Source of the DNA: Nocardioides sp. cx-173
GTDB taxonomy: Bacteria; Actinomycetota; Actinomycetes; Propionibacteriales; Nocardioidaceae
Direction: 5' to 3'
Assembly (NCBI RefSeq): GCF_021117365.1
Contig: NZ_CP088262.1
Span: 1,116,001-1,180,000 of the forward strand
Length of the DNA: 64,000 nucleotides
Below, piece after piece: positions 1 through 64,000 of this stretch (its first letter is position 1; each line of letters opens with the position of its first letter). A program made the position numbers and the translations under genes. The notes beneath the pieces are model-generated. The model did no database searches and had not been told where the DNA came from. It worked only from the letters and a program-made list of their open reading frames with translations.

Positions 1-1
1 C

Positions 2-1450
2 GCCGGCGACTGGGACGTGCGGGCGCACCTCGCCGGCGGCGATGCGACGTGGCTGAGCGAGACGGCGCTCGTCGACCTGGACGGAGGCGTGACCTCGCTG
101 TGGCTCCAGACCGGGGGCGACACCGACCTCGCCGCCGCACTGCGGGGGGTGCTGCTCGACCTGGCCCCCGTGGTCCTGGATGCCCCGGCGGGGGAGCAGG
201 CCGCGCTCGCCCGGGCCCTTCTCGGCGTCCTCGGCGACACCACGCCCGCCCCCGGCACGAACCTCGGCGGCTGCGGCGACGACCTCGAGGAGGTCGCCCG
301 GCTGGCCCTCGAGCGCGGCGTTCTGGGCGTGGTCGTCGACGCGACGGCCGTGCACGACCGCGGGGCCTCCGACGCGCAGGAGCTCGGCTACTCGATGGCG
401 CTGGCCGCGTCCTACCTGCGCCGCCTCACCGAGGCCGGCCTCGGGGTCGACGAGGCGGCGGGGCTGTTCGAGTTCCGCTACGCGGCCACCGACGAGCAGT
501 TCCCCACCATCGCCAAGCTGCGCGCGGCGCGCCGGCTCTGGGCCCGGGTGCTGGAGCTGAGCGGCGGTGACGCCTCCGCGCCGCAGCGCCAGCACGTGGT
601 CACCAGCAAGCCGATGATGAGTCGCTACGACCCCTACGTGAACATGCTGCGTACGACGGTCGCGGCCTTCGCCGCGGGGGTCGGAGGAGCCGACGCCGTC
701 ACCGTGCTGCCGTTCGACGCGCCCCTGGGCCGTCCGGACACCCTCGGCCGGCGGATCGCCCGCAACACCTCGGCCCTGCTCATGTGGGAGTCCCACGTCG
801 CGCGCGTCGCGGACCCCGCCGGCGGTGCCTACGCGGTCGAGAAGCTCACCGACGACCTCGCGCTGGCCGGCTGGGCGGAGCTGGGACGCATCGAGGAGGA
901 CGGATTCGACGCGCTCGAGCAGCGGGTCGCGCAGACGGCGGCGCGCCGCGACTCCGAGGTCGCGAGGCGCCAGCGCCCGATCACCGGCCTCACCGAGTTC
1001 CCGAACCTCGCCGAGACCCTGCCCGAGCGCGAGCCGGACGGGTTCTTCGACGGGGTGCGCAGCTACGGCCACGCCTTCGAGGCGATGCGCGACGAGCCGG
1101 CGGCGACGCCGGTCTTCCTCGCCACCCTCGGCGCGGTGGCCTCCCACACCGCCCGCGCGACCTTCGCCGCCAACCTCCTCGCGGCCGGCGGCATCGCGAC
1201 CGAGGTCGCGGGCGCCACGGACGGCGTGGACGACCTGCTGGCCGCGTACGGCGGGCAGCGCGTCGTGTGCCTCGCCGGCAGCGACCCGACGTACGGCGAC
1301 TGGGGCGCGGCCGCGGCCCGAGCGCTGCGCGAGGCCGGCGCCTCGCATGTGATCATCGCCGGGAAGCCGAGCGAGTACGCCGACGACAGCTGCGCGATGG
1401 GCGTCGACGCCCTGGACTTCCTGACCCGGACGAGGGAGAAGCTGGCATGA
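2..1450 (+). CDS. mutA: methylmalonyl-CoA mutase small subunit (5' partial)
   Basis: Small (alpha) subunit of the heterodimeric adenosylcobalamin-dependent methylmalonyl-CoA mutase, which interconverts methylmalonyl-CoA and succinyl-CoA in propionate and odd-chain fatty acid catabolism. The frame is open from base 2, so the true start lies upstream; 482 codons are visible. The TIM-barrel stretch [17 protein letters not shown] matches the family, as does the C-terminal flavodoxin-like fold, which lacks the B12-ligand DxHxxG motif, as expected for the non-catalytic subunit. The stop overlaps the mutB ATG (ATGA), indicating translational coupling. Assignment is secure from both sequence and the mutA-mutB-meaB order. 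Confidence 0.95.
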
Positions 1451-3648
1451 GTGTTCCGAAGAGCTTCGCAGGGCTGCCGCTGACCTCCGGGGGTGGTGTC
1501 GAGACCGGCGCCGGCGCGCCCTCCTCGACCACCGCGAGCGCCTGGGCGAGCCCCGAGGGCATCGACATCCTGCCGATCTACGGGCCCGAGCACCTCGCGG
1601 GGCTCGACGCGCTGGACACCTTCCCGGGCCTCAGCCCGTTCCTGCGCGGGCCCTACCCGACCATGTACACCACGCAGCCGTGGACGATCCGCCAGTACGC
1701 CGGCTTCTCCACCGCCGAGGAGTCCAACGCGTTCTACCGGCGCAACCTCGCGGCCGGGCAGAAGGGGCTGAGCGTCGCCTTCGACCTGGCGACCCACCGG
1801 GGCTACGACTCCGACCACCCGCGGGTGCGCGGCGACGTCGGCATGGCCGGCGTGGCCATCGACTCGATCTACGACACCCGCACCCTCTTCGACGGCATCC
1901 CGCTCGACGAGATGTCGGTGTCGATGACGATGAACGGCGCGGTCCTGCCCGTGCTGGCGCTCTACATCGCGGCGGCCGAGGAGCAGGGGGTGAAGCCGGA
2001 GCAGCTCGCGGGGACCATCCAGAACGACATCCTCAAGGAGTTCATGGTCCGCAACACCTACATCTACCCGCCGGCGCCGTCGATGCGGATCATCTCCGAC
2101 ATCTTCAGCTACACCGCCGCGAAGATGCCGCGCTTCAACTCGATCTCGATCTCGGGGTACCACATCCAGGAGGCCGGGGCGACGGCCGACCTGGAGCTGG
2201 CGTACACGCTCGCCGACGGCGTGGAGTACATCCGCGCCGGCCTCGACACCGGCATGACCATCGACCAGTTCGCGCCGCGGCTCTCCTTCTTCTGGGCGAT
2301 CGGCATGAACTTCTACATGGAGGTCGCCAAGATGCGCGCGGCCCGCGCGCTGTGGGCCCGGCTGGTGCGTGACTTCGACCCCCAGAACCCCAAGTCCCTC
2401 AGCCTGCGCACGCACAGCCAGACCAGCGGCTGGTCGCTCACGGCTCAGGACGTGTTCAACAACGTCGGGCGCACCGCCATCGAGGCGATGGCCGCCACCC
2501 AGGGCCACACCCAGTCGCTGCACACCAACGCCCTCGACGAGGCGATCGCGCTGCCGACCGACTTCTCGGCCCGGATCGCCCGCAACACCCAGCTGCTGCT
2601 GCAGCAGGAGAGCGGCACCACCGGCACCATCGACCCGTGGGCCGGCAGCTACTACGTCGAGCGGCTCACCCACGACCTCGCCGAGCGCGCGTGGGCGCAC
2701 ATCCTCGAGGCGGAGGCCGCGGGCGGGATGGCCAAGGCCATCGAGCAGGGCATCCCCAAGATGCGCATCGAGGAGGCGGCCGCCCGCACCCAGGCGCGCA
2801 TCGACTCGGGCACCCAGAAGGTGATCGGCGTCAACACCTACCGCCTCGCGGCGGAGGACAAGCTGGACGTGCTCCGGGTCGACAACGACGACGTCTACCG
2901 CCAGCAGGTCGCCAAGCTGGAGCGGCTGCGTGCCGAGCGCGACGACGACGAGGTACGACGCACGCTCGAGGCGCTCACCAACAGTGCCGAGCGGGGTGCC
3001 GATCGCGGTGCCGAGCGCGGGGCCGGAGGCTCGCTGGACGGCAACCTGCTTGCGCTCGCGGTCGACGCCGCACGCGCCAAGGCGACGGTCGGTGAGATCT
3101 CCGACGCGCTGGAGAAGGTCTACGGGCGCCACCAGGCGGTGATCCGTACCATCAGCGGCGTGTTCAGGGACGAGTCCGGCGGCACGGGCGGCACCCTCGT
3201 GCAGCAGGTGCTGGACGAGACCGAGGAGTTCGAGGAGGCGGAGGGCCGCCGCCCCCGCATCCTGGTGGCCAAGATGGGCCAGGACGGCCACGACCGCGGC
3301 CAGAAGGTGATCGTCTCCGCCTTCGCCGACATGGGCTTCGACGTCGACGTGGGCCCGCTGTTCTCCACCCCGGAGGAGGTCGCCCAGCAGGCGATCGACG
3401 CCGACGTGCACGTCGTGGGCGTCTCCTCCCTGGCGGCCGGCCATCTCGCGCTGCTGCCGGCGCTGAAGGCCGCGCTGGCCGAGCAGGGACGCCCCGACAT
3501 CATGGTCACGATCGGTGGGGTGATCCCGCCCGACGACGTGGTCACGCTGCGGGAGATGGGTGCGGCGGCGGTGTTCCTGCCCGGCACCGTGATCGCGGAG
3601 TCGGCCCTCGACCTGCTCGCGAAGCTGCGGGACCAGCTGGGCCACTAG
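1447..3648 (+). CDS. mutB: methylmalonyl-CoA mutase large (catalytic) subunit
   Basis: Catalytic subunit (733 aa, usual length) of methylmalonyl-CoA mutase. The N-terminal substrate barrel contains [18 protein letters not shown] and [12 protein letters not shown]. The C-terminal cobalamin domain carries [11 protein letters not shown] with the lower-ligand His at about residue 615, followed by VSSLAAGH and IGGVIPPDD, the standard B12-binding signature. The ATG overlaps the mutA stop and was preferred over much longer upstream frames, which would run through mutA. The linker between barrel and B12 domain contains a small Arg-Gly-Ala repeat ([16 protein letters not shown], near 2990-3035) that looks like a local tandem expansion. 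The stop overlaps the meaB GTG by one base. Confidence 0.97.
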
Positions 3649-4667
3649 TGGCGCGCGAGTCGGCCGAGGAGCGCGTCGCCCGGCTCGTCGCGGGCATCCG
3701 CGACGGCCGGCGGGCGTCGGTGTCGCAGGCGATCACGCTGGTGGAGTCCGCCAAGCGCGAGCACCGGCTCCAGGCCCGAGCGCTGCTGACGGAGCTGGCG
3801 TCCGGGCCACCCCGGCCCACGACGCGGGTCGGGGTCTCGGGGGTGCCCGGCGTCGGCAAGTCGACGTTCATCGAGTCGCTCGGCACCCGCCTGACGGCGG
3901 CCGGGCACCGGGTCGGGGTCCTGGCGGTCGACCCGAGCTCGGTGCGCACCGGCGGCTCCGTGCTGGGGGACAAGACCCGTATGGCGCGGCTCTCCGCCGA
4001 CCCGCAGGCCTTCATCCGGCCCTCGCCCTCGGCCGGCACCCTCGGCGGCGTCGCCCGGGCCACGGTCCAGGCCATGGCGGTGCTCGAGGCGGCGGGGTAC
4101 GACGTGGTGCTGGTCGAGACCGTCGGCGTCGGCCAGTCCGAGGTCACCGTCGCGGGCATGGTGGACACGTTCCTCTTCCTCACGCTGGCCCGCACCGGCG
4201 ACCAGCTGCAGGGGATCAAGAAGGGCATCCTCGAGATCGCCGACGTCATCGCCGTCAACAAGGCCGACGGCGATCGCGAGCAGGAGGCCCGCTCCGCCGC
4301 CCGCGAGCTGGCCGGTGCCCTGCGGCTGGTGCGCGGCAAGGACGAGTGGGCTCCACCCGTCGTCACCGTCTCCGGTCTCACCGACGTCGGCGTGGACGAC
4401 CTGTGGCAGCGCGTCCTCGCCCACCGCGAGCACCTCGGCACCGACGGGCTGGCGGCCAGGCGCGCCCACCAGCAGCTCGACTTCACCTGGGCGCTGGTCC
4501 GCGACGAGCTCGACCAGCGCCTGCGCCACTCGCCCGGGGTCCGCGAGATCCGCGACGAGGTCCGCGCGGCCGTGCTGGCCGGTGACCTGCCGGCCACCGT
4601 CGCGGCCGACCGGCTGCTCGCGGCCTACGACCGCGAGTCAGAGACGGGCGGTGGACGGCCTGGCTGA
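3648..4667 (+). CDS. meaB: methylmalonyl Co-A mutase-associated GTPase MeaB
   Basis: G3E-type GTPase (339 aa) that protects and reloads adenosylcobalamin on methylmalonyl-CoA mutase. The P-loop GVPGVGKST lies at residues 65-73, followed by VDPSS, the switch-like ETVGVGQSE and the base-recognition motif NKAD. A C-terminal helical extension suits dimerisation. GTG start overlaps the last base of the mutB stop, so the three genes form one translationally coupled operon. Older names for the family (ArgK, LAO/AO transport kinase) reflect a superseded function; the mutB neighbourhood makes the MeaB role firm. Confidence 0.95.
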   Translation: MARESAEERVARLVAGIRDGRRASVSQAITLVESAKREHRLQARALLTELASGPPRPTTRVGVSGVPGVGKSTFIESLGTRLTAAGHRVGVLAVDPSSVRTGGSVLGDKTRMARLSADPQAFIRPSPSAGTLGGVARATVQAMAVLEAAGYDVVLVETVGVGQSEVTVAGMVDTFLFLTLARTGDQLQGIKKGILEIADVIAVNKADGDREQEARSAARELAGALRLVRGKDEWAPPVVTVSGLTDVGVDDLWQRVLAHREHLGTDGLAARRAHQQLDFTWALVRDELDQRLRHSPGVREIRDEVRAAVLAGDLPATVAADRLLAAYDRESETGGGRPG

Positions 4668-4684
4668 TCGAGGACTCCGGTCCC

Positions 4685-4715
4685 GTGACGTCGAGCCAGC
4701 TGCGTCAACTAGCCT
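4685..4715 (+). promoter_or_regulatory. candidate sigma-A-type promoter for the M20 amidohydrolase
   Basis: A TGAC-containing -35-like element (GTGACG, 4685-4690) is followed after 19 bases by TAGCCT (4710-4715), a TANNNT -10. The ATG of the next gene is only 9 bases further, so the transcript would have almost no leader. No convincing Shine-Dalgarno is present, which fits. The prediction rests on motif spacing alone. Confidence 0.4.
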
Positions 4716-4724
4716 GGATGGGAC

Positions 4725-5909
4725 ATGACCGACATCACCGCTGTGATCTCCGACGTCGTCGACAAGTACGACGCCGAGCTGATCGAGCTGCGCCGCGATC
4801 TGCACGCGCACCCCGAGCTGTCCTGGGAAGAGACCCGCACCACCGACATCGTCGCCGCGAAGGTCGAGGCGGCCGGGTGGCGCGTGAGCCGGCTGACGCG
4901 CACCGGGATCGTGGCGGAGATCGGCCACGGGGAGCGCGTGGTCGCCCTGCGCGCGGACATGGACGCGCTGCCGGTCAAGGACGTGACCGGCGACCCGTGG
5001 GCCAGCACTGTGCCCGGGGCGGCCCACGCCTGCGGCCACGACGTCCACACGACCGCCCTGATCGGGGCCGCGCAGGCGCTCGGTGCGGTGGCCGACACGG
5101 GCCTCCTGCCGGGGCGCGTGCGGCTGCTGTTCCAGCCGGCCGAGGAGGTCATGCCCGGCGGGGCCTTGGACCTGATCGCCCAGGGGGCCATCGCGGGGGT
5201 CGAGCGGGTCTTCGCACTGCACTGCGACCCGGCTGTCGACGTGGGCCGGGTGGGGCTGCGCTCGGGGCCGCTCACGAGCGCCGCGGACCGGATCGAGGTG
5301 CACCTGCGGGGGACCGGCGGTCACACCTCCCGACCGCACCTGACCGGCGACCTCACCTTCGCGCTCGCCAAGGTCACCACCGAGCTCCCCGCGGTGCTGA
5401 GCCGCCGGATGGACCCACGCGCCGGTGTGAGCGTGGTGTGGGGAGTGGTCCAGGCCGGCTCGGCGCCGAACGTGATCCCCGACCGCGGCCTGGTCGGGGG
5501 GACCGTGCGGATCCTCGACGCCGTCGCCTGGAGCGAGTGCGAGACGATCATCCGCGAGGCCGTCATCGACATCGTCCGCCCCTACGGCGTCACCGCCACG
5601 CTCGACTACCAGCAGGGCGTCCCGCCCGTGGTCAACGAGGTGCGCTCCAACGAGATCCTCGCGGCCTCGGTGCACGACGTGCTGGGGCCAGGGGCCCAGG
5701 TCGAGGTGCATCAGAGCCTCGGGGGTGAGGACTTCGGCTGGTACCTGGACCGGGTGCCCGGCGCGATGATGCGCCTGGGCACCCGCACGCCGGGGGGCGC
5801 CACCTACGACCTCCACCAAGGCAACCTGCGCGTCGACGAGAGGGCCGTCGGCATCGGCGCCCGGCTGCTCGCGCGGTCGGCCACGCGTGCTTTGGTCACC
5901 GACTGGTAA
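4725..5909 (+). CDS. M20D-family amidohydrolase (N-acyl-amino-acid / hippurate hydrolase type)
   Basis: Cytoplasmic metallo-amidohydrolase of 394 aa, no signal peptide. The family start RRDLHAHPELSWEE is followed by ALRADMDALP and the metal-binding motif AHACGHDVH (Cys103, His105, His108), then QPAEE with the catalytic and metal-binding glutamates at 140-141, and a C-terminal SLGGEDFGWYL metal-ligand segment. Such enzymes release amino acids from N-acylated forms or cleave indole-acetyl conjugates; the substrate cannot be read from sequence. It lies between meaB and a nucleoside transporter and appears to be a single-gene unit with its own promoter. Confidence 0.85.
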   Translation: MTDITAVISDVVDKYDAELIELRRDLHAHPELSWEETRTTDIVAAKVEAAGWRVSRLTRTGIVAEIGHGERVVALRADMDALPVKDVTGDPWASTVPGAAHACGHDVHTTALIGAAQALGAVADTGLLPGRVRLLFQPAEEVMPGGALDLIAQGAIAGVERVFALHCDPAVDVGRVGLRSGPLTSAADRIEVHLRGTGGHTSRPHLTGDLTFALAKVTTELPAVLSRRMDPRAGVSVVWGVVQAGSAPNVIPDRGLVGGTVRILDAVAWSECETIIREAVIDIVRPYGVTATLDYQQGVPPVVNEVRSNEILAASVHDVLGPGAQVEVHQSLGGEDFGWYLDRVPGAMMRLGTRTPGGATYDLHQGNLRVDERAVGIGARLLARSATRALVTDW

Positions 5910-5919
5910 CAACCGTGAC

Positions 5920-6013
5920 ATTTCCCGACCTCCCGGCATGTCGGGGGAAATACGACGGCTAGGGTGCGTCGAGAGCCCGGGGTGGGCATCACCACGGTTT
6001 GACGTGCAGGAGG
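5920..6013 (+). promoter_or_regulatory. leader of the BMP lipoprotein gene: stem-loop, -10 and RBS
   Basis: An imperfect inverted repeat, ATTTCCCGAC (5920-5929) with GTCGGGGGAAAT (5940-5951), lies just after the amidohydrolase stop and could be its terminator or an operator. TAGGGT (5960-5965) is a plausible -10, and the same hexamer precedes deoA. A strong Shine-Dalgarno AGGAGG (6008-6013) sits 4 bases before the GTG at 6018. Confidence 0.4.
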
Positions 6014-6017
6014 CACT

Positions 6018-7073
6018 GTGAAGAAGACGGTACGCATGGCGGCAGTCGTAGGACTGGCCGTCGCTAGCCTTGCGGCGTGCGGCGAGAAGTCCGACGACAA
6101 CGACGGCGGCGACAAGGCGAAGTCGATCGACTTCAAGGCGTGCATGGTGTCCGACTCGGGCGGCTTCGACGACAAGTCGTTCAACCAGACCTCGCTGAAG
6201 GGTCTGACCGACGCCGAGGACGAGATCGGCGTGGAGGCCGCGACGGTGGAGTCGGCGAGCGACGCCGAGTACGCCGACAACATCCAGAGCCTGGTCGACG
6301 AGGGCTGCAAGGAGATCACGACGGTCGGCTTCCTGCTCGGTGACGCGACCCGTGCCGCGGCCGAGAAGAACGGCGACGTCGACTTCGCGATCGTGGACTT
6401 CGAGTTCACCGACGCCAAGACCTTCGAGCCCAACCCGCCCGAGAACGCCAAGGGCCTGATGTTCGACACCGGTCAGCCGTCGTACCTCGCGGGCTACCTC
6501 GCCGCGGGCACGTCCAAGACCGGCAAGGTGGGCACGTTCGGGGGCCTCAACATCCCGACCGTCACCATCTTCATGGAGGGCTTCCGCAAGGGCGTCGAGG
6601 CCTACAACGAGGCCAAGGGCACCGACGTCCAGGTCATCGGCTGGGACGGCAAGGACGGGTCCTTCACCGAGGACTTCGAGGACCAGGCCAAGGGCCAGCA
6701 GGTCGCCGAGCAGATGATCCAGCAGGGCGCGGACATCATCTTCCCGGTCGCCGGTCCCGCCGGGCTGGGTGGCCTCAAGGCCGCCAAGGACAACAGCGCC
6801 TGGGGCATCTGGGTCGACACCGACGGCTGCGAGTCGGCCGCGGAGTACTGCGACATCCTCCTCACCTCGGTGGTGAAGGCCATGGACGTCGCCGTCAAGG
6901 ACGCCATCCAGGCCTCCGTGGACGACACCTTCAACAACGAGGTCTACACCGGCACGCTGGAGAACGGCGGCGTCGGCCTGGCCGACTTCGGGCCGGACGT
7001 GTCCGAGGAGCTTCAGTCCGAGGTCGAGGACCTCAAGGACAAGCTGATCTCGGGCGAGATCACGCTCGACTGA
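6018..7073 (+). CDS. BMP/PnrA-family nucleoside-binding lipoprotein
   Basis: Substrate-binding lipoprotein (351 aa) of an ABC importer, basic membrane protein (Med/PnrA) family. The signal peptide ends in the lipobox LAAC with Cys21 as the lipidation site, followed by an Asp/Lys-rich linker. VSDSGGFDDKSFNQ is the family-defining first strand and loop; GKVGTFGGLNIPTV and FPVAGPAGLGG are later conserved segments. PnrA-type proteins bind purine nucleosides, and the downstream ABC genes, cdd and deoA support nucleoside uptake. GTG start chosen for the AGGAGG site. A terminator-like hairpin after the stop would make this gene more highly expressed than the transporter genes. Confidence 0.92.
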   Translation: MKKTVRMAAVVGLAVASLAACGEKSDDNDGGDKAKSIDFKACMVSDSGGFDDKSFNQTSLKGLTDAEDEIGVEAATVESASDAEYADNIQSLVDEGCKEITTVGFLLGDATRAAAEKNGDVDFAIVDFEFTDAKTFEPNPPENAKGLMFDTGQPSYLAGYLAAGTSKTGKVGTFGGLNIPTVTIFMEGFRKGVEAYNEAKGTDVQVIGWDGKDGSFTEDFEDQAKGQQVAEQMIQQGADIIFPVAGPAGLGGLKAAKDNSAWGIWVDTDGCESAAEYCDILLTSVVKAMDVAVKDAIQASVDDTFNNEVYTGTLENGGVGLADFGPDVSEELQSEVEDLKDKLISGEITLD

Positions 7074-7090
7074 TACCGCACGACCACTAG

Positions 7091-7131
7091 CCGGCCGGGA
7101 CGGGGGACACCTCGTTCCGGCCGGTTTCGTT
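7091..7131 (+). terminator. intrinsic terminator / attenuator between binding protein and ABC genes
   Basis: Stem CCGGCCGGGACG (7091-7102) pairs with CGTTCCGGCCGG (7113-7124), 11 of 12 positions, around a 10-base loop, and is followed by TTTCGTT. This is a strong GC stem with a T-rich tail 17 bases after the lipoprotein stop, so partial termination before the ATPase gene is likely. Confidence 0.7.
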
Positions 7132-7183
7132 CATGGCATATTGAGGCACCGTTCGCTACCCCGGTGGGGCCAGGAGGAGTTCG

Positions 7184-8701
7184 ATGAGGCTCGAGATCAA
7201 GGGGCTGACCAAGAGGTTCGGTTCGTTCACCGCCAACGACGGCATCGACCTGACCATCGAGCCCGGTGAGATCCACTGCCTGCTGGGTGAGAACGGCGCG
7301 GGCAAGTCCACGCTCATGAACATGCTCTACGGGCTCCTGGACCCGACCGAGGGCGAGATCCTGCTGGACGGCACCCCGGTCACGTTCGAGACGCCCGGCG
7401 ACGCCATGGCGGCCGGGATCGGGATGGTGCACCAGCACTTCATGCTGGTCCCGGTGTTCACCGTCGCGGAGAACGTCATGCTCGGACGCGAGCAGACCCA
7501 CGCGCTGGGGGTCCTCAACCGCAAGCAGGCCGCCGCCAAGGTGCGCGAGCTGTCGGACCGCTACCGGCTGGCCGTCGACCCCGAGGCCCTCGTGGAGAAC
7601 ATCCCGGTGGGCGTGCAGCAGCGGGTGGAGATCATCAAGGCCCTCGCCAACGACGCCAAGGTCCTGATCCTCGACGAGCCGACGGCGGTGCTCACCCCGC
7701 AGGAGATCGACGAGCTCATGGAGATCATGCGAGCGCTCAAGGAGCGCGGCACCTCGATCATCTTCATCACCCACAAGCTCCGCGAGGTCAAGGCGATCGG
7801 CGACAAGATCAGCGTGATCCGCCGCGGCAAGCTGGTCGGCACCGCCGAGCCGTCCGCGAGCGAGGCCGAGCTCGCCGAGATGATGGTGGGACGCGCGGTC
7901 AAGCTCAAGGTCGACAAGGCCCCGGCCGAGCCGGGCGCCACCGTCCTCGACGTCCAGGGCATGACCGTCATCGACAACCGCGGCGTCGCCGTCGTCAAGG
8001 ACGTCTCGTTCGAGGCGCGGGCGGGCGAGGTGCTGGGCATCGCCGGGGTGCAGGGCAACGGCCAGACCGAGCTGATCAAGTCGCTGCTCGGGCTGCTCAA
8101 GCCGTCCGCGGGCGAGATCCTCCTCGAGGGGCAGAACATCAGTCGCCACGGCCCGAGGGAGAGCCTCGACGACGGCATCGGCTACATCCCCGAGGACCGC
8201 TCCCACGACGGCTACGTCGGACCGTTCAGCGTCCGCGAGAACCTCGTGCTGGACCTCTACCGCAACGACGAGTTCTCCCACGGGATGCGGCTGGACCTCG
8301 ACGCCATGACCCGCAACGCGGCGCACCGGATCGAGGAGTTCGACATCCGCACCGAGACCATGGAGACGCCGGTCAGCTCGCTGTCGGGCGGCAACCAGCA
8401 GAAGGTGGTCGTGGCCCGGGAGTTCTCCCGCCCGCTCAAGGTCCTCATCGCCGCCCAGCCGACCCGCGGCGTCGACGTGGGCTCGATCGAGTTCATCCAC
8501 CAGCGCATCATCCAGGAGCGCGACCACGGGACCGCGGTGATCATCGTCTCCACCGAGCTGGACGAGATCTTCGCGCTGTCCGACCGCATCGCGGTCATGT
8601 TCGACGGCCGCATCGTCGGCACCGTGTCGCCGGACATCAAGCGCGAGGACATCGGCCTGATGATGGCCGGCGCCCACGATCCAGAGGAGGTGTCGGCGTG
8701 A
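7184..8701 (+). CDS. tandem ABC ATPase of a nucleoside importer
   Basis: ATPase of 505 aa with two ABC domains in one chain, as in sugar/nucleoside (CUT2-like) importers that work with BMP proteins. Domain 1: Walker A GENGAGKST near residue 36, signature VGVQQRVEIIKAL, Walker B VLILDEPTAVL. Domain 2: a modified Walker A region GVQGNGQTE, signature LSGGNQQKVVVAREF and VLIAAQPTRGVDVGS, the normal divergence for the second site of this family. ATG follows AGGAGG with 6 bases of spacing. Overlaps the first permease by 4 bases. Confidence 0.93.
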   Translation: MRLEIKGLTKRFGSFTANDGIDLTIEPGEIHCLLGENGAGKSTLMNMLYGLLDPTEGEILLDGTPVTFETPGDAMAAGIGMVHQHFMLVPVFTVAENVMLGREQTHALGVLNRKQAAAKVRELSDRYRLAVDPEALVENIPVGVQQRVEIIKALANDAKVLILDEPTAVLTPQEIDELMEIMRALKERGTSIIFITHKLREVKAIGDKISVIRRGKLVGTAEPSASEAELAEMMVGRAVKLKVDKAPAEPGATVLDVQGMTVIDNRGVAVVKDVSFEARAGEVLGIAGVQGNGQTELIKSLLGLLKPSAGEILLEGQNISRHGPRESLDDGIGYIPEDRSHDGYVGPFSVRENLVLDLYRNDEFSHGMRLDLDAMTRNAAHRIEEFDIRTETMETPVSSLSGGNQQKVVVAREFSRPLKVLIAAQPTRGVDVGSIEFIHQRIIQERDHGTAVIIVSTELDEIFALSDRIAVMFDGRIVGTVSPDIKREDIGLMMAGAHDPEEVSA

Positions 8702-9918
8702 CCGACGCGACGACGACCGGCCCGCCGCCGGAGGGCGAGGCCGCCCCGCCCCCGGCGAGCCCCGAGCAGCCCCGCCGGCCCGAGCGCGCCGGCGCAGCCT
8801 GGCTCCCGGACGTGACCACGACGCTCGCGGCGATCGGCCTGGCCCTGGTCATCGGCGCGCTGCTGATCGGCCTGAGCGACGAGGAGGCCGTCGAGGCGCT
8901 GCCCTACCTCTTCTCCTACCCGCAGGACTTCTTCAGCGCCGCGGGACGGGCGATCTGGGACTCCTACTCCGCGTTGGTGAGCGGCTCGGTCGGTGACCTG
9001 GACTCGATCGGCACCACCCTCGTGCGCAGCGCACCCCTGATCTGCGCCGGGCTCGGCGTGACCCTGGCGTTTCGCGCGGGGCTGTTCAACATCGGCGCCC
9101 AGGGCCAGCTGGTGGTGGGAGCGCTCTTCGCGGGGTACGTCGGGTTCACGTGGGACCTGCCCGCACCGATCCACATCGTGGCGGCGCTGCTCGCCGGCAT
9201 GATCGGCGGCGCCCTGTGGGGTGCCACCGCCGGCATCCTCAAGGCGCGCACCGGCGCGCACGAGGTCATCACCACGATCATGCTCAACTACCTGGCGACG
9301 AAGTTCCTGCTCAACTACCTGCTCAGCAAGGACGCCTTCCAGCGTGCCGGCAGCGACAACGCGCAGTCGCCGGCGCCGCTGGACTCCGCGATCCTGCCGT
9401 CGCTCGGCACGGTGCACGCCGGCGTCGCGCTCGCGTTCCTGGCCGCGGTCGCGGTGTGGTGGCTCATCGAGCGCAGCACGTTCGGCTTCCAGCTCCGGGC
9501 CGTCGGTGCCAACGCGGACGCCGCCCGCACGGCGGGCATGAACGTGGCGCGCGTCTACACGATGGCCATGCTCCTCGCCGGGCTCCTCGCGGGCCTGGCT
9601 GCGACGATGAACATCCTCGGCAAGGGCGACTCGCTGAGCGGCGGCATGGCCGGCACGATCGGCTTCGACGCCATCACCGTCGCCCTGCTCGGACGGGCGA
9701 CGCCGCTCGGCACCGTGCTGGCCGGCCTGCTGTTCGGGGCCCTGAGCGTCGGCGGCGTGGCCATGCAGGCCAGCGCCGGAACGCCGGACGAGCTGGCCTA
9801 CGTGCTCCAGGCGCTGATCGTGCTGTTCGTCGCCGCACCCGCGCTCGTGCGCGGTGCGCTGCGGATGCGAGGACAAGGCGGGGCAACCACCGTCATGGCG
9901 AAGGGATGGGGCTCATGA
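8698..9918 (+). CDS. ABC nucleoside importer permease 1
   Basis: Integral membrane permease (406 aa, BPD_transp_2 family). After a proline-rich cytoplasmic N-terminus of about 37 residues come around nine hydrophobic segments. The conserved stretch FNIGAQGQLVVGAL and the cytoplasmic loop GANADAARTAGMNV (the EAA-like coupling loop) are typical. GTG start overlaps the ATPase stop; the 3' end overlaps permease 2. Forms the membrane channel together with the next gene. Confidence 0.9.
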   Translation: MTDATTTGPPPEGEAAPPPASPEQPRRPERAGAAWLPDVTTTLAAIGLALVIGALLIGLSDEEAVEALPYLFSYPQDFFSAAGRAIWDSYSALVSGSVGDLDSIGTTLVRSAPLICAGLGVTLAFRAGLFNIGAQGQLVVGALFAGYVGFTWDLPAPIHIVAALLAGMIGGALWGATAGILKARTGAHEVITTIMLNYLATKFLLNYLLSKDAFQRAGSDNAQSPAPLDSAILPSLGTVHAGVALAFLAAVAVWWLIERSTFGFQLRAVGANADAARTAGMNVARVYTMAMLLAGLLAGLAATMNILGKGDSLSGGMAGTIGFDAITVALLGRATPLGTVLAGLLFGALSVGGVAMQASAGTPDELAYVLQALIVLFVAAPALVRGALRMRGQGGATTVMAKGWGS

Positions 9919-11237
9919 CCGTCACGCTCGAGACCCAGACCGGCGAGGTGGCCAAGGTCCGCGGGCCGGCCGACGTCCGCCGGCAGGTGAAGATGGTCGT
10001 CCTGTTCGCACTGGTCACCCTGGCGCTGGCGATCTTCTACCTCGACATCCAGGACCCCGCGGTCCGCTACCTCCTCGACAACACTCCGGGCGAGGAGCCG
10101 CAGGAAGCCAACGCCAAGGTCGTCGTCGCGGTCGCGTTCGCGGTCAGCCTCGTCGCCCTGGTGCTGGCGGCCCTCAACAAGCTGCCCCCGGGGGCGCTCA
10201 CGGTCGCCGCCGCCGTCCTCGTCGGTCTGGCGTTCCTGGTGGGCTTCATCGTCTGGAACTACACCGACCAGAGCGGCCCCGGCCAGCTGACCATCACCAA
10301 TCCGCTGCCGGGCACGGTGAAGTACGCCGTGCCGCTGGTCTTCGGGGCTCTCGCGGGCACACTGTGCGAGCGGGCAGGCGTCATCAACATCGCGATCGAG
10401 GGTCAGTTCCTCATGGCGGCGTTCTTCGCCGCGGTGGTGGCCAGCTTCGCCGGGCGAGCCGAGTACGGCCTCCTCGGGGGGATCGCAGCGGGTGTCGCGA
10501 TGGCGGCGCTGCTCGCGGTCTTCGCCATGCGCTACCGCGTCAACCAGGTGGTGCTCGGGGTCGTGCTGATCGCGCTGGCGACGGGCCTGACCGACTTCCT
10601 GCTCAGCCAGATCCCCAGCGACCAGGACGTGCGCGACAAGCTCAACAACCCCCAGACGCTCGGCCCGCTCCCGGACGCCGGGATCCCGTTCCTGTCGTCG
10701 CTCGCCGACTCCCTCACCGGCATCCCGGTGCTCGGCCCCACGGTCTTCAACCAGACGCTGTTGGCCTACCTCATGTACGTCTCGGTCATCGTGGTCGCCT
10801 TCGTGCTCTTCCAGACCCGTTGGGGCCTGCGCGTGCGCTCGGTGGGCGAGCACCCCAAGGCCGCGGACACGGTCGGCCTCAAGGTCAACCGGCTCCGGTG
10901 GCAGGCGGTGCTCCTGGGCGGCGTCTTCGCCGGACTCGGCGGTGCCTACTTCACCGTCGGCTCCAACGGGGCCTTCGCCTCCGACATGTCGGCCGGCAAC
11001 GGCTTCATCGCGCTCGCGGCCGTGATCATGGGGCGCTGGCACCCGGTCTACGCCACCTTCGCCGCGCTGTTCTTCGGGCTGATGACCACCTTGTCGTTCC
11101 AGCTGAAGTTCATCGAGAAGGTGCCCTCGGACCTGCTGGTCGCGCTGCCCTACCTCGCGACGATCATCGCCGTGGCCGGACTGGTGGGCCGGGTGCGGCC
11201 ACCGGCCGCCGACGGCGAGCCGTACGTCAAGAGCTGA
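9915..11237 (+). CDS. ABC nucleoside importer permease 2
   Basis: Second permease (440 aa, BPD_transp_2 family). Conserved NIAIEGQFLMAAF matches the FNIGAQGQ segment of its partner, and the coupling loop is VGEHPKAADTVGLKV. About ten hydrophobic segments; the first about 120 residues form an extra membrane-spanning portion before the canonical domain. ATG at 9915 gives a 4-base overlap with permease 1; an in-frame ATG at 9906 is also possible. The stop is one base before the cdd GTG, tying the transporter to pyrimidine salvage. Confidence 0.9.
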   Translation: MTVTLETQTGEVAKVRGPADVRRQVKMVVLFALVTLALAIFYLDIQDPAVRYLLDNTPGEEPQEANAKVVVAVAFAVSLVALVLAALNKLPPGALTVAAAVLVGLAFLVGFIVWNYTDQSGPGQLTITNPLPGTVKYAVPLVFGALAGTLCERAGVINIAIEGQFLMAAFFAAVVASFAGRAEYGLLGGIAAGVAMAALLAVFAMRYRVNQVVLGVVLIALATGLTDFLLSQIPSDQDVRDKLNNPQTLGPLPDAGIPFLSSLADSLTGIPVLGPTVFNQTLLAYLMYVSVIVVAFVLFQTRWGLRVRSVGEHPKAADTVGLKVNRLRWQAVLLGGVFAGLGGAYFTVGSNGAFASDMSAGNGFIALAAVIMGRWHPVYATFAALFFGLMTTLSFQLKFIEKVPSDLLVALPYLATIIAVAGLVGRVRPPAADGEPYVKS

Positions 11238-11238
11238 C

Positions 11239-11625
11239 GTGGACTTCGACTGGGAGGCCCTGCGCGCCCACGCCGTCGAGATCGCCGGACGCGCGTATGC
11301 GCCCTACAGCGGCTACCGCGTCGGGGCCGCGGCGCTGGCCGACGACGGGCGGCTGCTCGTGGGCTGCAACGTCGAGAACGCGTCCTACGGTGTGGGGCTC
11401 TGCGCGGAGTGCGGACTGGTCTCGCAGCTCTCGGCCACCGGTGGCGGCCGGCTGACGCACTTCGTGTGCGTCAACGGCGAGAGCCAGGTGATCATGCCGT
11501 GCGGGCGGTGCCGTCAGCTGCTCTCCGAGCACGGTGGGCCGGAGCTGCTGCTCATGACTCCCGAGGGCGTGCGCCCGATGACCGAGGTGCTTCCCCAGGC
11601 GTTCGGTCCCGCCGACCTGACCTGA
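11239..11625 (+). CDS. cdd: cytidine deaminase
   Basis: Zinc-dependent cytidine/deoxycytidine deaminase (128 aa, homotetrameric type), converting cytidine to uridine. AYAPYSGYRVGAA is the typical N-terminal substrate region, NVENASYG the conserved loop, CAEC supplies the zinc-ligand Cys and proton-shuttle Glu, and PCGRCRQ gives the other two Cys ligands. GTG starts one base after the permease stop, so it is probably read from the transporter mRNA; it deaminates imported cytidine. Confidence 0.95.
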   Translation: MDFDWEALRAHAVEIAGRAYAPYSGYRVGAAALADDGRLLVGCNVENASYGVGLCAECGLVSQLSATGGGRLTHFVCVNGESQVIMPCGRCRQLLSEHGGPELLLMTPEGVRPMTEVLPQAFGPADLT

Positions 11626-11637
11626 GCCGGCGTTCCC

Positions 11638-11643
11638 TAGGGT
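11638..11643 (+). promoter_or_regulatory. candidate -10 element for deoA
   Basis: TAGGGT, 19 bases before the deoA ATG and identical to the -10 proposed for the BMP gene. A Shine-Dalgarno CGGAGG follows closely before the ATG. No clear -35 is visible, so this may be an internal promoter of modest strength. Confidence 0.3.
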
Positions 11644-11662
11644 TGCTGGTCGGAGGTACGAC

Positions 11663-12946
11663 ATGAGTGAGCACGACGCGATCGAGGTGATCTCGGCCAA
11701 GCGAGACGGCCGAGAGCTGAGCGACAGCCAGATCGACTGGGTCATCGACGCCTACACCCGAGGCGGAGTCGCCGACGAGCAGATGGCGTCGCTGGCGATG
11801 GCGATCCTGCTCAACGGGATGAGCCGCCCCGAGATCGCCCGGTGGACCGCCGCGATGATCGCGTCGGGGGAGCGGATGGACTTCTCCAGCCTGTCCCGGC
11901 CGACCGCCGACAAGCACTCCACCGGCGGGGTGGGGGACAAGATCACCCTCCCGCTGGCGCCCCTCGTCGCCGCGTGCGGCGTGGCCGTGCCACAGCTGTC
12001 GGGACGCGGACTCGGCCACACGGGCGGCACCCTCGACAAGCTCGAGTCCATCCCGGGGTGGCGAGCGGCGCTGTCCAACGAGGAGCTGCTCGCCCAGCTC
12101 GAGTCCGTGGGTGCGGTCATCTGTGCGGCGGGTGACGGCCTGGCCCCCGCCGACAAGAAGCTCTACGCCCTGCGCGACGTCACCGGCACGGTGGAGGCGA
12201 TCCCGCTGATCGCCTCCTCGATCATGAGCAAGAAGATCGCCGAGGGCACGGGCGCCCTGGTGCTGGACGTCAAGGTCGGCACCGGTGCCTTCATGAAGGA
12301 CCTCGACAAGGCGCGTGAGCTCGCCGAGGTCATGGTCGCCCTCGGCACCGACGAAGGCGTGCGCACCGTCGCGCTGCTCACCGACATGAGCACCCCGCTG
12401 GGTCGCACCGCCGGCAACGCGATCGAGGTCGCGGAGTCGGTCGAGGTCCTGGCCGGTGGCGGCCCCGCCGACGTCGTCGAGCTGACGCTGGCCCTGGCCC
12501 GCGAGATGCTCGCCGGTGCCGGCCGCGAGGACGTCGACCCGGCGGACCGGCTCGCGGACGGCTCCGCCATGGACGCCTGGAAGGCGATGATCCGGTCCCA
12601 GGGCGGCGACCCGGAGGCGCCGTTGCCGGTGGCCCGCGAGTCCCACGTCGTGACCGCTCCGGAGTCGGGCACCCTGACCCGCCTGGACGCCATGGCCGTG
12701 GGGCTGGCCGCCTGGCGCCTGGGCGCCGGTCGCGCCCGCAAGGAGGATCCGGTCCAGGCCGGGGCCGGTGTCGTCTGGCACGCCCGCCCGGGCGACCGCG
12801 TCACGCAGGGTGAGCCGCTGTTCACCCTGCTGACCGACGAGCCCGACCGCTTCGAGCGCGCGCTGGCGTCGCTGGAGGGCGGCTACGACATCGGCGACGA
12901 GACGACGTACGCCGCCTCGCCGCTGGTGATCGACCGGATTAGCTGA
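11663..12946 (+). CDS. deoA: thymidine phosphorylase
   Basis: Thymidine/pyrimidine-nucleoside phosphorylase (427 aa), releasing the base and 2-deoxyribose-1-phosphate. The phosphate-binding signature is KHSTGGVGDK, and SGRGLGHTGGTLDKLESIPG is the family signature. The helical N-terminal domain, the glycosyltransferase-like alpha/beta domain and the C-terminal PYNP domain (VQAGAGVVWHARPGD) are all present. It lies 37 bases after cdd in the same direction and completes the uptake-deaminate-phosphorolyse route. The 3' end overlaps the convergent MaoC gene by 8 bases. Confidence 0.95.
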   Translation: MSEHDAIEVISAKRDGRELSDSQIDWVIDAYTRGGVADEQMASLAMAILLNGMSRPEIARWTAAMIASGERMDFSSLSRPTADKHSTGGVGDKITLPLAPLVAACGVAVPQLSGRGLGHTGGTLDKLESIPGWRAALSNEELLAQLESVGAVICAAGDGLAPADKKLYALRDVTGTVEAIPLIASSIMSKKIAEGTGALVLDVKVGTGAFMKDLDKARELAEVMVALGTDEGVRTVALLTDMSTPLGRTAGNAIEVAESVEVLAGGGPADVVELTLALAREMLAGAGREDVDPADRLADGSAMDAWKAMIRSQGGDPEAPLPVARESHVVTAPESGTLTRLDAMAVGLAAWRLGAGRARKEDPVQAGAGVVWHARPGDRVTQGEPLFTLLTDEPDRFERALASLEGGYDIGDETTYAASPLVIDRIS

Positions 12947-13391
12947 GCAGCAGCACGATCGACTCGGCCACGCAGGCCGGCTTGTCGACGCCCTCGATCG
13001 TGATGACGTGCTTCATCGTGGCCTGCGTGCCGGCCGGCAGGTCGACCACCTCGCCCATCGTGACCGTCGACCGCAGGCGCTGGCCGACGAGCACGGGGTG
13101 GGGGAAGCGGACCTTGTTGAGGCCGTAGTTGAGCTTGGCGCCGGGCGTCTCCAGGCTGAACACCTGGCTGCCCAGGAACGGGATGAGCGAGAGCGTGAGG
13201 TAGCCGTGGGCGACGGTGCCGCCGAACGGACCGGCCTTCGCGCGCTCCACGTCGACGTGGATCCACTGGTGGTCCCCGGTCGCCTCCGCGAACTGGTCGA
13301 CGCGCTCCTGCTCGATCCTCACCCACTCGCTGGTGCCGAGCTCCTCGCCTGCGGCGGCGGCGATCTCGTCGAGACTGGCGAACACGCGCAT
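12939..13391 (-). CDS. MaoC-like (R)-specific enoyl-CoA hydratase
   Basis: Hotdog-fold hydratase of 150 aa. ATGDHQWIHVD is the hydratase-2 motif with the catalytic Asp and His; TVAHGYLTLSLIP is the following conserved helix. These enzymes hydrate trans-2-enoyl-CoA to (R)-3-hydroxyacyl-CoA. The start MRVFASLDEI at 13391 was chosen because upstream codons give no conserved sequence. It interrupts the nucleoside genes on the opposite strand and overlaps the deoA end, so it looks like an unrelated insertion. Confidence 0.85.
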   Translation of the reverse strand: MRVFASLDEIAAAAGEELGTSEWVRIEQERVDQFAEATGDHQWIHVDVERAKAGPFGGTVAHGYLTLSLIPFLGSQVFSLETPGAKLNYGLNKVRFPHPVLVGQRLRSTVTMGEVVDLPAGTQATMKHVITIEGVDKPACVAESIVLLLS

Positions 13392-13431
13392 CCTGGGCCT
13401 CCTGGGGTCCGGGTCGTCGGAGGGGTGGTGA

Positions 13432-14556
13432 TTGGATGACGAGATGACCACCACCCTCTCGGAACCTATCGCTCCGACCCGTGAGCAGGTCCGGCAGGCT
13501 CCCAAGGTCCTCCTGCACGACCACCTCGACGGCGGGCTGCGCCCGGCGACGATCATCGAGCTCGCGCGCGAGGTCCACCACGAGCTTCCGGCCGACGAGC
13601 CGGAGGCGCTGGGCCGCTGGTTCGCCGAGGCCGCCGACTCCGGCTCGCTGGTGCGCTACCTGGAGACCTTCGACCACACCGTCGCGGTGATGCAGACCGG
13701 ACCCTCGCTCACCCGCGTCGCGCGCGAGTGCGTCGAGGACCTCGTCGCCGACGGGGTCGTCTACGCCGAGATCCGCTACGCCCCGGAGCAGCACGTCTCC
13801 CACGGGCTGACCCTGGACGAGGTGGTCGCGGCAGTCCAGGAGGGCTTCGACTCGGCCACCGAGGCGGCCGGCGGACGCATCGTCGTACGCCAGCTGCTGA
13901 CCGCGATGCGTCACCAGGCCCGGTCGATGGAGATCGCCGAGCTGTCGATCGCGTGGCGTGACCGCGGCGTCGCCGGGTTCGACATCGCCGGCGCCGAGGC
14001 CGGCTACCCCCCGACCCGGCACCTGGACGCGTTCGAGTACCTGCAGCGCGAGAACTCCCACTTCACCATCCATGCCGGCGAGGCGTTCGGGCTGCCGTCG
14101 ATCTGGCAGGCGATCCAGTGGTGCGGCGCGGACCGGCTGGGCCACGGCGTGCGGATCGTCGACGACATCACCGTCGCCGACGACGGCGCCGTGACGCTCG
14201 GCCGCCTGGCGGCCTACGTGCGCGACAAGCGGATCCCCCTCGAGATGTGCCCGGCCTCCAACGTGCAGACCGGCGCCGCCACCTCGATCGCCGAGCACCC
14301 GATCGGACTGCTCACCGACCTGCGCTTCCGGGTGACCGTCAACACCGACAACCGGCTCATGAGCCAGACCTCGATGACCGACGAGATGACCTCGCTGGTG
14401 GACGCGTTCGGCTACACGCTCGACGACCTGCGGTGGTTCACCCTCAACGCGATGAAGTCGGCGTTCCTGCCCTTCGACGAGCGGCTCGCGATCATCGACG
14501 AGGTCATCAAGCCGGGCTACGCGGCGCTGTCGGCGCGGTCGGGCCCGCCGGTGTAA
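13432..14556 (+). CDS. add: adenosine deaminase
   Basis: Zinc hydrolase (374 aa) that converts adenosine or deoxyadenosine to inosine forms. Metal and catalytic motifs in order: LHDHLDGG (two His), TIHAGE (His and proton-donor Glu), LGHGVRI (His) and NTDNRLMSQ with the Asp zinc ligand. Two starts are possible: TTG at 13432 has GGAGGGG (13419-13425) 6 bases upstream, the ideal spacing, while ATG at 13444 is 12 bases further. I kept the TTG for its Shine-Dalgarno. It fits the purine side of nucleoside salvage. Confidence 0.93.
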
Positions 14557-14614
14557 GGGGCGGGGGCGGCAAGCGGCACGTTTTCCCCTCCGCGGCCGGG
14601 GAAGGATCGCGCCC

Positions 14615-15190
14615 ATGCGTGCCTCGAGCCTTGCCGTCTTGCTGCTCCTCGCGCCGCCGCTCCTCGCGGCCTGCGGGGAGGACGAGGAGGCCCCCGAGCA
14701 GGTCGAGGCCAAGGCGCTGCCTGCCAACCTCTGCACCGCCGTGCCGGCCGAGGTGGTCGAGCGCTGGGCGCTCGTGGAGGACGTCCACGACACCACGGAG
14801 TCTGCCGACGAGAACAAGGCGACCTGCACCATGAGCGGCACCGCCCGGGGCGCGCCGGTGACCCTCGAGGTCTCCCTATCCTCCTTCGCCGCGGACGACG
14901 ACGACGCGGTACGGAAGCGGATGGAGGAGGCGCTGGAGGAGCGGTGCTCGCGGCTCGAGTCGGCCGGTACCGGCCAGGTCACCGACGAGGACGGCCGGTG
15001 CGCGGTCGAGAGCCCGCCCGAGCCGGAGGGGGAGCGCGGCGCCGTCACGGAGTACTCGCTGGCGCGGGCCGCCAACGGCATCTCGTCGGTGACGATGGTG
15101 CACCACGGGCCGCTGTTCGGCTCGGTGGGCGCCGAGGTCGTGGGCATCGGCGGCACGATCTCGCAGACCGACCCCGCCGACCTCGGCTGA
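14615..15190 (+). CDS. secreted lipoprotein of unknown function
   Basis: Protein of 191 aa with a lipoprotein signal peptide: hydrophobic core, then lipobox LAAC with Cys20. The mature part is acidic, starts with a Glu-rich linker and has three further Cys (CTAVP, CTMSG, CSRLE, CAVES region), compatible with disulfides. The size and pattern resemble DUF3558-type actinobacterial lipoproteins but I cannot confirm that. No functional motif is visible. It stands alone on its strand after add. Confidence 0.6.
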   Translation: MRASSLAVLLLLAPPLLAACGEDEEAPEQVEAKALPANLCTAVPAEVVERWALVEDVHDTTESADENKATCTMSGTARGAPVTLEVSLSSFAADDDDAVRKRMEEALEERCSRLESAGTGQVTDEDGRCAVESPPEPEGERGAVTEYSLARAANGISSVTMVHHGPLFGSVGAEVVGIGGTISQTDPADLG

Positions 15191-15198
15191 GGGACGCC

Positions 15199-15765
15199 TC
15201 AGCCGCCCGACGGGGTGACGACGAGCCACAGCCGGTCCCACCCAGCCAGGGCGAGCCGGTGTCCGGCCGCCGCGTCACGGGTCACCTCGACGACGCGGCC
15301 CGTCGAGGGCTCGTAGACGCGCAGGTGCGGCACGGCCGGCGCAGCAGGCAGCGCGAGGACCACGTGTCGCGGGCACCAGCGGCTGCCGACGTACAGCGCC
15401 GCCGCCCGCCCGGACCGGACCGCCGTACGGGCCCGGTCGAAGGCGGCGGCAGGGCGGAGCAGCGCGAGCCGGCTGGCGTAGCGCGTCGCCGGAGAGCCGG
15501 GAGACGCGAGCCTCGAGAGCTCGCGCGCCACGGCCCACGGGGGCGTACCCAGCGCGCGCGGCCATGGCAGCTGAAGGCCGGGACCGGAGACCCTGGTGAC
15601 ACGGCGGTGCGTGGCCAGGGCGTCGCGGGCGAAGCCGCCGGGGGTCATCGCCGCGGCGTAGTCCGCGTCGACCAGCATCCGGGCGGCCACCAGTGCGCTG
15701 GCACCGCACGAGCGCGCGTCGGGCTGGCGAAGCCCACCGCCGAGCAGGGCGGCGGGATCGCTCAT
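15199..15765 (-). CDS. cysteine-peptidase-like protein of unknown function
   Basis: Protein of 188 aa coupled by ATGA overlap to the kinase gene upstream. Near the N-terminus it has PDARSCGASALVAARML, resembling the catalytic Cys helix of C39 or papain-like folds. Late in the chain it has RHVVLALP followed by LRVYEPSTGRVVEV, which resembles the catalytic His strand and the Asp/Asn-Pro strand of such peptidases. A Cys/His/acid triad is thus plausible, but there is no signal peptide and the motif match is by eye only. It could instead be a non-enzymatic or transglutaminase-like protein. Confidence 0.5.
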   Translation of the reverse strand: MSDPAALLGGGLRQPDARSCGASALVAARMLVDADYAAAMTPGGFARDALATHRRVTRVSGPGLQLPWPRALGTPPWAVARELSRLASPGSPATRYASRLALLRPAAAFDRARTAVRSGRAAALYVGSRWCPRHVVLALPAAPAVPHLRVYEPSTGRVVEVTRDAAAGHRLALAGWDRLWLVVTPSGG

Positions 15766-16373
15766 CGCCGTGCGACTCCCGCGCGCAGGTCGCGCAGCGC
15801 GGTCCAGGCCTGGTCGGGGGAGACCGGGGTGCAGCCCAGGTCGACCGCGCGCTGAACCACGCGGCGCTGGCCCCGCAGCAGGGCCAGACCGCGGCGGGCC
15901 AGTACGAGCGGCGGCTTGCGGTGCTCGCGCAGGTCGCGGGTCAACCGGCGCCAGAAGGTCACGGCCGGATGTTGGCGCACGCAGTACGCCGCGGCCAGGT
16001 GTCCCTGCTCGCGGCAGCGGGGCACGATCTCCTGGGCGAAGATCCCCTCGGCGACGAAGAGCGGCTCGGGTCCGAGCTCCAGCGTCTGCCACCCGTACCG
16101 GCCGTCCTGGGCGATCTCGTAGACCGGCACCTCGGCGCGGCCGGTCTCGCAGAGCGCCTCGATCGCGGCCAGCGCCTCGTCGGACAGCCAGGAGTCGGGG
16201 TGGTCCCAGTCGACCAGGCCGGCGTTCGCACCGGTGGCGATCCGGGGCAGGGTGGGGTCGCCAGCGCTCTTGTAGAAGTCGTCGAGGCGCAGGACCGGGA
16301 GCCCGAGACGCTCGGCGAGGCGGGACTTGCCGGCCCCCGAAGGGCCGGCGAGGACGACCACCTGCGCGCGCAC
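15762..16373 (-). CDS. uridine kinase-like P-loop NTPase
   Basis: Small cytoplasmic kinase-like protein (203 aa). The GTG start at 16373 leads directly into VVVLAGPSGAGKS, the Walker A motif, then LRLDDFYKSAGDPTLP, the uridine-kinase/phosphoribulokinase substrate region, and VDWDHPDSW. A lid-like Arg-rich segment (RRLTRDLREHRKPP) follows. Uridine kinase would fit the nucleoside genes a few kb away, but the substrate is not proven. The stop overlaps the next gene, and the ABC-2 ATPase starts 58 bases away in the opposite direction. Confidence 0.75.
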   Translation of the reverse strand: MRAQVVVLAGPSGAGKSRLAERLGLPVLRLDDFYKSAGDPTLPRIATGANAGLVDWDHPDSWLSDEALAAIEALCETGRAEVPVYEIAQDGRYGWQTLELGPEPLFVAEGIFAQEIVPRCREQGHLAAAYCVRQHPAVTFWRRLTRDLREHRKPPLVLARRGLALLRGQRRVVQRAVDLGCTPVSPDQAWTALRDLRAGVARR

Positions 16374-16431
16374 GCGCCCAGTCTGCCGCACCCCGCACCG
16401 GCGGGGGCAGCGGCCTCGATACGCTGCGCCC

Positions 16432-17331
16432 GTGGCCGCCATCGAGATCGACGACCTCGTGAAGACCTACGGCACGCTCACCGCGGTCGACAGGGTCAGT
16501 CTCCAGGTCGCGGAAGGGGAGTTCTTCGGAATCCTGGGTCCCAACGGCGCCGGCAAGACCACACTCCTGGAGATGGTCGAGGGGCTGCGCCGCCCCGATC
16601 GCGGGAGCGCCCGCGTGCTCGGAGTCCCGGTCTGGCCGCGCAACCCGGCGCTCCTGCCCCGGATCGGGGTCCAGCTCCAGGCGTCGTCGTTCTTCGAGCG
16701 GCTGACGGCGCGCGAGCAGATCCACACCTTCGCCGCGCTGTACGGCGTACCGACCGCCGCGGCCGACGACTGGCTCGAGCGGGTCGGCCTCGTCGACAAG
16801 GCCGGCACCCGCGTCGAGGACCTCTCGGGCGGACAGGCCCAGCGGCTCTCGATCGCGTGCGCCCTGGTGCACGACCCCGAGGTGGTCTTCCTCGACGAGC
16901 CGACGGCCGCTCTCGACCCGCAGGCGCGACGCAACCTCTGGGACCTGCTGTCGGGCCTCAACGACTCGGGCCGCACCGTCGTCCTGACCACGCACTACAT
17001 GGACGAGGCCGAGGCACTGTGTGATCGCGTGGCGATCATGGACGCGGGCCGGGTGCTCCGCGTCGACTCGCCCGCCGCGCTCGTACGCGCCCTGGACGCG
17101 CCCGCCCGGATCACGGTGGCGCCCGGCGCGCTCGCGCTCGACGAGGCGCAGATGATCATGGGCGTCGACCGGGCGCGGGAGTCCGCCGACGGCGTCGTGC
17201 TCACCACGCGGGAGCCGGGACGGGTCCTCGCGCACCTCGCCGAGCGCGACCGGCTCGACGGCGTCCGGGTGCAGACCGGCACCCTGGAGGACGTCTTCCT
17301 TGACCTGACCGGACGGGCGTACCGCGCATGA
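16432..17331 (+). CDS. ABC-2 type exporter ATPase
   Basis: ABC ATPase of 299 aa (DrrA/NatA-like). Walker A GPNGAGKTT, Q-loop VQLQASSFFERL, signature LSGGQAQR, Walker B VVFLDEPTAAL, H-loop TTHYMDEAE, then a C-terminal regulatory segment ending in LEDVFLDLTGRAYRA typical of drug/lipid exporters. GTG start at 16432 was chosen because VAAIEIDDLVKTYG is the normal N-terminus. Overlaps the permease gene by 4 bases. The exported substrate is unknown. Confidence 0.9.
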   Translation: MAAIEIDDLVKTYGTLTAVDRVSLQVAEGEFFGILGPNGAGKTTLLEMVEGLRRPDRGSARVLGVPVWPRNPALLPRIGVQLQASSFFERLTAREQIHTFAALYGVPTAAADDWLERVGLVDKAGTRVEDLSGGQAQRLSIACALVHDPEVVFLDEPTAALDPQARRNLWDLLSGLNDSGRTVVLTTHYMDEAEALCDRVAIMDAGRVLRVDSPAALVRALDAPARITVAPGALALDEAQMIMGVDRARESADGVVLTTREPGRVLAHLAERDRLDGVRVQTGTLEDVFLDLTGRAYRA

Positions 17332-18404
17332 GCAACGGCTTCCTGGCGCTCTCGCGCGCCATCCTCCTGGGGTTCCTGCGCGATCGGAGCTCGGTCTTCT
17401 TCGCCCTCGTGTTCCCGCTGATGTTCCTGGTGCTCTTCGGGGGCATCTTCAGCGACCAGGACCAGTCCCGCGTCGAGCTCATCCAGGTCGGCGACGTGGC
17501 GCTGGTCGACGACCTGCCAGGCGACGTGCGCGCGGCCTTCGACGACACCTTCGAGATCCGGACCTCCGACGACCTGGACGAGGCGCTCGACGAGGTCCGC
17601 AAGGGCGATGCCGACGTGGCCATCGAGCAGCGCGGCGACACGATGGTCGCGCACTACACGCAGACCGAGCAGGTCAAGGCGGCGATCACCCAGGGCACCC
17701 TGCGCGCGTTCATCGACGCGACCAACGTCGCCCAGCTCGCCGCGGAGAGCGGTACGCCGCCGCCGTACTCGTTCGTGGCCGAGCGGGTCGAGGACGACTC
17801 GCTGTCCACCATCCAGTTCATGACGCCCGGCCTGCTGGGCTGGGCCGTCGCGATGAGCGCGAGCTTCGGCGCCGCGGCCACGCTGCAGGGCTGGCGGCAG
17901 AGCAAGCTGCTGCGGCGCCTGCAGCTCTCCCCGCTCTCCACCCGCACGATCGTCGCGGCGCGCGTCGCGGTCACCGTGGCTATCGCCTTGGTGCAGATGG
18001 CGATCTTCGTCGGCCTCGGTGCGGCGGCGTTCGGGCTCTCGCTGACCGGGTCCTGGTGGATGGCGATCCCGCTGATCGTCGTCGGCACGCTGTGCTTCAT
18101 GGCGATCGGCCTGCTGTCCGGCGCCGTCGCCAAGACGGCCGAGGGGGCCGTCAACATGGCGAACTTCCTGGTGCTCCCGATGGCCTTCCTCAGCGGCTCG
18201 TTCTTCCCCCTCGACGGGGCGCCGTCGTGGCTGCGGGTCGTCAGCGACCTGCTCCCGCTCAAGCACCTCAACGAGGGGATGCTGGACGTCATGGTCCGCG
18301 GCGAGGGGCCCTCCTCCGCGCTGCTCCCCATGGCGATCCTCGCCGGCTTCGCGGTCGTCGTCACCCTCGCCGCGGCCAAGCTGTTCAGGTGGGAGACGAC
18401 CTGA
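17328..18404 (+). CDS. ABC-2 type exporter permease
   Basis: Membrane permease of 358 aa (ABC2_membrane_3-like). One N-terminal helix (FFALVFPLMFLVLFGGIF), a roughly 150-residue extracytoplasmic domain, then five C-terminal helices with FLSGSFFPLDGAPSWLRVVSDLLPLKHL, the family signature. Works with the ATPase just upstream. The 3' end overlaps the convergent PP2C gene by 20 bases. Confidence 0.88.
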   Translation: MSNGFLALSRAILLGFLRDRSSVFFALVFPLMFLVLFGGIFSDQDQSRVELIQVGDVALVDDLPGDVRAAFDDTFEIRTSDDLDEALDEVRKGDADVAIEQRGDTMVAHYTQTEQVKAAITQGTLRAFIDATNVAQLAAESGTPPPYSFVAERVEDDSLSTIQFMTPGLLGWAVAMSASFGAAATLQGWRQSKLLRRLQLSPLSTRTIVAARVAVTVAIALVQMAIFVGLGAAAFGLSLTGSWWMAIPLIVVGTLCFMAIGLLSGAVAKTAEGAVNMANFLVLPMAFLSGSFFPLDGAPSWLRVVSDLLPLKHLNEGMLDVMVRGEGPSSALLPMAILAGFAVVVTLAAAKLFRWETT

Positions 18405-19221
18405 CGTCGTCGTCGCTGGCGAGGTCCTCGCGCACCAGCAGCGCCAGCGTGGTGTCGTCGCCGCCGACGCGGGCCGGCTCCTCGAGCCAGCCGGGCAGCC
18501 GGTCCTCGACCCAGGCCAGGCCGCGGTCGCGGACGTAGGCCACCAGCTCGGCCCCGGTCTGTCGCCACCAGCCGTCCGTGTCGACGCGGGCGGCGCTGAA
18601 GCCGTCGGTGCAGAGATAGCCCAGCGCGATGTCCTCGCCCTGGGCGTCGAGGACCGCGAGGCGCAGGGCGTCGAGGGGGTCCGGCTGGCACAGGGAGGTG
18701 GTGCGGGTGCCGTCGAGGGCCGGGTCCTCGGGGAGGGGCCGCGCGGCCACCCCGTCGGTGGTGACGACGACCGCATCGCCGTCGCCGATCTGCAGGATGC
18801 CGAGCACGTCCCCGGTGGCCACCATCGCCAGCAGCGTCGTCCCGTAGGGCTGGGTGAGTCGCGCGCGGTCGACGAGCCCGACACTCTCGGCGTCGACCGG
18901 GTGCGCCGCGAGGTGGTCCAGCACCGCGGCGGTCCAGCGCTCCACGAGAGCGGTGCCGACCTCGGCGAGCACCCCCTCCGCGGCGGGTACGGCGGTCAAG
19001 CGCGGCAGCGCGTCGGCCAGCAGGTCGACGACGATCCGGACCGCAAGCCGGGAGCCGACATCGGAGCGGAAGTGCAGGTGGTGACCGTGCCCGTCGGCGA
19101 CGGCCATGATGCTCGTGCCGTCCTCGACGCGGACCAGGTGGGCGTCCTGCAGCGGCAGGTCGTCACGGACATGGACCGACCCGATGGTGCTGCCGGACAA
19201 CGCCGTCCAGCGTGCGCTCAT
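18385..19221 (-). CDS. PP2C-family Ser/Thr protein phosphatase
   Basis: Soluble phosphatase of 278 aa. PP2C metal-site motifs are visible in order: QDAHLV, VADGHGHHLHFRSDVGS (the ADGxG segment), CTDGFSAARVDTDG and GGDDTTLALLVR. Start at 19221 gives an ATGA overlap with the vWA gene, so the two are made together. Next to a vWA protein and divergent from a kinase, it is the likely phosphatase of a phosphorylation module resembling the TerY-P triad described by comparative genomics. Confidence 0.88.
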   Translation of the reverse strand: MSARWTALSGSTIGSVHVRDDLPLQDAHLVRVEDGTSIMAVADGHGHHLHFRSDVGSRLAVRIVVDLLADALPRLTAVPAAEGVLAEVGTALVERWTAAVLDHLAAHPVDAESVGLVDRARLTQPYGTTLLAMVATGDVLGILQIGDGDAVVVTTDGVAARPLPEDPALDGTRTTSLCQPDPLDALRLAVLDAQGEDIALGYLCTDGFSAARVDTDGWWRQTGAELVAYVRDRGLAWVEDRLPGWLEEPARVGGDDTTLALLVREDLASDDDVRSSPT

Positions 19222-19919
19222 CCGAGCGTGCTCCAGATCGGGTCGCCCCCGGTCTCGGTGGGCGGGCTGACGGTCACGCCGGAGGCGCCGAGCACCGGAC
19301 GCGACGCCCCGCGACTGGCCGCCTTGGACGCCCACACGACGTACTCGACGAGCTGCTGGGGGTTGTCGGCCCGCAGCAGTGGGACGTCCTCGTCACCGAT
19401 GAAGCGGCGCAGCACGTGCATGTCGGCGTCGCGGCCGACCCCGAGGGCGAGCCGGACCGCGGCCGCGCCCCACCGCTCGTCGAGGACCTGCTGCAGCCCG
19501 TCGGCGAAGGTGACCCCCGTGCTGTCGGTGGGCCGCCCGTCGGAGACCAGGATCAGTGCGGGCGGGTAGGCGCTGGTGCCGTCGTCGAGGTCGTGCAGGC
19601 TGCGCGCGAGCAGGGAGAGGGCGCTGCCGAGCTCGGTGAACCCCTTGGGCGTGGCCGCGATCCGCTCCCACTCGAAGTGCTCGATCGGCGTCGGCTCCTC
19701 GACCACCCAGGTGGTCTCAGTGGCGAACGCCAGGACCCGCACCAGCAGCTGGGCGTGCGGGTTGGCCCGGGCCTCGTCTCGCAGGTGCGGGACGACCTCG
19801 GCCATCGCGTTGTTGAGGGCCTGGATGCGGCCGCCGCGGAGCATGGAGCCCGACACGTCGAGGACGAAGACGAGGTGCAGCGGCGTGCGCTGCAGGGCTC
19901 CGCCCAAGCGATCACTCAT
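19218..19919 (-). CDS. TerY-like von Willebrand factor A domain protein
   Basis: Single vWA domain (233 aa), cytoplasmic. LVFVLDVSGSML holds the MIDAS DxSxS metal site; GFTELGSALSLL supplies the MIDAS Thr, and LILVSDGRPTDS the final Asp. The family with closest architecture is TerY, found beside PP2C phosphatases and kinases with a C-terminal zinc ribbon. The role is probably metal-dependent scaffolding of the phosphorylation module. First gene of its two-gene unit; it starts 53 bases from the divergent kinase gene. Confidence 0.88.
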   Translation of the reverse strand: MSDRLGGALQRTPLHLVFVLDVSGSMLRGGRIQALNNAMAEVVPHLRDEARANPHAQLLVRVLAFATETTWVVEEPTPIEHFEWERIAATPKGFTELGSALSLLARSLHDLDDGTSAYPPALILVSDGRPTDSTGVTFADGLQQVLDERWGAAAVRLALGVGRDADMHVLRRFIGDEDVPLLRADNPQQLVEYVVWASKAASRGASRPVLGASGVTVSPPTETGGDPIWSTLG

Positions 19920-19932
19920 CGTCCACCCCGCC

Positions 19933-19962
19933 TTGCCGTCCTGGCCGTGGAGACGATATACC
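19933..19962 (+). promoter_or_regulatory. candidate promoter for the kinase-protease genes
   Basis: TTGCCG (19933-19938) and TATACC (19957-19962) are separated by 18 bases; the ATG follows 10 bases after the -10, so the leader would be a few bases at most. The TATA core reads similarly on the other strand, so the 53-base divergent gap could serve both gene pairs. Confidence 0.45.
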
Positions 19963-19972
19963 CTGGGCCGCC

Positions 19973-21283
19973 ATGAGCCTCCCAGACGGGGCCGAGGTCG
20001 ACCTCGGCCCGCTCGGCCGCGCGCGGGTCGTCCGTCTGCTCGGCCAGGGGGGCCAGGGTTTCGTCCACGAGGTCGTGCTCGGCAGCGGCGAGGCGCTGGC
20101 GCTGAAGTGGTACCGGCCCCAGTCCGCCTCCGCGGGGCAGTTCCACGAGATGCAGCGGCTGGTCGAGCTCGGCTCGCCGCACCCGCGCTTCCTGTGGCCG
20201 ATCGCCATGGCCCGCGTCGAGGGGCAGCCGTCGTTCGGGTACGTCATGCGGCTGCGCGACCCGCGCTACCTCGAGCTCAGCTACCTGCTGGCCGACACCG
20301 ACCGCGAGGGCCGGCCGCTCTCGGTCAGCTTCGACGCCACGATCGGCATCTGCCGCCAGCTCGCGTCCAGCTTCCTGCGCCTGCACGCGCGCGGCATGTG
20401 CTACCGCGACATCTCCTTCGGCAACGTGTTCTTCGATCCCCGCACCGGTGACGTGCTCATCTGCGACAACGACAACGTCGGCGTCGACGACGGCACCAGC
20501 CGGGTCCTCGGCACGCCGCTCTTCATGGCGCCGGAGGTCGTGCGCGACCTGAGCCTCCAGACCCTGCCGGGCACCGACACCGACCGGCACTCCCTGGCGG
20601 TGCTGCTCTTCTACACGCTCTTCCTGGGCCACCCCTTCGAGGGGGCCCGCACCGGCGGCGGCCTGCGCGACGAGGGCTGGATGCTCGAGCACTTCGGCAC
20701 CGAGCCGGTCTTCTGCCTGCACCCCGACCGCGAGGACAACCGTCCCTCGTCGGTGGTCCAGCAGTACTGGGACCTCTACCCGCGCTTCCTCCAGGACCTC
20801 TTCGTGCAGGCGTTCGTCGCCGGCGCCGAGCGTCCGGGCCGGCGCGTCACCGAGGGCCAGTGGATCAAGGCCGTCGACCGGCTCCGCGACGGGATGGTCC
20901 GCTGCCGCGGCTGCGCGACCACCTGCTTCTGGGACGTCGCCGAGCCACAGCGCGTCTGCCGCGCGTGCGGGCGCCCGCTGCAGCCGGCGTACCTGCTGCA
21001 GGTCGGGCGCCGCACCGTGGCGGTGAACCCGCTGGCCACCCTGCGCACCGACCACCTCGCCTCGGGGGTCGACGAGTCGTCGGTCGTCGGTCGGGTCCGC
21101 GCCCATCCGCAGGCCGAGGGGCGCTGGGGGCTGCACAACGTCTCCGCCCGGCCGTGGGAGGCGACGTACGCCGAGGGCCAGCGGGTGAGGCTGGAGCCCG
21201 ACCGCACCATGGAGATCGTCGACGGGGTGCGCGTGGGCGTCGACGGCGCCGTGGTGACCGCCGTGCGGACCGGGGCGGTCTGA
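19973..21283 (+). CDS. atypical protein kinase with C-terminal zinc ribbon
   Basis: Protein of 436 aa with a kinase fold. Glycine loop GQGGQGFVHEV (24-34), Lys45 in ALALKW, catalytic-loop YRDISFGN with Asp146 and Asn151 (HRD is YRD), metal site CDND at about 164-167 in place of DFG, and MAPE at 185-188. The key Lys, Asp, Asn and metal Asp are all kept, so activity is plausible. After residue 300 comes a CxxC...CxxC zinc ribbon (CRGC, CRAC), then a beta-rich tail of about 100 residues. Kinase plus zinc ribbon next to TerY and PP2C is the TerY-P layout. The FHA-protease gene follows after one base. Confidence 0.85.
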   Translation: MSLPDGAEVDLGPLGRARVVRLLGQGGQGFVHEVVLGSGEALALKWYRPQSASAGQFHEMQRLVELGSPHPRFLWPIAMARVEGQPSFGYVMRLRDPRYLELSYLLADTDREGRPLSVSFDATIGICRQLASSFLRLHARGMCYRDISFGNVFFDPRTGDVLICDNDNVGVDDGTSRVLGTPLFMAPEVVRDLSLQTLPGTDTDRHSLAVLLFYTLFLGHPFEGARTGGGLRDEGWMLEHFGTEPVFCLHPDREDNRPSSVVQQYWDLYPRFLQDLFVQAFVAGAERPGRRVTEGQWIKAVDRLRDGMVRCRGCATTCFWDVAEPQRVCRACGRPLQPAYLLQVGRRTVAVNPLATLRTDHLASGVDESSVVGRVRAHPQAEGRWGLHNVSARPWEATYAEGQRVRLEPDRTMEIVDGVRVGVDGAVVTAVRTGAV

Positions 21284-21284
21284 G

Positions 21285-22853
21285 GTGCAGCGACTGCGGG
21301 TGGAGGTCGAGGGGCGCACCCTCGAGGTGGACGACGAGCGGGTGCTGCGCATCGGGCGCGCCGCCGGCTCCGACGTCCAGCTGAGCGGCACCGGGGTCTC
21401 CCGCGCCCACGCCGAGCTGCGACCCGACGGTGCGGGCTGGGTGCTGGTGGACGTCGGGAGCGCCCACGGCACCTTCGTCGACGGCGACCGGGTCAGCGAG
21501 CTGCGACTGACCCGATCGGTCACCGTGCGCTGCGGGTTCGGCGGCGACGATGCCACGTTCACCGTCACGCCTGTGGACGAGCTCGACGAGCTCGACGAGC
21601 GGCCGGGCTTCGAGCATACGGTCGTGCTCGCCGCCCAGCGCCCGGACGGGGGACCGGACGGCGGGCCGGACGGCGGGCGAAGCGGCCCGGACCTCATGGT
21701 CGTCGCGGAGGGTCGCGAGCACCGGTTCGCCCACCCTGCGGAGGTGAGCATCGGCCGTCGACCCGACTGCACGGTCGTCCTCACCGACCGGGCGGCCTCC
21801 CGGCTGCACGGACGACTGGCCGCCGTCCCTGGCGGGTGGACCTACACCAACGACTCCCGCGAGGGCACCTACCGCGACGGCCGCCGCGTGGAGCGCGTCG
21901 ACGTCAGAGACCGGGTCGCGCTGCGCCTGGGGCATCCGGTCGCCGGCCCGGAGGTGGTCGTGGTGCCGCTCCTGTCCGCCCAGGAGGAGGAGCGCCGGAT
22001 CAACCGCGGCCGCTGGGCGCGTCGGCTCCGGGTGGGCGCCGCCGCGCTGGTGGTCGCCATGCTCGTGGCGGGCGGCGGCGGCGCCGCGGTCCTCCTGGCC
22101 GACGAGGAGGACCGGCCCGGGGGCGGCGGCGGTACGGCGGTTGCCGCCGAGGTCCTGACCGCCGACGAGCTCGCCCGGGCGAAGGTGGCCACGGTGCTGA
22201 TCACGGCCGACTCGGTGGACGTCGACGGCGACCCCGTCACCTGGTCGGGATCCGGGTCCATCATCGGCTCCGACGGGTTGATCCTGACCAACGCGCACGT
22301 CGCGGATCCGGAGGCCGAGGGTCTCGAGCAGCAGTACGGACCCATCCAGGACACCAACCCCGACTACCTGAAGGTCGCCCTGATCGAGGACGCCGACGAC
22401 TCGCCCGCGGCGCCGGCGTACCGCGCCCGGGTGGTGGTGAGCGACGGCCTGCTCGACGCGTCGGTGATCCGCATCTACGCCACCATCGACGGGCGTGAGC
22501 TCGACGGCCGGCTGCACCTGCCGACGATCCCGGTCGGCGACTCCGACGAGCTGCGCACCGGCGACGACGTGACGGTGCTCGGCTTCCCGGGGATCTCCGG
22601 CTCGTCCGGGGTGTCGGTGACCCGCGGCGTGATCTCGACCTTCCTCGACGACCCGGTGCTGGGCAAGCGCTCGGAGATCGACACCGACGCCCGGATCGCG
22701 CCGGGCAACTCCGGTGGCGCGGCCATCGACAACGACGCCGCCATCATGGGCATCCCGTCCGCGACGTTCGCTCAGGAGGGCTCGAACGTCGTCTCGGGAC
22801 GAGTCCGCTCGATCAACGCGGTCAAGCCGCTCATCGCGCGCGCCCGCGGCTGA
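21285..22853 (+). CDS. FHA-FHA-transmembrane-trypsin-like serine protease
   Basis: Protein of 522 aa with an unusual order: FHA domain 1 (1-95, IGRAAGSD and SRAHAEL), a short DEL/PDGG low-complexity linker, FHA domain 2 (about 136-228, IGRRPDC and SRLHGRL), one transmembrane segment (about 250-272), a glycine linker, then an exported trypsin-like domain with His338 (TNAHV), Asp391 (LDASVIRI) and Ser476 (GNSGGAA). The phosphothreonine-binding FHA domains face the cytoplasm and the protease lies outside, so kinase output could gate extracellular proteolysis. GTG start one base after the kinase stop. Confidence 0.9.
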   Translation: MQRLRVEVEGRTLEVDDERVLRIGRAAGSDVQLSGTGVSRAHAELRPDGAGWVLVDVGSAHGTFVDGDRVSELRLTRSVTVRCGFGGDDATFTVTPVDELDELDERPGFEHTVVLAAQRPDGGPDGGPDGGRSGPDLMVVAEGREHRFAHPAEVSIGRRPDCTVVLTDRAASRLHGRLAAVPGGWTYTNDSREGTYRDGRRVERVDVRDRVALRLGHPVAGPEVVVVPLLSAQEEERRINRGRWARRLRVGAAALVVAMLVAGGGGAAVLLADEEDRPGGGGGTAVAAEVLTADELARAKVATVLITADSVDVDGDPVTWSGSGSIIGSDGLILTNAHVADPEAEGLEQQYGPIQDTNPDYLKVALIEDADDSPAAPAYRARVVVSDGLLDASVIRIYATIDGRELDGRLHLPTIPVGDSDELRTGDDVTVLGFPGISGSSGVSVTRGVISTFLDDPVLGKRSEIDTDARIAPGNSGGAAIDNDAAIMGIPSATFAQEGSNVVSGRVRSINAVKPLIARARG

Positions 22854-22868
22854 CCTGGGCGCAGGCGC

Positions 22869-23636
22869 TCAGCGCAGCATCGTGACGGTGGCGGTCACGC
22901 CGGCCGTGACGATCAGCGCCCGGAAGAGGGCCGGCGGGATCCGCCGTCCGACCCGCGCGCCGACGTACCCGCCGACCACCGAGCCGGCGGCGAGCAGCCC
23001 GACCGCCCGCCAGTCGACCTCGGCGACGAAGACGAAGATCAGCGCGGCCAGCAGGTTGCCGCACAGGATGGCCAGCGTCTTGAGCCCGTTGACGATGCGC
23101 AGCTCGAGGTCGAGCCCGAACCCCAGCACCGCCACCATCATCACCCCTGAGCCGGCACCGAAGTAGCCGCCGTACGCGCCCACCAGGCTGGAGAAGGCCG
23201 TGGTGACCGGCGACATCCGGGTGCGGTCCGGCCGCGCCTCGCCCTCCGGGTGGCGGCGGCGCAGCCCCCGGGAGATCGTCGGCTGCGCGCCGACGAGCAG
23301 GCAGGTGAAGAGGATCAGCCACGGCACCACGGACTCGAAGACCGACGAGGGCAGCGCCAGCAGCAGCACCGCCCCGACGGCGGAGCCGGCGGTGCAGGTG
23401 ACGATCACCGTCGCGGTCACCCCCGGGTGCTCGCGCAGCTCGCGGCGGTAGCCGAAGGAGCCGCTCAGGCTCGCGGGCGTCATGCCCAGGGTGTTGCTGA
23501 CGTTGGCGACCACGGGCGGCAGCCCCACCGCGATCAGGACCGGGAAGCTGAGCAGTGACGCGACGCCGACGGTCGAGGTGAGCACGCCCGCGCCGAGGCC
23601 GGTGACCAGGACGGCGAGCTGCTCCAGGCCGGTCAC
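22869..23636 (-). CDS. TSUP/TauE-SafE family membrane transporter
   Basis: Membrane protein of 255 aa with about eight hydrophobic segments in two homologous halves. The N-terminal GLGAGVLTSTVGVASLLSFP and the second-half GAYGGYFGAGSGVMM are the paired TSUP repeats. Family members export or import sulfite, sulfoacetate and other small organic anions. The ATG overlaps the end of the GntR regulator gene, so the two are co-transcribed, which suggests the regulator controls transport of the same anion handled by the divergent operon. Confidence 0.85.
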   Translation of the reverse strand: MTGLEQLAVLVTGLGAGVLTSTVGVASLLSFPVLIAVGLPPVVANVSNTLGMTPASLSGSFGYRRELREHPGVTATVIVTCTAGSAVGAVLLLALPSSVFESVVPWLILFTCLLVGAQPTISRGLRRRHPEGEARPDRTRMSPVTTAFSSLVGAYGGYFGAGSGVMMVAVLGFGLDLELRIVNGLKTLAILCGNLLAALIFVFVAEVDWRAVGLLAAGSVVGGYVGARVGRRIPPALFRALIVTAGVTATVTMLR

Positions 23637-24331
23637 CGGGGAGGGCGCAGCAGGGCGACGTCGCTGACCATCGCGACGTGCTCGTGCATCGCCTCGGCGG
23701 CGCCGGCCGGGTCGCCGGCGCGGATCGCGTCGGCGATCGCACGGTGGCCGGCGAGCGAGTCCCGGGGCCGTCCGGGCTGGGAGAGGGACTCGATGCGGCT
23801 CTCCTTGATGAGGTCGCCGATCTCATCCATCAGTCGCGCCAGCAGCAGCGAGTGGGCGGCCGCGGTCACCGCCCCGTGGAAGCGCTCGTCGCCCTCGACA
23901 CCGCGCCCCCCGGCCGCGATGTCGTCGGCCATCGCGTCCAGCGCGTCGTCGATGCGGGCGAGGTCCTCGTCGGTACGCCGGGTGGCGGCCAGCGAGGCGA
24001 TCTTGGTCTCCAGCGCGTCGCGGGTCTCGATGATCTCCGGCAGCCGGTCGGCGTGCGAGCGGATCGCCTCGACGATGCGGGTCGCTCCGCCACCCCGCAG
24101 GACGGTGCCGTCGCCGTGGCGGACGGCGACCACGCCGATGACCTCCAGCGCGACCAGCGCCTGGCTCAGCGTCGCCCGGCTGACGCCCAGCCGGGTGGCG
24201 AGCTCACGCTCCGGCGGGAGCCGGTCTCCCTCACGCAGGTTGTTGTCGGCGATCCACGCCGTGATCTGCTCCGCGACCTGCTCGTAGAGCCGGGTCCGCA
24301 GCAGCCGTTGCGGGAAGACGGGTTCAGACAT
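23633..24331 (-). CDS. FadR-subfamily GntR transcriptional regulator
   Basis: DNA-binding regulator (232 aa). N-terminal winged helix-turn-helix LYEQVAEQITAWI...GDRLPPERELATRLGVSRATLSQALVALE split over residues 15-60, and a helical FCD ligand domain with ERFHGAVTAAAH and LAGHRAIADAIRAGD supplying the usual Asp/His metal-ligand positions. FCD regulators sense small organic acids. It is divergent from a MatC-like carrier, CoA-transferase and carboxyltransferase, recalling the GntR regulator matR of rhizobial malonate genes. A TGGwC-type palindrome lies in the divergent gap. Confidence 0.88.
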   Translation of the reverse strand: MSEPVFPQRLLRTRLYEQVAEQITAWIADNNLREGDRLPPERELATRLGVSRATLSQALVALEVIGVVAVRHGDGTVLRGGGATRIVEAIRSHADRLPEIIETRDALETKIASLAATRRTDEDLARIDDALDAMADDIAAGGRGVEGDERFHGAVTAAAHSLLLARLMDEIGDLIKESRIESLSQPGRPRDSLAGHRAIADAIRAGDPAGAAEAMHEHVAMVSDVALLRPPR

Positions 24332-24343
24332 GACCCGATTCTA

Positions 24344-24358
24344 TGGACATCCGGACCA
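24344..24358. promoter_or_regulatory. candidate GntR/FadR operator
   Basis: TGGACATCCGGACCA forms a TGGwC-N5-GwCCA palindrome, close to the TGGT-N-ACCA style of FadR-type operators. It is 13 bases upstream of the regulator start and in the only shared control region with the divergent transporter operon. Confidence 0.45.
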
Positions 24359-24439
24359 TTGACCTATTGGCTAGGCCACTGAGCCAGCGTGTGAGCCCGG
24401 TCACCCATGACCACGCCGCCGGCACCTCGGAGGGAAGAC

Positions 24440-25759
24440 ATGGGTCCGGAATGGGTGGCGATCCTCGCCTTGGTCGCACTGTTCGTGATCGGCACGCTCC
24501 TGCCGATCAACATGGGGGCGCTGGCGTACGTCGCCGCCTGGCTGGTCGGGATGTACTCCCTCGACCTCGACGAGAAGGAGATCCTCGCCGGGGTCAGCGG
24601 TGACCTCATCCTGACGCTGATCGGCGTCACCTATCTGTTCGCCATCGCGCGCAACAACGGGACCGTGGACCTGATCGTCAGATCCGCGGTGCGCAGCGTC
24701 GGCGGCCGGGTGGCGCTCATCCCGTGGGTGATGTTCGGCGTCACCGCGCTGCTGACCGCCATCGGCGCGGCCAGCCCCGCCGCGTGCGCGATCATCGGCC
24801 CGATCGCGCTCGGCTTCGCCGGTCGCTACCGGATCAACCCGCTGATGATGGGCATGTTCGTGGTCCACGGAGCCCAGGGCGGTGGGTTCTCGCCGATCAG
24901 CATCTACGGCACGATCACCAACTCGGTGATGGAGGACGCCGGCCTGCCCACGAGCGAGGTCACGGTCTTCCTGGCCAGCCTGGTGGTCAACACGATCATG
25001 GCGGTGATCCTGTTCGTGCTGCTCGGGGGCCGCGAGCTGATGACCCGCCGGATCGACCCCGACGAGCCGGACACCCTCGACGAGGACCTGCACCGCGGCG
25101 GCGCCACCGTGCCTGCCCGGGGCACGGGCACGTACGCCCCGACCGGCACCCAGGCCGTCGGCGTGCGTCGCGACCAGGTCCTGACCCTCGTCGCGTTCGT
25201 GGGCGTGGCCACGGTCGCGCTGGCCTTCGACAAGAACATCGGCTTCGTGGCCATCACGGCCGCGGTCATCCTCGCGATGCTCTCACCCGACGAGCACAAG
25301 GACGCGGTCAAGCAGATCGCGTGGCCCACCGTGCTGCTGGTGGCGGGAGTGAGCACCTACGCCGCCATCCTCACGGCGGCCGGCTCCCCGGAGTTCGTGG
25401 GGGAGTGGGCCGCCGGGTTCAGCGCGGCGATCATCGGCGCCCTGATCCTCTGCTACGTGGGCGGCGTCGTGTCCGCGTTCGCGTCGTCGACGGCGCTGCT
25501 GCCGATCATCATCCCGATCTCGGTGCCGCTGATCGCCGAGGGCGGCATCTCCGCGGCGATGTTCGTGGCGGCCCTGGCGGTGTCCTCGACGATCGTGGAC
25601 GTGAGCCCGTTCTCCACCAACGGTGCGCTGATGCTGGCCAACCGACCCGACACGATCGAGGAGCCGGTGTACTACAAGCAGATCCTGACCTACAGCGTGA
25701 TCGTGGTGATCGTCGGACCGGTGCTGGTCTGGGCCGCGCTCGTGCTGCCGAGCTGGTGA
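24440..25759 (+). CDS. MatC-like dicarboxylate carrier
   Basis: Integral membrane transporter of 439 aa with about 11 hydrophobic segments, related to MatC_N/SLC13-type carriers. The first segment PEWVAILALVALFVIGTLLP and the re-entrant-like QGGGFSPISIYGTITN and DVSPFSTNGAL loops are typical of dicarboxylate carriers. ATG at 24440 was chosen because GGAGGG lies 5 bases upstream; the frame is open further up. Likely imports malonate or a related diacid for the two enzymes downstream; the substrate is inferred. Confidence 0.8.
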   Translation: MGPEWVAILALVALFVIGTLLPINMGALAYVAAWLVGMYSLDLDEKEILAGVSGDLILTLIGVTYLFAIARNNGTVDLIVRSAVRSVGGRVALIPWVMFGVTALLTAIGAASPAACAIIGPIALGFAGRYRINPLMMGMFVVHGAQGGGFSPISIYGTITNSVMEDAGLPTSEVTVFLASLVVNTIMAVILFVLLGGRELMTRRIDPDEPDTLDEDLHRGGATVPARGTGTYAPTGTQAVGVRRDQVLTLVAFVGVATVALAFDKNIGFVAITAAVILAMLSPDEHKDAVKQIAWPTVLLVAGVSTYAAILTAAGSPEFVGEWAAGFSAAIIGALILCYVGGVVSAFASSTALLPIIIPISVPLIAEGGISAAMFVAALAVSSTIVDVSPFSTNGALMLANRPDTIEEPVYYKQILTYSVIVVIVGPVLVWAALVLPSW

Positions 25760-25767
25760 CCGAACCG

Positions 25768-26964
25768 ATGACGGAAGAGCTGAGCGAGCACATGAGCGGA
25801 CCACTGGACGACATCCTCGTCGTCGACCTCACCCGGGCGCTGGCGGGGCCCCACGCGACCATGATGATGGGCGACCTGGGCGCCCGCGTGATCAAGGTGG
25901 AGGCCCCCGGGACCGGTGACGACACGCGTGGCTGGGGGCCGCCCTTCGTCGGCGACCCGGACGCTCGCGAGTCGACGTACTTCCTCTCGGCCAACCGCAA
26001 CAAGGAGTCGATCGCGCTCGACCTCAAGGACGAGGGCGACCGCGACCTGCTGCTGCGCCTCGTCGACCGCGCGGACGTGCTGGTGGAGAACTTCCGCACC
26101 GGCGTCCTCGAGCGGCTCGGCCTCGGCATCGCGGACCTGCAGGCGCGCAACCCGCGCCTGGTCGTCCTGTCGATCACCGGCTTCGGCCACGACGGTCCCG
26201 AGGGCGGTCGCGCCGGTTACGACCAGATCGCGCAGGGCGAGGCCGGACTGATGTCCCTGACCGGCTCGGGACCCGACGACCCACAGCGCGGCGGCGTGCC
26301 GATCGCCGACCTGCTCTCGGGGATGTACGGCGCCTACGGCGTCCTCGCCGCGCTCCACGAGCGCGACCGCACCGGCCGGGGGACCGTCGTGCGCACCTCG
26401 CTGCTCGCCTCGGTCATCGGCGTGCACGCCTTCCAGGGCACGCGCTGGACCGTGGCCGGCGAGGTCGGCCGCGCCCAGGGCAACCATCACCCCTCCATCG
26501 CGCCCTACGGGCTCTTCCACTGCCGCGACGGCGCGGTCCAGATCGCGCTCGGCAGCGAGGGTCTGTGGCGGCGGTTCTGCGAGGGCTTCGGGCTGGACCC
26601 GGCGGCCGACGGTCTGGCCACCAACCAGGACCGGGTGGCCGCGCGGGAGCGGGTCATCGAGGTCGTCGAGGGCGTCTTCGCCGACTGGGACGCCGAGCCG
26701 CTGCTCGCGCGCCTGGCCGAGGTCGGCGTGCCGGCCGGCAAGGTCCGCACGCTCGACGAGGTCTACTCCTGGGACCAGACCGCCAGCCAGGGCCTGCTGG
26801 TCGACGTCGAGCACCCCACCCTGGGCCGGGTCACGCTGCCCGGCCCGCCCCTGCGGTTCTTCGACGCCGCCGGCGCCGAGGTGACCCGCCGCGACCACGC
26901 CTCCCCGCCGGTGCTCGACGAGCACGCCGGCTCCATCCGGGCCTGGCTCGAGGGCGGCGAGTGA
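25768..26964 (+). CDS. family III (CaiB/BaiF) CoA-transferase
   Basis: Enzyme of 398 aa that moves CoA between carboxylic acids through an aspartyl-CoA thioester. N-terminal DILVVDLTRALAGPHATMM and RVIKVEAPGTGDDTR are family signatures; the catalytic Asp is in VPIADLLSGMYG, about residue 181; the C-terminal VPAGKVRTLDEV region is also typical. ATG at 25768 is used; GTG at 25756, overlapping the carrier stop, and ATG at 25792 are alternatives. In this operon it could convert an imported diacid to its CoA ester. Overlaps the next gene by 4 bases. Confidence 0.87.
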   Translation: MTEELSEHMSGPLDDILVVDLTRALAGPHATMMMGDLGARVIKVEAPGTGDDTRGWGPPFVGDPDARESTYFLSANRNKESIALDLKDEGDRDLLLRLVDRADVLVENFRTGVLERLGLGIADLQARNPRLVVLSITGFGHDGPEGGRAGYDQIAQGEAGLMSLTGSGPDDPQRGGVPIADLLSGMYGAYGVLAALHERDRTGRGTVVRTSLLASVIGVHAFQGTRWTVAGEVGRAQGNHHPSIAPYGLFHCRDGAVQIALGSEGLWRRFCEGFGLDPAADGLATNQDRVAARERVIEVVEGVFADWDAEPLLARLAEVGVPAGKVRTLDEVYSWDQTASQGLLVDVEHPTLGRVTLPGPPLRFFDAAGAEVTRRDHASPPVLDEHAGSIRAWLEGGE

Positions 26965-28412
26965 GCCGCCGCTGGGGGGCCCAGGACCTGCTCGACCTGG
27001 TCCTCGACGACGGCTCGTTCGAGTCCTGGGACAGCCCGATCGACATCTCGCAGCAGCCTGAGGCCTACCGCCGCGAGCTCGCGGCGGCGGCGGAGAGGTC
27101 CGGTGCCGACGAGGCGGTCCTCACCGGCCGGGGACTGGTCCGCGGACGGCCGGTGGCCGTGGTCGCCAACGAGTTCCGGTTCCTCGGCGGATCCATCGGG
27201 CAGGCCACCGCCCGCCGGATCGCGTCCGCCGTACGACGAGCGACCGCGCAGGGTCTCCCGGTGCTGGCCACGACCAGCTCCGGCGGCACCCGCATGCAGG
27301 AAGGGACGCCCGCCTTCGTGCAGATGGTCGACATCTCGCGCGCGCTGATGGCGCACCGCGCTGCGGGGCTGCCGTACCTGGTGCAGCTGCGGCACCCCAC
27401 CACCGGCGGGGTCTTCGCGTCGTGGGGCTCCCTGGGACACGTGACCGTCGCGGAGCCGGGCGCGCTGGTGGGCTTCCTCGGCCCGCGCGTCTATGAGGGG
27501 CTCACCGGCGAGCCGTTCCCCGAGGGGGTGCAGACCGCGGAGAACCTCGCCGCCAAGGGCATCATCGACGCCGTCGTGTCCCCCGAGGAGCTGCCCGCAC
27601 TGGTCGACCTTGCCCTCGCCGTCCTGGTCGACCCGCCCGGACCGGCCACGCTGCCGCGGCGCGAGGACCGGGCAGCCGAGCGCCGCATCCCCGTCTGGGA
27701 GTCGATCACCCGCACGCGCGCCGAGGACCGCGCCGGCGTACGCGACCTGCTGCGCCACGGCGCGAACGGGACGCTGCGGCTGCGCGGCACCGACGAGGGG
27801 GAGTTCGACGACACGGTCTTCCTCGCGCTGACCCGCATCGACGGCCAGCCCTGCGTCCTGGTCGGCCAGGACCGCACCCGCCAGACTCCCGAGCAGGCGA
27901 TGGGACCTGGCGCCCTGCGCGAGGCGCGACGCGCGATGAGCCTGGCCGAGGAGCTGCGGCTGCCGCTCGTGACGATCATCGACACCCCCGGGGCGGAGCT
28001 GTCGCAGCGAGCCGAGGAGGGCGCCATCGCCGGCGAGATCGCCCGCTGCATCGGCACCCTCGCGACGATGACCGTGCCGACCCTCTCGGTCCTGCTCGGC
28101 CAGGGCTGCGGCGGCGGCGCGCTCGCGCTGCTCCCCGCCGACACCGTCATCGCCGCCGAGCACGCCTGGCTCTCCCCGCTCCCGCCCGAGGGCGCCAGCG
28201 TGATCGTGCACGGCGACCCCCACCACGCCGACGAGATGGCGCAGGCGCAGCGGGTGGGCGCCGCGGAGCTGCTGGCCGACGGCACGGTCCAACGGGTCGT
28301 CCCCGAGCACGATGGCGAGCCTGCCCAGGACCTCGCCATCGCCGTCGCCGCCGAGATCGGCGCCCAGCTCCGCCGCATGACCGCCCCACCAGACGATCAC
28401 CCCGCCCGCTGA
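26961..28412 (+). CDS. fused beta-alpha carboxyltransferase (acyl-CoA carboxylase type)
   Basis: 483 aa, two crotonase-fold halves: an AccD-like N-terminal half (DGSFESWDSPIDI, TTSSGGTRMQEG, GGVFASWGSLG) without the zinc finger, and an AccA-like C-terminal half (QTPEQAMGPGALREARRAM, TIIDTPGAELS, GQGCGGGALALL). Such enzymes transfer carboxyl between biotin and acyl-CoA. No biotin-carrier or biotin carboxylase gene is adjacent, so it may work with a partner elsewhere or run in the decarboxylating direction on malonyl-CoA. GTG start overlaps the CoA-transferase stop. The stop codon itself lies inside the first copy of a repeated motif. Confidence 0.85.
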   Translation: MSRRWGAQDLLDLVLDDGSFESWDSPIDISQQPEAYRRELAAAAERSGADEAVLTGRGLVRGRPVAVVANEFRFLGGSIGQATARRIASAVRRATAQGLPVLATTSSGGTRMQEGTPAFVQMVDISRALMAHRAAGLPYLVQLRHPTTGGVFASWGSLGHVTVAEPGALVGFLGPRVYEGLTGEPFPEGVQTAENLAAKGIIDAVVSPEELPALVDLALAVLVDPPGPATLPRREDRAAERRIPVWESITRTRAEDRAGVRDLLRHGANGTLRLRGTDEGEFDDTVFLALTRIDGQPCVLVGQDRTRQTPEQAMGPGALREARRAMSLAEELRLPLVTIIDTPGAELSQRAEEGAIAGEIARCIGTLATMTVPTLSVLLGQGCGGGALALLPADTVIAAEHAWLSPLPPEGASVIVHGDPHHADEMAQAQRVGAAELLADGTVQRVVPEHDGEPAQDLAIAVAAEIGAQLRRMTAPPDDHPAR

Positions 28413-28501
28413 CCCGTCACTCACTGCACGCGATCCCCGCTGACCCGTCACAAAGTTTCTGACGGGTCAGCGGGGAATCCGGTGAATTGCTGACGGGTCG
28501 G
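28408..28501. repeat. four-copy nested inverted repeat between convergent genes
   Basis: The core TGACCCGTCA occurs at 28410 and 28441 on the + strand, and its complement at 28460 and, with one change, at 28491. The inner pair is a perfect 16-base stem, CCCCGCTGACCCGTCA (28435-28450) with TGACGGGTCAGCGGGG (28460-28475), around a 9-base loop, extended by a near-match GAT/AATC. It fills nearly the whole gap between the carboxyltransferase and Ku stops. It can serve as a bidirectional terminator, but the outer copies suggest a REP-like element. Confidence 0.75.
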
Positions 28502-28504
28502 CGT

Positions 28505-29434
28505 TCAGCTGGCCTTCTTGGCCGGGGTCTTCTTGGCGGCGGTCTTCTTCGTGGTGCTCTTCTTGGCGGCCGACTTCTTGGCCGGGGTCTTCTTGGCGTT
28601 GGTCTTCTTGTCGCCGGCCTTCTTCGCGGGGGCGGACTTCTTCGCGGGGGCGGCGTCCTCGCCACGGGAGGTCTTGGCGGCGTCGACCGAGCGCTGGAGC
28701 GCCGCGAGGAGGTCGACGACCTCGCCGGAGGACTTGGTCGAGGTGGCGGTCCGCTTCACCTCGCCGCCCTCGATCTTGGCCTTCACGAGCGCCTCGACCG
28801 CCTCGGCGTAGTCGTCCTCGAACTCCGCCGGGTCGAAGTCGCCGGCCAGCGTCTCGACCAGCATGTTGGCCATCTTCACCTCGTTGGCCTTGACCTCGCC
28901 GCCGTCGATGTTGAAGTCCGGCGTCCGGATCTCGTCGGGCCACATCATCGTCTGGAGCACGATCACGTCGTCGCGCACCCGCAGTACGGCGACCGACGTG
29001 CGCTGCCGCAGCGCGACGGTGACCACGGCCATCCGGTCGGCGTCGAGCAGCGCCTGGCGCAGCAGGGCGTAGGGCTTGGCGCCGGACTTCTCCGGCTCGA
29101 GGTAGTAGGACTTCTCGAACATCATCGGGTCGATCTGCTCGGTCGGGACGAACTTCTCGACCGCGATCTCGCGCGAGGAGGTCAGTGGCAGCTCGGCGAG
29201 GTCGTCGTCGCTGAGGATGACCATCTCGCCGTCCTCGGTCTCGTAGCCCTTGGCGATGTCGGCGTACGCCACCTCCTCGCCGTCGATCGAGCAGACCCGC
29301 TGGTACTTGATCCGCCCGCCGTCCTTCGCGTGGACCTGACGGAACGACACGTCATGCGACTCGGTGGCGGAGTAGAGCTTGACCGGCACGTTGACCAGTC
29401 CGAAGGACACCGCACCCTTCCAGATCGCGCGCAT
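28505..29434 (-). CDS. ku: non-homologous end joining protein Ku
   Basis: Bacterial Ku (309 aa), the DNA-end-binding homodimer that recruits LigD. The N-terminus AIWKGAVSFGLVNVPVKLY, then RVCSIDGEEV, the beta-barrel core and PDEIRTPDF are characteristic. After about residue 240 comes a long Lys/Ala-rich tail with repeated PAKK/TAKK units, as in actinobacterial Ku proteins with lysine-rich DNA-binding tails. ATG at 29434 was chosen over the TTG at 29440 since AGAGG lies 7 bases upstream. The ligase and polymerase partners are 3-5 kb away on the other strand. Confidence 0.95.
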   Translation of the reverse strand: MRAIWKGAVSFGLVNVPVKLYSATESHDVSFRQVHAKDGGRIKYQRVCSIDGEEVAYADIAKGYETEDGEMVILSDDDLAELPLTSSREIAVEKFVPTEQIDPMMFEKSYYLEPEKSGAKPYALLRQALLDADRMAVVTVALRQRTSVAVLRVRDDVIVLQTMMWPDEIRTPDFNIDGGEVKANEVKMANMLVETLAGDFDPAEFEDDYAEAVEALVKAKIEGGEVKRTATSTKSSGEVVDLLAALQRSVDAAKTSRGEDAAPAKKSAPAKKAGDKKTNAKKTPAKKSAAKKSTTKKTAAKKTPAKKAS

Positions 29435-29477
29435 GCTCAAACCTCTCTCGTCGCTGACGTCGCATCAGTATCCGCGG

Positions 29478-30431
29478 TTACGACCCGCGACGCATCCGCC
29501 ACTCATCGAAGGCCTCGCGACTCGTCCGCGTCGGCCGGTACCCGAACCGCTCCTTGAGCCGACTGTTGTCGAGCACCGGGCGGTACTGCAGGAAGAGCGT
29601 CTGCTCCGGTCCGTACGGCGTGAGGCCCAGCCGGCTGCCCACGGCGAGGGCGGCTCGCAGCACGGGCTCGGGGACGACCAGCGTCGGCTTGCCCAGCAGC
29701 GCGGCGATCTCGTCGATGGTGAGCGCCCCGTCGCCGGCGACGTTGAAGATCCCGGTCGCCTCACCGGTGACGGCGCGCTCGATGACCGCGACCACGTCGG
29801 TGTCCCAGATGAACACGAACGGGGAGTCCGCGCCGCGGATCTTGAGCAGCCGCGGCCGCTCGAAGAGCGCGGTGATCTGGTTGTCCACCGAGGCGCCCAG
29901 GATCGTCCCGATCCGGAGCACGACCTGCTCGAGCTCCGGGTGCTCCGCCCGGGCGGCGGCCAGCAGCTCCTCGACCAGCCGCTTGTGGTGGCTGTAGGCG
30001 AACTGCTCGTTGCCGCGCACCGGGTCGTCCTCGGTGAGCCAGCCGCCGTGGGCCGCGCCGTTGTCGGCGTGGTAGCCGTAGGCGGCGCCGCTGGAGGAGA
30101 CCACGAGCCGGCGCACGCCGTGGGCCACGCACGCGTCGATCACGTGCCGCGAGCCGTCGACGTCCACGGCGTACTCCAGTGCCCGGGTGGACCCCTTGCC
30201 CGGGGTGACGATCGAGGCCAGGTGGACCACGACCTCGGGGGCCGCCGCGGCGATGCCCGCGTCGACCGCGGCGCGGTCGGTCACGTCCATCACGACGTGC
30301 TGCACCCCTGGCGCCGGGGTGGCCGGCAGCCGGAGGTCGGCGCTCGTGACCGTGTGGCCCGCGGCGCCCAGGCCGCGCACGACCGAGGAGCCGAGGAATC
30401 CGCCGCCGCCGGTGACCAGGACCGACGTCAT
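29478..30431 (-). CDS. NAD(P)-dependent epimerase/dehydratase (extended SDR)
   Basis: Extended short-chain dehydrogenase of 317 aa. TGGGGFLGSSVVRGL is the nucleotide-binding TGxxGxxG, then DVTDRAAV, SSSGAAYGYH with the active-site Ser, and YSHHKRLVEE with the YxxxK pair. ATGA overlap with the symporter gene upstream makes it the third gene of an FMO-symporter-SDR operon. The substrate (sugar nucleotide, steroid or other) cannot be decided; the pairing with a bile-acid-family symporter makes a sterol-like compound one option. Confidence 0.85.
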   Translation of the reverse strand: MTSVLVTGGGGFLGSSVVRGLGAAGHTVTSADLRLPATPAPGVQHVVMDVTDRAAVDAGIAAAAPEVVVHLASIVTPGKGSTRALEYAVDVDGSRHVIDACVAHGVRRLVVSSSGAAYGYHADNGAAHGGWLTEDDPVRGNEQFAYSHHKRLVEELLAAARAEHPELEQVVLRIGTILGASVDNQITALFERPRLLKIRGADSPFVFIWDTDVVAVIERAVTGEATGIFNVAGDGALTIDEIAALLGKPTLVVPEPVLRAALAVGSRLGLTPYGPEQTLFLQYRPVLDNSRLKERFGYRPTRTSREAFDEWRMRRGS

Positions 30432-31378
30432 GCGGCCACCTGCTCCCCGGACGGGCCCGACGGGCCGGACGGCGAGGGCGCCACGCCACGGACCCGGCGC
30501 CAGGTCGCGGCGACGGCCAGCCCCGCGATGATGTCCCAGATGCCCCACCACGCCGCGACCAGGGCCATGCCGCCGAGGCCGTCGAAGTAGGTGAAGACGA
30601 GCAGCAGGCCGAGCCCCGCGTTGCGGATGCCGACCTCGAACGTCATGGCGCGGACGCTGGCGTCGGGCAACCGGGTGGCGCGGCCGATGCCGTAGCCCAG
30701 GAGCAGCGACAACGCGTCGTGGAGGAACACCGCCAGCAGGACGATGCCGATGTAGTCCACGAAGATGTCCCAGTTGCGCGCGACCCCGATGACGATGATC
30801 GCGGCGAGACCGACGTAGGAGATCGGGCCGACGACCCGGTGGCCGGCGGCGGCCACCCGCGGCCACAGTCGCGCGATCGCGATGCCGGCGATGAACGGCA
30901 CGCCGATGACCAGGCCGATCTCGAGCAGCATGTCGACGGCGCTGAGGTCGATCTCGGCGAGCAGCTTCTCGCCGGTGGGGTGCAGGCCGCCCCAGAACGC
31001 CATGTTGAGCGGCATTAGGAAGATCGCGAGCAGGTTGCTGACGGCGGTCATCGACACCGAGAGCGCGACGTCGCCGCCGGCGCGGTGGGTCAGGATGTTG
31101 GAGACGTTGCCGGGCGGGCAGCAGGCCACGAGGATCAGCCCGAGCGCCACCGAGCCGCGCAGGTCCAGCACCAGCGTCAGCACGAACGTGATCGCGGGCA
31201 GCAGCAGGAACTGCGCGACGACGCCGATGGCGATCACGCCCGGACGGCGCAGCGCCGCCGCGAAGTCCTCGGCCTTGGTGTCGAGCGCGATACCGAAGAG
31301 GATCAGCCCGATCACGATCTTCAGCGTCGTCAGCGAGCTCTCCTCGAAGACGATCCGTACGTTGTCGACGTCGGTCAT
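30428..31378 (-). CDS. bile acid:sodium symporter (BASS) family transporter
   Basis: Membrane protein of 316 aa with about nine or ten hydrophobic segments. ALDTKAEDFAAALRRP and the sodium-site segment LVACCPPGNVSNILTHRAGGD are diagnostic of the BASS/SBF fold. Bacterial members transport bile acids, pantoate or other organic anions with sodium. ATGA overlaps on both sides (with FMO and SDR genes) show a single transcript. The transported compound may be the substrate of the flanking oxidoreductases. Confidence 0.87.
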   Translation of the reverse strand: MTDVDNVRIVFEESSLTTLKIVIGLILFGIALDTKAEDFAAALRRPGVIAIGVVAQFLLLPAITFVLTLVLDLRGSVALGLILVACCPPGNVSNILTHRAGGDVALSVSMTAVSNLLAIFLMPLNMAFWGGLHPTGEKLLAEIDLSAVDMLLEIGLVIGVPFIAGIAIARLWPRVAAAGHRVVGPISYVGLAAIIVIGVARNWDIFVDYIGIVLLAVFLHDALSLLLGYGIGRATRLPDASVRAMTFEVGIRNAGLGLLLVFTYFDGLGGMALVAAWWGIWDIIAGLAVAATWRRVRGVAPSPSGPSGPSGEQVAA

Positions 31379-32712
31379 GACAGCCCCTCGATCTCGGCGC
31401 GCACCGCGGAGCGGTAGGCGTCCTTGTTGACGTAGTAGGACATGCGTTCCAACCCGAGGTAGCGGTAGCCGCCCGAGAGGTCCGGGCGGGGGCCGGCCAC
31501 GCGCGCCTCGAGCGCGCGGGCGGCGTCGGGGGCGTCGCGGCGTGCGCGCAGGTACGACGCCACGAGCTCGGCCTGCTCGTAGCGGCCCTGCCAGCCGATG
31601 CCGGACGCCTCGATCATGCCGAGCACGAACAGGTCGCGGTCGGCCTGGGTGAAGATGTTCAGGTACAGGTCCGGAGCGCTGCCGCGGCCGCGCCAGCGCA
31701 GCAGCGCGGGGTCGAGGAACGGGTAGTGCAGGTGGTAGCCCGTGGCCAGCACGACCAGGTCGTACGGCGAGCGGGTGCCGTCGCGGAAGGCGACGCCGTC
31801 GCCGTCGAGCCGCTCGACGTCGGGCCGCACCCGCAGGTCCCCGTGACCGAGGTGGTGCAGCACCAGCGTGTTCACGATCGGGTGCGACTCGTAGATCCGG
31901 TAGTCCGGCTTCGGGAAGCCGAACCGGGTCGGGTCGCCGGTGAACATCCGCAGCACCCGGGTGTCCACGGCCTGCTTGATCCGGGCCGGTAGCGGACGGC
32001 CCTGGTTGAGGGTGTCGGCCGGCTTGCCGAAGAGGTACTTGGGGACGAAGTAGTAGCCGCGGCGCACCGACAGGTCGACCGACGCGGCGTGGTGCACGGC
32101 GTCCACCGCGATGTCGCAGCCGGAGTTGCCGGCGCCGATGATCAGCACCCGCTTGCCGGCGAAGATCGTCGGGCTCTTGTAGGCGCTGGTGTGCAGCACC
32201 TCGCCGTCGAACTCGCCCTCGAAGTCCGGCACCGACGGCTCGCTGAGGGTGCCGTTGGCGACGAGCACGCCGGCGTGCCGGTGCTCGGTGCGCTGTCGCC
32301 CGTCCTGGCCGTCCTGCTCGACGGTGACCGTCCAGCCGCCGTCGGGGTGCGGGGCCGCGGCCACGACCTCCGCTCCGAAGCGGAAGCCGGACGTCAGGTC
32401 ATGGGTGTCGGCGAAGGCGCGGAAGTAGGCCAGCAGCTCGCGGTGGGAGGGGTAGTCGGCGACGTCCTCGCCCATCGGGAACTCGGCGAACTCCGTGGTC
32501 CGCTTCGAGGAGATCAGGTGGGCCGACTCGTACACGGTGCTGCGTGGACCGTCGATGTCCCACAGTCCGCCGACCCCCTGCGCCAGCTCGTAGCCACTCC
32601 AGGGGACGCCGGCGCGCTGCAGGTTGCGGGCCGCGGCGAGTCCGGACGGGCCGGCGCCGATCACGGCATAGGTGCGTTGGTCAGTCGAGATTGGCGGCTC
32701 CACGGGAGGCAT
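31375..32712 (-). CDS. flavin-containing monooxygenase
   Basis: Class B flavoprotein monooxygenase of 445 aa. FAD site AVIGAGPSGLAAARNL near residue 16, the FMO signature FDGEVLHTSAY (FxGxxxHxxxY), the NADPH site LIIGAGNSGCDIAVD and a late ATGYHLHYPFL segment. The Tyr at the end of the signature favours N/S-oxygenating FMOs over Baeyer-Villiger enzymes, which have Trp there. First gene of its operon; the ATG is only 9 bases from the divergent ligase ATG, so its promoter must lie inside the ligase coding region. Confidence 0.88.
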   Translation of the reverse strand: MPPVEPPISTDQRTYAVIGAGPSGLAAARNLQRAGVPWSGYELAQGVGGLWDIDGPRSTVYESAHLISSKRTTEFAEFPMGEDVADYPSHRELLAYFRAFADTHDLTSGFRFGAEVVAAAPHPDGGWTVTVEQDGQDGRQRTEHRHAGVLVANGTLSEPSVPDFEGEFDGEVLHTSAYKSPTIFAGKRVLIIGAGNSGCDIAVDAVHHAASVDLSVRRGYYFVPKYLFGKPADTLNQGRPLPARIKQAVDTRVLRMFTGDPTRFGFPKPDYRIYESHPIVNTLVLHHLGHGDLRVRPDVERLDGDGVAFRDGTRSPYDLVVLATGYHLHYPFLDPALLRWRGRGSAPDLYLNIFTQADRDLFVLGMIEASGIGWQGRYEQAELVASYLRARRDAPDAARALEARVAGPRPDLSGGYRYLGLERMSYYVNKDAYRSAVRAEIEGLS

Positions 32713-32721
32713 GATGTCGCT

Positions 32722-33654
32722 ATGCGTCCCATGCTCGCCACCAAGGGTGTCCACGTGCCGTCCGGAGACGAGTGGTCCCACGAGGTGAAGTGGGACGGGG
32801 TGCGCATCCTCGCCGACACCGCCGACGGGCGCACCCGCATGTGGAGCCGGAACGAGAACGACGTCACCGTGGCCTGGCCAGAGCTGAGCGACTCGCCGCT
32901 GGACGGACGCGACCTGCTCGTCGACGGCGAGGTGATCGCCCTGAACGCCCGTGGGCTCCCCGACTTCCGGGTCCTGCAGGACCGCATGCACAACCGCAAC
33001 GCCACGACCGCCCGGCGCCTGAGCCATGAGGTGCCCGCGACGTTCATGGTCTTCGACCTGCTGCGCCTCGACGGGACCGACCTCACCGACCAGCCGCTGG
33101 ACCGCCGACGCGAGCTCCTCGCCGGCCTGGACCTGGCCGACTCGACGTGGCAGGTGCCGGCGGCGTACGACGACGGCCCGATGCTCTTCGACGCCACCCT
33201 TCAGCAGGGTCTCGAGGGCATCGTCAGCAAGCGCCGGTCCTCGCGCTACACCTTCGGCGCCCGCTCGCCGCACTGGCTGAAGTTCGCCCATCGGCACCGG
33301 CTGTCCTACGTCGTGGGCGGGTGGCGACCGCAGGAGGGCACGACCGACCGGCTCGCCGCGCTGCTGGTCGGCGAGCCGACCGCCGACGGGCTGCTCTACC
33401 GCGGCCGCGTCGGCAGCGGCATCGGCGGCAAGGTGGGGGCGATGCTGGGCGAGCTGCTCAAGCCCCTGGAGCGACCCGACAGCCCGTTCGCCGACGAGGT
33501 GCCGCGCGTCGACGCACGAGGCACCCACTGGGTCCAGCCGCGCATCGTCGTGGACGTCGACACCCACGGCACCGGCTACGACCGCCTCCGGCAGCCGTCC
33601 TACCAGGGCGTGCGCCACGACCTCGACGCCGAGACCCTGGGAGCGAACCCGTGA
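32722..33654 (+). CDS. ligD: ATP-dependent DNA ligase, LigD ligase module
   Basis: Stand-alone ligase of 310 aa. MRPMLATKG opens the module; the adenylated Lys is in EVKWDGVRIL (motif I), followed by LVDGEVIAL (motif III), FMVFDLLRLDG (motif IIIa) and GLEGIVSKRRSSRY plus HWLKF (motifs IV-V). The OB-fold domain (VVGGWRPQEGTTDRL, GRVGSGIGGK) completes it. It joins ends in Ku-dependent repair. Here ligase and polymerase are separate adjacent genes and the phosphoesterase module is absent from the window. Confidence 0.93.
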   Translation: MRPMLATKGVHVPSGDEWSHEVKWDGVRILADTADGRTRMWSRNENDVTVAWPELSDSPLDGRDLLVDGEVIALNARGLPDFRVLQDRMHNRNATTARRLSHEVPATFMVFDLLRLDGTDLTDQPLDRRRELLAGLDLADSTWQVPAAYDDGPMLFDATLQQGLEGIVSKRRSSRYTFGARSPHWLKFAHRHRLSYVVGGWRPQEGTTDRLAALLVGEPTADGLLYRGRVGSGIGGKVGAMLGELLKPLERPDSPFADEVPRVDARGTHWVQPRIVVDVDTHGTGYDRLRQPSYQGVRHDLDAETLGANP

Positions 33655-33673
33655 GACGGATCGAGGTGGGCCG

Positions 33674-34594
33674 ATGAGTCCCAAGAAGGAGACCTACGAC
33701 AAGCAGCAGGTGCTGGTGGACGTCGAGGGCCGCACCCTCAAGATCAGCAGCCTGGACAAGGTCCTCTACCCCCGTACCGGCACGACCAAGGGCGAGGTGC
33801 TCAACTACTACGCCCAGGTCGCGCCGGTGCTGCTGCCGCACCTGGCCGACCGGGCGGTGACCCGGATCCGGTGGCCACACGGCGTCGAGGACATGAGCTT
33901 CTTCGAGAAGAACACCCCTCCCGGCACCCCGTCGTGGGTGCGTACGGTCACGGTGCCGACGACCGGCAGCCGCTCGGGCAAGGGGGACGGGGTCATCACC
34001 TTTCCCATCGTGGAGGACCTGGCCACGCTCACCTGGCTGGTCAACCTGGCCGCGCTCGAGCTGCACGTCCACCAGTGGACCGTCGGTCGCAACGGCCGGC
34101 CCCGCAACGCCGACCGCCTGGTGATCGACCTGGACCCGGGGGAGCCGGCGGGGCTGCACGAGTGCTGCCAGGTCGCGCTGATGGTGCGCGAGAGCCTCGC
34201 CGGGCGCGGCCTGCACGGCAAGCCCGTCACCAGCGGCAGCAAGGGCCTGCACCTGTACGCCGACCTGCCGAAGCGGCTGCCGAGCGACGACTCGACGGCG
34301 CTCGCCAAGGAGGTGGCCGAGGAGCTCCAGCGCGAGCACCCGCAACTGGTGACCGCGACGATGACCAAGTCCAAGCGCGGCGGCAAGGTGTTCCTCGACT
34401 GGTCGCAGAACGCCGGCTCCAAGACCACGATCTCGCCGTACTCCCTGCGCGGGAAGGAGCGGCCCTACGTCGCCACCCCCGTGTCGTGGGACGAGGTCGA
34501 GGCCGGCGCCGAGGACCCGGAAGGCCTGGGCCAGTTCCGGCTCGACCAGGTGCTGGCGCGCCTCGCGGAGCACGGCGACCTGTTCTCCTCCTGA
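33674..34594 (+). CDS. ligD: LigD primase-polymerase module
   Basis: Archaeo-eukaryotic-primase-type polymerase of 306 aa that fills gaps during end joining. LKISSLDKVLYPRTGTTKGE is the standard opening; the catalytic metal pair is in VIDLDPGEPAG; TSGSKGLHLY and FLDWSQNAGSKTTISPYSLR are the nucleotide-binding and C-terminal family motifs. It begins 19 bases after the ligase stop, so the two are co-transcribed. Together with Ku across the SDR operon this reconstitutes most of an NHEJ toolkit. Confidence 0.94.
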   Translation: MSPKKETYDKQQVLVDVEGRTLKISSLDKVLYPRTGTTKGEVLNYYAQVAPVLLPHLADRAVTRIRWPHGVEDMSFFEKNTPPGTPSWVRTVTVPTTGSRSGKGDGVITFPIVEDLATLTWLVNLAALELHVHQWTVGRNGRPRNADRLVIDLDPGEPAGLHECCQVALMVRESLAGRGLHGKPVTSGSKGLHLYADLPKRLPSDDSTALAKEVAEELQREHPQLVTATMTKSKRGGKVFLDWSQNAGSKTTISPYSLRGKERPYVATPVSWDEVEAGAEDPEGLGQFRLDQVLARLAEHGDLFSS

Positions 34595-34697
34595 GCGCTG
34601 TTACCGAACGGTGGACACCGCGTTCCCCGCACGTGGCGGGCGACGCCGTAGCGTCCGAGGGTCCTCGTGGTCAGCCACGCGGGGACGGGAGGCCCCG

Positions 34698-35276
34698 ATG
34701 GAGATCGCTCCGACGCCCGCGCGACGCCGGCGGAGGTCGCGCGCCCGGGGGTGGCTCCTGCTGGCGGTCCTCGCGCCCGTGACCATGCTGTCGCTGGTCC
34801 CCACGATGCTGGGCCTGCAGCGCTACGTGGTCGCCCAGGACTCCATGTCCGGCGGCATCTCGCGCGGATCCGTGGTGCTCGAGCGCGTGGTTCCGGTCAG
34901 CGACCTGGAGGTCGGCGACGTCATCACCTACCGACCGCCCCCCACCGCGGACGAGAAGGGTCTCGTGACCCACCGGATCGTCCACATCGACGGCTCCCAC
35001 CTGCGGACCAAGGGCGACGCCCTCGAGGAGCCCGACCCCTGGCTCGTGCCGGTCGAGAACGCGTCGCTGCCGCACGTCGTGCTCGCGATCCCGTTCGTCG
35101 GCTACCCGTTCGTCGGCACCGTCGCGAGGGAGACCTGGCTGGCCGTGCTGCTCGCGCCGACGAGCGTCCTCGCCCTGCTCGCGCTCCGCGGCGCCTGGCG
35201 GCACCGCCGCGCCGACCCCGCTCCGTCCCCCGGCATTCTTCAGTCCCGGGGACCAACAGCCACTCAGCCCCTATGA
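34698..35276 (+). CDS. SipW-type (S26B) signal peptidase
   Basis: Membrane peptidase of 192 aa. Basic N-terminus, transmembrane segment about 18-42, then QDSMSGGISRGSVVL with the nucleophile Ser49, LEVGDVITY, and VTHRIVHI with His92 where ordinary bacterial leader peptidases have Lys: the Ser-His S26B type of archaea, the ER and SipW. RTKGDALEEPD is the late GD motif. A second hydrophobic segment lies near the C-terminus. ATG at 34698 follows GGGAGG with 5 bases. No obvious substrate gene is adjacent; a second S26B peptidase is at 55.5 kb. Confidence 0.8.
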   Translation: MEIAPTPARRRRRSRARGWLLLAVLAPVTMLSLVPTMLGLQRYVVAQDSMSGGISRGSVVLERVVPVSDLEVGDVITYRPPPTADEKGLVTHRIVHIDGSHLRTKGDALEEPDPWLVPVENASLPHVVLAIPFVGYPFVGTVARETWLAVLLAPTSVLALLALRGAWRHRRADPAPSPGILQSRGPTATQPL

Positions 35277-35277
35277 T
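35272..35277 (+). promoter_or_regulatory. -10 element for a leaderless response-regulator transcript
   Basis: TATGAT, a near-consensus -10, overlaps the stop of the signal peptidase gene and lies 8 bases before the GTG at 35286. There is no Shine-Dalgarno, consistent with a leaderless transcript. The -35 region is not well conserved. Confidence 0.5.
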
Positions 35278-35285
35278 GCACGACT

Positions 35286-35975
35286 GTGGCCCACCGAGTG
35301 CTTGTCGTCGAGGACGAGGAGGACATCGCCATCCCCCTGGTCCGCACGCTGGAGCGCGAGGGATACGACGTCCTGTGGGTCGACAGCGGGCAGAAGGCGC
35401 TCGATGAGCTGCACTCGCGCCCGGCCGACGTGGTCATCTTGGACCTCGGGCTGCCCGACATGGACGGCCTCGAGGTCTGCCGCGCCGCCCGCGATGGCGG
35501 CTACACGGGAGCGATCATGATCGTGACCGCGCGAGCCGGCGAGCTCGACCGGGTCGTCGGGCTCGACTACGGCGCCGACGACTACCTCGCCAAGCCGTTC
35601 GGCCTGGCCGAGCTGCAGGCCCGGGTCCGGGCACTGATCCGTCGCACGGCGGGCGCCACCGGCGACCCCGCCGACGAGGGCGGGCTGCGCATCGACGTCG
35701 CGGCCCGGCGGGTCTACGCCGGCGACGACGAGGTGCCGCTCACCGGCAAGGAGTTCGACGTCCTGAGCATCCTGGCCGCGCACCGCGACAAGGTGGTCTC
35801 GCGCGGGAGGCTCATGGCCGACGTGTGGGACGAGAACTGGTACGGCTCGACCAAGACGCTCGACGTGACGATCGGGCGGCTTCGCCAGAAGCTCGAGGGC
35901 GTCGGGGTCTCGGAGCGGGTGGTCGCTGTTCGGGGCGTGGGTTTCCGCCTCGAGGGCAGCACCCCCGATGCGTAG
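35286..35975 (+). CDS. OmpR/PhoB-family response regulator
   Basis: Two-domain regulator of 229 aa. Receiver: VVEDEEDIA acidic pocket, phospho-acceptor Asp in VILDLGLPDMDG (about residue 52), VTARAG switch Thr, and YLAKPF Lys. Output: winged helix with LTGKEFDVLSILAAH and TLDVTIGRLRQKLE. The receiver is fully intact. GTG start fits the -10 just upstream. The adjacent histidine kinase overlaps by 8 bases but appears degenerate, so phosphate may come from another source. Confidence 0.93.
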   Translation: MAHRVLVVEDEEDIAIPLVRTLEREGYDVLWVDSGQKALDELHSRPADVVILDLGLPDMDGLEVCRAARDGGYTGAIMIVTARAGELDRVVGLDYGADDYLAKPFGLAELQARVRALIRRTAGATGDPADEGGLRIDVAARRVYAGDDEVPLTGKEFDVLSILAAHRDKVVSRGRLMADVWDENWYGSTKTLDVTIGRLRQKLEGVGVSERVVAVRGVGFRLEGSTPDA

Positions 35976-37158
35976 GCGACTGACCCTCGCGTTCCTGCTC
36001 GTCACCCTGTCGATGATCCTGCTCGCGGGGATCGTGCGCGCGGTCACGCTGGACGGCATGCTGCGCGAGCGCGAGGGCGAGCACCTCTTCCGCGAGGCCA
36101 CCACCCTCGCGTCGGTCATCGAGGCCAACGACGAGCTCGCGCGCCCGGTCGACCGAGCGTTCCTGGAGGACTTCGTCGGTCCGGACACCGAGATCGTCTA
36201 CGCCCCGGCCGACGGACCGAGGGCCGTGGTCACCGGGCCGGACTTCCGCGACGGGGACGACGGCATCACGTCCACGATCAGCCTCGACGGCGGCAAGGTC
36301 ACCGTGCGCCAGTCGGCCGGGGCCATCCAGAACCTCTGGGGACGCGACTCGTGGTCGGTCGTCGCGCTCTTCGCCGTCACCGGGCTTGGCTCGGCGCTGA
36401 TCGGGTTCGTCATCTCCGGCTCGCTCGCCGCGCCGTTCCAGAAGCTGGCGGTCGCCGCCAGCGCCCTCGGCCGTGGCCGCTTCGACCTCGACCTGCCGCC
36501 CAGCCGGGTGCCCGAGGCCCGGGCGATCACCGAGGCACTGCGCTCCAGCGCGACCGCGCTGCGCGAGCGGCTGACGCGTGAGCAGCAGTTCGCGCTGCAC
36601 GCCTCCCACGTGCTGCGCACCCCGCTCACGACCCTGCGCCTGGAGCTCGAGGAGATGACCCTCGACGAGGACCTGCCGGCCACGGCGCGGGCCGCCGCGC
36701 AGCGCTGCATGACGGCCGTCGACGACGTCACGCTCGTCGCCTCGGACCTCGTCGACCTGTCCCGCCGCGGCCTCATCGGGGGTGCCCAGGTCCCCCTGCG
36801 CGAGCTCGCCACGTCCTGCGCGCAGCACTGGTCCGACGAGCTGGACGAGTACGACCGGCGCCTCACGGCGGCGGTCGAGGGCGACCTCGACCTCACGTTC
36901 ACCCCCGGGCCCGTGGAGCAGGTTCTCGACCTGCTCCTGCGCGACCGCGTCGCCCACGGGCTGGGCGACACCCGGCTGGTCCTCGAGGGCGACCCTCGGG
37001 GTCACCTGCGCCTCCTGGTCCGCGGTGCCCGTCGGCCCGACGCCGACGACGAGCTGCTCGACGAGGCGCGCGCGGTGATCGAGGCCCTGGGTGGGCGCCT
37101 GGAGGCGGTCCGCGGCGAGGGCCACCCCGACCAGGTCGTGCTCCTGCCGCGACGCTGA
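35968..37158 (+). CDS. sensor histidine kinase homologue, apparently degenerate
   Basis: Membrane sensor of 396 aa: TM1 about 5-27, a periplasmic domain of about 95 residues, TM2 about 131-153, a HAMP-like segment, then a DHp helix with HASHVLRTPLTTLRLELE. The phospho-acceptor His214 is present but the following acidic residue, needed for autokinase activity, is Val215. In the ATPase domain the N-box reads LLLRDRVAHG (Asp316 for Asn), and no DxGxG or GxGxG box is visible. It may be a phosphatase, a signal receiver or inactive. Overlaps the regulator gene, so it still belongs to that pair. Confidence 0.8.
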   Translation: MRRRLTLAFLLVTLSMILLAGIVRAVTLDGMLREREGEHLFREATTLASVIEANDELARPVDRAFLEDFVGPDTEIVYAPADGPRAVVTGPDFRDGDDGITSTISLDGGKVTVRQSAGAIQNLWGRDSWSVVALFAVTGLGSALIGFVISGSLAAPFQKLAVAASALGRGRFDLDLPPSRVPEARAITEALRSSATALRERLTREQQFALHASHVLRTPLTTLRLELEEMTLDEDLPATARAAAQRCMTAVDDVTLVASDLVDLSRRGLIGGAQVPLRELATSCAQHWSDELDEYDRRLTAAVEGDLDLTFTPGPVEQVLDLLLRDRVAHGLGDTRLVLEGDPRGHLRLLVRGARRPDADDELLDEARAVIEALGGRLEAVRGEGHPDQVVLLPRR

Positions 37159-37163
37159 CCCGG

Positions 37164-37676
37164 TCAGTCGTGGGCGGGCTGACGTATCTCCATCTCGGGG
37201 TGGCCCGCGATCAGGTGGTCGGTCACGGCGTTCATGACCCGGCCCAGGGCGGCGAAGTCGTCGGCGTCGACCAGGTCGACGAGGTGGTCGCGGACCCCGT
37301 TGACGTGGGTGGGCGCGCTGTTCTCCAGGAGCAGCATGCCGCGGTCGGTCAGCCGGGCGACCACGCCTCGCCCGTCCTCCGGCGAGCTGTAGCGCTCGAC
37401 GAGGTCGGCCCGCTCCATCCGCTTGATGGTGTGGGTCACCCGGCTGCGGCTGTGCGCGAGGGCAGCGGCGAGCTGGGCCATGCGCAGCTGGCCGCCGTTC
37501 TCGGACAGGCGCACCAGGATCTCGTACTCCGCGAGCGACAGGTCGTGGCGACGGCGCAGGTCGTCGTCGAGCCGGTCCATCAGCAGCGTGGAGCCCAGCA
37601 CCAGCGCGCGCCACGAGCGCTGCTGCGACTCGTCGAGCCAGTGGGTCTCGCGGGCCGGTCCGCCGATGTCGCTCAC
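37164..37676 (-). CDS. MarR-family transcriptional regulator
   Basis: Dimeric winged-helix regulator of 170 aa. DLSLAEYEILVRLSENGG precedes the recognition helix RMAQLAAALAHSRSRVTHTIKRMERADLVER, and the wing SPEDGRGVVARLTDRG has the conserved DxR. The ATG is 6 bases after a TAGACT -10 on the same strand, so it is probably leaderless. It lies upstream of the thiolase gene on the same strand, but a palindrome separates them. Confidence 0.88.
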   Translation of the reverse strand: MSDIGGPARETHWLDESQQRSWRALVLGSTLLMDRLDDDLRRRHDLSLAEYEILVRLSENGGQLRMAQLAAALAHSRSRVTHTIKRMERADLVERYSSPEDGRGVVARLTDRGMLLLENSAPTHVNGVRDHLVDLVDADDFAALGRVMNAVTDHLIAGHPEMEIRQPAHD

Positions 37677-37682
37677 CCGAGC

Positions 37683-37718
37683 AGTCTAGGGCGGCGGACC
37701 GGGCCGCGAGGCGGCCCG
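37683..37718 (-). promoter_or_regulatory. MarR promoter with overlapping palindrome
   Basis: On the minus strand TAGACT (37688-37683) lies 6 bases before the MarR ATG. CGGGCCGC-GAG-GCGGCCCG (37700-37718), an 8-base perfect inverted repeat, covers the expected -35 position. It could be an autoregulatory MarR operator, or the terminator of the thiolase gene, which would be read the other way only if its transcript passed through; no T tract follows. Confidence 0.45.
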
Positions 37719-37731
37719 TAGAGCCGTGCAG

Positions 37732-38946
37732 TCAGAGGCGCTCGAGGATGAGCGCCATGCCCTGCCCGCCGCCGACGCACATGGTGATGAGGCCGGTCGT
37801 CTTGTCGTGCCAGTCGAGCGAGTTGAGCATGGTGTTCTGCAGACGGGCGCCGGTCATCCCGAAGGGGTGGCCCACCGCGATGGCGCCGCCGTTGACGTTG
37901 AGCCGGTCGATGTCGATGCCGAGGTCCTGGTAGGACGGCACGACCTGCGCCGCGAACGCCTCGTTGAGCTCGACCAGGTCGATGTCACCGATGCTCATGC
38001 CGGCGTAGCGCAGGGCGTTCTTGGTGGCCTCGACCGGGCCCAGGCCCATGATCTCGGGCGAGAGGGCGCTGACGCCGGTGGAGACGATGCGCGCCAGCGG
38101 GGTCAGCCCGAGCTCGGCGGCCCTGGTGTCGGACATGATCACGACGGCGGCCGCGCCGTCGTTGAGCGCGCAGCAGTTGGCCGCGGTGACCACGCCGTCG
38201 GGGCGGAAGACCGGCTTCAGGTCCTTGATGCCGTCGTAGGTGACGCCGGCGCGAGGACCGTCGTCGGCGCTGACGACGGTGCCGTCGGGCAGGGTGACGG
38301 GCGTGATCTCGCGGGCCCAGAAGCCGTCGTTGATCGCCTTCTCGGCGAGGTTCTGCGAGCGCACGCCGAACTCGTCGAGCTCCTGACGCGAGAGCCCGCG
38401 CAGCTTGGCGACGTTCTCGGCCGTCTGGCCCATGGCGATGTAGATGTCCGGCAGCCGGCCGTCCTCGCGCGGGTCGTGCCAGCCGACTCCGCCCTCGGCG
38501 GTCTTCTCGGTGCGGGCCTTGGCCTCGTCGAAGGCGTGGTTGTGGGTGTCGGGCCAGTGGTCCGAGGTGCCCTTGGCGAAGCGCGACACGGTCTCGACGC
38601 CGGCGGAGATGAAGACGTCTCCCTCGCCGGCCTTGATCGCGTGGAAGGCCATGCGCGTGGTCTGCACGGACGAGGCGCAGTAGCGGGTGATCGTGGCGCC
38701 GGGGACGCCGTCCATGTCGTTGAGCACGTTGACCACGCGAGCCATGTTGTTGCCGGACTCGCCGCCGGGCAGGCCGCAGCCGAGGTACACGTCGTCGACG
38801 GTGGTGCGGTCCAGCGCGGGGACCTTGTCCAGCGCCGCGCTCACGATGGTCGCCGCCAGGTCGTCCGGGCGCAGGTCCACCAGCGACCCCTTGTTGGCGC
38901 GGCCGATCGGCGAACGGGCGGCGGAAACGATGACTGCCTCGGGCAT
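37732..38946 (-). CDS. acetyl-CoA C-acetyltransferase (thiolase)
   Basis: Thiolase of 404 aa, condensing or cleaving acetyl-CoA/3-ketoacyl-CoA. Active-site nucleophile Cys in TRYCASSVQT (about residue 89), then NEAFAAQ, GGAIAVGHPFGMTGAR with the catalytic His, and CVGGGQGMAL with the second Cys. Complete length. AGGAG precedes the ATG on its strand. It is transcribed away from the thioesterase gene, with 137 bases between the starts. Confidence 0.92.
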   Translation of the reverse strand: MPEAVIVSAARSPIGRANKGSLVDLRPDDLAATIVSAALDKVPALDRTTVDDVYLGCGLPGGESGNNMARVVNVLNDMDGVPGATITRYCASSVQTTRMAFHAIKAGEGDVFISAGVETVSRFAKGTSDHWPDTHNHAFDEAKARTEKTAEGGVGWHDPREDGRLPDIYIAMGQTAENVAKLRGLSRQELDEFGVRSQNLAEKAINDGFWAREITPVTLPDGTVVSADDGPRAGVTYDGIKDLKPVFRPDGVVTAANCCALNDGAAAVVIMSDTRAAELGLTPLARIVSTGVSALSPEIMGLGPVEATKNALRYAGMSIGDIDLVELNEAFAAQVVPSYQDLGIDIDRLNVNGGAIAVGHPFGMTGARLQNTMLNSLDWHDKTTGLITMCVGGGQGMALILERL

Positions 38947-39083
38947 GGGCGATCTCCTGTCTCGTGAGTGATGCCTCGCCAGACTAGGGCAGTTCCCATA
39001 GCGCCGGCCGTGCCGTGCGGCATACCCGGTCCACGCGGGCCGAGCTGCTCGGGCGTCGGCCGCGTCTCTGAGAGCATCGGGGG

Positions 39084-39995
39084 GTGCGACACGTCTACGA
39101 CTGCCCCATGCGCTGGGCCGACCTGGATCTGCTGGGGCACGTCAACAACGTCGTGTACGTCGACTACCTCCAGGAGGCACGGGTCGACCTCCTGCGCGCG
39201 CACGGCCCCTCGGCGACCGGCCAGCTCGCCGGCACCGTGGGGGAGGGCCTGGTCGTCGTGCGCCACGAGGTCACCTACGTCGGCGCCCTGGAGTTCCGGT
39301 TCCGGCCGGTGCGCATCGAGTGCTGGGTGACCGAGATCCGGGCGGCCACATTCACCATGGCCTACGAGATCTTTCACGACGACCCCGAGGCGGAGGGCGG
39401 CCGCCGCGTCTACCTGCGCGCCGCCACGGTGCTCACGCCGTACGTCTTCGAGACCGAGCGGCCACGGCGCCTCACGCCGACCGAGCAGCAGGCACTGGGG
39501 GCCTACCTGGAGCCGGCGTCGCGCGCCCGGCCGCCGCGGCCTGAGCCCCTCGCGCGCACGACCCACTACCCCGTGCACGTGCGCTTCTCCGACGTGGACG
39601 CCTACGGCCACGTCAACAACGTGAAGTACTTCGAGTACCTGCAGGAGGCGCGGATCCAGATGATGGCCGGCCTGAGCCGCGACCTGGGGACCCCCCGGGC
39701 GCCCATGGTGGTGGCGCAGACCGACGTCGACTACCGAATGCCGCTCGTGTTCCGGCCCGAGCCCTACGACTGCTGGTCGCGCATCGTGCGCGTGGGCCGG
39801 CGCTCGGTGACGATCGCCTCCGAGATCCGCGACGGCGAGCTGCTGATGGCGCGCGCCCAGGTGACCACGGTCTTCTTCGACCCCGAGACGGGCCGGTCGA
39901 CCGACCCGCCGGCGGGCCTGCGCGCCGTGCTGGAGGCGGCGGCCGCGGCCGGGGCGTTGTCCGATCCTATGAAGGGGGCAGCCCCGCATGGGTGA
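39084..39995 (+). CDS. acyl-CoA thioesterase with two hotdog domains
   Basis: Protein of 303 aa containing two 4HBT hotdog domains in tandem. Each has the same motif: RWADLDLLGHVNNVVYVDYLQEAR in the first (near residue 9, split here as RWADLDLLGHVNN) and RFSDVDAYGHVNNVKYFEY in the second (near residue 168), both with the catalytic Asp. This is an internally duplicated dimer. It probably hydrolyses acyl-CoA thioesters. GTG start at 39084; the hydantoinase gene overlaps its end by 8 bases. Confidence 0.87.
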   Translation: MRHVYDCPMRWADLDLLGHVNNVVYVDYLQEARVDLLRAHGPSATGQLAGTVGEGLVVVRHEVTYVGALEFRFRPVRIECWVTEIRAATFTMAYEIFHDDPEAEGGRRVYLRAATVLTPYVFETERPRRLTPTEQQALGAYLEPASRARPPRPEPLARTTHYPVHVRFSDVDAYGHVNNVKYFEYLQEARIQMMAGLSRDLGTPRAPMVVAQTDVDYRMPLVFRPEPYDCWSRIVRVGRRSVTIASEIRDGELLMARAQVTTVFFDPETGRSTDPPAGLRAVLEAAAAAGALSDPMKGAAPHG

Positions 39996-41430
39996 TCGGT
40001 CCGACGCCGGCGCCGTGGGACACCGGGAGACTGAGCGGGTGAGCAACCACCCGGGCTTCGACCTCGTGCTGCGAGGAGGGACCGTGGTGACGGCCGGAAG
40101 CCGGTCGCGCTCCGACGTCGGGATCCGCGGCGAGCGCGTGGCTCAGCTCGGAGGCGACATGGCCGGAGCTCGCGAGATCGACGTGACCGGCAGCTACGTC
40201 GTCCCCGGTGGGATCGACATGCACGTGCACCTCTCCGCGGAGCGACCCGGGCCCGACGAGCCGAACGGCTTCGTCGACGATTTCCTCAGTGGCTCGCGGG
40301 CGGCTGTGCGGGGTGGCGTGACCACCGTGGGGCAGATGAGCTTCGCCGAGGACGGCTGGCAGGTCCGCGACGCGGTCGCGCGAGACCTGCGCGCGGCCGG
40401 TGCGCAGTCGCTCGTCGACTTCGTGCTCCACGCCGGGCTGGTCAGCGTGGCCGACGACGACCTCGTGGCGATCGACGAGCTCGCCGCTCAAGGCCACATG
40501 AGCCTCAAGATCGTCACGCTGGCGCTGGACTGGGACTACGCCAACATCGTCGCCGCCGTCCGTCGCGCCGGACAGGCCGGCATGCTGACCCTCGTGCACT
40601 GCGAGGACGAGGCGCTGATCGACTTCCTGGGATCCGACCTGGTGGCGCGTGGTGAGGGTGGCCTCGCGAGCTATCCGCGCAGCCGCCCCGACTACACCGA
40701 GAGGGTCGCGGTGGACCGGGTGATCGGCATCTGCGAGGCGACCGGTGCGCCGATGCTCATCGTGCACCTGTCCTCCGCGGCCGCACTGGCCTCAGCCCGG
40801 GCCGCCCGCCAGCGCGGGCTGCCCCTGTTCGTCGAGACCAGGCCGATATATCTGCACCTGACCGACGAGGTGCATCGCCGAGCGGACGGCGGCAAGTTCA
40901 TCGGGATGCCCCCGGTGCGCTCCGCGGATGACGTCGCGCAGCTGTGGCGCGGACTGGTCGACGGGTCGATCGACACCATCGCGAGCGACCACGCGCCGTG
41001 GACCCTGGAGCAGAAGCTGGACCCCACCCTGGACGTGCTCACCTCGCGCAAGGGCGTGGCCGACCTGGAGACCATGCTCCCGATGTTGTTCTCCGCCGGC
41101 GTCCTGTCCGGTCGCCTGTCCCTGGAGCGCTACGTCGCCGTGAGCGCCACCAACCCGGCCCGGCTTTTCGGGCTGTACCCGCGCAAGGGCACGATCGCCG
41201 TCGGGAGCGACGCCGACCTGGTGGTGATCGACCCGGCCCTCAGCCGGGTGGTCGATGGCGCCGCGATGGAGTCCTACGCCGGCTACTCCGTCTACGACGG
41301 GACCGAGGTGAGCGGCTGGCCTCGCTACACCATCAGCCGCGGGGAGGTCGTCCTCGACGACGGACGGGTGCAGGGGGCTCCGGGCCGTGGGTCCTGGCTG
41401 GGCCGCGGTCCCACGGTGCGTGGCCTGTGA
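39988..41430 (+). CDS. D-hydantoinase / dihydropyrimidinase-type amidohydrolase
   Basis: Binuclear-metal amidohydrolase of 480 aa, cleaving cyclic amides such as hydantoins or dihydropyrimidines. DMHVHL holds the first His pair, MSLKIVTL the carboxylated Lys, LVHCEDE and IVHLSSAAA the next two His, and IASDHAPW the Asp. ATG at 39988 has AAGGGGG 9 bases upstream; GTG at 40039 also has GGGAG at 9 bases and would begin nearer the usual N-terminus (FDLVLRGGTVV), so either may be used. The stop overlaps the next gene. No carbamoylase gene is adjacent. Confidence 0.87.
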   Translation: MGDRSDAGAVGHRETERVSNHPGFDLVLRGGTVVTAGSRSRSDVGIRGERVAQLGGDMAGAREIDVTGSYVVPGGIDMHVHLSAERPGPDEPNGFVDDFLSGSRAAVRGGVTTVGQMSFAEDGWQVRDAVARDLRAAGAQSLVDFVLHAGLVSVADDDLVAIDELAAQGHMSLKIVTLALDWDYANIVAAVRRAGQAGMLTLVHCEDEALIDFLGSDLVARGEGGLASYPRSRPDYTERVAVDRVIGICEATGAPMLIVHLSSAAALASARAARQRGLPLFVETRPIYLHLTDEVHRRADGGKFIGMPPVRSADDVAQLWRGLVDGSIDTIASDHAPWTLEQKLDPTLDVLTSRKGVADLETMLPMLFSAGVLSGRLSLERYVAVSATNPARLFGLYPRKGTIAVGSDADLVVIDPALSRVVDGAAMESYAGYSVYDGTEVSGWPRYTISRGEVVLDDGRVQGAPGRGSWLGRGPTVRGL

Positions 41431-42305
41431 CGCCGGAGGTCGAGGCGGCCCTGCGCGAGCAGGGCGCGCGGGCCTGGGTGCACGCGGTGGACCTGGATTC
41501 GGGCGCGGAGACCGGCCTGGGTGACGACGAGCTCGTCGTCACGGCCAGCGTCTTCAAGATCCCCGTGCTGGTAGAGCTCTGCCACCAGTACGGCTCCGGG
41601 AGGCTGCGCCCCGAGCAGCGGGTCCGGCTGGCCGCCGGCGATCGGCGTACGCCCGGCGGGGTGGGCACCTCGGTCCTGCTGGACGACGTCGAGCTTTCGC
41701 TGCGTGACCTGTCGGTGCTGATGATGTCGGTGAGCGACAACCGGGCCACCGACGTGATCCTGGACCTGGTGGGCCTCGACGCCGTGAACGCCCGGATGGC
41801 CGCCCTGGGCCTGCACGAGACCGTCCTGGTGGGGGACTGCCAGCTGCTGTTCGACCAGATCGACGAGGACCTGCCGGGCGGCTACGACCACTACGTGCCG
41901 GGCGAGGAGGACCTCCGGCTGACCATGCGGACCGCGGTGCCTGCCAGCACGTCGCGCAGCACGCCGCGTGAGACCACCCGGCTGTTGGCGATGATCTGGA
42001 CCGACCAGGCGACGACGCCGGACGGGTGTGCGGAGGCCCGCCGGGTCCTCGGGCTCCAGGTGTGGCCGCATCGTCTGTCCTCGGGGTGGTCCGCGGACGA
42101 CGTCACGATCAGCGCCAAGACCGGCACCATCGCCGCAATCCGCAACGAGGCCGGCGTCGTGGAGCTGCCCGACGGAGGTCGGGTCGCCGTGGCGGTGTTC
42201 GTGCGCAATCGCACCGCCGCGGCCCGCAACCCGGACGCCGACCGGCTGATCGGCAGTCTGGGACGGGCCGCGGTTGACCGGGTGCGAGCGGGCGGACCGG
42301 CCTGA
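41427..42305 (+). CDS. class A beta-lactamase-fold serine hydrolase, cytoplasmic
   Basis: Protein of 292 aa with the three penicillin-recognising motifs: SVFK (Ser41-Lys44), SDN (103-105) and KTG (231-233). There is no signal peptide: the chain starts with a soluble helix, and the GTG overlaps the hydantoinase stop. Without export it cannot protect periplasmic targets, so it more likely hydrolyses an amide or peptide from the same pathway. The Glu166 equivalent of true beta-lactamases is not obvious. Function unknown. Confidence 0.75.
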   Translation: MTPEVEAALREQGARAWVHAVDLDSGAETGLGDDELVVTASVFKIPVLVELCHQYGSGRLRPEQRVRLAAGDRRTPGGVGTSVLLDDVELSLRDLSVLMMSVSDNRATDVILDLVGLDAVNARMAALGLHETVLVGDCQLLFDQIDEDLPGGYDHYVPGEEDLRLTMRTAVPASTSRSTPRETTRLLAMIWTDQATTPDGCAEARRVLGLQVWPHRLSSGWSADDVTISAKTGTIAAIRNEAGVVELPDGGRVAVAVFVRNRTAAARNPDADRLIGSLGRAAVDRVRAGGPA

Positions 42306-42312
42306 GCGAGGA

Positions 42313-43935
42313 TCAGCCGCGCCGCATCTGCAGGCGCAGCGTCATCATCAGGTCGAGTCGCTGGTCCGCGTCGTCCAGATCCAGGTCGGCGATCTCGCAC
42401 ACCCGGCGCATCCGGTAGCGCAGGGTGTTGGGGTGCACCCCGAGGCGGTCGGCGGCGCCGGGCACGTTGCCCATCTGATCGAGCCAGGTCTCCAAGGTGC
42501 GCAGCAGCTCCGTGCCGTGTGTCAGGTCGTAGTCACGCAAGGCGACGACGGGGGAGTCCTCGAGGTCGTCGTCGCTGAGCAGGTCGGCGACCCGGAGCAG
42601 GAGCGACTCCAGGCGTACGTCGCGCAGGCGGGCGACGCGTCGCCCCGTGCGGTGGGTGCTCGTGAGCAGCACCCGCAGCACGTGGTCGGCTTCGCTGCGT
42701 GAGCGCGCCAGGTCGTGGAAGGACGGCGCGGCCTGCCCGATGGCGATCACCACGTCCATCTGGGCGCCCACCCGGTCGAGGAAGGTCTGGCCGAGCCGCA
42801 TCGCCTGCGCCGCATCGTCCTCGGAGGGACCGACGGGCAGCAGCGTGTAGACGACGCCCCCGACCAGGGCCGTCGCGGAGCGCGAGTGCAGGGCCTGGAA
42901 ATGGACGGCGAAAGCGGCGCGCAGCCGCTCGAGGTCGGCCTCGGCGTGGGCCCCCTCGCGGGGCAGCCGGGGTTGCGCGGCCAGCACGCGCAGCGTGCCG
43001 TCGGCGACGCCGAGGCGACTGGCCGCGGACGCCGACCGGGCCCCGCCCTCGAGCACGGTCGCCAGGAGGTCCGCCTGGAGCCGTCGCTCCACGTCGCCGC
43101 CCACCCGCAGCCGGAGCATGTGCAGGGCGACTACCCGGGCGGCCTCCCGGAAGGCTCGGGTGCGCTCCTCGCTGAGCGGTCCGTCCACCGCGGCCCACAT
43201 GGACCCGAGGAGCTCCTCGCCAGCGCGCACCGCCACGGCGACGCGGGGCTTGGCGTTGCCGGGCGGGTCACCGATATAGATCGGCTCCGCCGACCGAGCC
43301 ATGGCCTTGAACACCCCGCGCTGCTCGAAGACCGCGACGTACTCCTCGGGCACCTGTCGCCCCAGGATGGTCTCGATGCGACTCTCGTCCGCCTCGTCCT
43401 GGCGCCCGGAGAACGCGAGCACGCGCGAGTGCCGGTCCTCGATCGTGATCGGGCTGTCGAGCAGGGCGCTGACGGCGTTGGCCAGCGTGAACAAGTCGCC
43501 CCCGACGACCCCCGCGAGCCCGGCCACCCCCTCGGGACCCGACTCGTCGTCGGCGTCCACCATCGTGCGGACCAGCTCGGCGACTTGGACCCAGGAGGCC
43601 GCCCGCTCGAGCTGCAGGACCGCGAGACCGGTGTCGACGACCGACTCGGCGACCGGCGGTGCCTGCGCCGCAGACCCCTTCACCACCAGTCCGCTCGCGC
43701 CCGTGGGGGCGACCCGGCGGACCAGCGACGTGATCTGCTCCGGGGAGTGGAGACCGACGCCGAGCAGGAGGTCGCCCGGACCGACGAGGAGCTCGTCCTC
43801 GGCGTCGAAGATGACCACGCTGGTGACCGGAGCGTCGAGCCCGACCCCCCTCACGAGCGGGCTGACCAGGGTCGATCCCAGGTTGTCCACCAGCCGGGCG
43901 ATGTCCAGCGCCCCCTTGACCTCTCGATGCGACAT
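42313..43935 (-). CDS. PucR-family transcriptional regulator
   Basis: Regulator of 540 aa: an N-terminal purine-catabolism-like sensor region, a central GGDEF-like CdaR segment, and a C-terminal helix-turn-helix GAADRLGVHPNTLRYRMRRVCEIADLDL. PucR/CdaR proteins respond to purine-degradation products or related compounds such as allantoin and GABA. ATG at 43935 was taken; the frame is open further up through the racemase remnant. It is convergent with the hydrolase and on the same strand as the GNAT/transporter operon; probable controller of the cluster. Confidence 0.87.
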   Translation of the reverse strand: MSHREVKGALDIARLVDNLGSTLVSPLVRGVGLDAPVTSVVIFDAEDELLVGPGDLLLGVGLHSPEQITSLVRRVAPTGASGLVVKGSAAQAPPVAESVVDTGLAVLQLERAASWVQVAELVRTMVDADDESGPEGVAGLAGVVGGDLFTLANAVSALLDSPITIEDRHSRVLAFSGRQDEADESRIETILGRQVPEEYVAVFEQRGVFKAMARSAEPIYIGDPPGNAKPRVAVAVRAGEELLGSMWAAVDGPLSEERTRAFREAARVVALHMLRLRVGGDVERRLQADLLATVLEGGARSASAASRLGVADGTLRVLAAQPRLPREGAHAEADLERLRAAFAVHFQALHSRSATALVGGVVYTLLPVGPSEDDAAQAMRLGQTFLDRVGAQMDVVIAIGQAAPSFHDLARSRSEADHVLRVLLTSTHRTGRRVARLRDVRLESLLLRVADLLSDDDLEDSPVVALRDYDLTHGTELLRTLETWLDQMGNVPGAADRLGVHPNTLRYRMRRVCEIADLDLDDADQRLDLMMTLRLQMRRG

Positions 43936-43978
43936 CGCGCTCCTTCGTGTCGCGGCGGCCCCGCGGCTCAGTATGACC

Positions 43979-44087
43979 TCAGACCAGGTCGACCCCGACG
44001 GTGAAGCGGTCGAGCACATCGGGCAGCACCTCCACGCCGAGGCCCGGGCATCGCGACTCGGTGCAGCTCCACCTGCTCGACCCTCAC
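43979..44087 (-). pseudogene. deletion remnant of a MenC/N-acylamino-acid-racemase-like gene
   Basis: A GTG overlapping the GNAT stop (GTGA) starts VRVEQVELHRVAMP, the typical N-terminus of o-succinylbenzoate synthase/N-acylamino acid racemases of the enolase superfamily. Immediately after, in the +1 frame, comes GLGVEVLPDVLDRFTVG and a short end up to TGA at 43979, the typical C-terminus. About 340 codons between them are missing, and the junction falls at a CCCGG sequence. The result is a 109-base scar with no coding capacity. The fit of both ends to one family, and the coupled start, make this more than chance. Confidence 0.7.
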
Positions 44088-45058
44088 GGGGCGCCTGTTG
44101 CCGGCGTGGCGGTCGGCGTGAGCTCGTAGTAGCCGCTGCGGCTGAAGGCCGTGACCTCCCAGCCGGCGCGCATCCGGTCGCCGACGCTAGCGCGGACCGC
44201 CTCTCGCCAGGCGCTGGCCAGTGCGGGGGAGCGGGTGCGCAACCGCTCGATGTCGGCCGGCACCCGCGCCAGCACCCTCTCCCGTACCCCGCCCTGCCCA
44301 TCGGCGAGCACCACAGGCGAGTCGTCGTCGTCCTCGAGCACGACGCGCCCGCCGGCCTGCATCAGGCCGGCCACCGGTGGGGCCGCGACGACGCCGTCCG
44401 CGGCGGCGACCACAACCGGGTCGAGGAGGGTCCAGGTCGCGACCAGCCGGTCGCTGCCCTGGCCGACGTTGAGGCCGTCGGTCATGTCCCCGTAGAAGTC
44501 GTTCAGGTACGCCGTCGCCCGGGCGCCCAGCTTGGTGATGTTGAAGTAGGCGTTGCGACGGACCAGGGGGTCGTAGGTCCAGGTGATGGTGGTGATCCCG
44601 TGCTCCAGGGCCCAGGCGCGCTGGTGCAGCTTGAGCGCCCGTCCCACGTGGCGCCCCGAGGTCTCGGGGACGGTCCCGGTGATGTGGGAGTGCACCAGCG
44701 GCACGGGAGGCGGGACGTGACCCAGGCCCTCCCGTGCCGCCCCGGTGCCGTGCAGCCCGAGAAACCCGACGCTCGCCCCGACCACCACTCCACCGTCCAG
44801 CGCGACGCCGCAGTAGGAGCCGGCGTGCGTCAGGGCGCGCAGCATGCCCCTGGTCACGGGCGGGTTGTCCGGCTGCGGGCGCCAGACCGCGTCGATCGTG
44901 GCGCGGGCGGCGTCGAGGTCGACGACGTCGTGTGCGAGGCGGATGTTCACGCCGGCCTCCGCGGCCGCGCGGGCGGCCGCGGCGTGGGCGCGCTCCACGT
45001 CGGCCGGCGTGGGGAGGTCGGCGCGCGAAGGCGAGGTCGTGGTGGACGTGGCGCTCAT
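44084..45058 (-). CDS. GNAT-like acyltransferase (COG3375-type)
   Basis: Protein of 324 aa with a GNAT-like N-terminal half (GVALDGGVVVGASVGFLG, VPLVHSHITGTVPETSGRHVGRALKLHQR, WTYDPLVRRNAYFNITKLGA) and a less conserved C-terminal half. Related genes beside N-succinylamino acid racemase in Geobacillus encode an N-succinyltransferase for D-amino acids, and this gene is coupled to a racemase remnant, so that role is the best inference. The ATG overlaps the stop of the OppF-like ATPase gene; the coupled gene at its 3' end is the deleted racemase. Confidence 0.7.
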   Translation of the reverse strand: MSATSTTTSPSRADLPTPADVERAHAAAARAAAEAGVNIRLAHDVVDLDAARATIDAVWRPQPDNPPVTRGMLRALTHAGSYCGVALDGGVVVGASVGFLGLHGTGAAREGLGHVPPPVPLVHSHITGTVPETSGRHVGRALKLHQRAWALEHGITTITWTYDPLVRRNAYFNITKLGARATAYLNDFYGDMTDGLNVGQGSDRLVATWTLLDPVVVAAADGVVAAPPVAGLMQAGGRVVLEDDDDSPVVLADGQGGVRERVLARVPADIERLRTRSPALASAWREAVRASVGDRMRAGWEVTAFSRSGYYELTPTATPATGAP

Positions 45059-45846
45059 GCGGCGGGTCCTTTGGGTGTCGTGGCCACGCCGGTGGCCAGA
45101 TCGAGGGTCGGCACGGCGTCGAGGAGGGAGCGGGTGTAGGCCTCACGTGGCTCGCCGAGGACCTCGAGAGTCGGCCCGGACTCCACCAGCCGGCCGTCGC
45201 GCATCACGGCGACGTGGTCGCTGATGTAGCGCACGACGGCCAGGTTGTGGGAGATGAACAGCAGCGAGAGCCCCAGCTCGCGCTGGAGCTGGCGCACCAA
45301 GTTGAGGATCGCTCCCTGTACGGAGACATCGAGGGCTGAGGTGATCTCGTCCGCGATCACGACCTGGGGGCCACCGGCCAGGGCTCGCGCCAGCGCCACG
45401 CGTTGTCGCTGGCCGCCGGAGAGGGCGCCCGGCCGCTGGCCCGACCGGTCCGGGTCCAGGTGCACGAGCTCGAGCAGGCGGCGCAGCTCGGCCCGCCGGG
45501 CGGCGCGGTCGCGCACCCCCACCATGGCCTCGGTGATCGAGGCGCCGATGGTCAGCCGCGGGTCGAGGGAGGAGTAGGGGTCCTGGAAGACCATCTGCAC
45601 CGGCCGTGGACGTCCACGACGGTGCCCCGCCGTCAGGTCCGCGCCGTCGAGCAGGACCGAGCCGCCGCTCAGCGGAGCCAGGCCGACGGCGGTCCGGGCG
45701 AGTGTGGTCTTGCCCGACCCCGACTCGCCGACGAGACCGACGACGGTTCCGGGAGGCACTGTGAGACTCACGCCGTCGACGGCGGTCGCCGCCTGGGCGC
45801 CGTGTCCGTAGCGGACCCGGACGTCGCGGAACTCCAGGGTCGCCAT
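45055..45846 (-). CDS. oligopeptide/dipeptide ABC importer ATPase (OppF/DppF type)
   Basis: ATPase of 263 aa. Walker A GESGSGKTT, Q-loop MVFQDPYSSLDPR, signature LSGGQRQR, Walker B VVIADEITSALD and H-loop FISHNLAVV. It lacks the C-terminal oligo_HPY extension, which is present in its partner domain. The start at 45846 overlaps the preceding stop by one base (TGATG). Second ATPase of the Dpp/Opp importer, driving peptide uptake. Confidence 0.9.
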   Translation of the reverse strand: MATLEFRDVRVRYGHGAQAATAVDGVSLTVPPGTVVGLVGESGSGKTTLARTAVGLAPLSGGSVLLDGADLTAGHRRGRPRPVQMVFQDPYSSLDPRLTIGASITEAMVGVRDRAARRAELRRLLELVHLDPDRSGQRPGALSGGQRQRVALARALAGGPQVVIADEITSALDVSVQGAILNLVRQLQRELGLSLLFISHNLAVVRYISDHVAVMRDGRLVESGPTLEVLGEPREAYTRSLLDAVPTLDLATGVATTPKGPAA

Positions 45847-47744
45847 CAGGCCGGCTCGCTCTCGTGGGGGTCCTCCACGACCCGGATGGGTCCGGACTGG
45901 GGGTGCCAGCACGCGACGAGGTGGCCCTCAGGCCCGTCCAGCGGCGGCTGCTCGGTGTGGCAGCGAGCGGTGGCGACCGGGCAACGGTCGGCGAACGCGC
46001 ACCCGGGGGGCACCTCGGCCGGGCGCGGCGGGCGTCCCGGGATGCTGGCGAGCGGGCGCTCCCGGTCCGTGCCCAGGTCGGGGACCGCCGCGAGCAGCGC
46101 CCGGGTGTAGGGGTGGGCGGGCCGGCTGCGCAGGTCGGCCACGCTCAGCTGCTCGACGATCTGTCCGGCGTACATGACCGCGACCCGGTCGCAGATCCCC
46201 GTGACGACGGCGAGGTCGTGCGAGATCAGGATCAGGGCGGCGTCCGCGTCGGAGCGCACCCGCGAGAGAAGCTCGAGCACCTGGTGCTGCACGCTCACGT
46301 CCAGCGCGGTCGTCGGCTCGTCGGCGATGAGCAGCCGGGGTCGGCCCATGAGCCCGATCCCAATCATCGCCCGCTGGCGCATGCCGCCGGAGAACTCGTG
46401 CGGGTACTGCCGAGCTCGACGCTCCGCCTCCGGGATGCGCACGCCGTCCAGGACCTGGACGGCGCGTCGCAGCCCCTGTTCCTTGGTCAGCCCCTGGTGC
46501 ACCTCGGCCACCTCGGAGAGCTGTCGTCCCACGCGGAGCGCCGGATTCAGCGAGCTCATGGGGTCTTGGAAGATCACCGCCATCGAGTCGGCGATCCGGG
46601 TGCGCACCTCGCGCTCGGACCCCACTCGCAGGTCGTGGCCGTCGAAGGCGAGTCGCCCGGCCTCCACCCTCAGCGGGGCCTCGAGCAGCCGGGCGATGGC
46701 CATGGCGGTCAGGCTCTTGCCCGAGCCGGACTCCCCGACGATGCCGAGTGACTCACCGGCGCGCAGCCGGATGCTGACGCCGCGCACGGGCAGGGCCGTT
46801 CCGCCAGCCGCCGGCACCTCGACGCGCAGGTCAACGACGTCCAGGACCAGGTCGTCGCCCTGCGGTGCGGCGCCTCCGGAGGCCACGCCGGACGCCTCAC
46901 CGGCCCGGTGCCGGGGAGCGGCCGGCACCCGCGTGTCCCGGCTGCCGAGGGCTGAGGCGGCCACCTCGCCGGTCAGGCTGAACGCCAGGCCGGCGAAGGC
47001 GATGGCCAGGCCCGGACCCAGCGCGGCGGCCGGGTTGCTGTAGATGTTCGCGACGCCCTCGAGGAGGAGCCGGCCCCAGTCGTAGTCGGGCGGCTGGACG
47101 CCGATCCCCAGGAAGGAGAGGCCGGCGAAGGCCAGGAGATGACCGCCCGCGCCCATGGCGGCGTTGATGACGAGTGGTTCGCCGATGTTGGGCAAGATGT
47201 GGCGACGCAGCACCGTGAACCGGCCGATGCCGATCACGCGGGCGGCCGCGACGTACTCGAGCTCGAGCACCGACGCCACCAGGGTCTGGGTCAGTCGAGC
47301 GAACCACGGTGCCGCCGCGACACCGAGCGCGAGCACCGCGCCGGTCTGGCCGACACCGAAGATGATCGCGAAGAAGATGGCCAGCAGCAGGCCGGGGAAG
47401 GCCACGGCCACACTGACTGCGGCGTCGGCGAACCGGCTGACCCGGGGGCCGGCCAAGGCCCCGATGGAGCCGATGAGCACCCCCAGGACGAGGCCGATCA
47501 GGGTGGCCAGCAGCGCCAGCCCGACCGCGAGCCGGGTGGCGACCAGGACGCGGAGCAGGATGTCGCGCCCGAGGTTGTCCGTGCCCAGGAAATGCTCGGC
47601 GCTCGGCCCCTGCACGATGGCGTCGGTGTGGTATTCGGAGGCCTGGTCGCCCCAGATGAGGGGCGCCAGACCCATGAGCGCCAGCAGGAGGACCACCGAG
47701 CCGAAGGCCGCCAGGCCCAGCGGCGTGGAGAGCAGGCGGCGCAT
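45846..47744 (-). CDS. fused DppC-type permease and DppD-type ATPase
   Basis: One chain of 632 aa joins two normally separate subunits. Residues 1-270: permease with N-terminal TM, HFLGTDNLGRDILLRVL, and the coupling loop ARVIGIGRFTVLRRHILPNIGEP split across about 170-200, five or six TMs. Residues about 300-632: ATPase with GESGSGKS, VIFQDPMSSLNP, FSGGMRQR, LLIADEPTTALD, ISHDLAVV and the Cys-containing oligo_HPY tail CAFADRCPVATARC. The linker is about 30 Ala/Gly/Pro-rich residues. No stop or frameshift breaks the join. Confidence 0.88.
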   Translation of the reverse strand: MRRLLSTPLGLAAFGSVVLLLALMGLAPLIWGDQASEYHTDAIVQGPSAEHFLGTDNLGRDILLRVLVATRLAVGLALLATLIGLVLGVLIGSIGALAGPRVSRFADAAVSVAVAFPGLLLAIFFAIIFGVGQTGAVLALGVAAAPWFARLTQTLVASVLELEYVAAARVIGIGRFTVLRRHILPNIGEPLVINAAMGAGGHLLAFAGLSFLGIGVQPPDYDWGRLLLEGVANIYSNPAAALGPGLAIAFAGLAFSLTGEVAASALGSRDTRVPAAPRHRAGEASGVASGGAAPQGDDLVLDVVDLRVEVPAAGGTALPVRGVSIRLRAGESLGIVGESGSGKSLTAMAIARLLEAPLRVEAGRLAFDGHDLRVGSEREVRTRIADSMAVIFQDPMSSLNPALRVGRQLSEVAEVHQGLTKEQGLRRAVQVLDGVRIPEAERRARQYPHEFSGGMRQRAMIGIGLMGRPRLLIADEPTTALDVSVQHQVLELLSRVRSDADAALILISHDLAVVTGICDRVAVMYAGQIVEQLSVADLRSRPAHPYTRALLAAVPDLGTDRERPLASIPGRPPRPAEVPPGCAFADRCPVATARCHTEQPPLDGPEGHLVACWHPQSGPIRVVEDPHESEPA

Positions 47745-48733
47745 CAGCGCCCCCGCACGGTCGCTCGCGGGTCGAGCGCGGCCAGGGCCAGGTCGACGAC
47801 GAGGTTGACCAGCAGGACGAGGGTGCCGTAGACGAGCACGATGCCCTGGGCCAGCGGGAAGTCCTTGTTGATGATCGAGCCGGTGAGGGTCGGTCCCAGG
47901 CCAGGCCAGGCCATGACCGTCTCGACCAGGACGGTGCCCGCGATCAGTCCGGACAGCAGCAGGCCGCTGACCGTCAGGGTGGCCGTCAGGGCGTTGGGCA
48001 GAGCGTGGCGGAGGTAGACCAGCCGCGCTGGGAGCCGTTTCGCGCGGGCGGTCCGGATGTAGTCGCGGCCGAGCACCCCCAGCATCTCGACGCGGACGAT
48101 CCGGGCGACGCCGGCGGCCGGCCCGACGGCGAGGGCGAGGACCGGGATCAGGTACGAGGACGCGTCGGAGCGTCCGGCGATCGGCAGCAGGTCCCAGGAG
48201 ACCGCGAAGCTGAAGACCAGCACGACGGCGACCAGGAAGTCGGGTACCGCCGAGACCAGGGTCGAGGCCGAGGTGAACGTGAGCTCCGAGCCTCGGTGTC
48301 GACCGTTGCGGGTGCGGATCGCGGCGAGCAGGCCGACGGGGATCCCGACGAGCAGAATCACCGCGAACGCGGCGGCCGCGAGGCTCAGCGTGTGCGGAAG
48401 CCGGTCGCTGATGATCTGGCCTACGGGGAGCCGGGACTGGAATGACTGCCCGAGGTCACCGGTCACCAGATGCCCGAGATAGCGCAGGTACTGGGTGAGG
48501 ATGGAGTCGTCGAGGCCCAGCTCCGCCCGCCGCCCCTCGACGATCGCCGCCGACGCGCGCGGTCCCAGCGCGGCCCGGATCGGGTCGCCCGGGGTGAGGT
48601 GGATCATCAGGAAGGCGAAGGTCACCAGGACCCACAGCGAGGCGACGAAGCGGACCAGCCGTCGGGCCCCGAACCACCACCAGGTGGATGCCCAGTCCAG
48701 GCTAGTGGTTCGGGGCGCGTCGACGGCGGTCAT
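47744..48733 (-). CDS. oligopeptide/dipeptide ABC importer permease (DppB type)
   Basis: Membrane protein of 329 aa with about six TMs. LVTFAFLMIHLTPGDPIRAALG is the DppB N-terminal signature; the EAA-type coupling loop is DYIRTARAKRLPARLVYLRHALPNAL (in part), and GTVLVETVMAWPGLG is a late conserved loop. It pairs with the DppC half of the fused downstream protein. The stop overlaps the next start by one base. Confidence 0.92.
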   Translation of the reverse strand: MTAVDAPRTTSLDWASTWWWFGARRLVRFVASLWVLVTFAFLMIHLTPGDPIRAALGPRASAAIVEGRRAELGLDDSILTQYLRYLGHLVTGDLGQSFQSRLPVGQIISDRLPHTLSLAAAAFAVILLVGIPVGLLAAIRTRNGRHRGSELTFTSASTLVSAVPDFLVAVVLVFSFAVSWDLLPIAGRSDASSYLIPVLALAVGPAAGVARIVRVEMLGVLGRDYIRTARAKRLPARLVYLRHALPNALTATLTVSGLLLSGLIAGTVLVETVMAWPGLGPTLTGSIINKDFPLAQGIVLVYGTLVLLVNLVVDLALAALDPRATVRGR

Positions 48734-48742
48734 GCGCGGGCG

Positions 48743-50350
48743 TCAGCCCTGAAGGAGGCGAACCGTCGAGCCCCAGATCTGACCGCCGGGCGCCGTCAGC
48801 TCCACCCGGTTGAGGTAGCTGCGGTCAACGTTGTCGAACATCGGGACCAGGTTGAGATCTGCCAGCAGGGCCTTCTCGGCGTCGGCCCAGTCGGCGCAAC
48901 CGGCGTCGTTGGCCTGAGGAGTCGCCTTGGCGACGGCAGCGTCGTAGGTGGGGTTCTTGATGTTCGAGAAGTTCGCCCCACCGTCGGCGACGCCGGGCCC
49001 GGATACGAACGCCACCATCTGGGAGGGCAGGTTGAACGTGAACGGGGCCCAGGCGACGTCCCACGCGCCGGTGCCGAAGAACAGCTCGTTGAGCTGGGCC
49101 TCGGGCAGCGCCTTGAGGTCCACGTCGACGCCGAGGTCCTCCCATTGGGAGGCGAGGAACTCCGCACCGGCGGTGCGCGCCGTCAGCCCCTGGGCGTCGT
49201 AGCGGAAGTCGATGGTCAGCGGCGTCCCGTCCTTCTCCCGCACCCCGTCGGAGCCCTCGGTCCAGCCGGCGTCCTCCAGGATGGCGCGCGCCGCGTCGGC
49301 GTCGAAGTCGGGCAGGTTCCCGGTCACCGTGTCGCCGCCCGCGCACGGGTTGGGCTGAAGCGTGATGAACCCCTCTGAGGGCCGGCCGCGCCCGGCGGTG
49401 GCGACCTTGGACAGCTCGGCCAGGTCGGTCCCGACGGTCAGCGCCTTGCGTACGGCCGGGTCGGCGCCTGGGTGGCCCTCGTCGTGGTTGAACCAGGTCT
49501 CGCCCGCGGTGGAGACAGACTCGACCGCCTCCAGCTTCGCGGCGTCGAGGCGCTCGGCGTCGGAGCCCGCGACCGCGGCGTAGTTGACCTCCCCGGAGAG
49601 CAGCAGGTTGGCTGCGGTGGTGGCGCTCGGGATGATCCGCACGTTCACCTCGTCCGGGATGCCCGCTCCCTCCAGGGCGGTGTCGTCGGGTCCCCAGGTG
49701 TAGCCGTCGGTCGGGGAGAACCGGTAGTGGTCATCAGCGACGGCCTCGTCGAGCTGCCACGGACCGGTGCCGACGGTCGCGGTGGCCAGCGACTCGTGGT
49801 CGTCGAGGCCAGCTCGGCAGATCATGAAGATCCCCGACAGCTCGGCGAGCAGGAACCCGTTGGGGTCGGGGGACTCGACGTGGACGGTCCCGGCGGCGTC
49901 GTCCGCCGTGACGGTGATGCCGTCGTGAGCGAGCACGCCGTTGAGGGGCGACTGGTTGGCCGGATCGGCGATGTAGGCGATGTTGTCCGCGGCGTCCTGG
50001 GCGGTGAAAGGGCTGCCGTCCGCACAGGTGATGTCGGGCTTTAACGTGAACGTGGCGGAGGTGGCGTCGGCCTCCCAGGTCGAGGCGAGGCCCGAGACGA
50101 CGGTCCCGTCCTCCTTGACGTAGACAAGGCTGTCGTAGCTGAGGCCCAGCATGCTGCGGGCCACCGAGCTCGGCGTCATGGACGGGTCGAGGTTCCCAGG
50201 GTCGCTGGCGAGGGCCATGGTGAACACGCCGCCGTCGGCGTACTCCCCGCCCGACCCACCCGGTGAGTCATCGTCACCCCCGCAGGCGGACAGGCCAAGG
50301 GCGAGCACGAGCGACGTGGCACTGCAGGCGATGACCTGTCGGCGAGGCAT
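48743..50350 (-). CDS. peptide-type solute-binding lipoprotein (SBP family 5)
   Basis: Extracellular lipoprotein of 535 aa. Signal peptide with lipobox LSAC (Cys23), then an acidic Gly/Asp linker. The SBP_bac_5 fold is marked by ALASDPGNLDPSMT at the mature N-terminus, DGSPFTAQDAADNI (usual DGxPFTAxDV) and the C-terminal hinge half. It delivers peptides or peptide-like ligands to the DppB-CD/F complex. AAGGAG lies 5 bases before the ATG on its strand. First gene of the importer operon. Confidence 0.92.
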   Translation of the reverse strand: MPRRQVIACSATSLVLALGLSACGGDDDSPGGSGGEYADGGVFTMALASDPGNLDPSMTPSSVARSMLGLSYDSLVYVKEDGTVVSGLASTWEADATSATFTLKPDITCADGSPFTAQDAADNIAYIADPANQSPLNGVLAHDGITVTADDAAGTVHVESPDPNGFLLAELSGIFMICRAGLDDHESLATATVGTGPWQLDEAVADDHYRFSPTDGYTWGPDDTALEGAGIPDEVNVRIIPSATTAANLLLSGEVNYAAVAGSDAERLDAAKLEAVESVSTAGETWFNHDEGHPGADPAVRKALTVGTDLAELSKVATAGRGRPSEGFITLQPNPCAGGDTVTGNLPDFDADAARAILEDAGWTEGSDGVREKDGTPLTIDFRYDAQGLTARTAGAEFLASQWEDLGVDVDLKALPEAQLNELFFGTGAWDVAWAPFTFNLPSQMVAFVSGPGVADGGANFSNIKNPTYDAAVAKATPQANDAGCADWADAEKALLADLNLVPMFDNVDRSYLNRVELTAPGGQIWGSTVRLLQG

Positions 50351-50439
50351 GACTTCTCCTTGGAGGCGCGGGGCGATGGCTCATCCTGGCGGGACTTGGC
50401 TCCACCATCGTCGTCAATCCTCACAAAGCATCGCGCCCT

Positions 50440-50474
50440 CCGTTGCACAACTGCACAAACACATGACGCAACGG
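50440..50474. promoter_or_regulatory. candidate operator upstream of the peptide importer operon
   Basis: CCGTTGC (50440-50446) and GCAACGG (50468-50474) form a 7-base inverted repeat with 21 bases between, inside the 169-base gap. The interior also has TGCACAA twice in direct repeat. The site is about 90-125 bases before the SBP start and could bind the PucR regulator. Identification is from symmetry only. Confidence 0.35.
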
Positions 50475-50519
50475 CCCCATGTGGCGCCGCACCGGCCCAC
50501 CGGTGAGGGCGGTGTCCGC

Positions 50520-51080
50520 TCAGCCGAGTCCGGCCGGGGTCACCGGCTGCTCCGGGGTCACGGCCGCACGGAGCCGCTTGAGGCCTCGGTGGTGCGCCAC
50601 CCGGACCGCCACGGCGCTGATCCCCAGGGCCTCCGCGGTCCCGGCCACGTCCAGGCCGACGCCGTCGATGCAGGCGACGACGTCGCGCTCACGCGGCGGC
50701 AGGGTCGCCAGGGCGGACCGCACCCAGTCGCGGCCCTCGGCCTCGGCGATCACGTCGTCGGCCGGCAGCTCGAGCGTCTCCGACAGGCCGGGGTCGGTAC
50801 GCCGGCGCCGGCTGCGGCGGTCGGTGGTGGCGGCCAGGTTGCGGGCGATGCCGAACAGCCAGCCCGCGAACTGCTCGGAAGTGCCGGTGAAGTCGGACAC
50901 CCGACGCGCCGCGACCAGCCAGGCCTCGCCGGCCAGGTCCTCCGGAGCGACCGCCGAGTCGCCGCTGGGCCGGGTGCTCAACCACACGACGAGTCGCCCG
51001 GCGTGAGCTCGGTAGAGCTCTCGCCAGGCGTCCGGGTCACCAGTCTTCGCCCGGGAGATCTGGTCGTCGTCGCGATGCAC
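50520..51080 (-). CDS. ECF-family RNA polymerase sigma factor
   Basis: Sigma-70-family factor of 186 aa with region 2 and region 4 only. Region 2: WRELYRAHAGRLVVWL and FAGWLFGIARNLAAT; region 4: LPPRERDVVACIDGVGLDVAGTAEALGISAVAVR split by the HTH (34 aa segment), RVAHHRGLKRL recognition helix. The GTG start at 51080 is 7 bases after the stop of the membrane protein gene upstream, so the pair is probably one operon and the membrane protein may hold it in check. Target promoters unknown. Confidence 0.88.
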   Translation of the reverse strand: MHRDDDQISRAKTGDPDAWRELYRAHAGRLVVWLSTRPSGDSAVAPEDLAGEAWLVAARRVSDFTGTSEQFAGWLFGIARNLAATTDRRSRRRRTDPGLSETLELPADDVIAEAEGRDWVRSALATLPPRERDVVACIDGVGLDVAGTAEALGISAVAVRVAHHRGLKRLRAAVTPEQPVTPAGLG

Positions 51081-51087
51081 CCTGGGG

Positions 51088-51801
51088 TCAGCCGCTCCCG
51101 TCCTCGGTCGGACGGTCGCCGCGACCGCCCCGGTCGCCCGGCTGCCCCTGATGACCCGGTCGACCGTCGTGTCCCTGGTGGCCCTGCTGCCCCGGGTGAG
51201 GCCCCTGGTGCCCCTGGCCGGTCTTCGGGCCGTTGCCCGAGCCATGGCCGTGACCGTGGCCATGGCGGGGGCCGTTCCCGGAGCCCGGTCCGGCGGCTCC
51301 AGGTTGCGTACCGTCCTCGGGAAGGGGCGCGGTACCACTCGCCGGACCGGGCGACTCGGGGGGAACGTCGAGCGTGCCCGACGGCGCCGGCGTGGAGGCG
51401 CCGCGCGTCGGGCTGCTCGACAGGGTGCTCGAGGGACTGCCCGACAGGGTGCTCGAGGGGCTGCTCGACGTGCCGTTGGAGGGGCTGCTCGACGTGTCAC
51501 TCGAGGGGCTGCCCGAGGAGCTGTCCGACGGGCTCGGGGGCGGCGTGGACGGCCGGACCGCGGGGGGACGGTCCCGGTCGGGGAGGCCGGGAACGGAGAT
51601 CGTCCCGGCCGCCCACGCGCCACCGATGCCCATGCCGACCAGTCCGGCGGTGGCCAGTGCCACCCGCCACCGCAGGAAGCGTCGGGTTCGCGGGGTCGCC
51701 TCAGAGGCGGCCGCGAGCGCCGCGAGCCGGTGGACGAGGTCGTCCTGCGGCTCGAGTGTCGGTGCGCTCAGCCCGAGCTCGGGGTGGCGGGTGGCGGTCA
51801 T
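51088..51801 (-). CDS. membrane-anchored low-complexity protein, candidate sigma regulator
   Basis: Protein of 237 aa. The cytoplasmic N-terminus (about 50 residues, DLVHRLAALAAASEATPR) precedes one TM (about 58-78) and an outer part made of low-complexity sequence: five octamers like SPSSTLSG and SPSNGTSS, a Pro-rich region, a GHGHGHGS stretch and a tail with GHQG-type units. Position just upstream of an ECF sigma gene makes it a possible anti-sigma factor, but the canonical ZAS HxxxCxxC motif is absent. Start at 51801 overlaps a small ORF. Confidence 0.65.
   Translation of the reverse strand: MTATRHPELGLSAPTLEPQDDLVHRLAALAAASEATPRTRRFLRWRVALATAGLVGMGIGGAWAAGTISVPGLPDRDRPPAVRPSTPPPSPSDSSSGSPSSDTSSSPSNGTSSSPSSTLSGSPSSTLSSSPTRGASTPAPSGTLDVPPESPGPASGTAPLPEDGTQPGAAGPGSGNGPRHGHGHGHGSGNGPKTGQGHQGPHPGQQGHQGHDGRPGHQGQPGDRGGRGDRPTEDGSG
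51413..51532 (+). repeat. five tandem 24-base repeats
   Basis: Units of 24 bases, close to CTGCTCGACAGGGTGCTCGA plus GGGG, run at 51413, 51437, 51461, 51485 and 51509. Units 1 and 2 differ by two bases; later units diverge more. They encode the Ser-rich octamers of the membrane protein on the minus strand and look like a recent in-frame expansion. Confidence 0.8.
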
Positions 51802-51938
51802 GCGGACTCCCGGGGCGCCGGCGCCCGGTCCGCGCGGCGGCGGAGGCCGGCCGTGCGCAGGCGAGGGCTGAGGAGCATCCGCCACCATGGCGGAGGAGAG
51901 CCGCGACGACGAGGGCGGCGCGGTGTCGCGGTGGTCAT
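51798..51938 (-). CDS. small basic ORF coupled to the sigma operon
   Basis: ORF of 46 codons starting ATG at 51938 with GAGGAG 4 bases upstream, ending in TGA that overlaps the ATG of the next gene (ATGA). The product would be very basic (14 or so Arg) and Pro-rich, with the central segment WWRMLLSPRLRTAGLRRR. It could be a leader for coupling or a small regulator. No family recognised; coding status is uncertain because Arg-rich frames are common at this GC. Confidence 0.35.
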   Translation of the reverse strand: MTTATPRRPRRRGSPPPWWRMLLSPRLRTAGLRRRADRAPAPRESA

Positions 51939-52041
51939 CTCGCTCCTCGGTCGGGGCCCGGTGCGCGGGCAGACGGATGGTCGGACACCTGGTACCTGTC
52001 GCGAGCGGCCCGTGGCGTTACCTCGGCTCCGCCGGTCTCGC

Positions 52042-52425
52042 TCAGTCGAGCGTGTTGACCATGAACTGGGCGGCGTGGGTGACGTAGTCCCAGAACCGGG
52101 CGTCCTGCTCGGGGGTGAGGTCGACCGCGTCCAGCCCCTCGCGGAAGTGCAGCAGCCAGCGGTCCTTGGCCTCCGGGTTGACCACGAAGGGGGCGTGCCG
52201 CATCCGCAGCCGCGGGTGTCCACGCTGGTCGGAGTAGGTGGTCGGGCCGCCCCAGTACTGCACGAGGAAGAGCAGGAAGCGCTCCTCCGCGGGGCCGAGG
52301 TCCTCCTCAGGGTAGAGCGGGCGCAGCACCTCGTCGCCGGCCACGCCCTCGTAGAACGTGGCGACGATGCGTCGCAGCGTCTCGAAGCCGCCGATCTCGT
52401 CGTAGAACGTGGTCACGGGCCCCAT
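52042..52425 (-). CDS. glbO: group II truncated hemoglobin
   Basis: Truncated hemoglobin of 127 aa. TFYDEIGGFETLRRIVATFYEGVAGDEVL (B-helix region, Tyr in the usual distal site), LYPEEDLGPAEERFLLFLVQYWGGP and the proximal-His segment RHPRLRMRHAPF, close to the actinobacterial GlbO consensus. Roles: oxygen/peroxide chemistry and respiration. ATG at 52425 gives MGPVTTFYDE; GTG at 52416 would give the same core. Divergent from osmC with 128 bases between. Confidence 0.92.
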   Translation of the reverse strand: MGPVTTFYDEIGGFETLRRIVATFYEGVAGDEVLRPLYPEEDLGPAEERFLLFLVQYWGGPTTYSDQRGHPRLRMRHAPFVVNPEAKDRWLLHFREGLDAVDLTPEQDARFWDYVTHAAQFMVNTLD

Positions 52426-52553
52426 TGTGCTGGTCGCTCTCCCGTGGGCACGCACCCGGCATCGTCGTGCGGCGTGCCAGACTCGGGACGGCCCAGCCTG
52501 AGCAGGGCCCGCCCGACCCATTGCCCATCCGAACAACTGGGAGTGATCCGCAT

Positions 52554-52979
52554 ATGGCAACCACCCGCACCGCAACGACGCACTGGGAAGGCAGCCTCTT
52601 CGAGGGTGCCGGCAAGGTGACGCTCGAGTCCTCCGGGCTCGGCACGTACGACGTCTCGTGGCCCGCGCGCGCCGAGGAGCCCCAGGGCAAGACCAGCCCG
52701 GAGGAGCTCATCGCCGCGGCCCACTCGTCCTGCTTCTCGATGGCGCTGTCCAACGGCCTGGCCAAGGCCGGCACCCCGCCGACCTCGCTCGACACCACCG
52801 CCGACGTGGAGCTCACCCCGGGCACCGGCATCACCGGCATCAAGATCACCGTCCGTGGCGTCGTCGAGGGCATGAGCAACGACGACTTCGTCGCTGCCGC
52901 GGAGGCCGCCAAGACCGGCTGCCCCGTCAGCCAGGCGCTGGCCGGCACCACCATCACGCTCGACGCCGCGCTGGCCTGA
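52554..52979 (+). CDS. OsmC-family peroxiredoxin
   Basis: Thiol peroxidase of 141 aa that reduces organic hydroperoxides. The two catalytic Cys are in AAHSSCFSMAL and TGCPVSQAL; the acidic patch and small alpha/beta fold match OsmC/Ohr, with the ATTHWEGSLFEGAGKV opening of OsmC. ATG at 52554 follows GGGAGTG by 7 bases. Adjacent divergent glbO suggests both respond to oxidative stress. Confidence 0.92.
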   Translation: MATTRTATTHWEGSLFEGAGKVTLESSGLGTYDVSWPARAEEPQGKTSPEELIAAAHSSCFSMALSNGLAKAGTPPTSLDTTADVELTPGTGITGIKITVRGVVEGMSNDDFVAAAEAAKTGCPVSQALAGTTITLDAALA

Positions 52980-52984
52980 TCCGG

Positions 52985-54016
52985 CTAGGGCTGGTCGTCC
53001 CCGGCCTCGGCGGCGGGGGCGGCCGGCTCGGTGCGGTTCCACACGACGCGCTGGGGGAACGGCATCTCGATCCCCTCGTGGTCGAAGCGGGCCTTGATCC
53101 GCTGCCGCATCTCGCGGGCCACCGCCCACTGCTCCAGGGGAGCGGTCTTGAGCGTCACCCGCACCGTCACGCCGTCGATGCCGAGCTGCTCGACGCCCCA
53201 GACCTCGGGCTCCTCGATCACCACGGCCTTGTAGTCGTCGTCCTCCCACAGGTCGTGGGCGACCTCCTGCAGCACCCGGCGCACGCGCGCGAGGTCCTCG
53301 TCGTAGGCGACGTTGATGTCCAGCACCGAGCGCGCCCAGTTCTGGCTCATGTTGCCCACGCGCATGATCTCGCCGTTGGGCACGTACCAGACGGTGCCGT
53401 TGACGTCGCGCAGCCGCGTGATCCGCAGGCTGACCGCCTCGACGGTGCCGCTGGCCTCGCCGACGTCGACGACGTCACCGACGCCGTACTGGTCCTCCAG
53501 GATCATGAAGACGCCCGACAGGAAGTCCTTGACCAGCGACTGGGCCCCGAAGCCGAGGGCGAGGCCGATGATGCCGGCGCTGGCGATGATCGGGGCGATG
53601 TTGACGCCGAGCTCGCTGAGCATCATGGTGCCGAACATCGCCACCAGGACCCCGGTGATGATGCTCTTCAGCAGACTGCCGATGGTCTTGGCCCGCTGCA
53701 CCCGACGGGTCGCGGTCACGACGTCCGAGGAGGCGGCGTGGCTGGCGCCCTTGCGGACCATGGAGAAGCGGCCCACCTTGTCGGGCAGCACACCGGCCTC
53801 CGCGCGCCGTACGACGCGGTCGACGACGCGGTGCAGCGCCCACCTCAGCACCAGGCCCAGGAGCAGCAGGCCGGTGAGCGCGAGGGGCTTGCCGATCAGG
53901 ACATCGGCGACGTCGGCGGCGGTCGAGCTGCCCGTCCACTCGAAGGCGGCGTCGCAGACCTGCTCTCCGGCCGCGCAGGGATCCGTGGTCTCGAGAGCGA
54001 ACATGCGCTCATGCAT
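52985..54016 (-). CDS. MscS-type mechanosensitive channel
   Basis: Membrane protein of 343 aa. Periplasmic N-terminus, about three TMs, then the pore helix IIASAGIIGLALGFGAQSLVKDFLSGVF, which keeps the Gly/Ala packing of MscS TM3, followed by the beta-domain DQYGVGDVVDVG and a C-terminal alpha/beta domain. Acidic tail. It opens under membrane tension. Convergent with osmC, 5 bases from its stop. Confidence 0.92.
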   Translation of the reverse strand: MHERMFALETTDPCAAGEQVCDAAFEWTGSSTAADVADVLIGKPLALTGLLLLGLVLRWALHRVVDRVVRRAEAGVLPDKVGRFSMVRKGASHAASSDVVTATRRVQRAKTIGSLLKSIITGVLVAMFGTMMLSELGVNIAPIIASAGIIGLALGFGAQSLVKDFLSGVFMILEDQYGVGDVVDVGEASGTVEAVSLRITRLRDVNGTVWYVPNGEIMRVGNMSQNWARSVLDINVAYDEDLARVRRVLQEVAHDLWEDDDYKAVVIEEPEVWGVEQLGIDGVTVRVTLKTAPLEQWAVAREMRQRIKARFDHEGIEMPFPQRVVWNRTEPAAPAAEAGDDQP

Positions 54017-54063
54017 AGCATCTCGGCGCGGGCCGATCGAACCGAGCCGATAGGCTGTGGCGC

Positions 54064-54429
54064 GTGATCTCCCAGCTCCCGCTCGTCCTCCGCCGCAGCG
54101 TCGTGGTCCTCGTGACCGGCCTCACCTCGCTCGGCCTGTCCGTCGCGCTCGCAGCCCCCGCCATGGCCGAGCCGTCCGAGGGCTGGCCCGACGGCGAGCC
54201 GGCCAGTGCGACGCACGCGCTGCTGGTCTTCGTCGGGCTCCCGGTGCTGCTCTTCGTCGTCATCACGCTCGCCGTCCTGCTCCCGGCCCTGATCCGCGGC
54301 GAGCGGCTCGCGCCGGGCCGGCCGGTGGTCGAGAACCAGTGGCTCGGCGGGCCGCGGCGCAGCGCCGGCGAGCTCGCGGCGCCGGACGGCGAGACCTCGG
54401 AGGCTGGTGGCGCAAGTGGCCGCTGGTGA
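54064..54429 (+). CDS. small membrane protein, function unknown
   Basis: Protein of 121 aa. A cleavable-looking signal sequence (hydrophobic core, AMA before EPSEG) is followed by one TM, about 50-72 (LLVFVGLPVLLFVVITLAVL), and a polar C-tail with QWLGGPRRSAGELAAP. GTG start at 54064. Overlaps the next gene by 23 bases, so the pair is co-expressed. No family recognised. Confidence 0.65.
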   Translation: MISQLPLVLRRSVVVLVTGLTSLGLSVALAAPAMAEPSEGWPDGEPASATHALLVFVGLPVLLFVVITLAVLLPALIRGERLAPGRPVVENQWLGGPRRSAGELAAPDGETSEAGGASGRW

Positions 54430-54799
54430 CCCCTTCAGCAGCGCCGACCGCGTCGCTCTCGACGAGGCCATCCGCAAGGCCGAGCAGCTCTGCCGCGCGG
54501 AGATCTCGGTGTTCGTCGGGTCGGCGGGCCCGGAGCCGCGCCGCTTCGCGACCAGCCTGCACAACTCGCTGGTGGCCCCGGCCCGCAGCATCCTGATCAT
54601 GGTGGACCCGGAGGCGCACGCGCTCGAGGTCGTGACCGGCGGCTACGTCCGGCGCACCCTCACCGACGCCGAGGTCGAGCTCGCGGTCCTGGCGATGCAG
54701 ACCGACTTCGCGGCCGGCGACCTGGTCGGCGGCCTGCGCCGCGGCATCCACCTGCTGGCCGACCACGCGCGCTCCCCGGAGACCCTGCACAGCGCGTAG
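54407..54799 (+). CDS. TPM-domain-like protein (DUF5130 type)
   Basis: Soluble protein of 130 aa similar to TPM-fold proteins: FSSADRVALDEAIRKAEQLCRAEISVFVG, then HNSLVAPARSILIMVDPEAHALEVVTG and a hydrophilic helix. It lacks a signal peptide. GTG at 54407 has GGAGG 3 bases away; GTG at 54416 is an alternative. Probably works with the membrane protein it overlaps. Function unknown. Confidence 0.65.
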   Translation: MAQVAAGDPFSSADRVALDEAIRKAEQLCRAEISVFVGSAGPEPRRFATSLHNSLVAPARSILIMVDPEAHALEVVTGGYVRRTLTDAEVELAVLAMQTDFAAGDLVGGLRRGIHLLADHARSPETLHSA

Positions 54800-54875
54800 T
54801 CCTCGGTTCGGAAACGGTTCGTCCACAGGACCTCCACGATCCCGCCACATCCCTGGCGCGTGCCCCGGGCGCATG

Positions 54876-54957
54876 GTCGACTCTGCTCAGTCGACGTGGG
54901 TGGGGGCCGCCGTCGACCGTGGGAGACGTCGTCTCGGACCGCACGCACCGCGTGCGG
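54876..54957. promoter_or_regulatory. two stem-loops ahead of the secreted protein gene
   Basis: GTCGACT-CTGCTC-AGTCGAC (54876-54895) is a 7-base perfect stem, and CCGCACGC-ACC-GCGTGCGG (54939-54957) an 8-base perfect stem with a 3-base loop. Both lie in the 218-base gap before the SipW-type cluster. They may terminate the upstream unit or regulate the next. No T tract follows either stem. Confidence 0.4.
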
Positions 54958-55017
54958 GGATGTTTCCTCCCACGTCCATCCAGGACAAGCGTGAATCACA
55001 GGGGAGAAAACAAGCTC

Positions 55018-55467
55018 ATGAGCAAGCAGCTCGTGCTGGCACTCGCAGCCGGCACTACCGCATTCGCCGCCGTCGTGGGGTCGGCAGCGACCCTCGGAGG
55101 CATCACCTCCGACGACCTCGGCGCAGACACCTCCGTCGTCGCCAGCTGCGACACCGACGGCATCGCCGTCAAGTACGGGACCACCTACGCCGACATGACC
55201 GGCGTCTACGAGGTCGACACGGTCACCCTCACGGGGATCGACGAAGACTGTGCGGGGCAGTCCGTCGCCGTGACCCTCGGTGGCACGATCGGCACCACCA
55301 AGCCGACGCTGGACGACGGCTCGGCGACGCTCCCTGACGCTGCCGGCCTGGCGACCGCGGGCTACAAGCACGTGGTCACCTTCCCCACAAGTGTGGCGGG
55401 GCCGCCGGCGGTGGATGGTGTGGACGCCGAGGCCGTCGAGCACATCGCCGTCGTGATCAGCGGCTGA
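55018..55467 (+). CDS. small secreted protein, predicted substrate of the SipW-like peptidase
   Basis: Protein of 149 aa with an N-terminal hydrophobic segment LVLALAAGTTAFAAVVGSAATLGG, then ITSDDLGADTSV. The motif AATLGGxxxDDL recurs after the second hydrophobic segment of the adjacent peptidase (AATLGGLLADDL), suggesting a shared cleavage or recognition site, as for TasA/camelysin-type alternative signals. The mature part is acidic with two Cys (about 44 and 78), likely one disulfide, and Thr/Val-rich beta structure. GGGGAG lies 11 bases before the ATG. Role unknown; a surface or fibre protein is possible. Confidence 0.65.
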   Translation: MSKQLVLALAAGTTAFAAVVGSAATLGGITSDDLGADTSVVASCDTDGIAVKYGTTYADMTGVYEVDTVTLTGIDEDCAGQSVAVTLGGTIGTTKPTLDDGSATLPDAAGLATAGYKHVVTFPTSVAGPPAVDGVDAEAVEHIAVVISG

Positions 55468-55531
55468 CCGAGAACTGACGATGTCCTGCTCAGCCCGCCC
55501 CTGAGGGCGGGCTGACAGGCACGCCACGACC

Positions 55532-58081
55532 ATGAGCCCCGAGGTGATCATCGTCCGGCGGCGGGGCCGGCGCTGGTGGCGCCGGGCCCGCCGCCTGGTC
55601 GGCGTGCTCGCCTGGCTGCTCACGCTCGGGCTGGTCTACCTCGCGCTGCCCGCCCCGTTCGGGGCGAAGCTCGGCCTGACGGTGGTGTCGGGCAACTCGA
55701 TGCTGCCGACCTACGAGACCGGCGACGCGGTCGTCACCTGGCGCACCGGCGACTACGAGGTCGGGGAGCCCATCGTCTACGCGGTCCCGGACGGCGAGGT
55801 CGGCGCCGGGGTCTTCGTCGTGCATCGGGTCGTCGACATCGAGGGCGACGCCTACGTCACTCGCGGGGACAACAACGACGGCGACGATAAGTGGCGGCCC
55901 ACCGACCGCAACGTGCAGGGCGCGGTCGTCGCCCGGGTGCCGTACGGCGCGTTCCTGCTGAGGTGGGTGACCTCGCCGCTGTCGATGGCGGCGGCCTGCG
56001 GCATGTTCACGATGTTCGCGGTCCTGACCTCCGGGCGCGGTGGCGGCCGGCGACGCGGACCGCCCGGTGGCTCCGGGGGGCTGCCGGGCCGGCGCCGGGC
56101 GGTGCCGCACCGGCCGGTCCGCCAGCACGTGCTCACCTCCCGCACCGGTGCGGTCGCCATCGCCGGCGTCGTCGCGCTCGTGGTGGCCCCGGTGGGGACC
56201 GCTGCCACCCTGGGCGGGCTGCTGGCCGACGACCTGTACTCCACGGCACGGGCCGCGGCCTTGTCGGGCAACCCGGTCGAGGTCGTCCAGGTCATCGACT
56301 CCGACGACCCGGGGGAGTACTGCGCCACGGTCACGGTCACGAACACGTCCACGGAGTCGGTCACCTGGGGTACCACCGTGGACGTAGCGGCGCAGGGGGG
56401 CACGTCGATCGCGTCGTCGTCCGGGGTCGTCACCGTCTCCTTCACGCCGACGGCGTGGAAGGTGAAGGGGGAGCCGGGCAACGCGGTGCTGGCCCCGGGC
56501 GCGTCGACCGAGTTCGAGTACTGCGCCGCGCGGGGGGTCCCCGGCCTGACCCCGGGGACCTTCTCGCTCGTGGTCGAGGCCCAGGCCAGCCAGTACTGCG
56601 TCACCGCGACCGTCTCGAGCACGTCGGCGGAGTGGGTCCGGTGGAGCGCGACGATCACGCGTGCGACTCCCGGGCTCTCGGCTCCCGCCTACTGGCTCGC
56701 TGCCCCTCCGACGAGCAGCTGGGGGGCGACCACGGTCGACTTCGACCCGAGCACGGGCGCCTGGCTGGTCCGCGGCCCGGACGACGACAACGGCTTCGTC
56801 CGGGCGGGGAGCAGCCGGACGTTCGGCTGGTGCGCGCCCTACAACGGCTCGGCGACCCCGGGGCAGACCACGTCGTCGATGGCGGTCAGCTTCGGCCAGC
56901 AGCAGTACTGCGTGCAGGTCACCGTCACGACGACGGCCGCCGACTGGGTCCGGTGGCAGACGACGATCTCGCACACGACCCCCGGCCTGACCTCCCAGGC
57001 CTACTGGCTCGCGGCCGCACCCTCGCCCAGCAACGCGCAGACGGCGTCGTTCGACGCCACCACCGGCACGTGGGTGGTCGAGGGGATCGCCGGCAACAAC
57101 GCCGTGGTCAAGGCCGGCAGTCCCGCGACGTGGAGCTACTGCGCGCCGACGGCGGCGCCCGACGTGGCCGCCGCGACGGCGACGGCGACGGTGACCAGCT
57201 TCGGCGGCACGACGTACTGCGCCGACGTGACGGTCTCGACCACGGCGACCGACTGGGTCCGGTGGCAGGCGACCATCGACCACACGACCCCCGGACTCAC
57301 CGCCACGCCGTACCGGCTCGCGGCGGCCGGGTCGCCGAGCAACGCGAGCACCGTCTCCTTCAATGCCGGGGTGTGGGTCCTGCGAGGCGTGAGCCACAAC
57401 GCCTACATCACGGCCGGCAGCCCGCAGACGTGGAGCTTCTGCGCACCGCTCTCCCAGGCGGTCCTCACCGAGGCGACGTCCGCGGTGACGGTCACGAGCA
57501 CCGGCAACGGGCAGTTCTGCGCCAACGTCACGGTCTCGACGGCCTCCTCCGACTGGATCGCGTGGAAGAGCACGATCAGCCGCACCACCCCGGGCGTGAG
57601 CGCTGCCGGCTACTGGCTGACCGCGGTCCCCACGACGCTGACCAACGTGGCGTCGCACGACTTCGCGGCGCCGACCGGGACCTGGGTGGCCAAGGGGGTC
57701 ACGCACAACGCCTACATCAAGGCCGGCTCCCCGGTGACCTGGACCTACTGCGCCCCGCTCCAGACCGGTGGCAGCGCGCTGGTCGACGCCACGGTGAGCG
57801 CCGTCGTGGACAACGCGTGGAACACCAACAGCTACTGCGCCACGGTGACCGTCACGACCACCTCGCCGACACTCGTGCCCTGGCGAGCGAAGATCGACCA
57901 CAGCACACCCGGGCTGACGGCCACGAACCGTTGGCTCACCGCCCAGCCGACGAACCTCTGGAACGCCCAGTCCCAGTCGTTCCACGCACCCACGGGAGTG
58001 TGGGTCCTGGTGGGGGCGAGCCACAACGCCACCGTCTCGGCGAGCTCGCCCACCACCTTCGGCTTCTGCACGCCCTACTGA
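55532..58081 (+). CDS. SipW-like signal peptidase fused to six Cys-paired extracellular repeats
   Basis: 849 aa. Part 1 (about 1-165): an S26B peptidase with TM 22-42, nucleophile Ser56 in SGNSMLPTYETGDAV, His98 in VVHRVVDI, RGDNN at 111-115 and a second TM 145-165. Part 2 (about 166-235): basic Gly/Arg linker, a third hydrophobic segment (205-228) and AATLGGLLADDL, which repeats the signal of the neighbouring small protein. Part 3 (about 260-849): six repeats of 92-106 residues, each with YC or FC at both ends (Cys 264/331, 356/434, 460/537, 563/637, 663/740, 769/846), core WVRWQTTIxHTTPGLT, YWLAA, GTWVVxG and SPxTWSYCAP. The repeats resemble small beta-sandwich binding modules; the family is not identified. 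Protease and its likely substrate thus share one chain. Confidence 0.85.
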   Translation: MSPEVIIVRRRGRRWWRRARRLVGVLAWLLTLGLVYLALPAPFGAKLGLTVVSGNSMLPTYETGDAVVTWRTGDYEVGEPIVYAVPDGEVGAGVFVVHRVVDIEGDAYVTRGDNNDGDDKWRPTDRNVQGAVVARVPYGAFLLRWVTSPLSMAAACGMFTMFAVLTSGRGGGRRRGPPGGSGGLPGRRRAVPHRPVRQHVLTSRTGAVAIAGVVALVVAPVGTAATLGGLLADDLYSTARAAALSGNPVEVVQVIDSDDPGEYCATVTVTNTSTESVTWGTTVDVAAQGGTSIASSSGVVTVSFTPTAWKVKGEPGNAVLAPGASTEFEYCAARGVPGLTPGTFSLVVEAQASQYCVTATVSSTSAEWVRWSATITRATPGLSAPAYWLAAPPTSSWGATTVDFDPSTGAWLVRGPDDDNGFVRAGSSRTFGWCAPYNGSATPGQTTSSMAVSFGQQQYCVQVTVTTTAADWVRWQTTISHTTPGLTSQAYWLAAAPSPSNAQTASFDATTGTWVVEGIAGNNAVVKAGSPATWSYCAPTAAPDVAAATATATVTSFGGTTYCADVTVSTTATDWVRWQATIDHTTPGLTATPYRLAAAGSPSNASTVSFNAGVWVLRGVSHNAYITAGSPQTWSFCAPLSQAVLTEATSAVTVTSTGNGQFCANVTVSTASSDWIAWKSTISRTTPGVSAAGYWLTAVPTTLTNVASHDFAAPTGTWVAKGVTHNAYIKAGSPVTWTYCAPLQTGGSALVDATVSAVVDNAWNTNSYCATVTVTTTSPTLVPWRAKIDHSTPGLTATNRWLTAQPTNLWNAQSQSFHAPTGVWVLVGASHNATVSASSPTTFGFCTPY

Positions 58082-58084
58082 CGC

Positions 58085-60637
<2,553 letters not shown>

Positions 60638-60804
60638 GTCGTTCATCATGTCACCGGAGCCGGCGTCCACGGGTGCTGGCCTCGTGTGGGACCCGGTGCT
60701 GGTGCGGTGCGGGCCCCGCTCCCGGCCCGTCCACAGTGTGGGACAGTTGGGGCTGGCGTGAGCGGTGGGATGCGAGTTACAGATGTGAAATTCTCGCCGA
60801 CACG

Positions 60805-60834
60805 CTGACAAGGTGCTTGACACGTGCGTAATCT
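60805..60834 (+). promoter_or_regulatory. promoter for a leaderless CHAP-protein transcript
   Basis: CTGACA (60805-60810) and TAATCT (60829-60834) are separated by 18 bases, and GTG at 60842 is 7 bases after the -10. No Shine-Dalgarno is present. A TTGACA at 60818 lies inside the spacer and may be an alternative -35 without a matching -10. The spacing favours a start at 60842 over GTG 60824. Confidence 0.5.
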
Positions 60835-60841
60835 CCGCTGC

Positions 60842-62524
60842 GTGACTCGGACCCGTCGGCTGCGCCGTGCCTGGGCGCTGGGGGCCCTGCTGGCATTGCT
60901 GGCGCCCCTCGGCGCGGCTCCTGCGACCGCCGACAACGACGGCGACAAGGACCGACTGCCCGCCCCGTCGCTGACCCGCTACGGGGCCGTCGAGCAGCGG
61001 GCGAGCGCCTACCTCTGCACCGGCTACGCGGCGTGTGCCGAGGCCGGCTACCCCCACGCCGGCTACCGCGCGGTCGCCGGCCAGATGTTCTGGCGGATGT
61101 ACAGCGGGCACAACTGCACCAACTACGCGGCGTACCGGATGGTGAAGAGCGGCCTGCCCAACACGCGCCCGTGGTCCGGCGGCGGCAACGCCAGCGAGTG
61201 GGGCCTGAAGATGTCCAAGATCACCGACACGACGCCCGTCGTCGGCTCGGTGGCCTGGTGGCGCGCCAACGCGCCCGGCACCGGCTCGAGCGGCCACGTG
61301 GCCTACGTCGAGCAGGTGGTCTCCAGCACCGAGATCGTCATCAGCGAGGACAGCTGGGGAGGCGACTTCCACTGGCGAAGGCTGAAGAAGGCCGACGGCC
61401 GCTGGCCTTCGGGGTTCATCCACTTCAACGACAAGGTGCTCACCAACGTCGCGCGCCCGGCGGTCACCGGCACCCCCAAGGTCGGGGTGCCCCTCGCGGC
61501 GTCCGCGGGCACCTGGAAGCCCGCGGGCAGCTACCACTTCCAGTGGTACGCCCACGGGGTCGCGATCCCGGGTGCCACGGCCACCAGGTTCGTGCCCACC
61601 GCCCGGCAGCTGGACCGCAAGATCTCGGTCAAGGTCACGGCCACGAGGGCCGGCTACCCGGCGACGACGGTCGGATCGAACGTGATCGCGGCCAAGGTGG
61701 CGCCCGGCGACCTGCAGAACCCCCAGCCGCCGGTGATCAACGGTGTCCCCGAGGTCGACCAGGTCCTCACCGCGACCCGCGGCTCCTGGGCGCCCAACCC
61801 GAGCGCGACCACCGTCCAGTGGTACGCCGGTCCGACGCCCATCGCGGGAGCCACCGGATGGCGGCTCCGGCTGGGTCAGGCGCAGATCGACCAGCCGGTC
61901 ACCGCCGTGGTCACCGCCACGGCGCCCGGCTACGTCCAGAAGCGCGTGCAGGCGCAACCCACGCCCGCGATCCTGGCAGGCACCATGGAGTTCACCCGTC
62001 CGTTCGGCGTGAGCGGGGTGACCCGTGCCGGCCGGACCCTCTCCGTCACGCCCGGCACCTTCTCTCCTGCGGACGCCGCCGTCAGCTACTCCTGGCGCCG
62101 TGACGGGGTGACGATCCCCGGCGCCGTCGGCTCGACGTACGTGCTGCAGCCCGCGGACGTCGGGGCCCGGATATCGGCCGTCGTACGGCTCGACCGCGCC
62201 AGCTACCGCAGCGCCGCCCACGAGATCCGGACGCCGACCCGGGTGTTCGCCCCGTCGTCCGTGGGCGTCCGGCCGACCGGAGCGGTGGGCAAGGCCGTCG
62301 TGGTCGTGCGGGTGACCGCGCCGGGCGTCGACGACCTCGGGGGCTGGGCCACGGTCCGGATCGGCGCCAAGAAGGTGGTCGGCAAGCTGGTCGACGGGCG
62401 CGTGCGCGTGGTCGTCCGCGGCCTGGTGCCCGGCTGGAAGAAGGTCCGGGTGCGGTACGGCGGTCAGCGCTTCGCCCTGCCCGCCGCGGGCGCCGACCGG
62501 GTCTACGTCAACCGCGCCTGGTAG
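60842..62524 (+). CDS. secreted CHAP-domain peptidoglycan hydrolase-like protein
   Basis: 560 aa. Signal peptide of about 30 residues ending ATA before DNDGD. A CHAP amidase/endopeptidase domain follows (about 55-195): Cys92 in HNCTNYAAYRM, His152 in SSGHVAYVEQV and an acidic ISEDSW near 168-171. After it come about three repeats of an Ig-like type, each with GTPKVGVPL or related GVPEVDQVL / GVTRAGRTL, a QWY/SWRRDG strand and a closing segment, then a beta-rich tail. Likely cleaves cell-wall peptide bridges or amide bonds. Start chosen for the leaderless promoter. Confidence 0.85.
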   Translation: MTRTRRLRRAWALGALLALLAPLGAAPATADNDGDKDRLPAPSLTRYGAVEQRASAYLCTGYAACAEAGYPHAGYRAVAGQMFWRMYSGHNCTNYAAYRMVKSGLPNTRPWSGGGNASEWGLKMSKITDTTPVVGSVAWWRANAPGTGSSGHVAYVEQVVSSTEIVISEDSWGGDFHWRRLKKADGRWPSGFIHFNDKVLTNVARPAVTGTPKVGVPLAASAGTWKPAGSYHFQWYAHGVAIPGATATRFVPTARQLDRKISVKVTATRAGYPATTVGSNVIAAKVAPGDLQNPQPPVINGVPEVDQVLTATRGSWAPNPSATTVQWYAGPTPIAGATGWRLRLGQAQIDQPVTAVVTATAPGYVQKRVQAQPTPAILAGTMEFTRPFGVSGVTRAGRTLSVTPGTFSPADAAVSYSWRRDGVTIPGAVGSTYVLQPADVGARISAVVRLDRASYRSAAHEIRTPTRVFAPSSVGVRPTGAVGKAVVVVRVTAPGVDDLGGWATVRIGAKKVVGKLVDGRVRVVVRGLVPGWKKVRVRYGGQRFALPAAGADRVYVNRAW

Positions 62525-62576
62525 CGGGGAGCACCCGCTCCGTGCCGGCGTCCCCGGCCGGTGCCAGGCTGGGGCC

Positions 62577-64000
62577 ATGACCCGGGTCTCGCTGTCGCGC
62601 CTGCCGGGGGAGCGCGTGCGCGCGGTCGCCCCGGACGGCCAGGTCGACCTGACGCTGAGCGAGCTGTCGGCGTACGTGCGCGAGCGCGAGCGCGAGTCGC
62701 CGAGATGGGTCTGGGACGACACGGCGCGGTGGTACCCGCCCCTGCTCGCGGCGGGCGTGCGCGTCGGGCGCTGCCACGACCTGCGTCTCGCACATCACCT
62801 GCTGCGCCGGGCGCCCGCGGTCGACGGCCGGCTGCTGGAGGGGGAGGAGTCGCAGCACTGGGACGGGCTGGGGCCCAGCGCGCCCTCGCACCCGGCGCTG
62901 TTCTCGGTCGACGACACCGCCGAGCACCTGCGCGCCGACCTCGAGGACGCCCGCCAGCGCGCCGCCGTCGAGGCCTCCGCCGAGTCCGTCCGGCTCGGGC
63001 TGCTGCTGGCGGCCGAGTCCTCGGGCGCGCTGGCCGCCGCGGAGATGACGTACGCCGGGGTGCCGTGGCGCACCGACGTGCACGAGCGGCTGCTCACCGA
63101 CCTGCTGGGGCCGCGCCCGCCTCGCGGTGCCCGCCCGCTGCTGCTCGAGGCGCTGGCCGGGGAGGTGCGTGCGGCGTTCGACGCGCCGGGCCTGAACCCG
63201 GACTCGCGCCCCGAGCTCCTCGCGGCGCTGCGCCGAGCCGGGCTGGAGACCGACGACACCCGCGCCTCGTCCCTGCGCGCGCTCGAGCACCCGGGCGTCG
63301 CGCCGCTGCTGCGCTACAAGCAGCTCGCGCACCTGTTCTCGACCAACGGATGGAGCTGGATCGACCAGTGGGTGCGGGAGGGGAGGTTCCGGCCGTCGTA
63401 CCAGCCGGCCGGCTCCGCCACGGGGCGCTGGTCGTCCAACGGTGGCGGCGCGCTGTCCATCCCGCTGCAGGTGCGCCCCGCCGCGATCGCCGACGACGGC
63501 TGGGTGCTCGTGGTCGCCGACGTCGCCCAGCTCGAGCCGCGCGTGCTCGCGGGCATGAGCGGCGACCGGGCGCTCGCCCGGTCGGCCCGCGGCGCCGACC
63601 TCTACCAGGGCATGGTCGACGACGGCGCGGTCGCGACCCGGCAGCACGCCAAGCTCGGCCTGCTCGGCGCAATGTACGGCGCCACCAGCGGCGAGAGCGG
63701 CCGCATGGTCGCCGGGCTCACCCGTCGCTACCCCGAGGCCTTCGGGCTGGTCGAGGAGGCCGCCCGCGCCGGCGAGCGGGGCCAGGTGGTCCGCACCCTG
63801 CTCGGTCGCGGCTCACCCGGCCTCGGGGACGCGTGGGAGCGCGACCCCGAAGGCCCGCCGGCCGATCCCGAGAGCCAGGCGCGACGACGCCGTGCGTTCG
63901 GCCGGTTCACCCGCAACTTCGTCGTGCAGGGCACCGGGGCCGAGTGGGCGCTGTGCTGGGTCGCCGACCTGCGCAACCGGCTCTGGCGCCTGGGTGGGAC
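62577..64000 (+). CDS. bifunctional 3'-5' exonuclease/DNA polymerase family A (3' partial)
   Basis: DNA polymerase I-like enzyme, 474 codons seen before the window ends. An N-terminal exonuclease-like region appears inactive or atypical (no clear DxE pair). The polymerase domain has a RYKQLAHLFSTNG thumb segment, SATGRWSSNGGGALSIPLQVR, motif A VVADVAQLEPRVLAGMSGD with Asp315, and motif B RQHAKLGLLGAMYG with Arg355, Lys359 and Tyr367. Motif C lies beyond the window. It resembles a shortened paralogue found in actinobacteria in addition to PolA; role in repair unproven. No stop codon is present in this frame to the window end. Confidence 0.87.
   Translation, partial: MTRVSLSRLPGERVRAVAPDGQVDLTLSELSAYVRERERESPRWVWDDTARWYPPLLAAGVRVGRCHDLRLAHHLLRRAPAVDGRLLEGEESQHWDGLGPSAPSHPALFSVDDTAEHLRADLEDARQRAAVEASAESVRLGLLLAAESSGALAAAEMTYAGVPWRTDVHERLLTDLLGPRPPRGARPLLLEALAGEVRAAFDAPGLNPDSRPELLAALRRAGLETDDTRASSLRALEHPGVAPLLRYKQLAHLFSTNGWSWIDQWVREGRFRPSYQPAGSATGRWSSNGGGALSIPLQVRPAAIADDGWVLVVADVAQLEPRVLAGMSGDRALARSARGADLYQGMVDDGAVATRQHAKLGLLGAMYGATSGESGRMVAGLTRRYPEAFGLVEEAARAGERGQVVRTLLGRGSPGLGDAWERDPEGPPADPESQARRRRAFGRFTRNFVVQGTGAEWALCWVADLRNRLWRLGG

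Follow-up and report, generated by a model that had tools for sequence, protein, structure and literature searches.

In Bacillota, the signal peptidase SipW is described as releasing matrix-protein subunits that are encoded beside it (available text of PMC7395162 and PMC13082335). The SipW-TasA/TapA/CalY and SipW-BsaA systems follow a common plan, i.e., an S26B peptidase adjoining a small exported substrate, and serve surface or matrix export (same portions of PMC13082335 and PMC7395162). In TasA, a Phe at P2' is reported to hinder LepB, the housekeeping peptidase of E. coli, and an aromatic P2' was tied to SipW dependence (available part of PMC10269814). SipA of Streptococcus pyogenes is also a signal-peptidase fold devoted to surface-protein assembly; the available text of its report presents it without catalytic residues and apparently without cargo (PMC4049620).

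A related arrangement was found in the window, i.e., the whole stretch of 64,000 nucleotides of Nocardioides sp. cx-173 analysed here (contig NZ_CP088262.1, positions 1,116,001 to 1,180,000). An S26B peptidase again adjoins the gene of a small exported protein. Unlike the SipW systems, one predicted substrate lies in the peptidase's own chain; its putative site, A|ATLGG, has no aromatic P2', and the cargo is CBM2-derived rather than TasA-like. Unlike SipA, the fusion keeps its Ser/His/Asp residues. A signal peptidase fused to its own substrate was not found described in the open-access literature searched by titles and abstract starts, which is weak evidence of absence, and the enzyme-plus-cargo design of S26B seems to be undescribed so far. 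The CBM2 kinship of the repeats and the recurrence of S26B fusions are new here; like the partner gene with a similar site, they were not foreseen in the original prediction.

Layout of the fusion gene

The fusion gene was located at 55532..58081 on the forward strand, as were all its parts given below. It is a single frame of 849 aa with an ATG start and without internal stop, and its orthologues are L008 and L081-L084. The original prediction, made from the letters of the window alone, had noted a peptidase joined to repeats, and this observation is confirmed. Hydrophobic segments were found at residues ~19-45, ~150-166 and ~206-222 by our own hydropathy scan, which is not a dedicated predictor and was used for all fusions.

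The S26B (SipW/ER-type) signal peptidase occupies residues 1-166 (55532..56029), as delimited by TIGR02228, the catalytic motifs and the hydropathy scan. The NCBIfam model TIGR02228 matched residues 34-152 with 52.8 bits, a narrow pass over the cut-off of 51.85, and the orthologue L083 scored 43.3, under that cut-off. The Pfam search of the peptidase part gave a sub-threshold S24-like match. NF046067, the Bacillus equivalog for SipW proper, gave 23.7 bits against a curated score of 190, so the fusion falls below this model. The catalytic residues are Ser56, His98 and Asp113; Ser56, His98 and RGDNN (111-115) stand at the positions first proposed. The ordered motifs VVSGxSML, xVHRVV and TxGDxN were found in 6/6 family members. 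By motifs and family score, the N-terminal part is an S26B (SipW/ER-type) signal peptidase with predicted proteolytic activity.

The TIGR02228 model matched six places in the genome of the strain. One of these is a second, stand-alone S26B signal peptidase at window positions 34700-35276 (+), over the cut-off. A response-regulator-like frame (35286-35975) and then a histidine-kinase-like frame (35968-37158), both named by eye, follow directly after it.

Behind the peptidase, residues 167-205 (56030..56146) form a basic Gly/Arg/Pro-rich linker of variable length, predicted to be cytoplasmic. The third hydrophobic segment, residues 206-222 (56147..56197, hydropathy scan), has a mean hydropathy of 2.34 and is a predicted internal signal sequence. 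By the positive-inside rule, basic linkers stay in the cytoplasm. With the linker on this side, the third segment would therefore lead the remaining chain outward in the manner of a signal peptide. The sequence GTA|ATLGG comes directly after the segment. Residues 223-235 (56198..56236) hold a processing-type site and a shared motif, TA|ATLGGLLADDL, recognized by 11-mer comparison with the partner protein; A225 is the first residue past the predicted cut. The mature N-terminus had been expected at residues 222-232, and the site at 225 is consistent with this range.

An N-terminal arm of 27 residues (236-262, 56237..56317) precedes the repeats, which were delimited by Cys spacing and repeat alignment. 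They were placed at 56318..56593 (repeat 1, divergent CBM2-like), 56594..56905 (repeat 2), 56906..57214 (repeat 3, used for the structure model), 57215..57514 (repeat 4), 57515..57832 (repeat 5) and 57833..58078 (repeat 6, C-terminal). Six repeats of 92-106 residues had been described. The start-to-start distances of 92, 104, 103, 100 and 106 agree with that range, and the last repeat falls short of it with 82 residues. The part behind residue 235 has 12 Cys and no more, i.e., six pairs, and in an alignment of the 28 repeats of the six members both Cys are present in every repeat. The earlier claim of one disulfide per repeat holds for the Cys pair; the disulfide itself we infer from it.

Conservation of the fusion and its partner gene

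Close relatives were scanned with one genome per species, and one further locus was found, in Nocardioides sp. 503 (L008). The fusion there has 860 aa, 71% identity in the best segment and the layout of the window protein. Its neighbours are also as in the window, i.e., the partner gene before the fusion and a like reverse-strand gene behind it. These two proteins are 86% identical in the peptidase and 58-61% in the linker and third segment; the arm has 52% identity, and the repeats range over 59-83%. When 12 repeats were made into a profile (A1), it matched five of 98 genus genomes, the strain's own included, always in one frame per genome that starts with S26B; the repeats were thus found in these 98 genomes only within the fusion. 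There are six repeats in the window and L008, and four in L081-L084. Over 119 phylum genomes, the repeat profile matched two, i.e., the own genome and G197, where it hit an LPMO10/CBM2-like frame (E 3.2e-4), and no further fusion of the CBM2-like repeat family was found with it. A tblastn search of the fusion against plasmid records gave no match.

The fusion is unsplit in 6/6 members (window, L008, L081-L084), and Ser/His/Asp are intact in each, so the claim that one polypeptide joins an enzyme to a predicted substrate is upheld. That an assembly or frameshift error had joined two genes can practically be dismissed. No point in support of it was found. Against it, five relatives carry the same fusion at 44-71% identity in the best aligned segments, and third-codon-position G+C is steady at 0.89-0.98 across the measured parts of the gene. 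Neither a consistent split of the orthologues nor a separate start close to residue 200 was seen when looked for. Sequencing error and split genes are thus ruled out by the five relatives with the identical fusion.

The partner gene lies at 55018..55467 (+) and encodes an exported protein of 149 aa, whose signal peptide ends GSA|ATLGGITSDDL. In 6/6 members it was found directly upstream of the fusion, on the same strand and ~20-70 nt apart, with a length of 133-149 aa. Two Cys are conserved in all six, and an invariant VISG stands at or near the C-terminal end. The partner profile (A3) matched 5/96 genus genomes, exactly those with the fusion. Since these genomes are related, a kept cassette is indicated and not a separate event in each. 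Neither Pfam nor NCBIfam gave a match for the partners of the window and L082, and that of L008 had only a chance-like NCBIfam match. With a six-member profile, no PDB sequence match to the partner was obtained up to E 10. In these Pfam, NCBIfam and PDB sequence searches, neither the partner nor the array matched a family of TasA type.

The 11 residues after the signal peptide of the partner were compared with all 11-mers of the fusion. The internal site ranked first in 6/6 members, so that the processing region of the partner is present a second time in the fusion. In the window, the site scored 43, and the next best of the 839 11-mers scored 19; the weakest comparison, in L083, was 21 against 14. 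A site in common with the protein encoded beside the peptidase, as in SipW-type substrates, is therefore present. The aromatic P2' of TasA-like substrates is not, because the fusion site reads A|ATLGG in the window, and the members with four repeats have A|ADLG or A|APIG, with the cut assumed before the shared motif.

The surroundings of the cassette were also inspected. In L081-L084, a membrane-protein-like frame ahead of the partner differs from that in the window and L008, and the two-gene cassette of the four-repeat members seems to sit in another genomic context. Behind the fusion of the window, a metallo-aminopeptidase-like frame at 58085-62722 (-) ends 4 bases from the fusion stop on the opposite strand; it was so named for its GAMEN and HExxH motifs. 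The frame at 60824-62524 (+) looks by eye like a secreted, repeat-bearing protein whose start resembles a Cys/His peptidase (NCTNYAAYR).

CBM2 kinship of the repeats and other S26B fusions

The Pfam model CBM_2 (PF00553, gathering score 24) matched L082 with 26.3, L083 with 24.9 and L084 with 26.7, all over the cut-off, through the first repeat of each. The whole proteins of the window and L008 gave no CBM_2 match at E up to 1, and L081 was not scanned whole. As single repeats, 11/28 matched CBM_2 at E up to 1, with a best value of 2.2e-7. The structure model of repeat 3 (pLDDT 89.9) had cellulose- and chitin-binding domains as its top solved folds, i.e., the predicted structure is a CBM2 beta-sandwich. 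When PDB sequences were searched with the first of the repeat profiles, the viral capsid protein VP8* was the best hit (E 0.15) and a CBM2 the second (E 0.37), neither significant. By fold and score, the repeat family is one of divergent CBM2 relatives; the kinship is that of the family, and the window protein itself is under the Pfam cut-off. A new fold is ruled out by this kinship, and the array is divergent CBM2-family.

CBM2 is the domain family of the Cellulomonas fimi cellulose-binding domain and of bacterial chitinases, with which the repeat family shares fold and sequence kinship. The differences are several. The repeats occur as a tandem array of 4-6, and the sole enzyme domain in their chain is a signal peptidase. 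At the three positions where CBM2a is expected to have the surface Trp of its binding face, Trp was found in 3, 7 and 4 of the 28 repeats, and all three together in 0/28, so no repeat has a complete tryptophan platform; the last repeats of L081 and L083 keep two of the three. The row labels of the window repeats in this count are out of order (the alignment begins with repeat 3), and the totals are unaffected. Classic CBM2 presumably has a terminal Cys pair, and the Cys pair of the fusion repeats is placed elsewhere. In the LPMO10/CBM2-like frame of G197 (L124), the Cys pair of the CBM2 domain is placed as in the fusion repeats. This domain is a possible intermediate between classic CBM2 and the repeat family of the fusion.

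S26B fusions with other cargo were also found. TIGR02228 matched 32 of 40 sampled genus genomes, 27 of them over the cut-off. Among 55 distinct S26B frames, 21 had a third hydrophobic segment followed by 80 or more residues, a count that covers only fetched loci, is biased to long frames and takes one frame per duplicate with an E limit of 1e-20. Within the 40-genome sample, such frames come from 15 genomes, with L049 counted by eye; it was mis-segmented by the script, and its site, AFTSAYWTD, was seen by eye. The frames L046/L018, L047/L022 and L023 also appear fused by eye and stand outside the 21. Six of the 21 belong to the CBM2-like repeat family and 15 are others.

In 14/15 of these other fusions, an aromatic SipW-like motif was found near the end of the third segment. 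One of these is off-site, i.e., the match in L034 sits behind its real site (ARFTS). The pattern, [AGTSV][FWY][TSNG][DSAG], was devised after inspection of the sequences, and it occurred in 523/2254 (23%) ectodomain windows of equal length. Five of the sibling fusions were scanned, and 5/5 passed TIGR02228. Their cargo was Laminin_G_3 in L030, L031 and L051 and Big_7 in L042, all over the Pfam cut-off, and that of L039 had no Pfam domain. These five lie outside the CBM2 repeat family. They have the same order as the window fusion, i.e., S26B, second segment, basic linker, third segment, SipW-like site and extracellular domain, with different cargo and a site of their own of the aromatic A/G/T-F/W-T-D type. 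In the 119 phylum genomes, inspection by eye gave at least four more S26B fusions (L101, L123, L127 and L128), which come from four further families and of which one is below the TIGR02228 cut-off. By its domain order, the window fusion belongs to a recurrent class of predicted S26B fusions.

The locus L039 is in the strain's own genome (C1:2500500-2508000). There, a stand-alone S26B stands beside the fused S26B, which has a third segment, the site TLAAWTDSV and the domain without Pfam name. Paired neighbouring S26B matches were also present in several genus genomes.

Predicted processing of the fusion and its alternatives

We lean, somewhat beyond an even chance, to a cis-fused secretion unit of SipW type, in which the S26B domain would cut its own or a neighbouring chain and free the array, which would serve as an adhesin in the wall or matrix. 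The N-terminal peptidase would be membrane-bound, with an extracellular active site. Behind it, the chain would re-enter the cytoplasm, and the array would be exported by the third hydrophobic segment in the role of an internal signal peptide. The cut before A225 may then be made by the S26B domain of the chain itself or of a nearby molecule, at a site of the kind found in the upstream partner. Peptidase, linker and spent signal would remain in the membrane, and six disulfide-closed CBM2-derived modules would be released to the wall or matrix, where the array is probably an adhesin acting with the partner.

A minority possibility of some weight is that the third segment stays uncut. The array would then tie the peptidase to polysaccharide in the wall of its own cell or display the repeats, and the partner, a ready separate substrate, would be the only one. 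The hydropathy of the third segment is enough for an anchor, the segment never leaves the frame, and CBM-like modules often tether enzymes. However, immediately behind the segment, 6/6 members have the small residues and the stretch of 11 that matches the post-signal region of the partner, and in most sibling fusions a SipW-like site of the A/G-F/W-T-D type follows the segment, whereas a pure anchor needs none. Rather unlikely, in turn, is a release of the array by the housekeeping signal peptidase or another S26B, with the fused domain serving the partner only or being a scaffold. Since TIGR02228 matches at six places in the genome, one of them alone at 34700-35276, another S26B could do the cutting; the site without aromatic P2', which is ARA|AD in three members, would also suit such a cutter. 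The dead SipA, which serves pilus assembly in Streptococcus pyogenes, is a precedent for a scaffold (available text of PMC4049620). But the catalytic residues are kept in 6/6, so the domain is not obviously a dead scaffold, and enzyme and site are in one chain in every member found. The aromatic site of the sibling fusions makes a dedicated S26B cutter more likely there; with the non-aromatic site of the CBM2-like family, the argument for the cutter is based on the partner match and the kept catalytic residues. The original prediction of processing and release is thus supported as to the site near 225 and the kept catalytic residues; self-processing is one possibility, as another of the six S26B matches could cut and the site lacks the aromatic P2'.

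It is very improbable that the gene gives two products, i.e., a secreted array from an internal start before the third segment and a minor fused form. Candidate start codons are present before the site in 5/6 members, i.e., ATG at codons 209 and 211 (L083), 199 (L082) and 186 (L081), and GTG at 191 and 200 (window) and 207 (L084). L008, however, has no ATG, GTG or TTG in the 52 codons searched before its site, and a separate start as a rule is ruled out by this member. Moreover, upstream matches to AGGAGG reach at most 4/6, although most gene starts there are no better, and the frame is open through the variable-length linker in 6/6.

If the preferred reading, release of the array by a fused S26B domain, is true, the gene would be a self-contained unit for secretion and adhesion, retained in several species and built anew with cargo of CBM2-like, LamG and Ig-like type. 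It would also be a natural system for signal peptidase action in cis, with one enzyme, one site and one product. The S26B fusions would then point to a class of actinobacterial surface proteins which, as we expect, are likely labelled only 'signal peptidase I' in databases. A further and rather unlikely extension is a one-polypeptide secretion class, in which the cargo would be cut once in cis, enzyme and cargo would be made 1:1, and export would be timed by the enzyme. In the CBM2-like family, the shared 11-residue stretch would have a role besides processing, as a strand with which the freed array joins, caps or starts a partner fibre. The strand complementation reported for TapA and TasA is the analogy for this stretch (available part of PMC10151520).

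Between the partner gene and the fusion, a strong hairpin with an 11-bp stem and a 4-nt loop was found at 55490..55515 (+, z -5.1). The terminator scan called no T-tract terminator at this hairpin. In L083 and L084, the two four-repeat members folded, it was absent (z ~0). In L008, it was present with a z of -4.1 and one pair changed on both sides, i.e., a compensatory change. The hairpin is a possible attenuator or RNA processing element, and it could lower the expression of the fusion relative to the partner.
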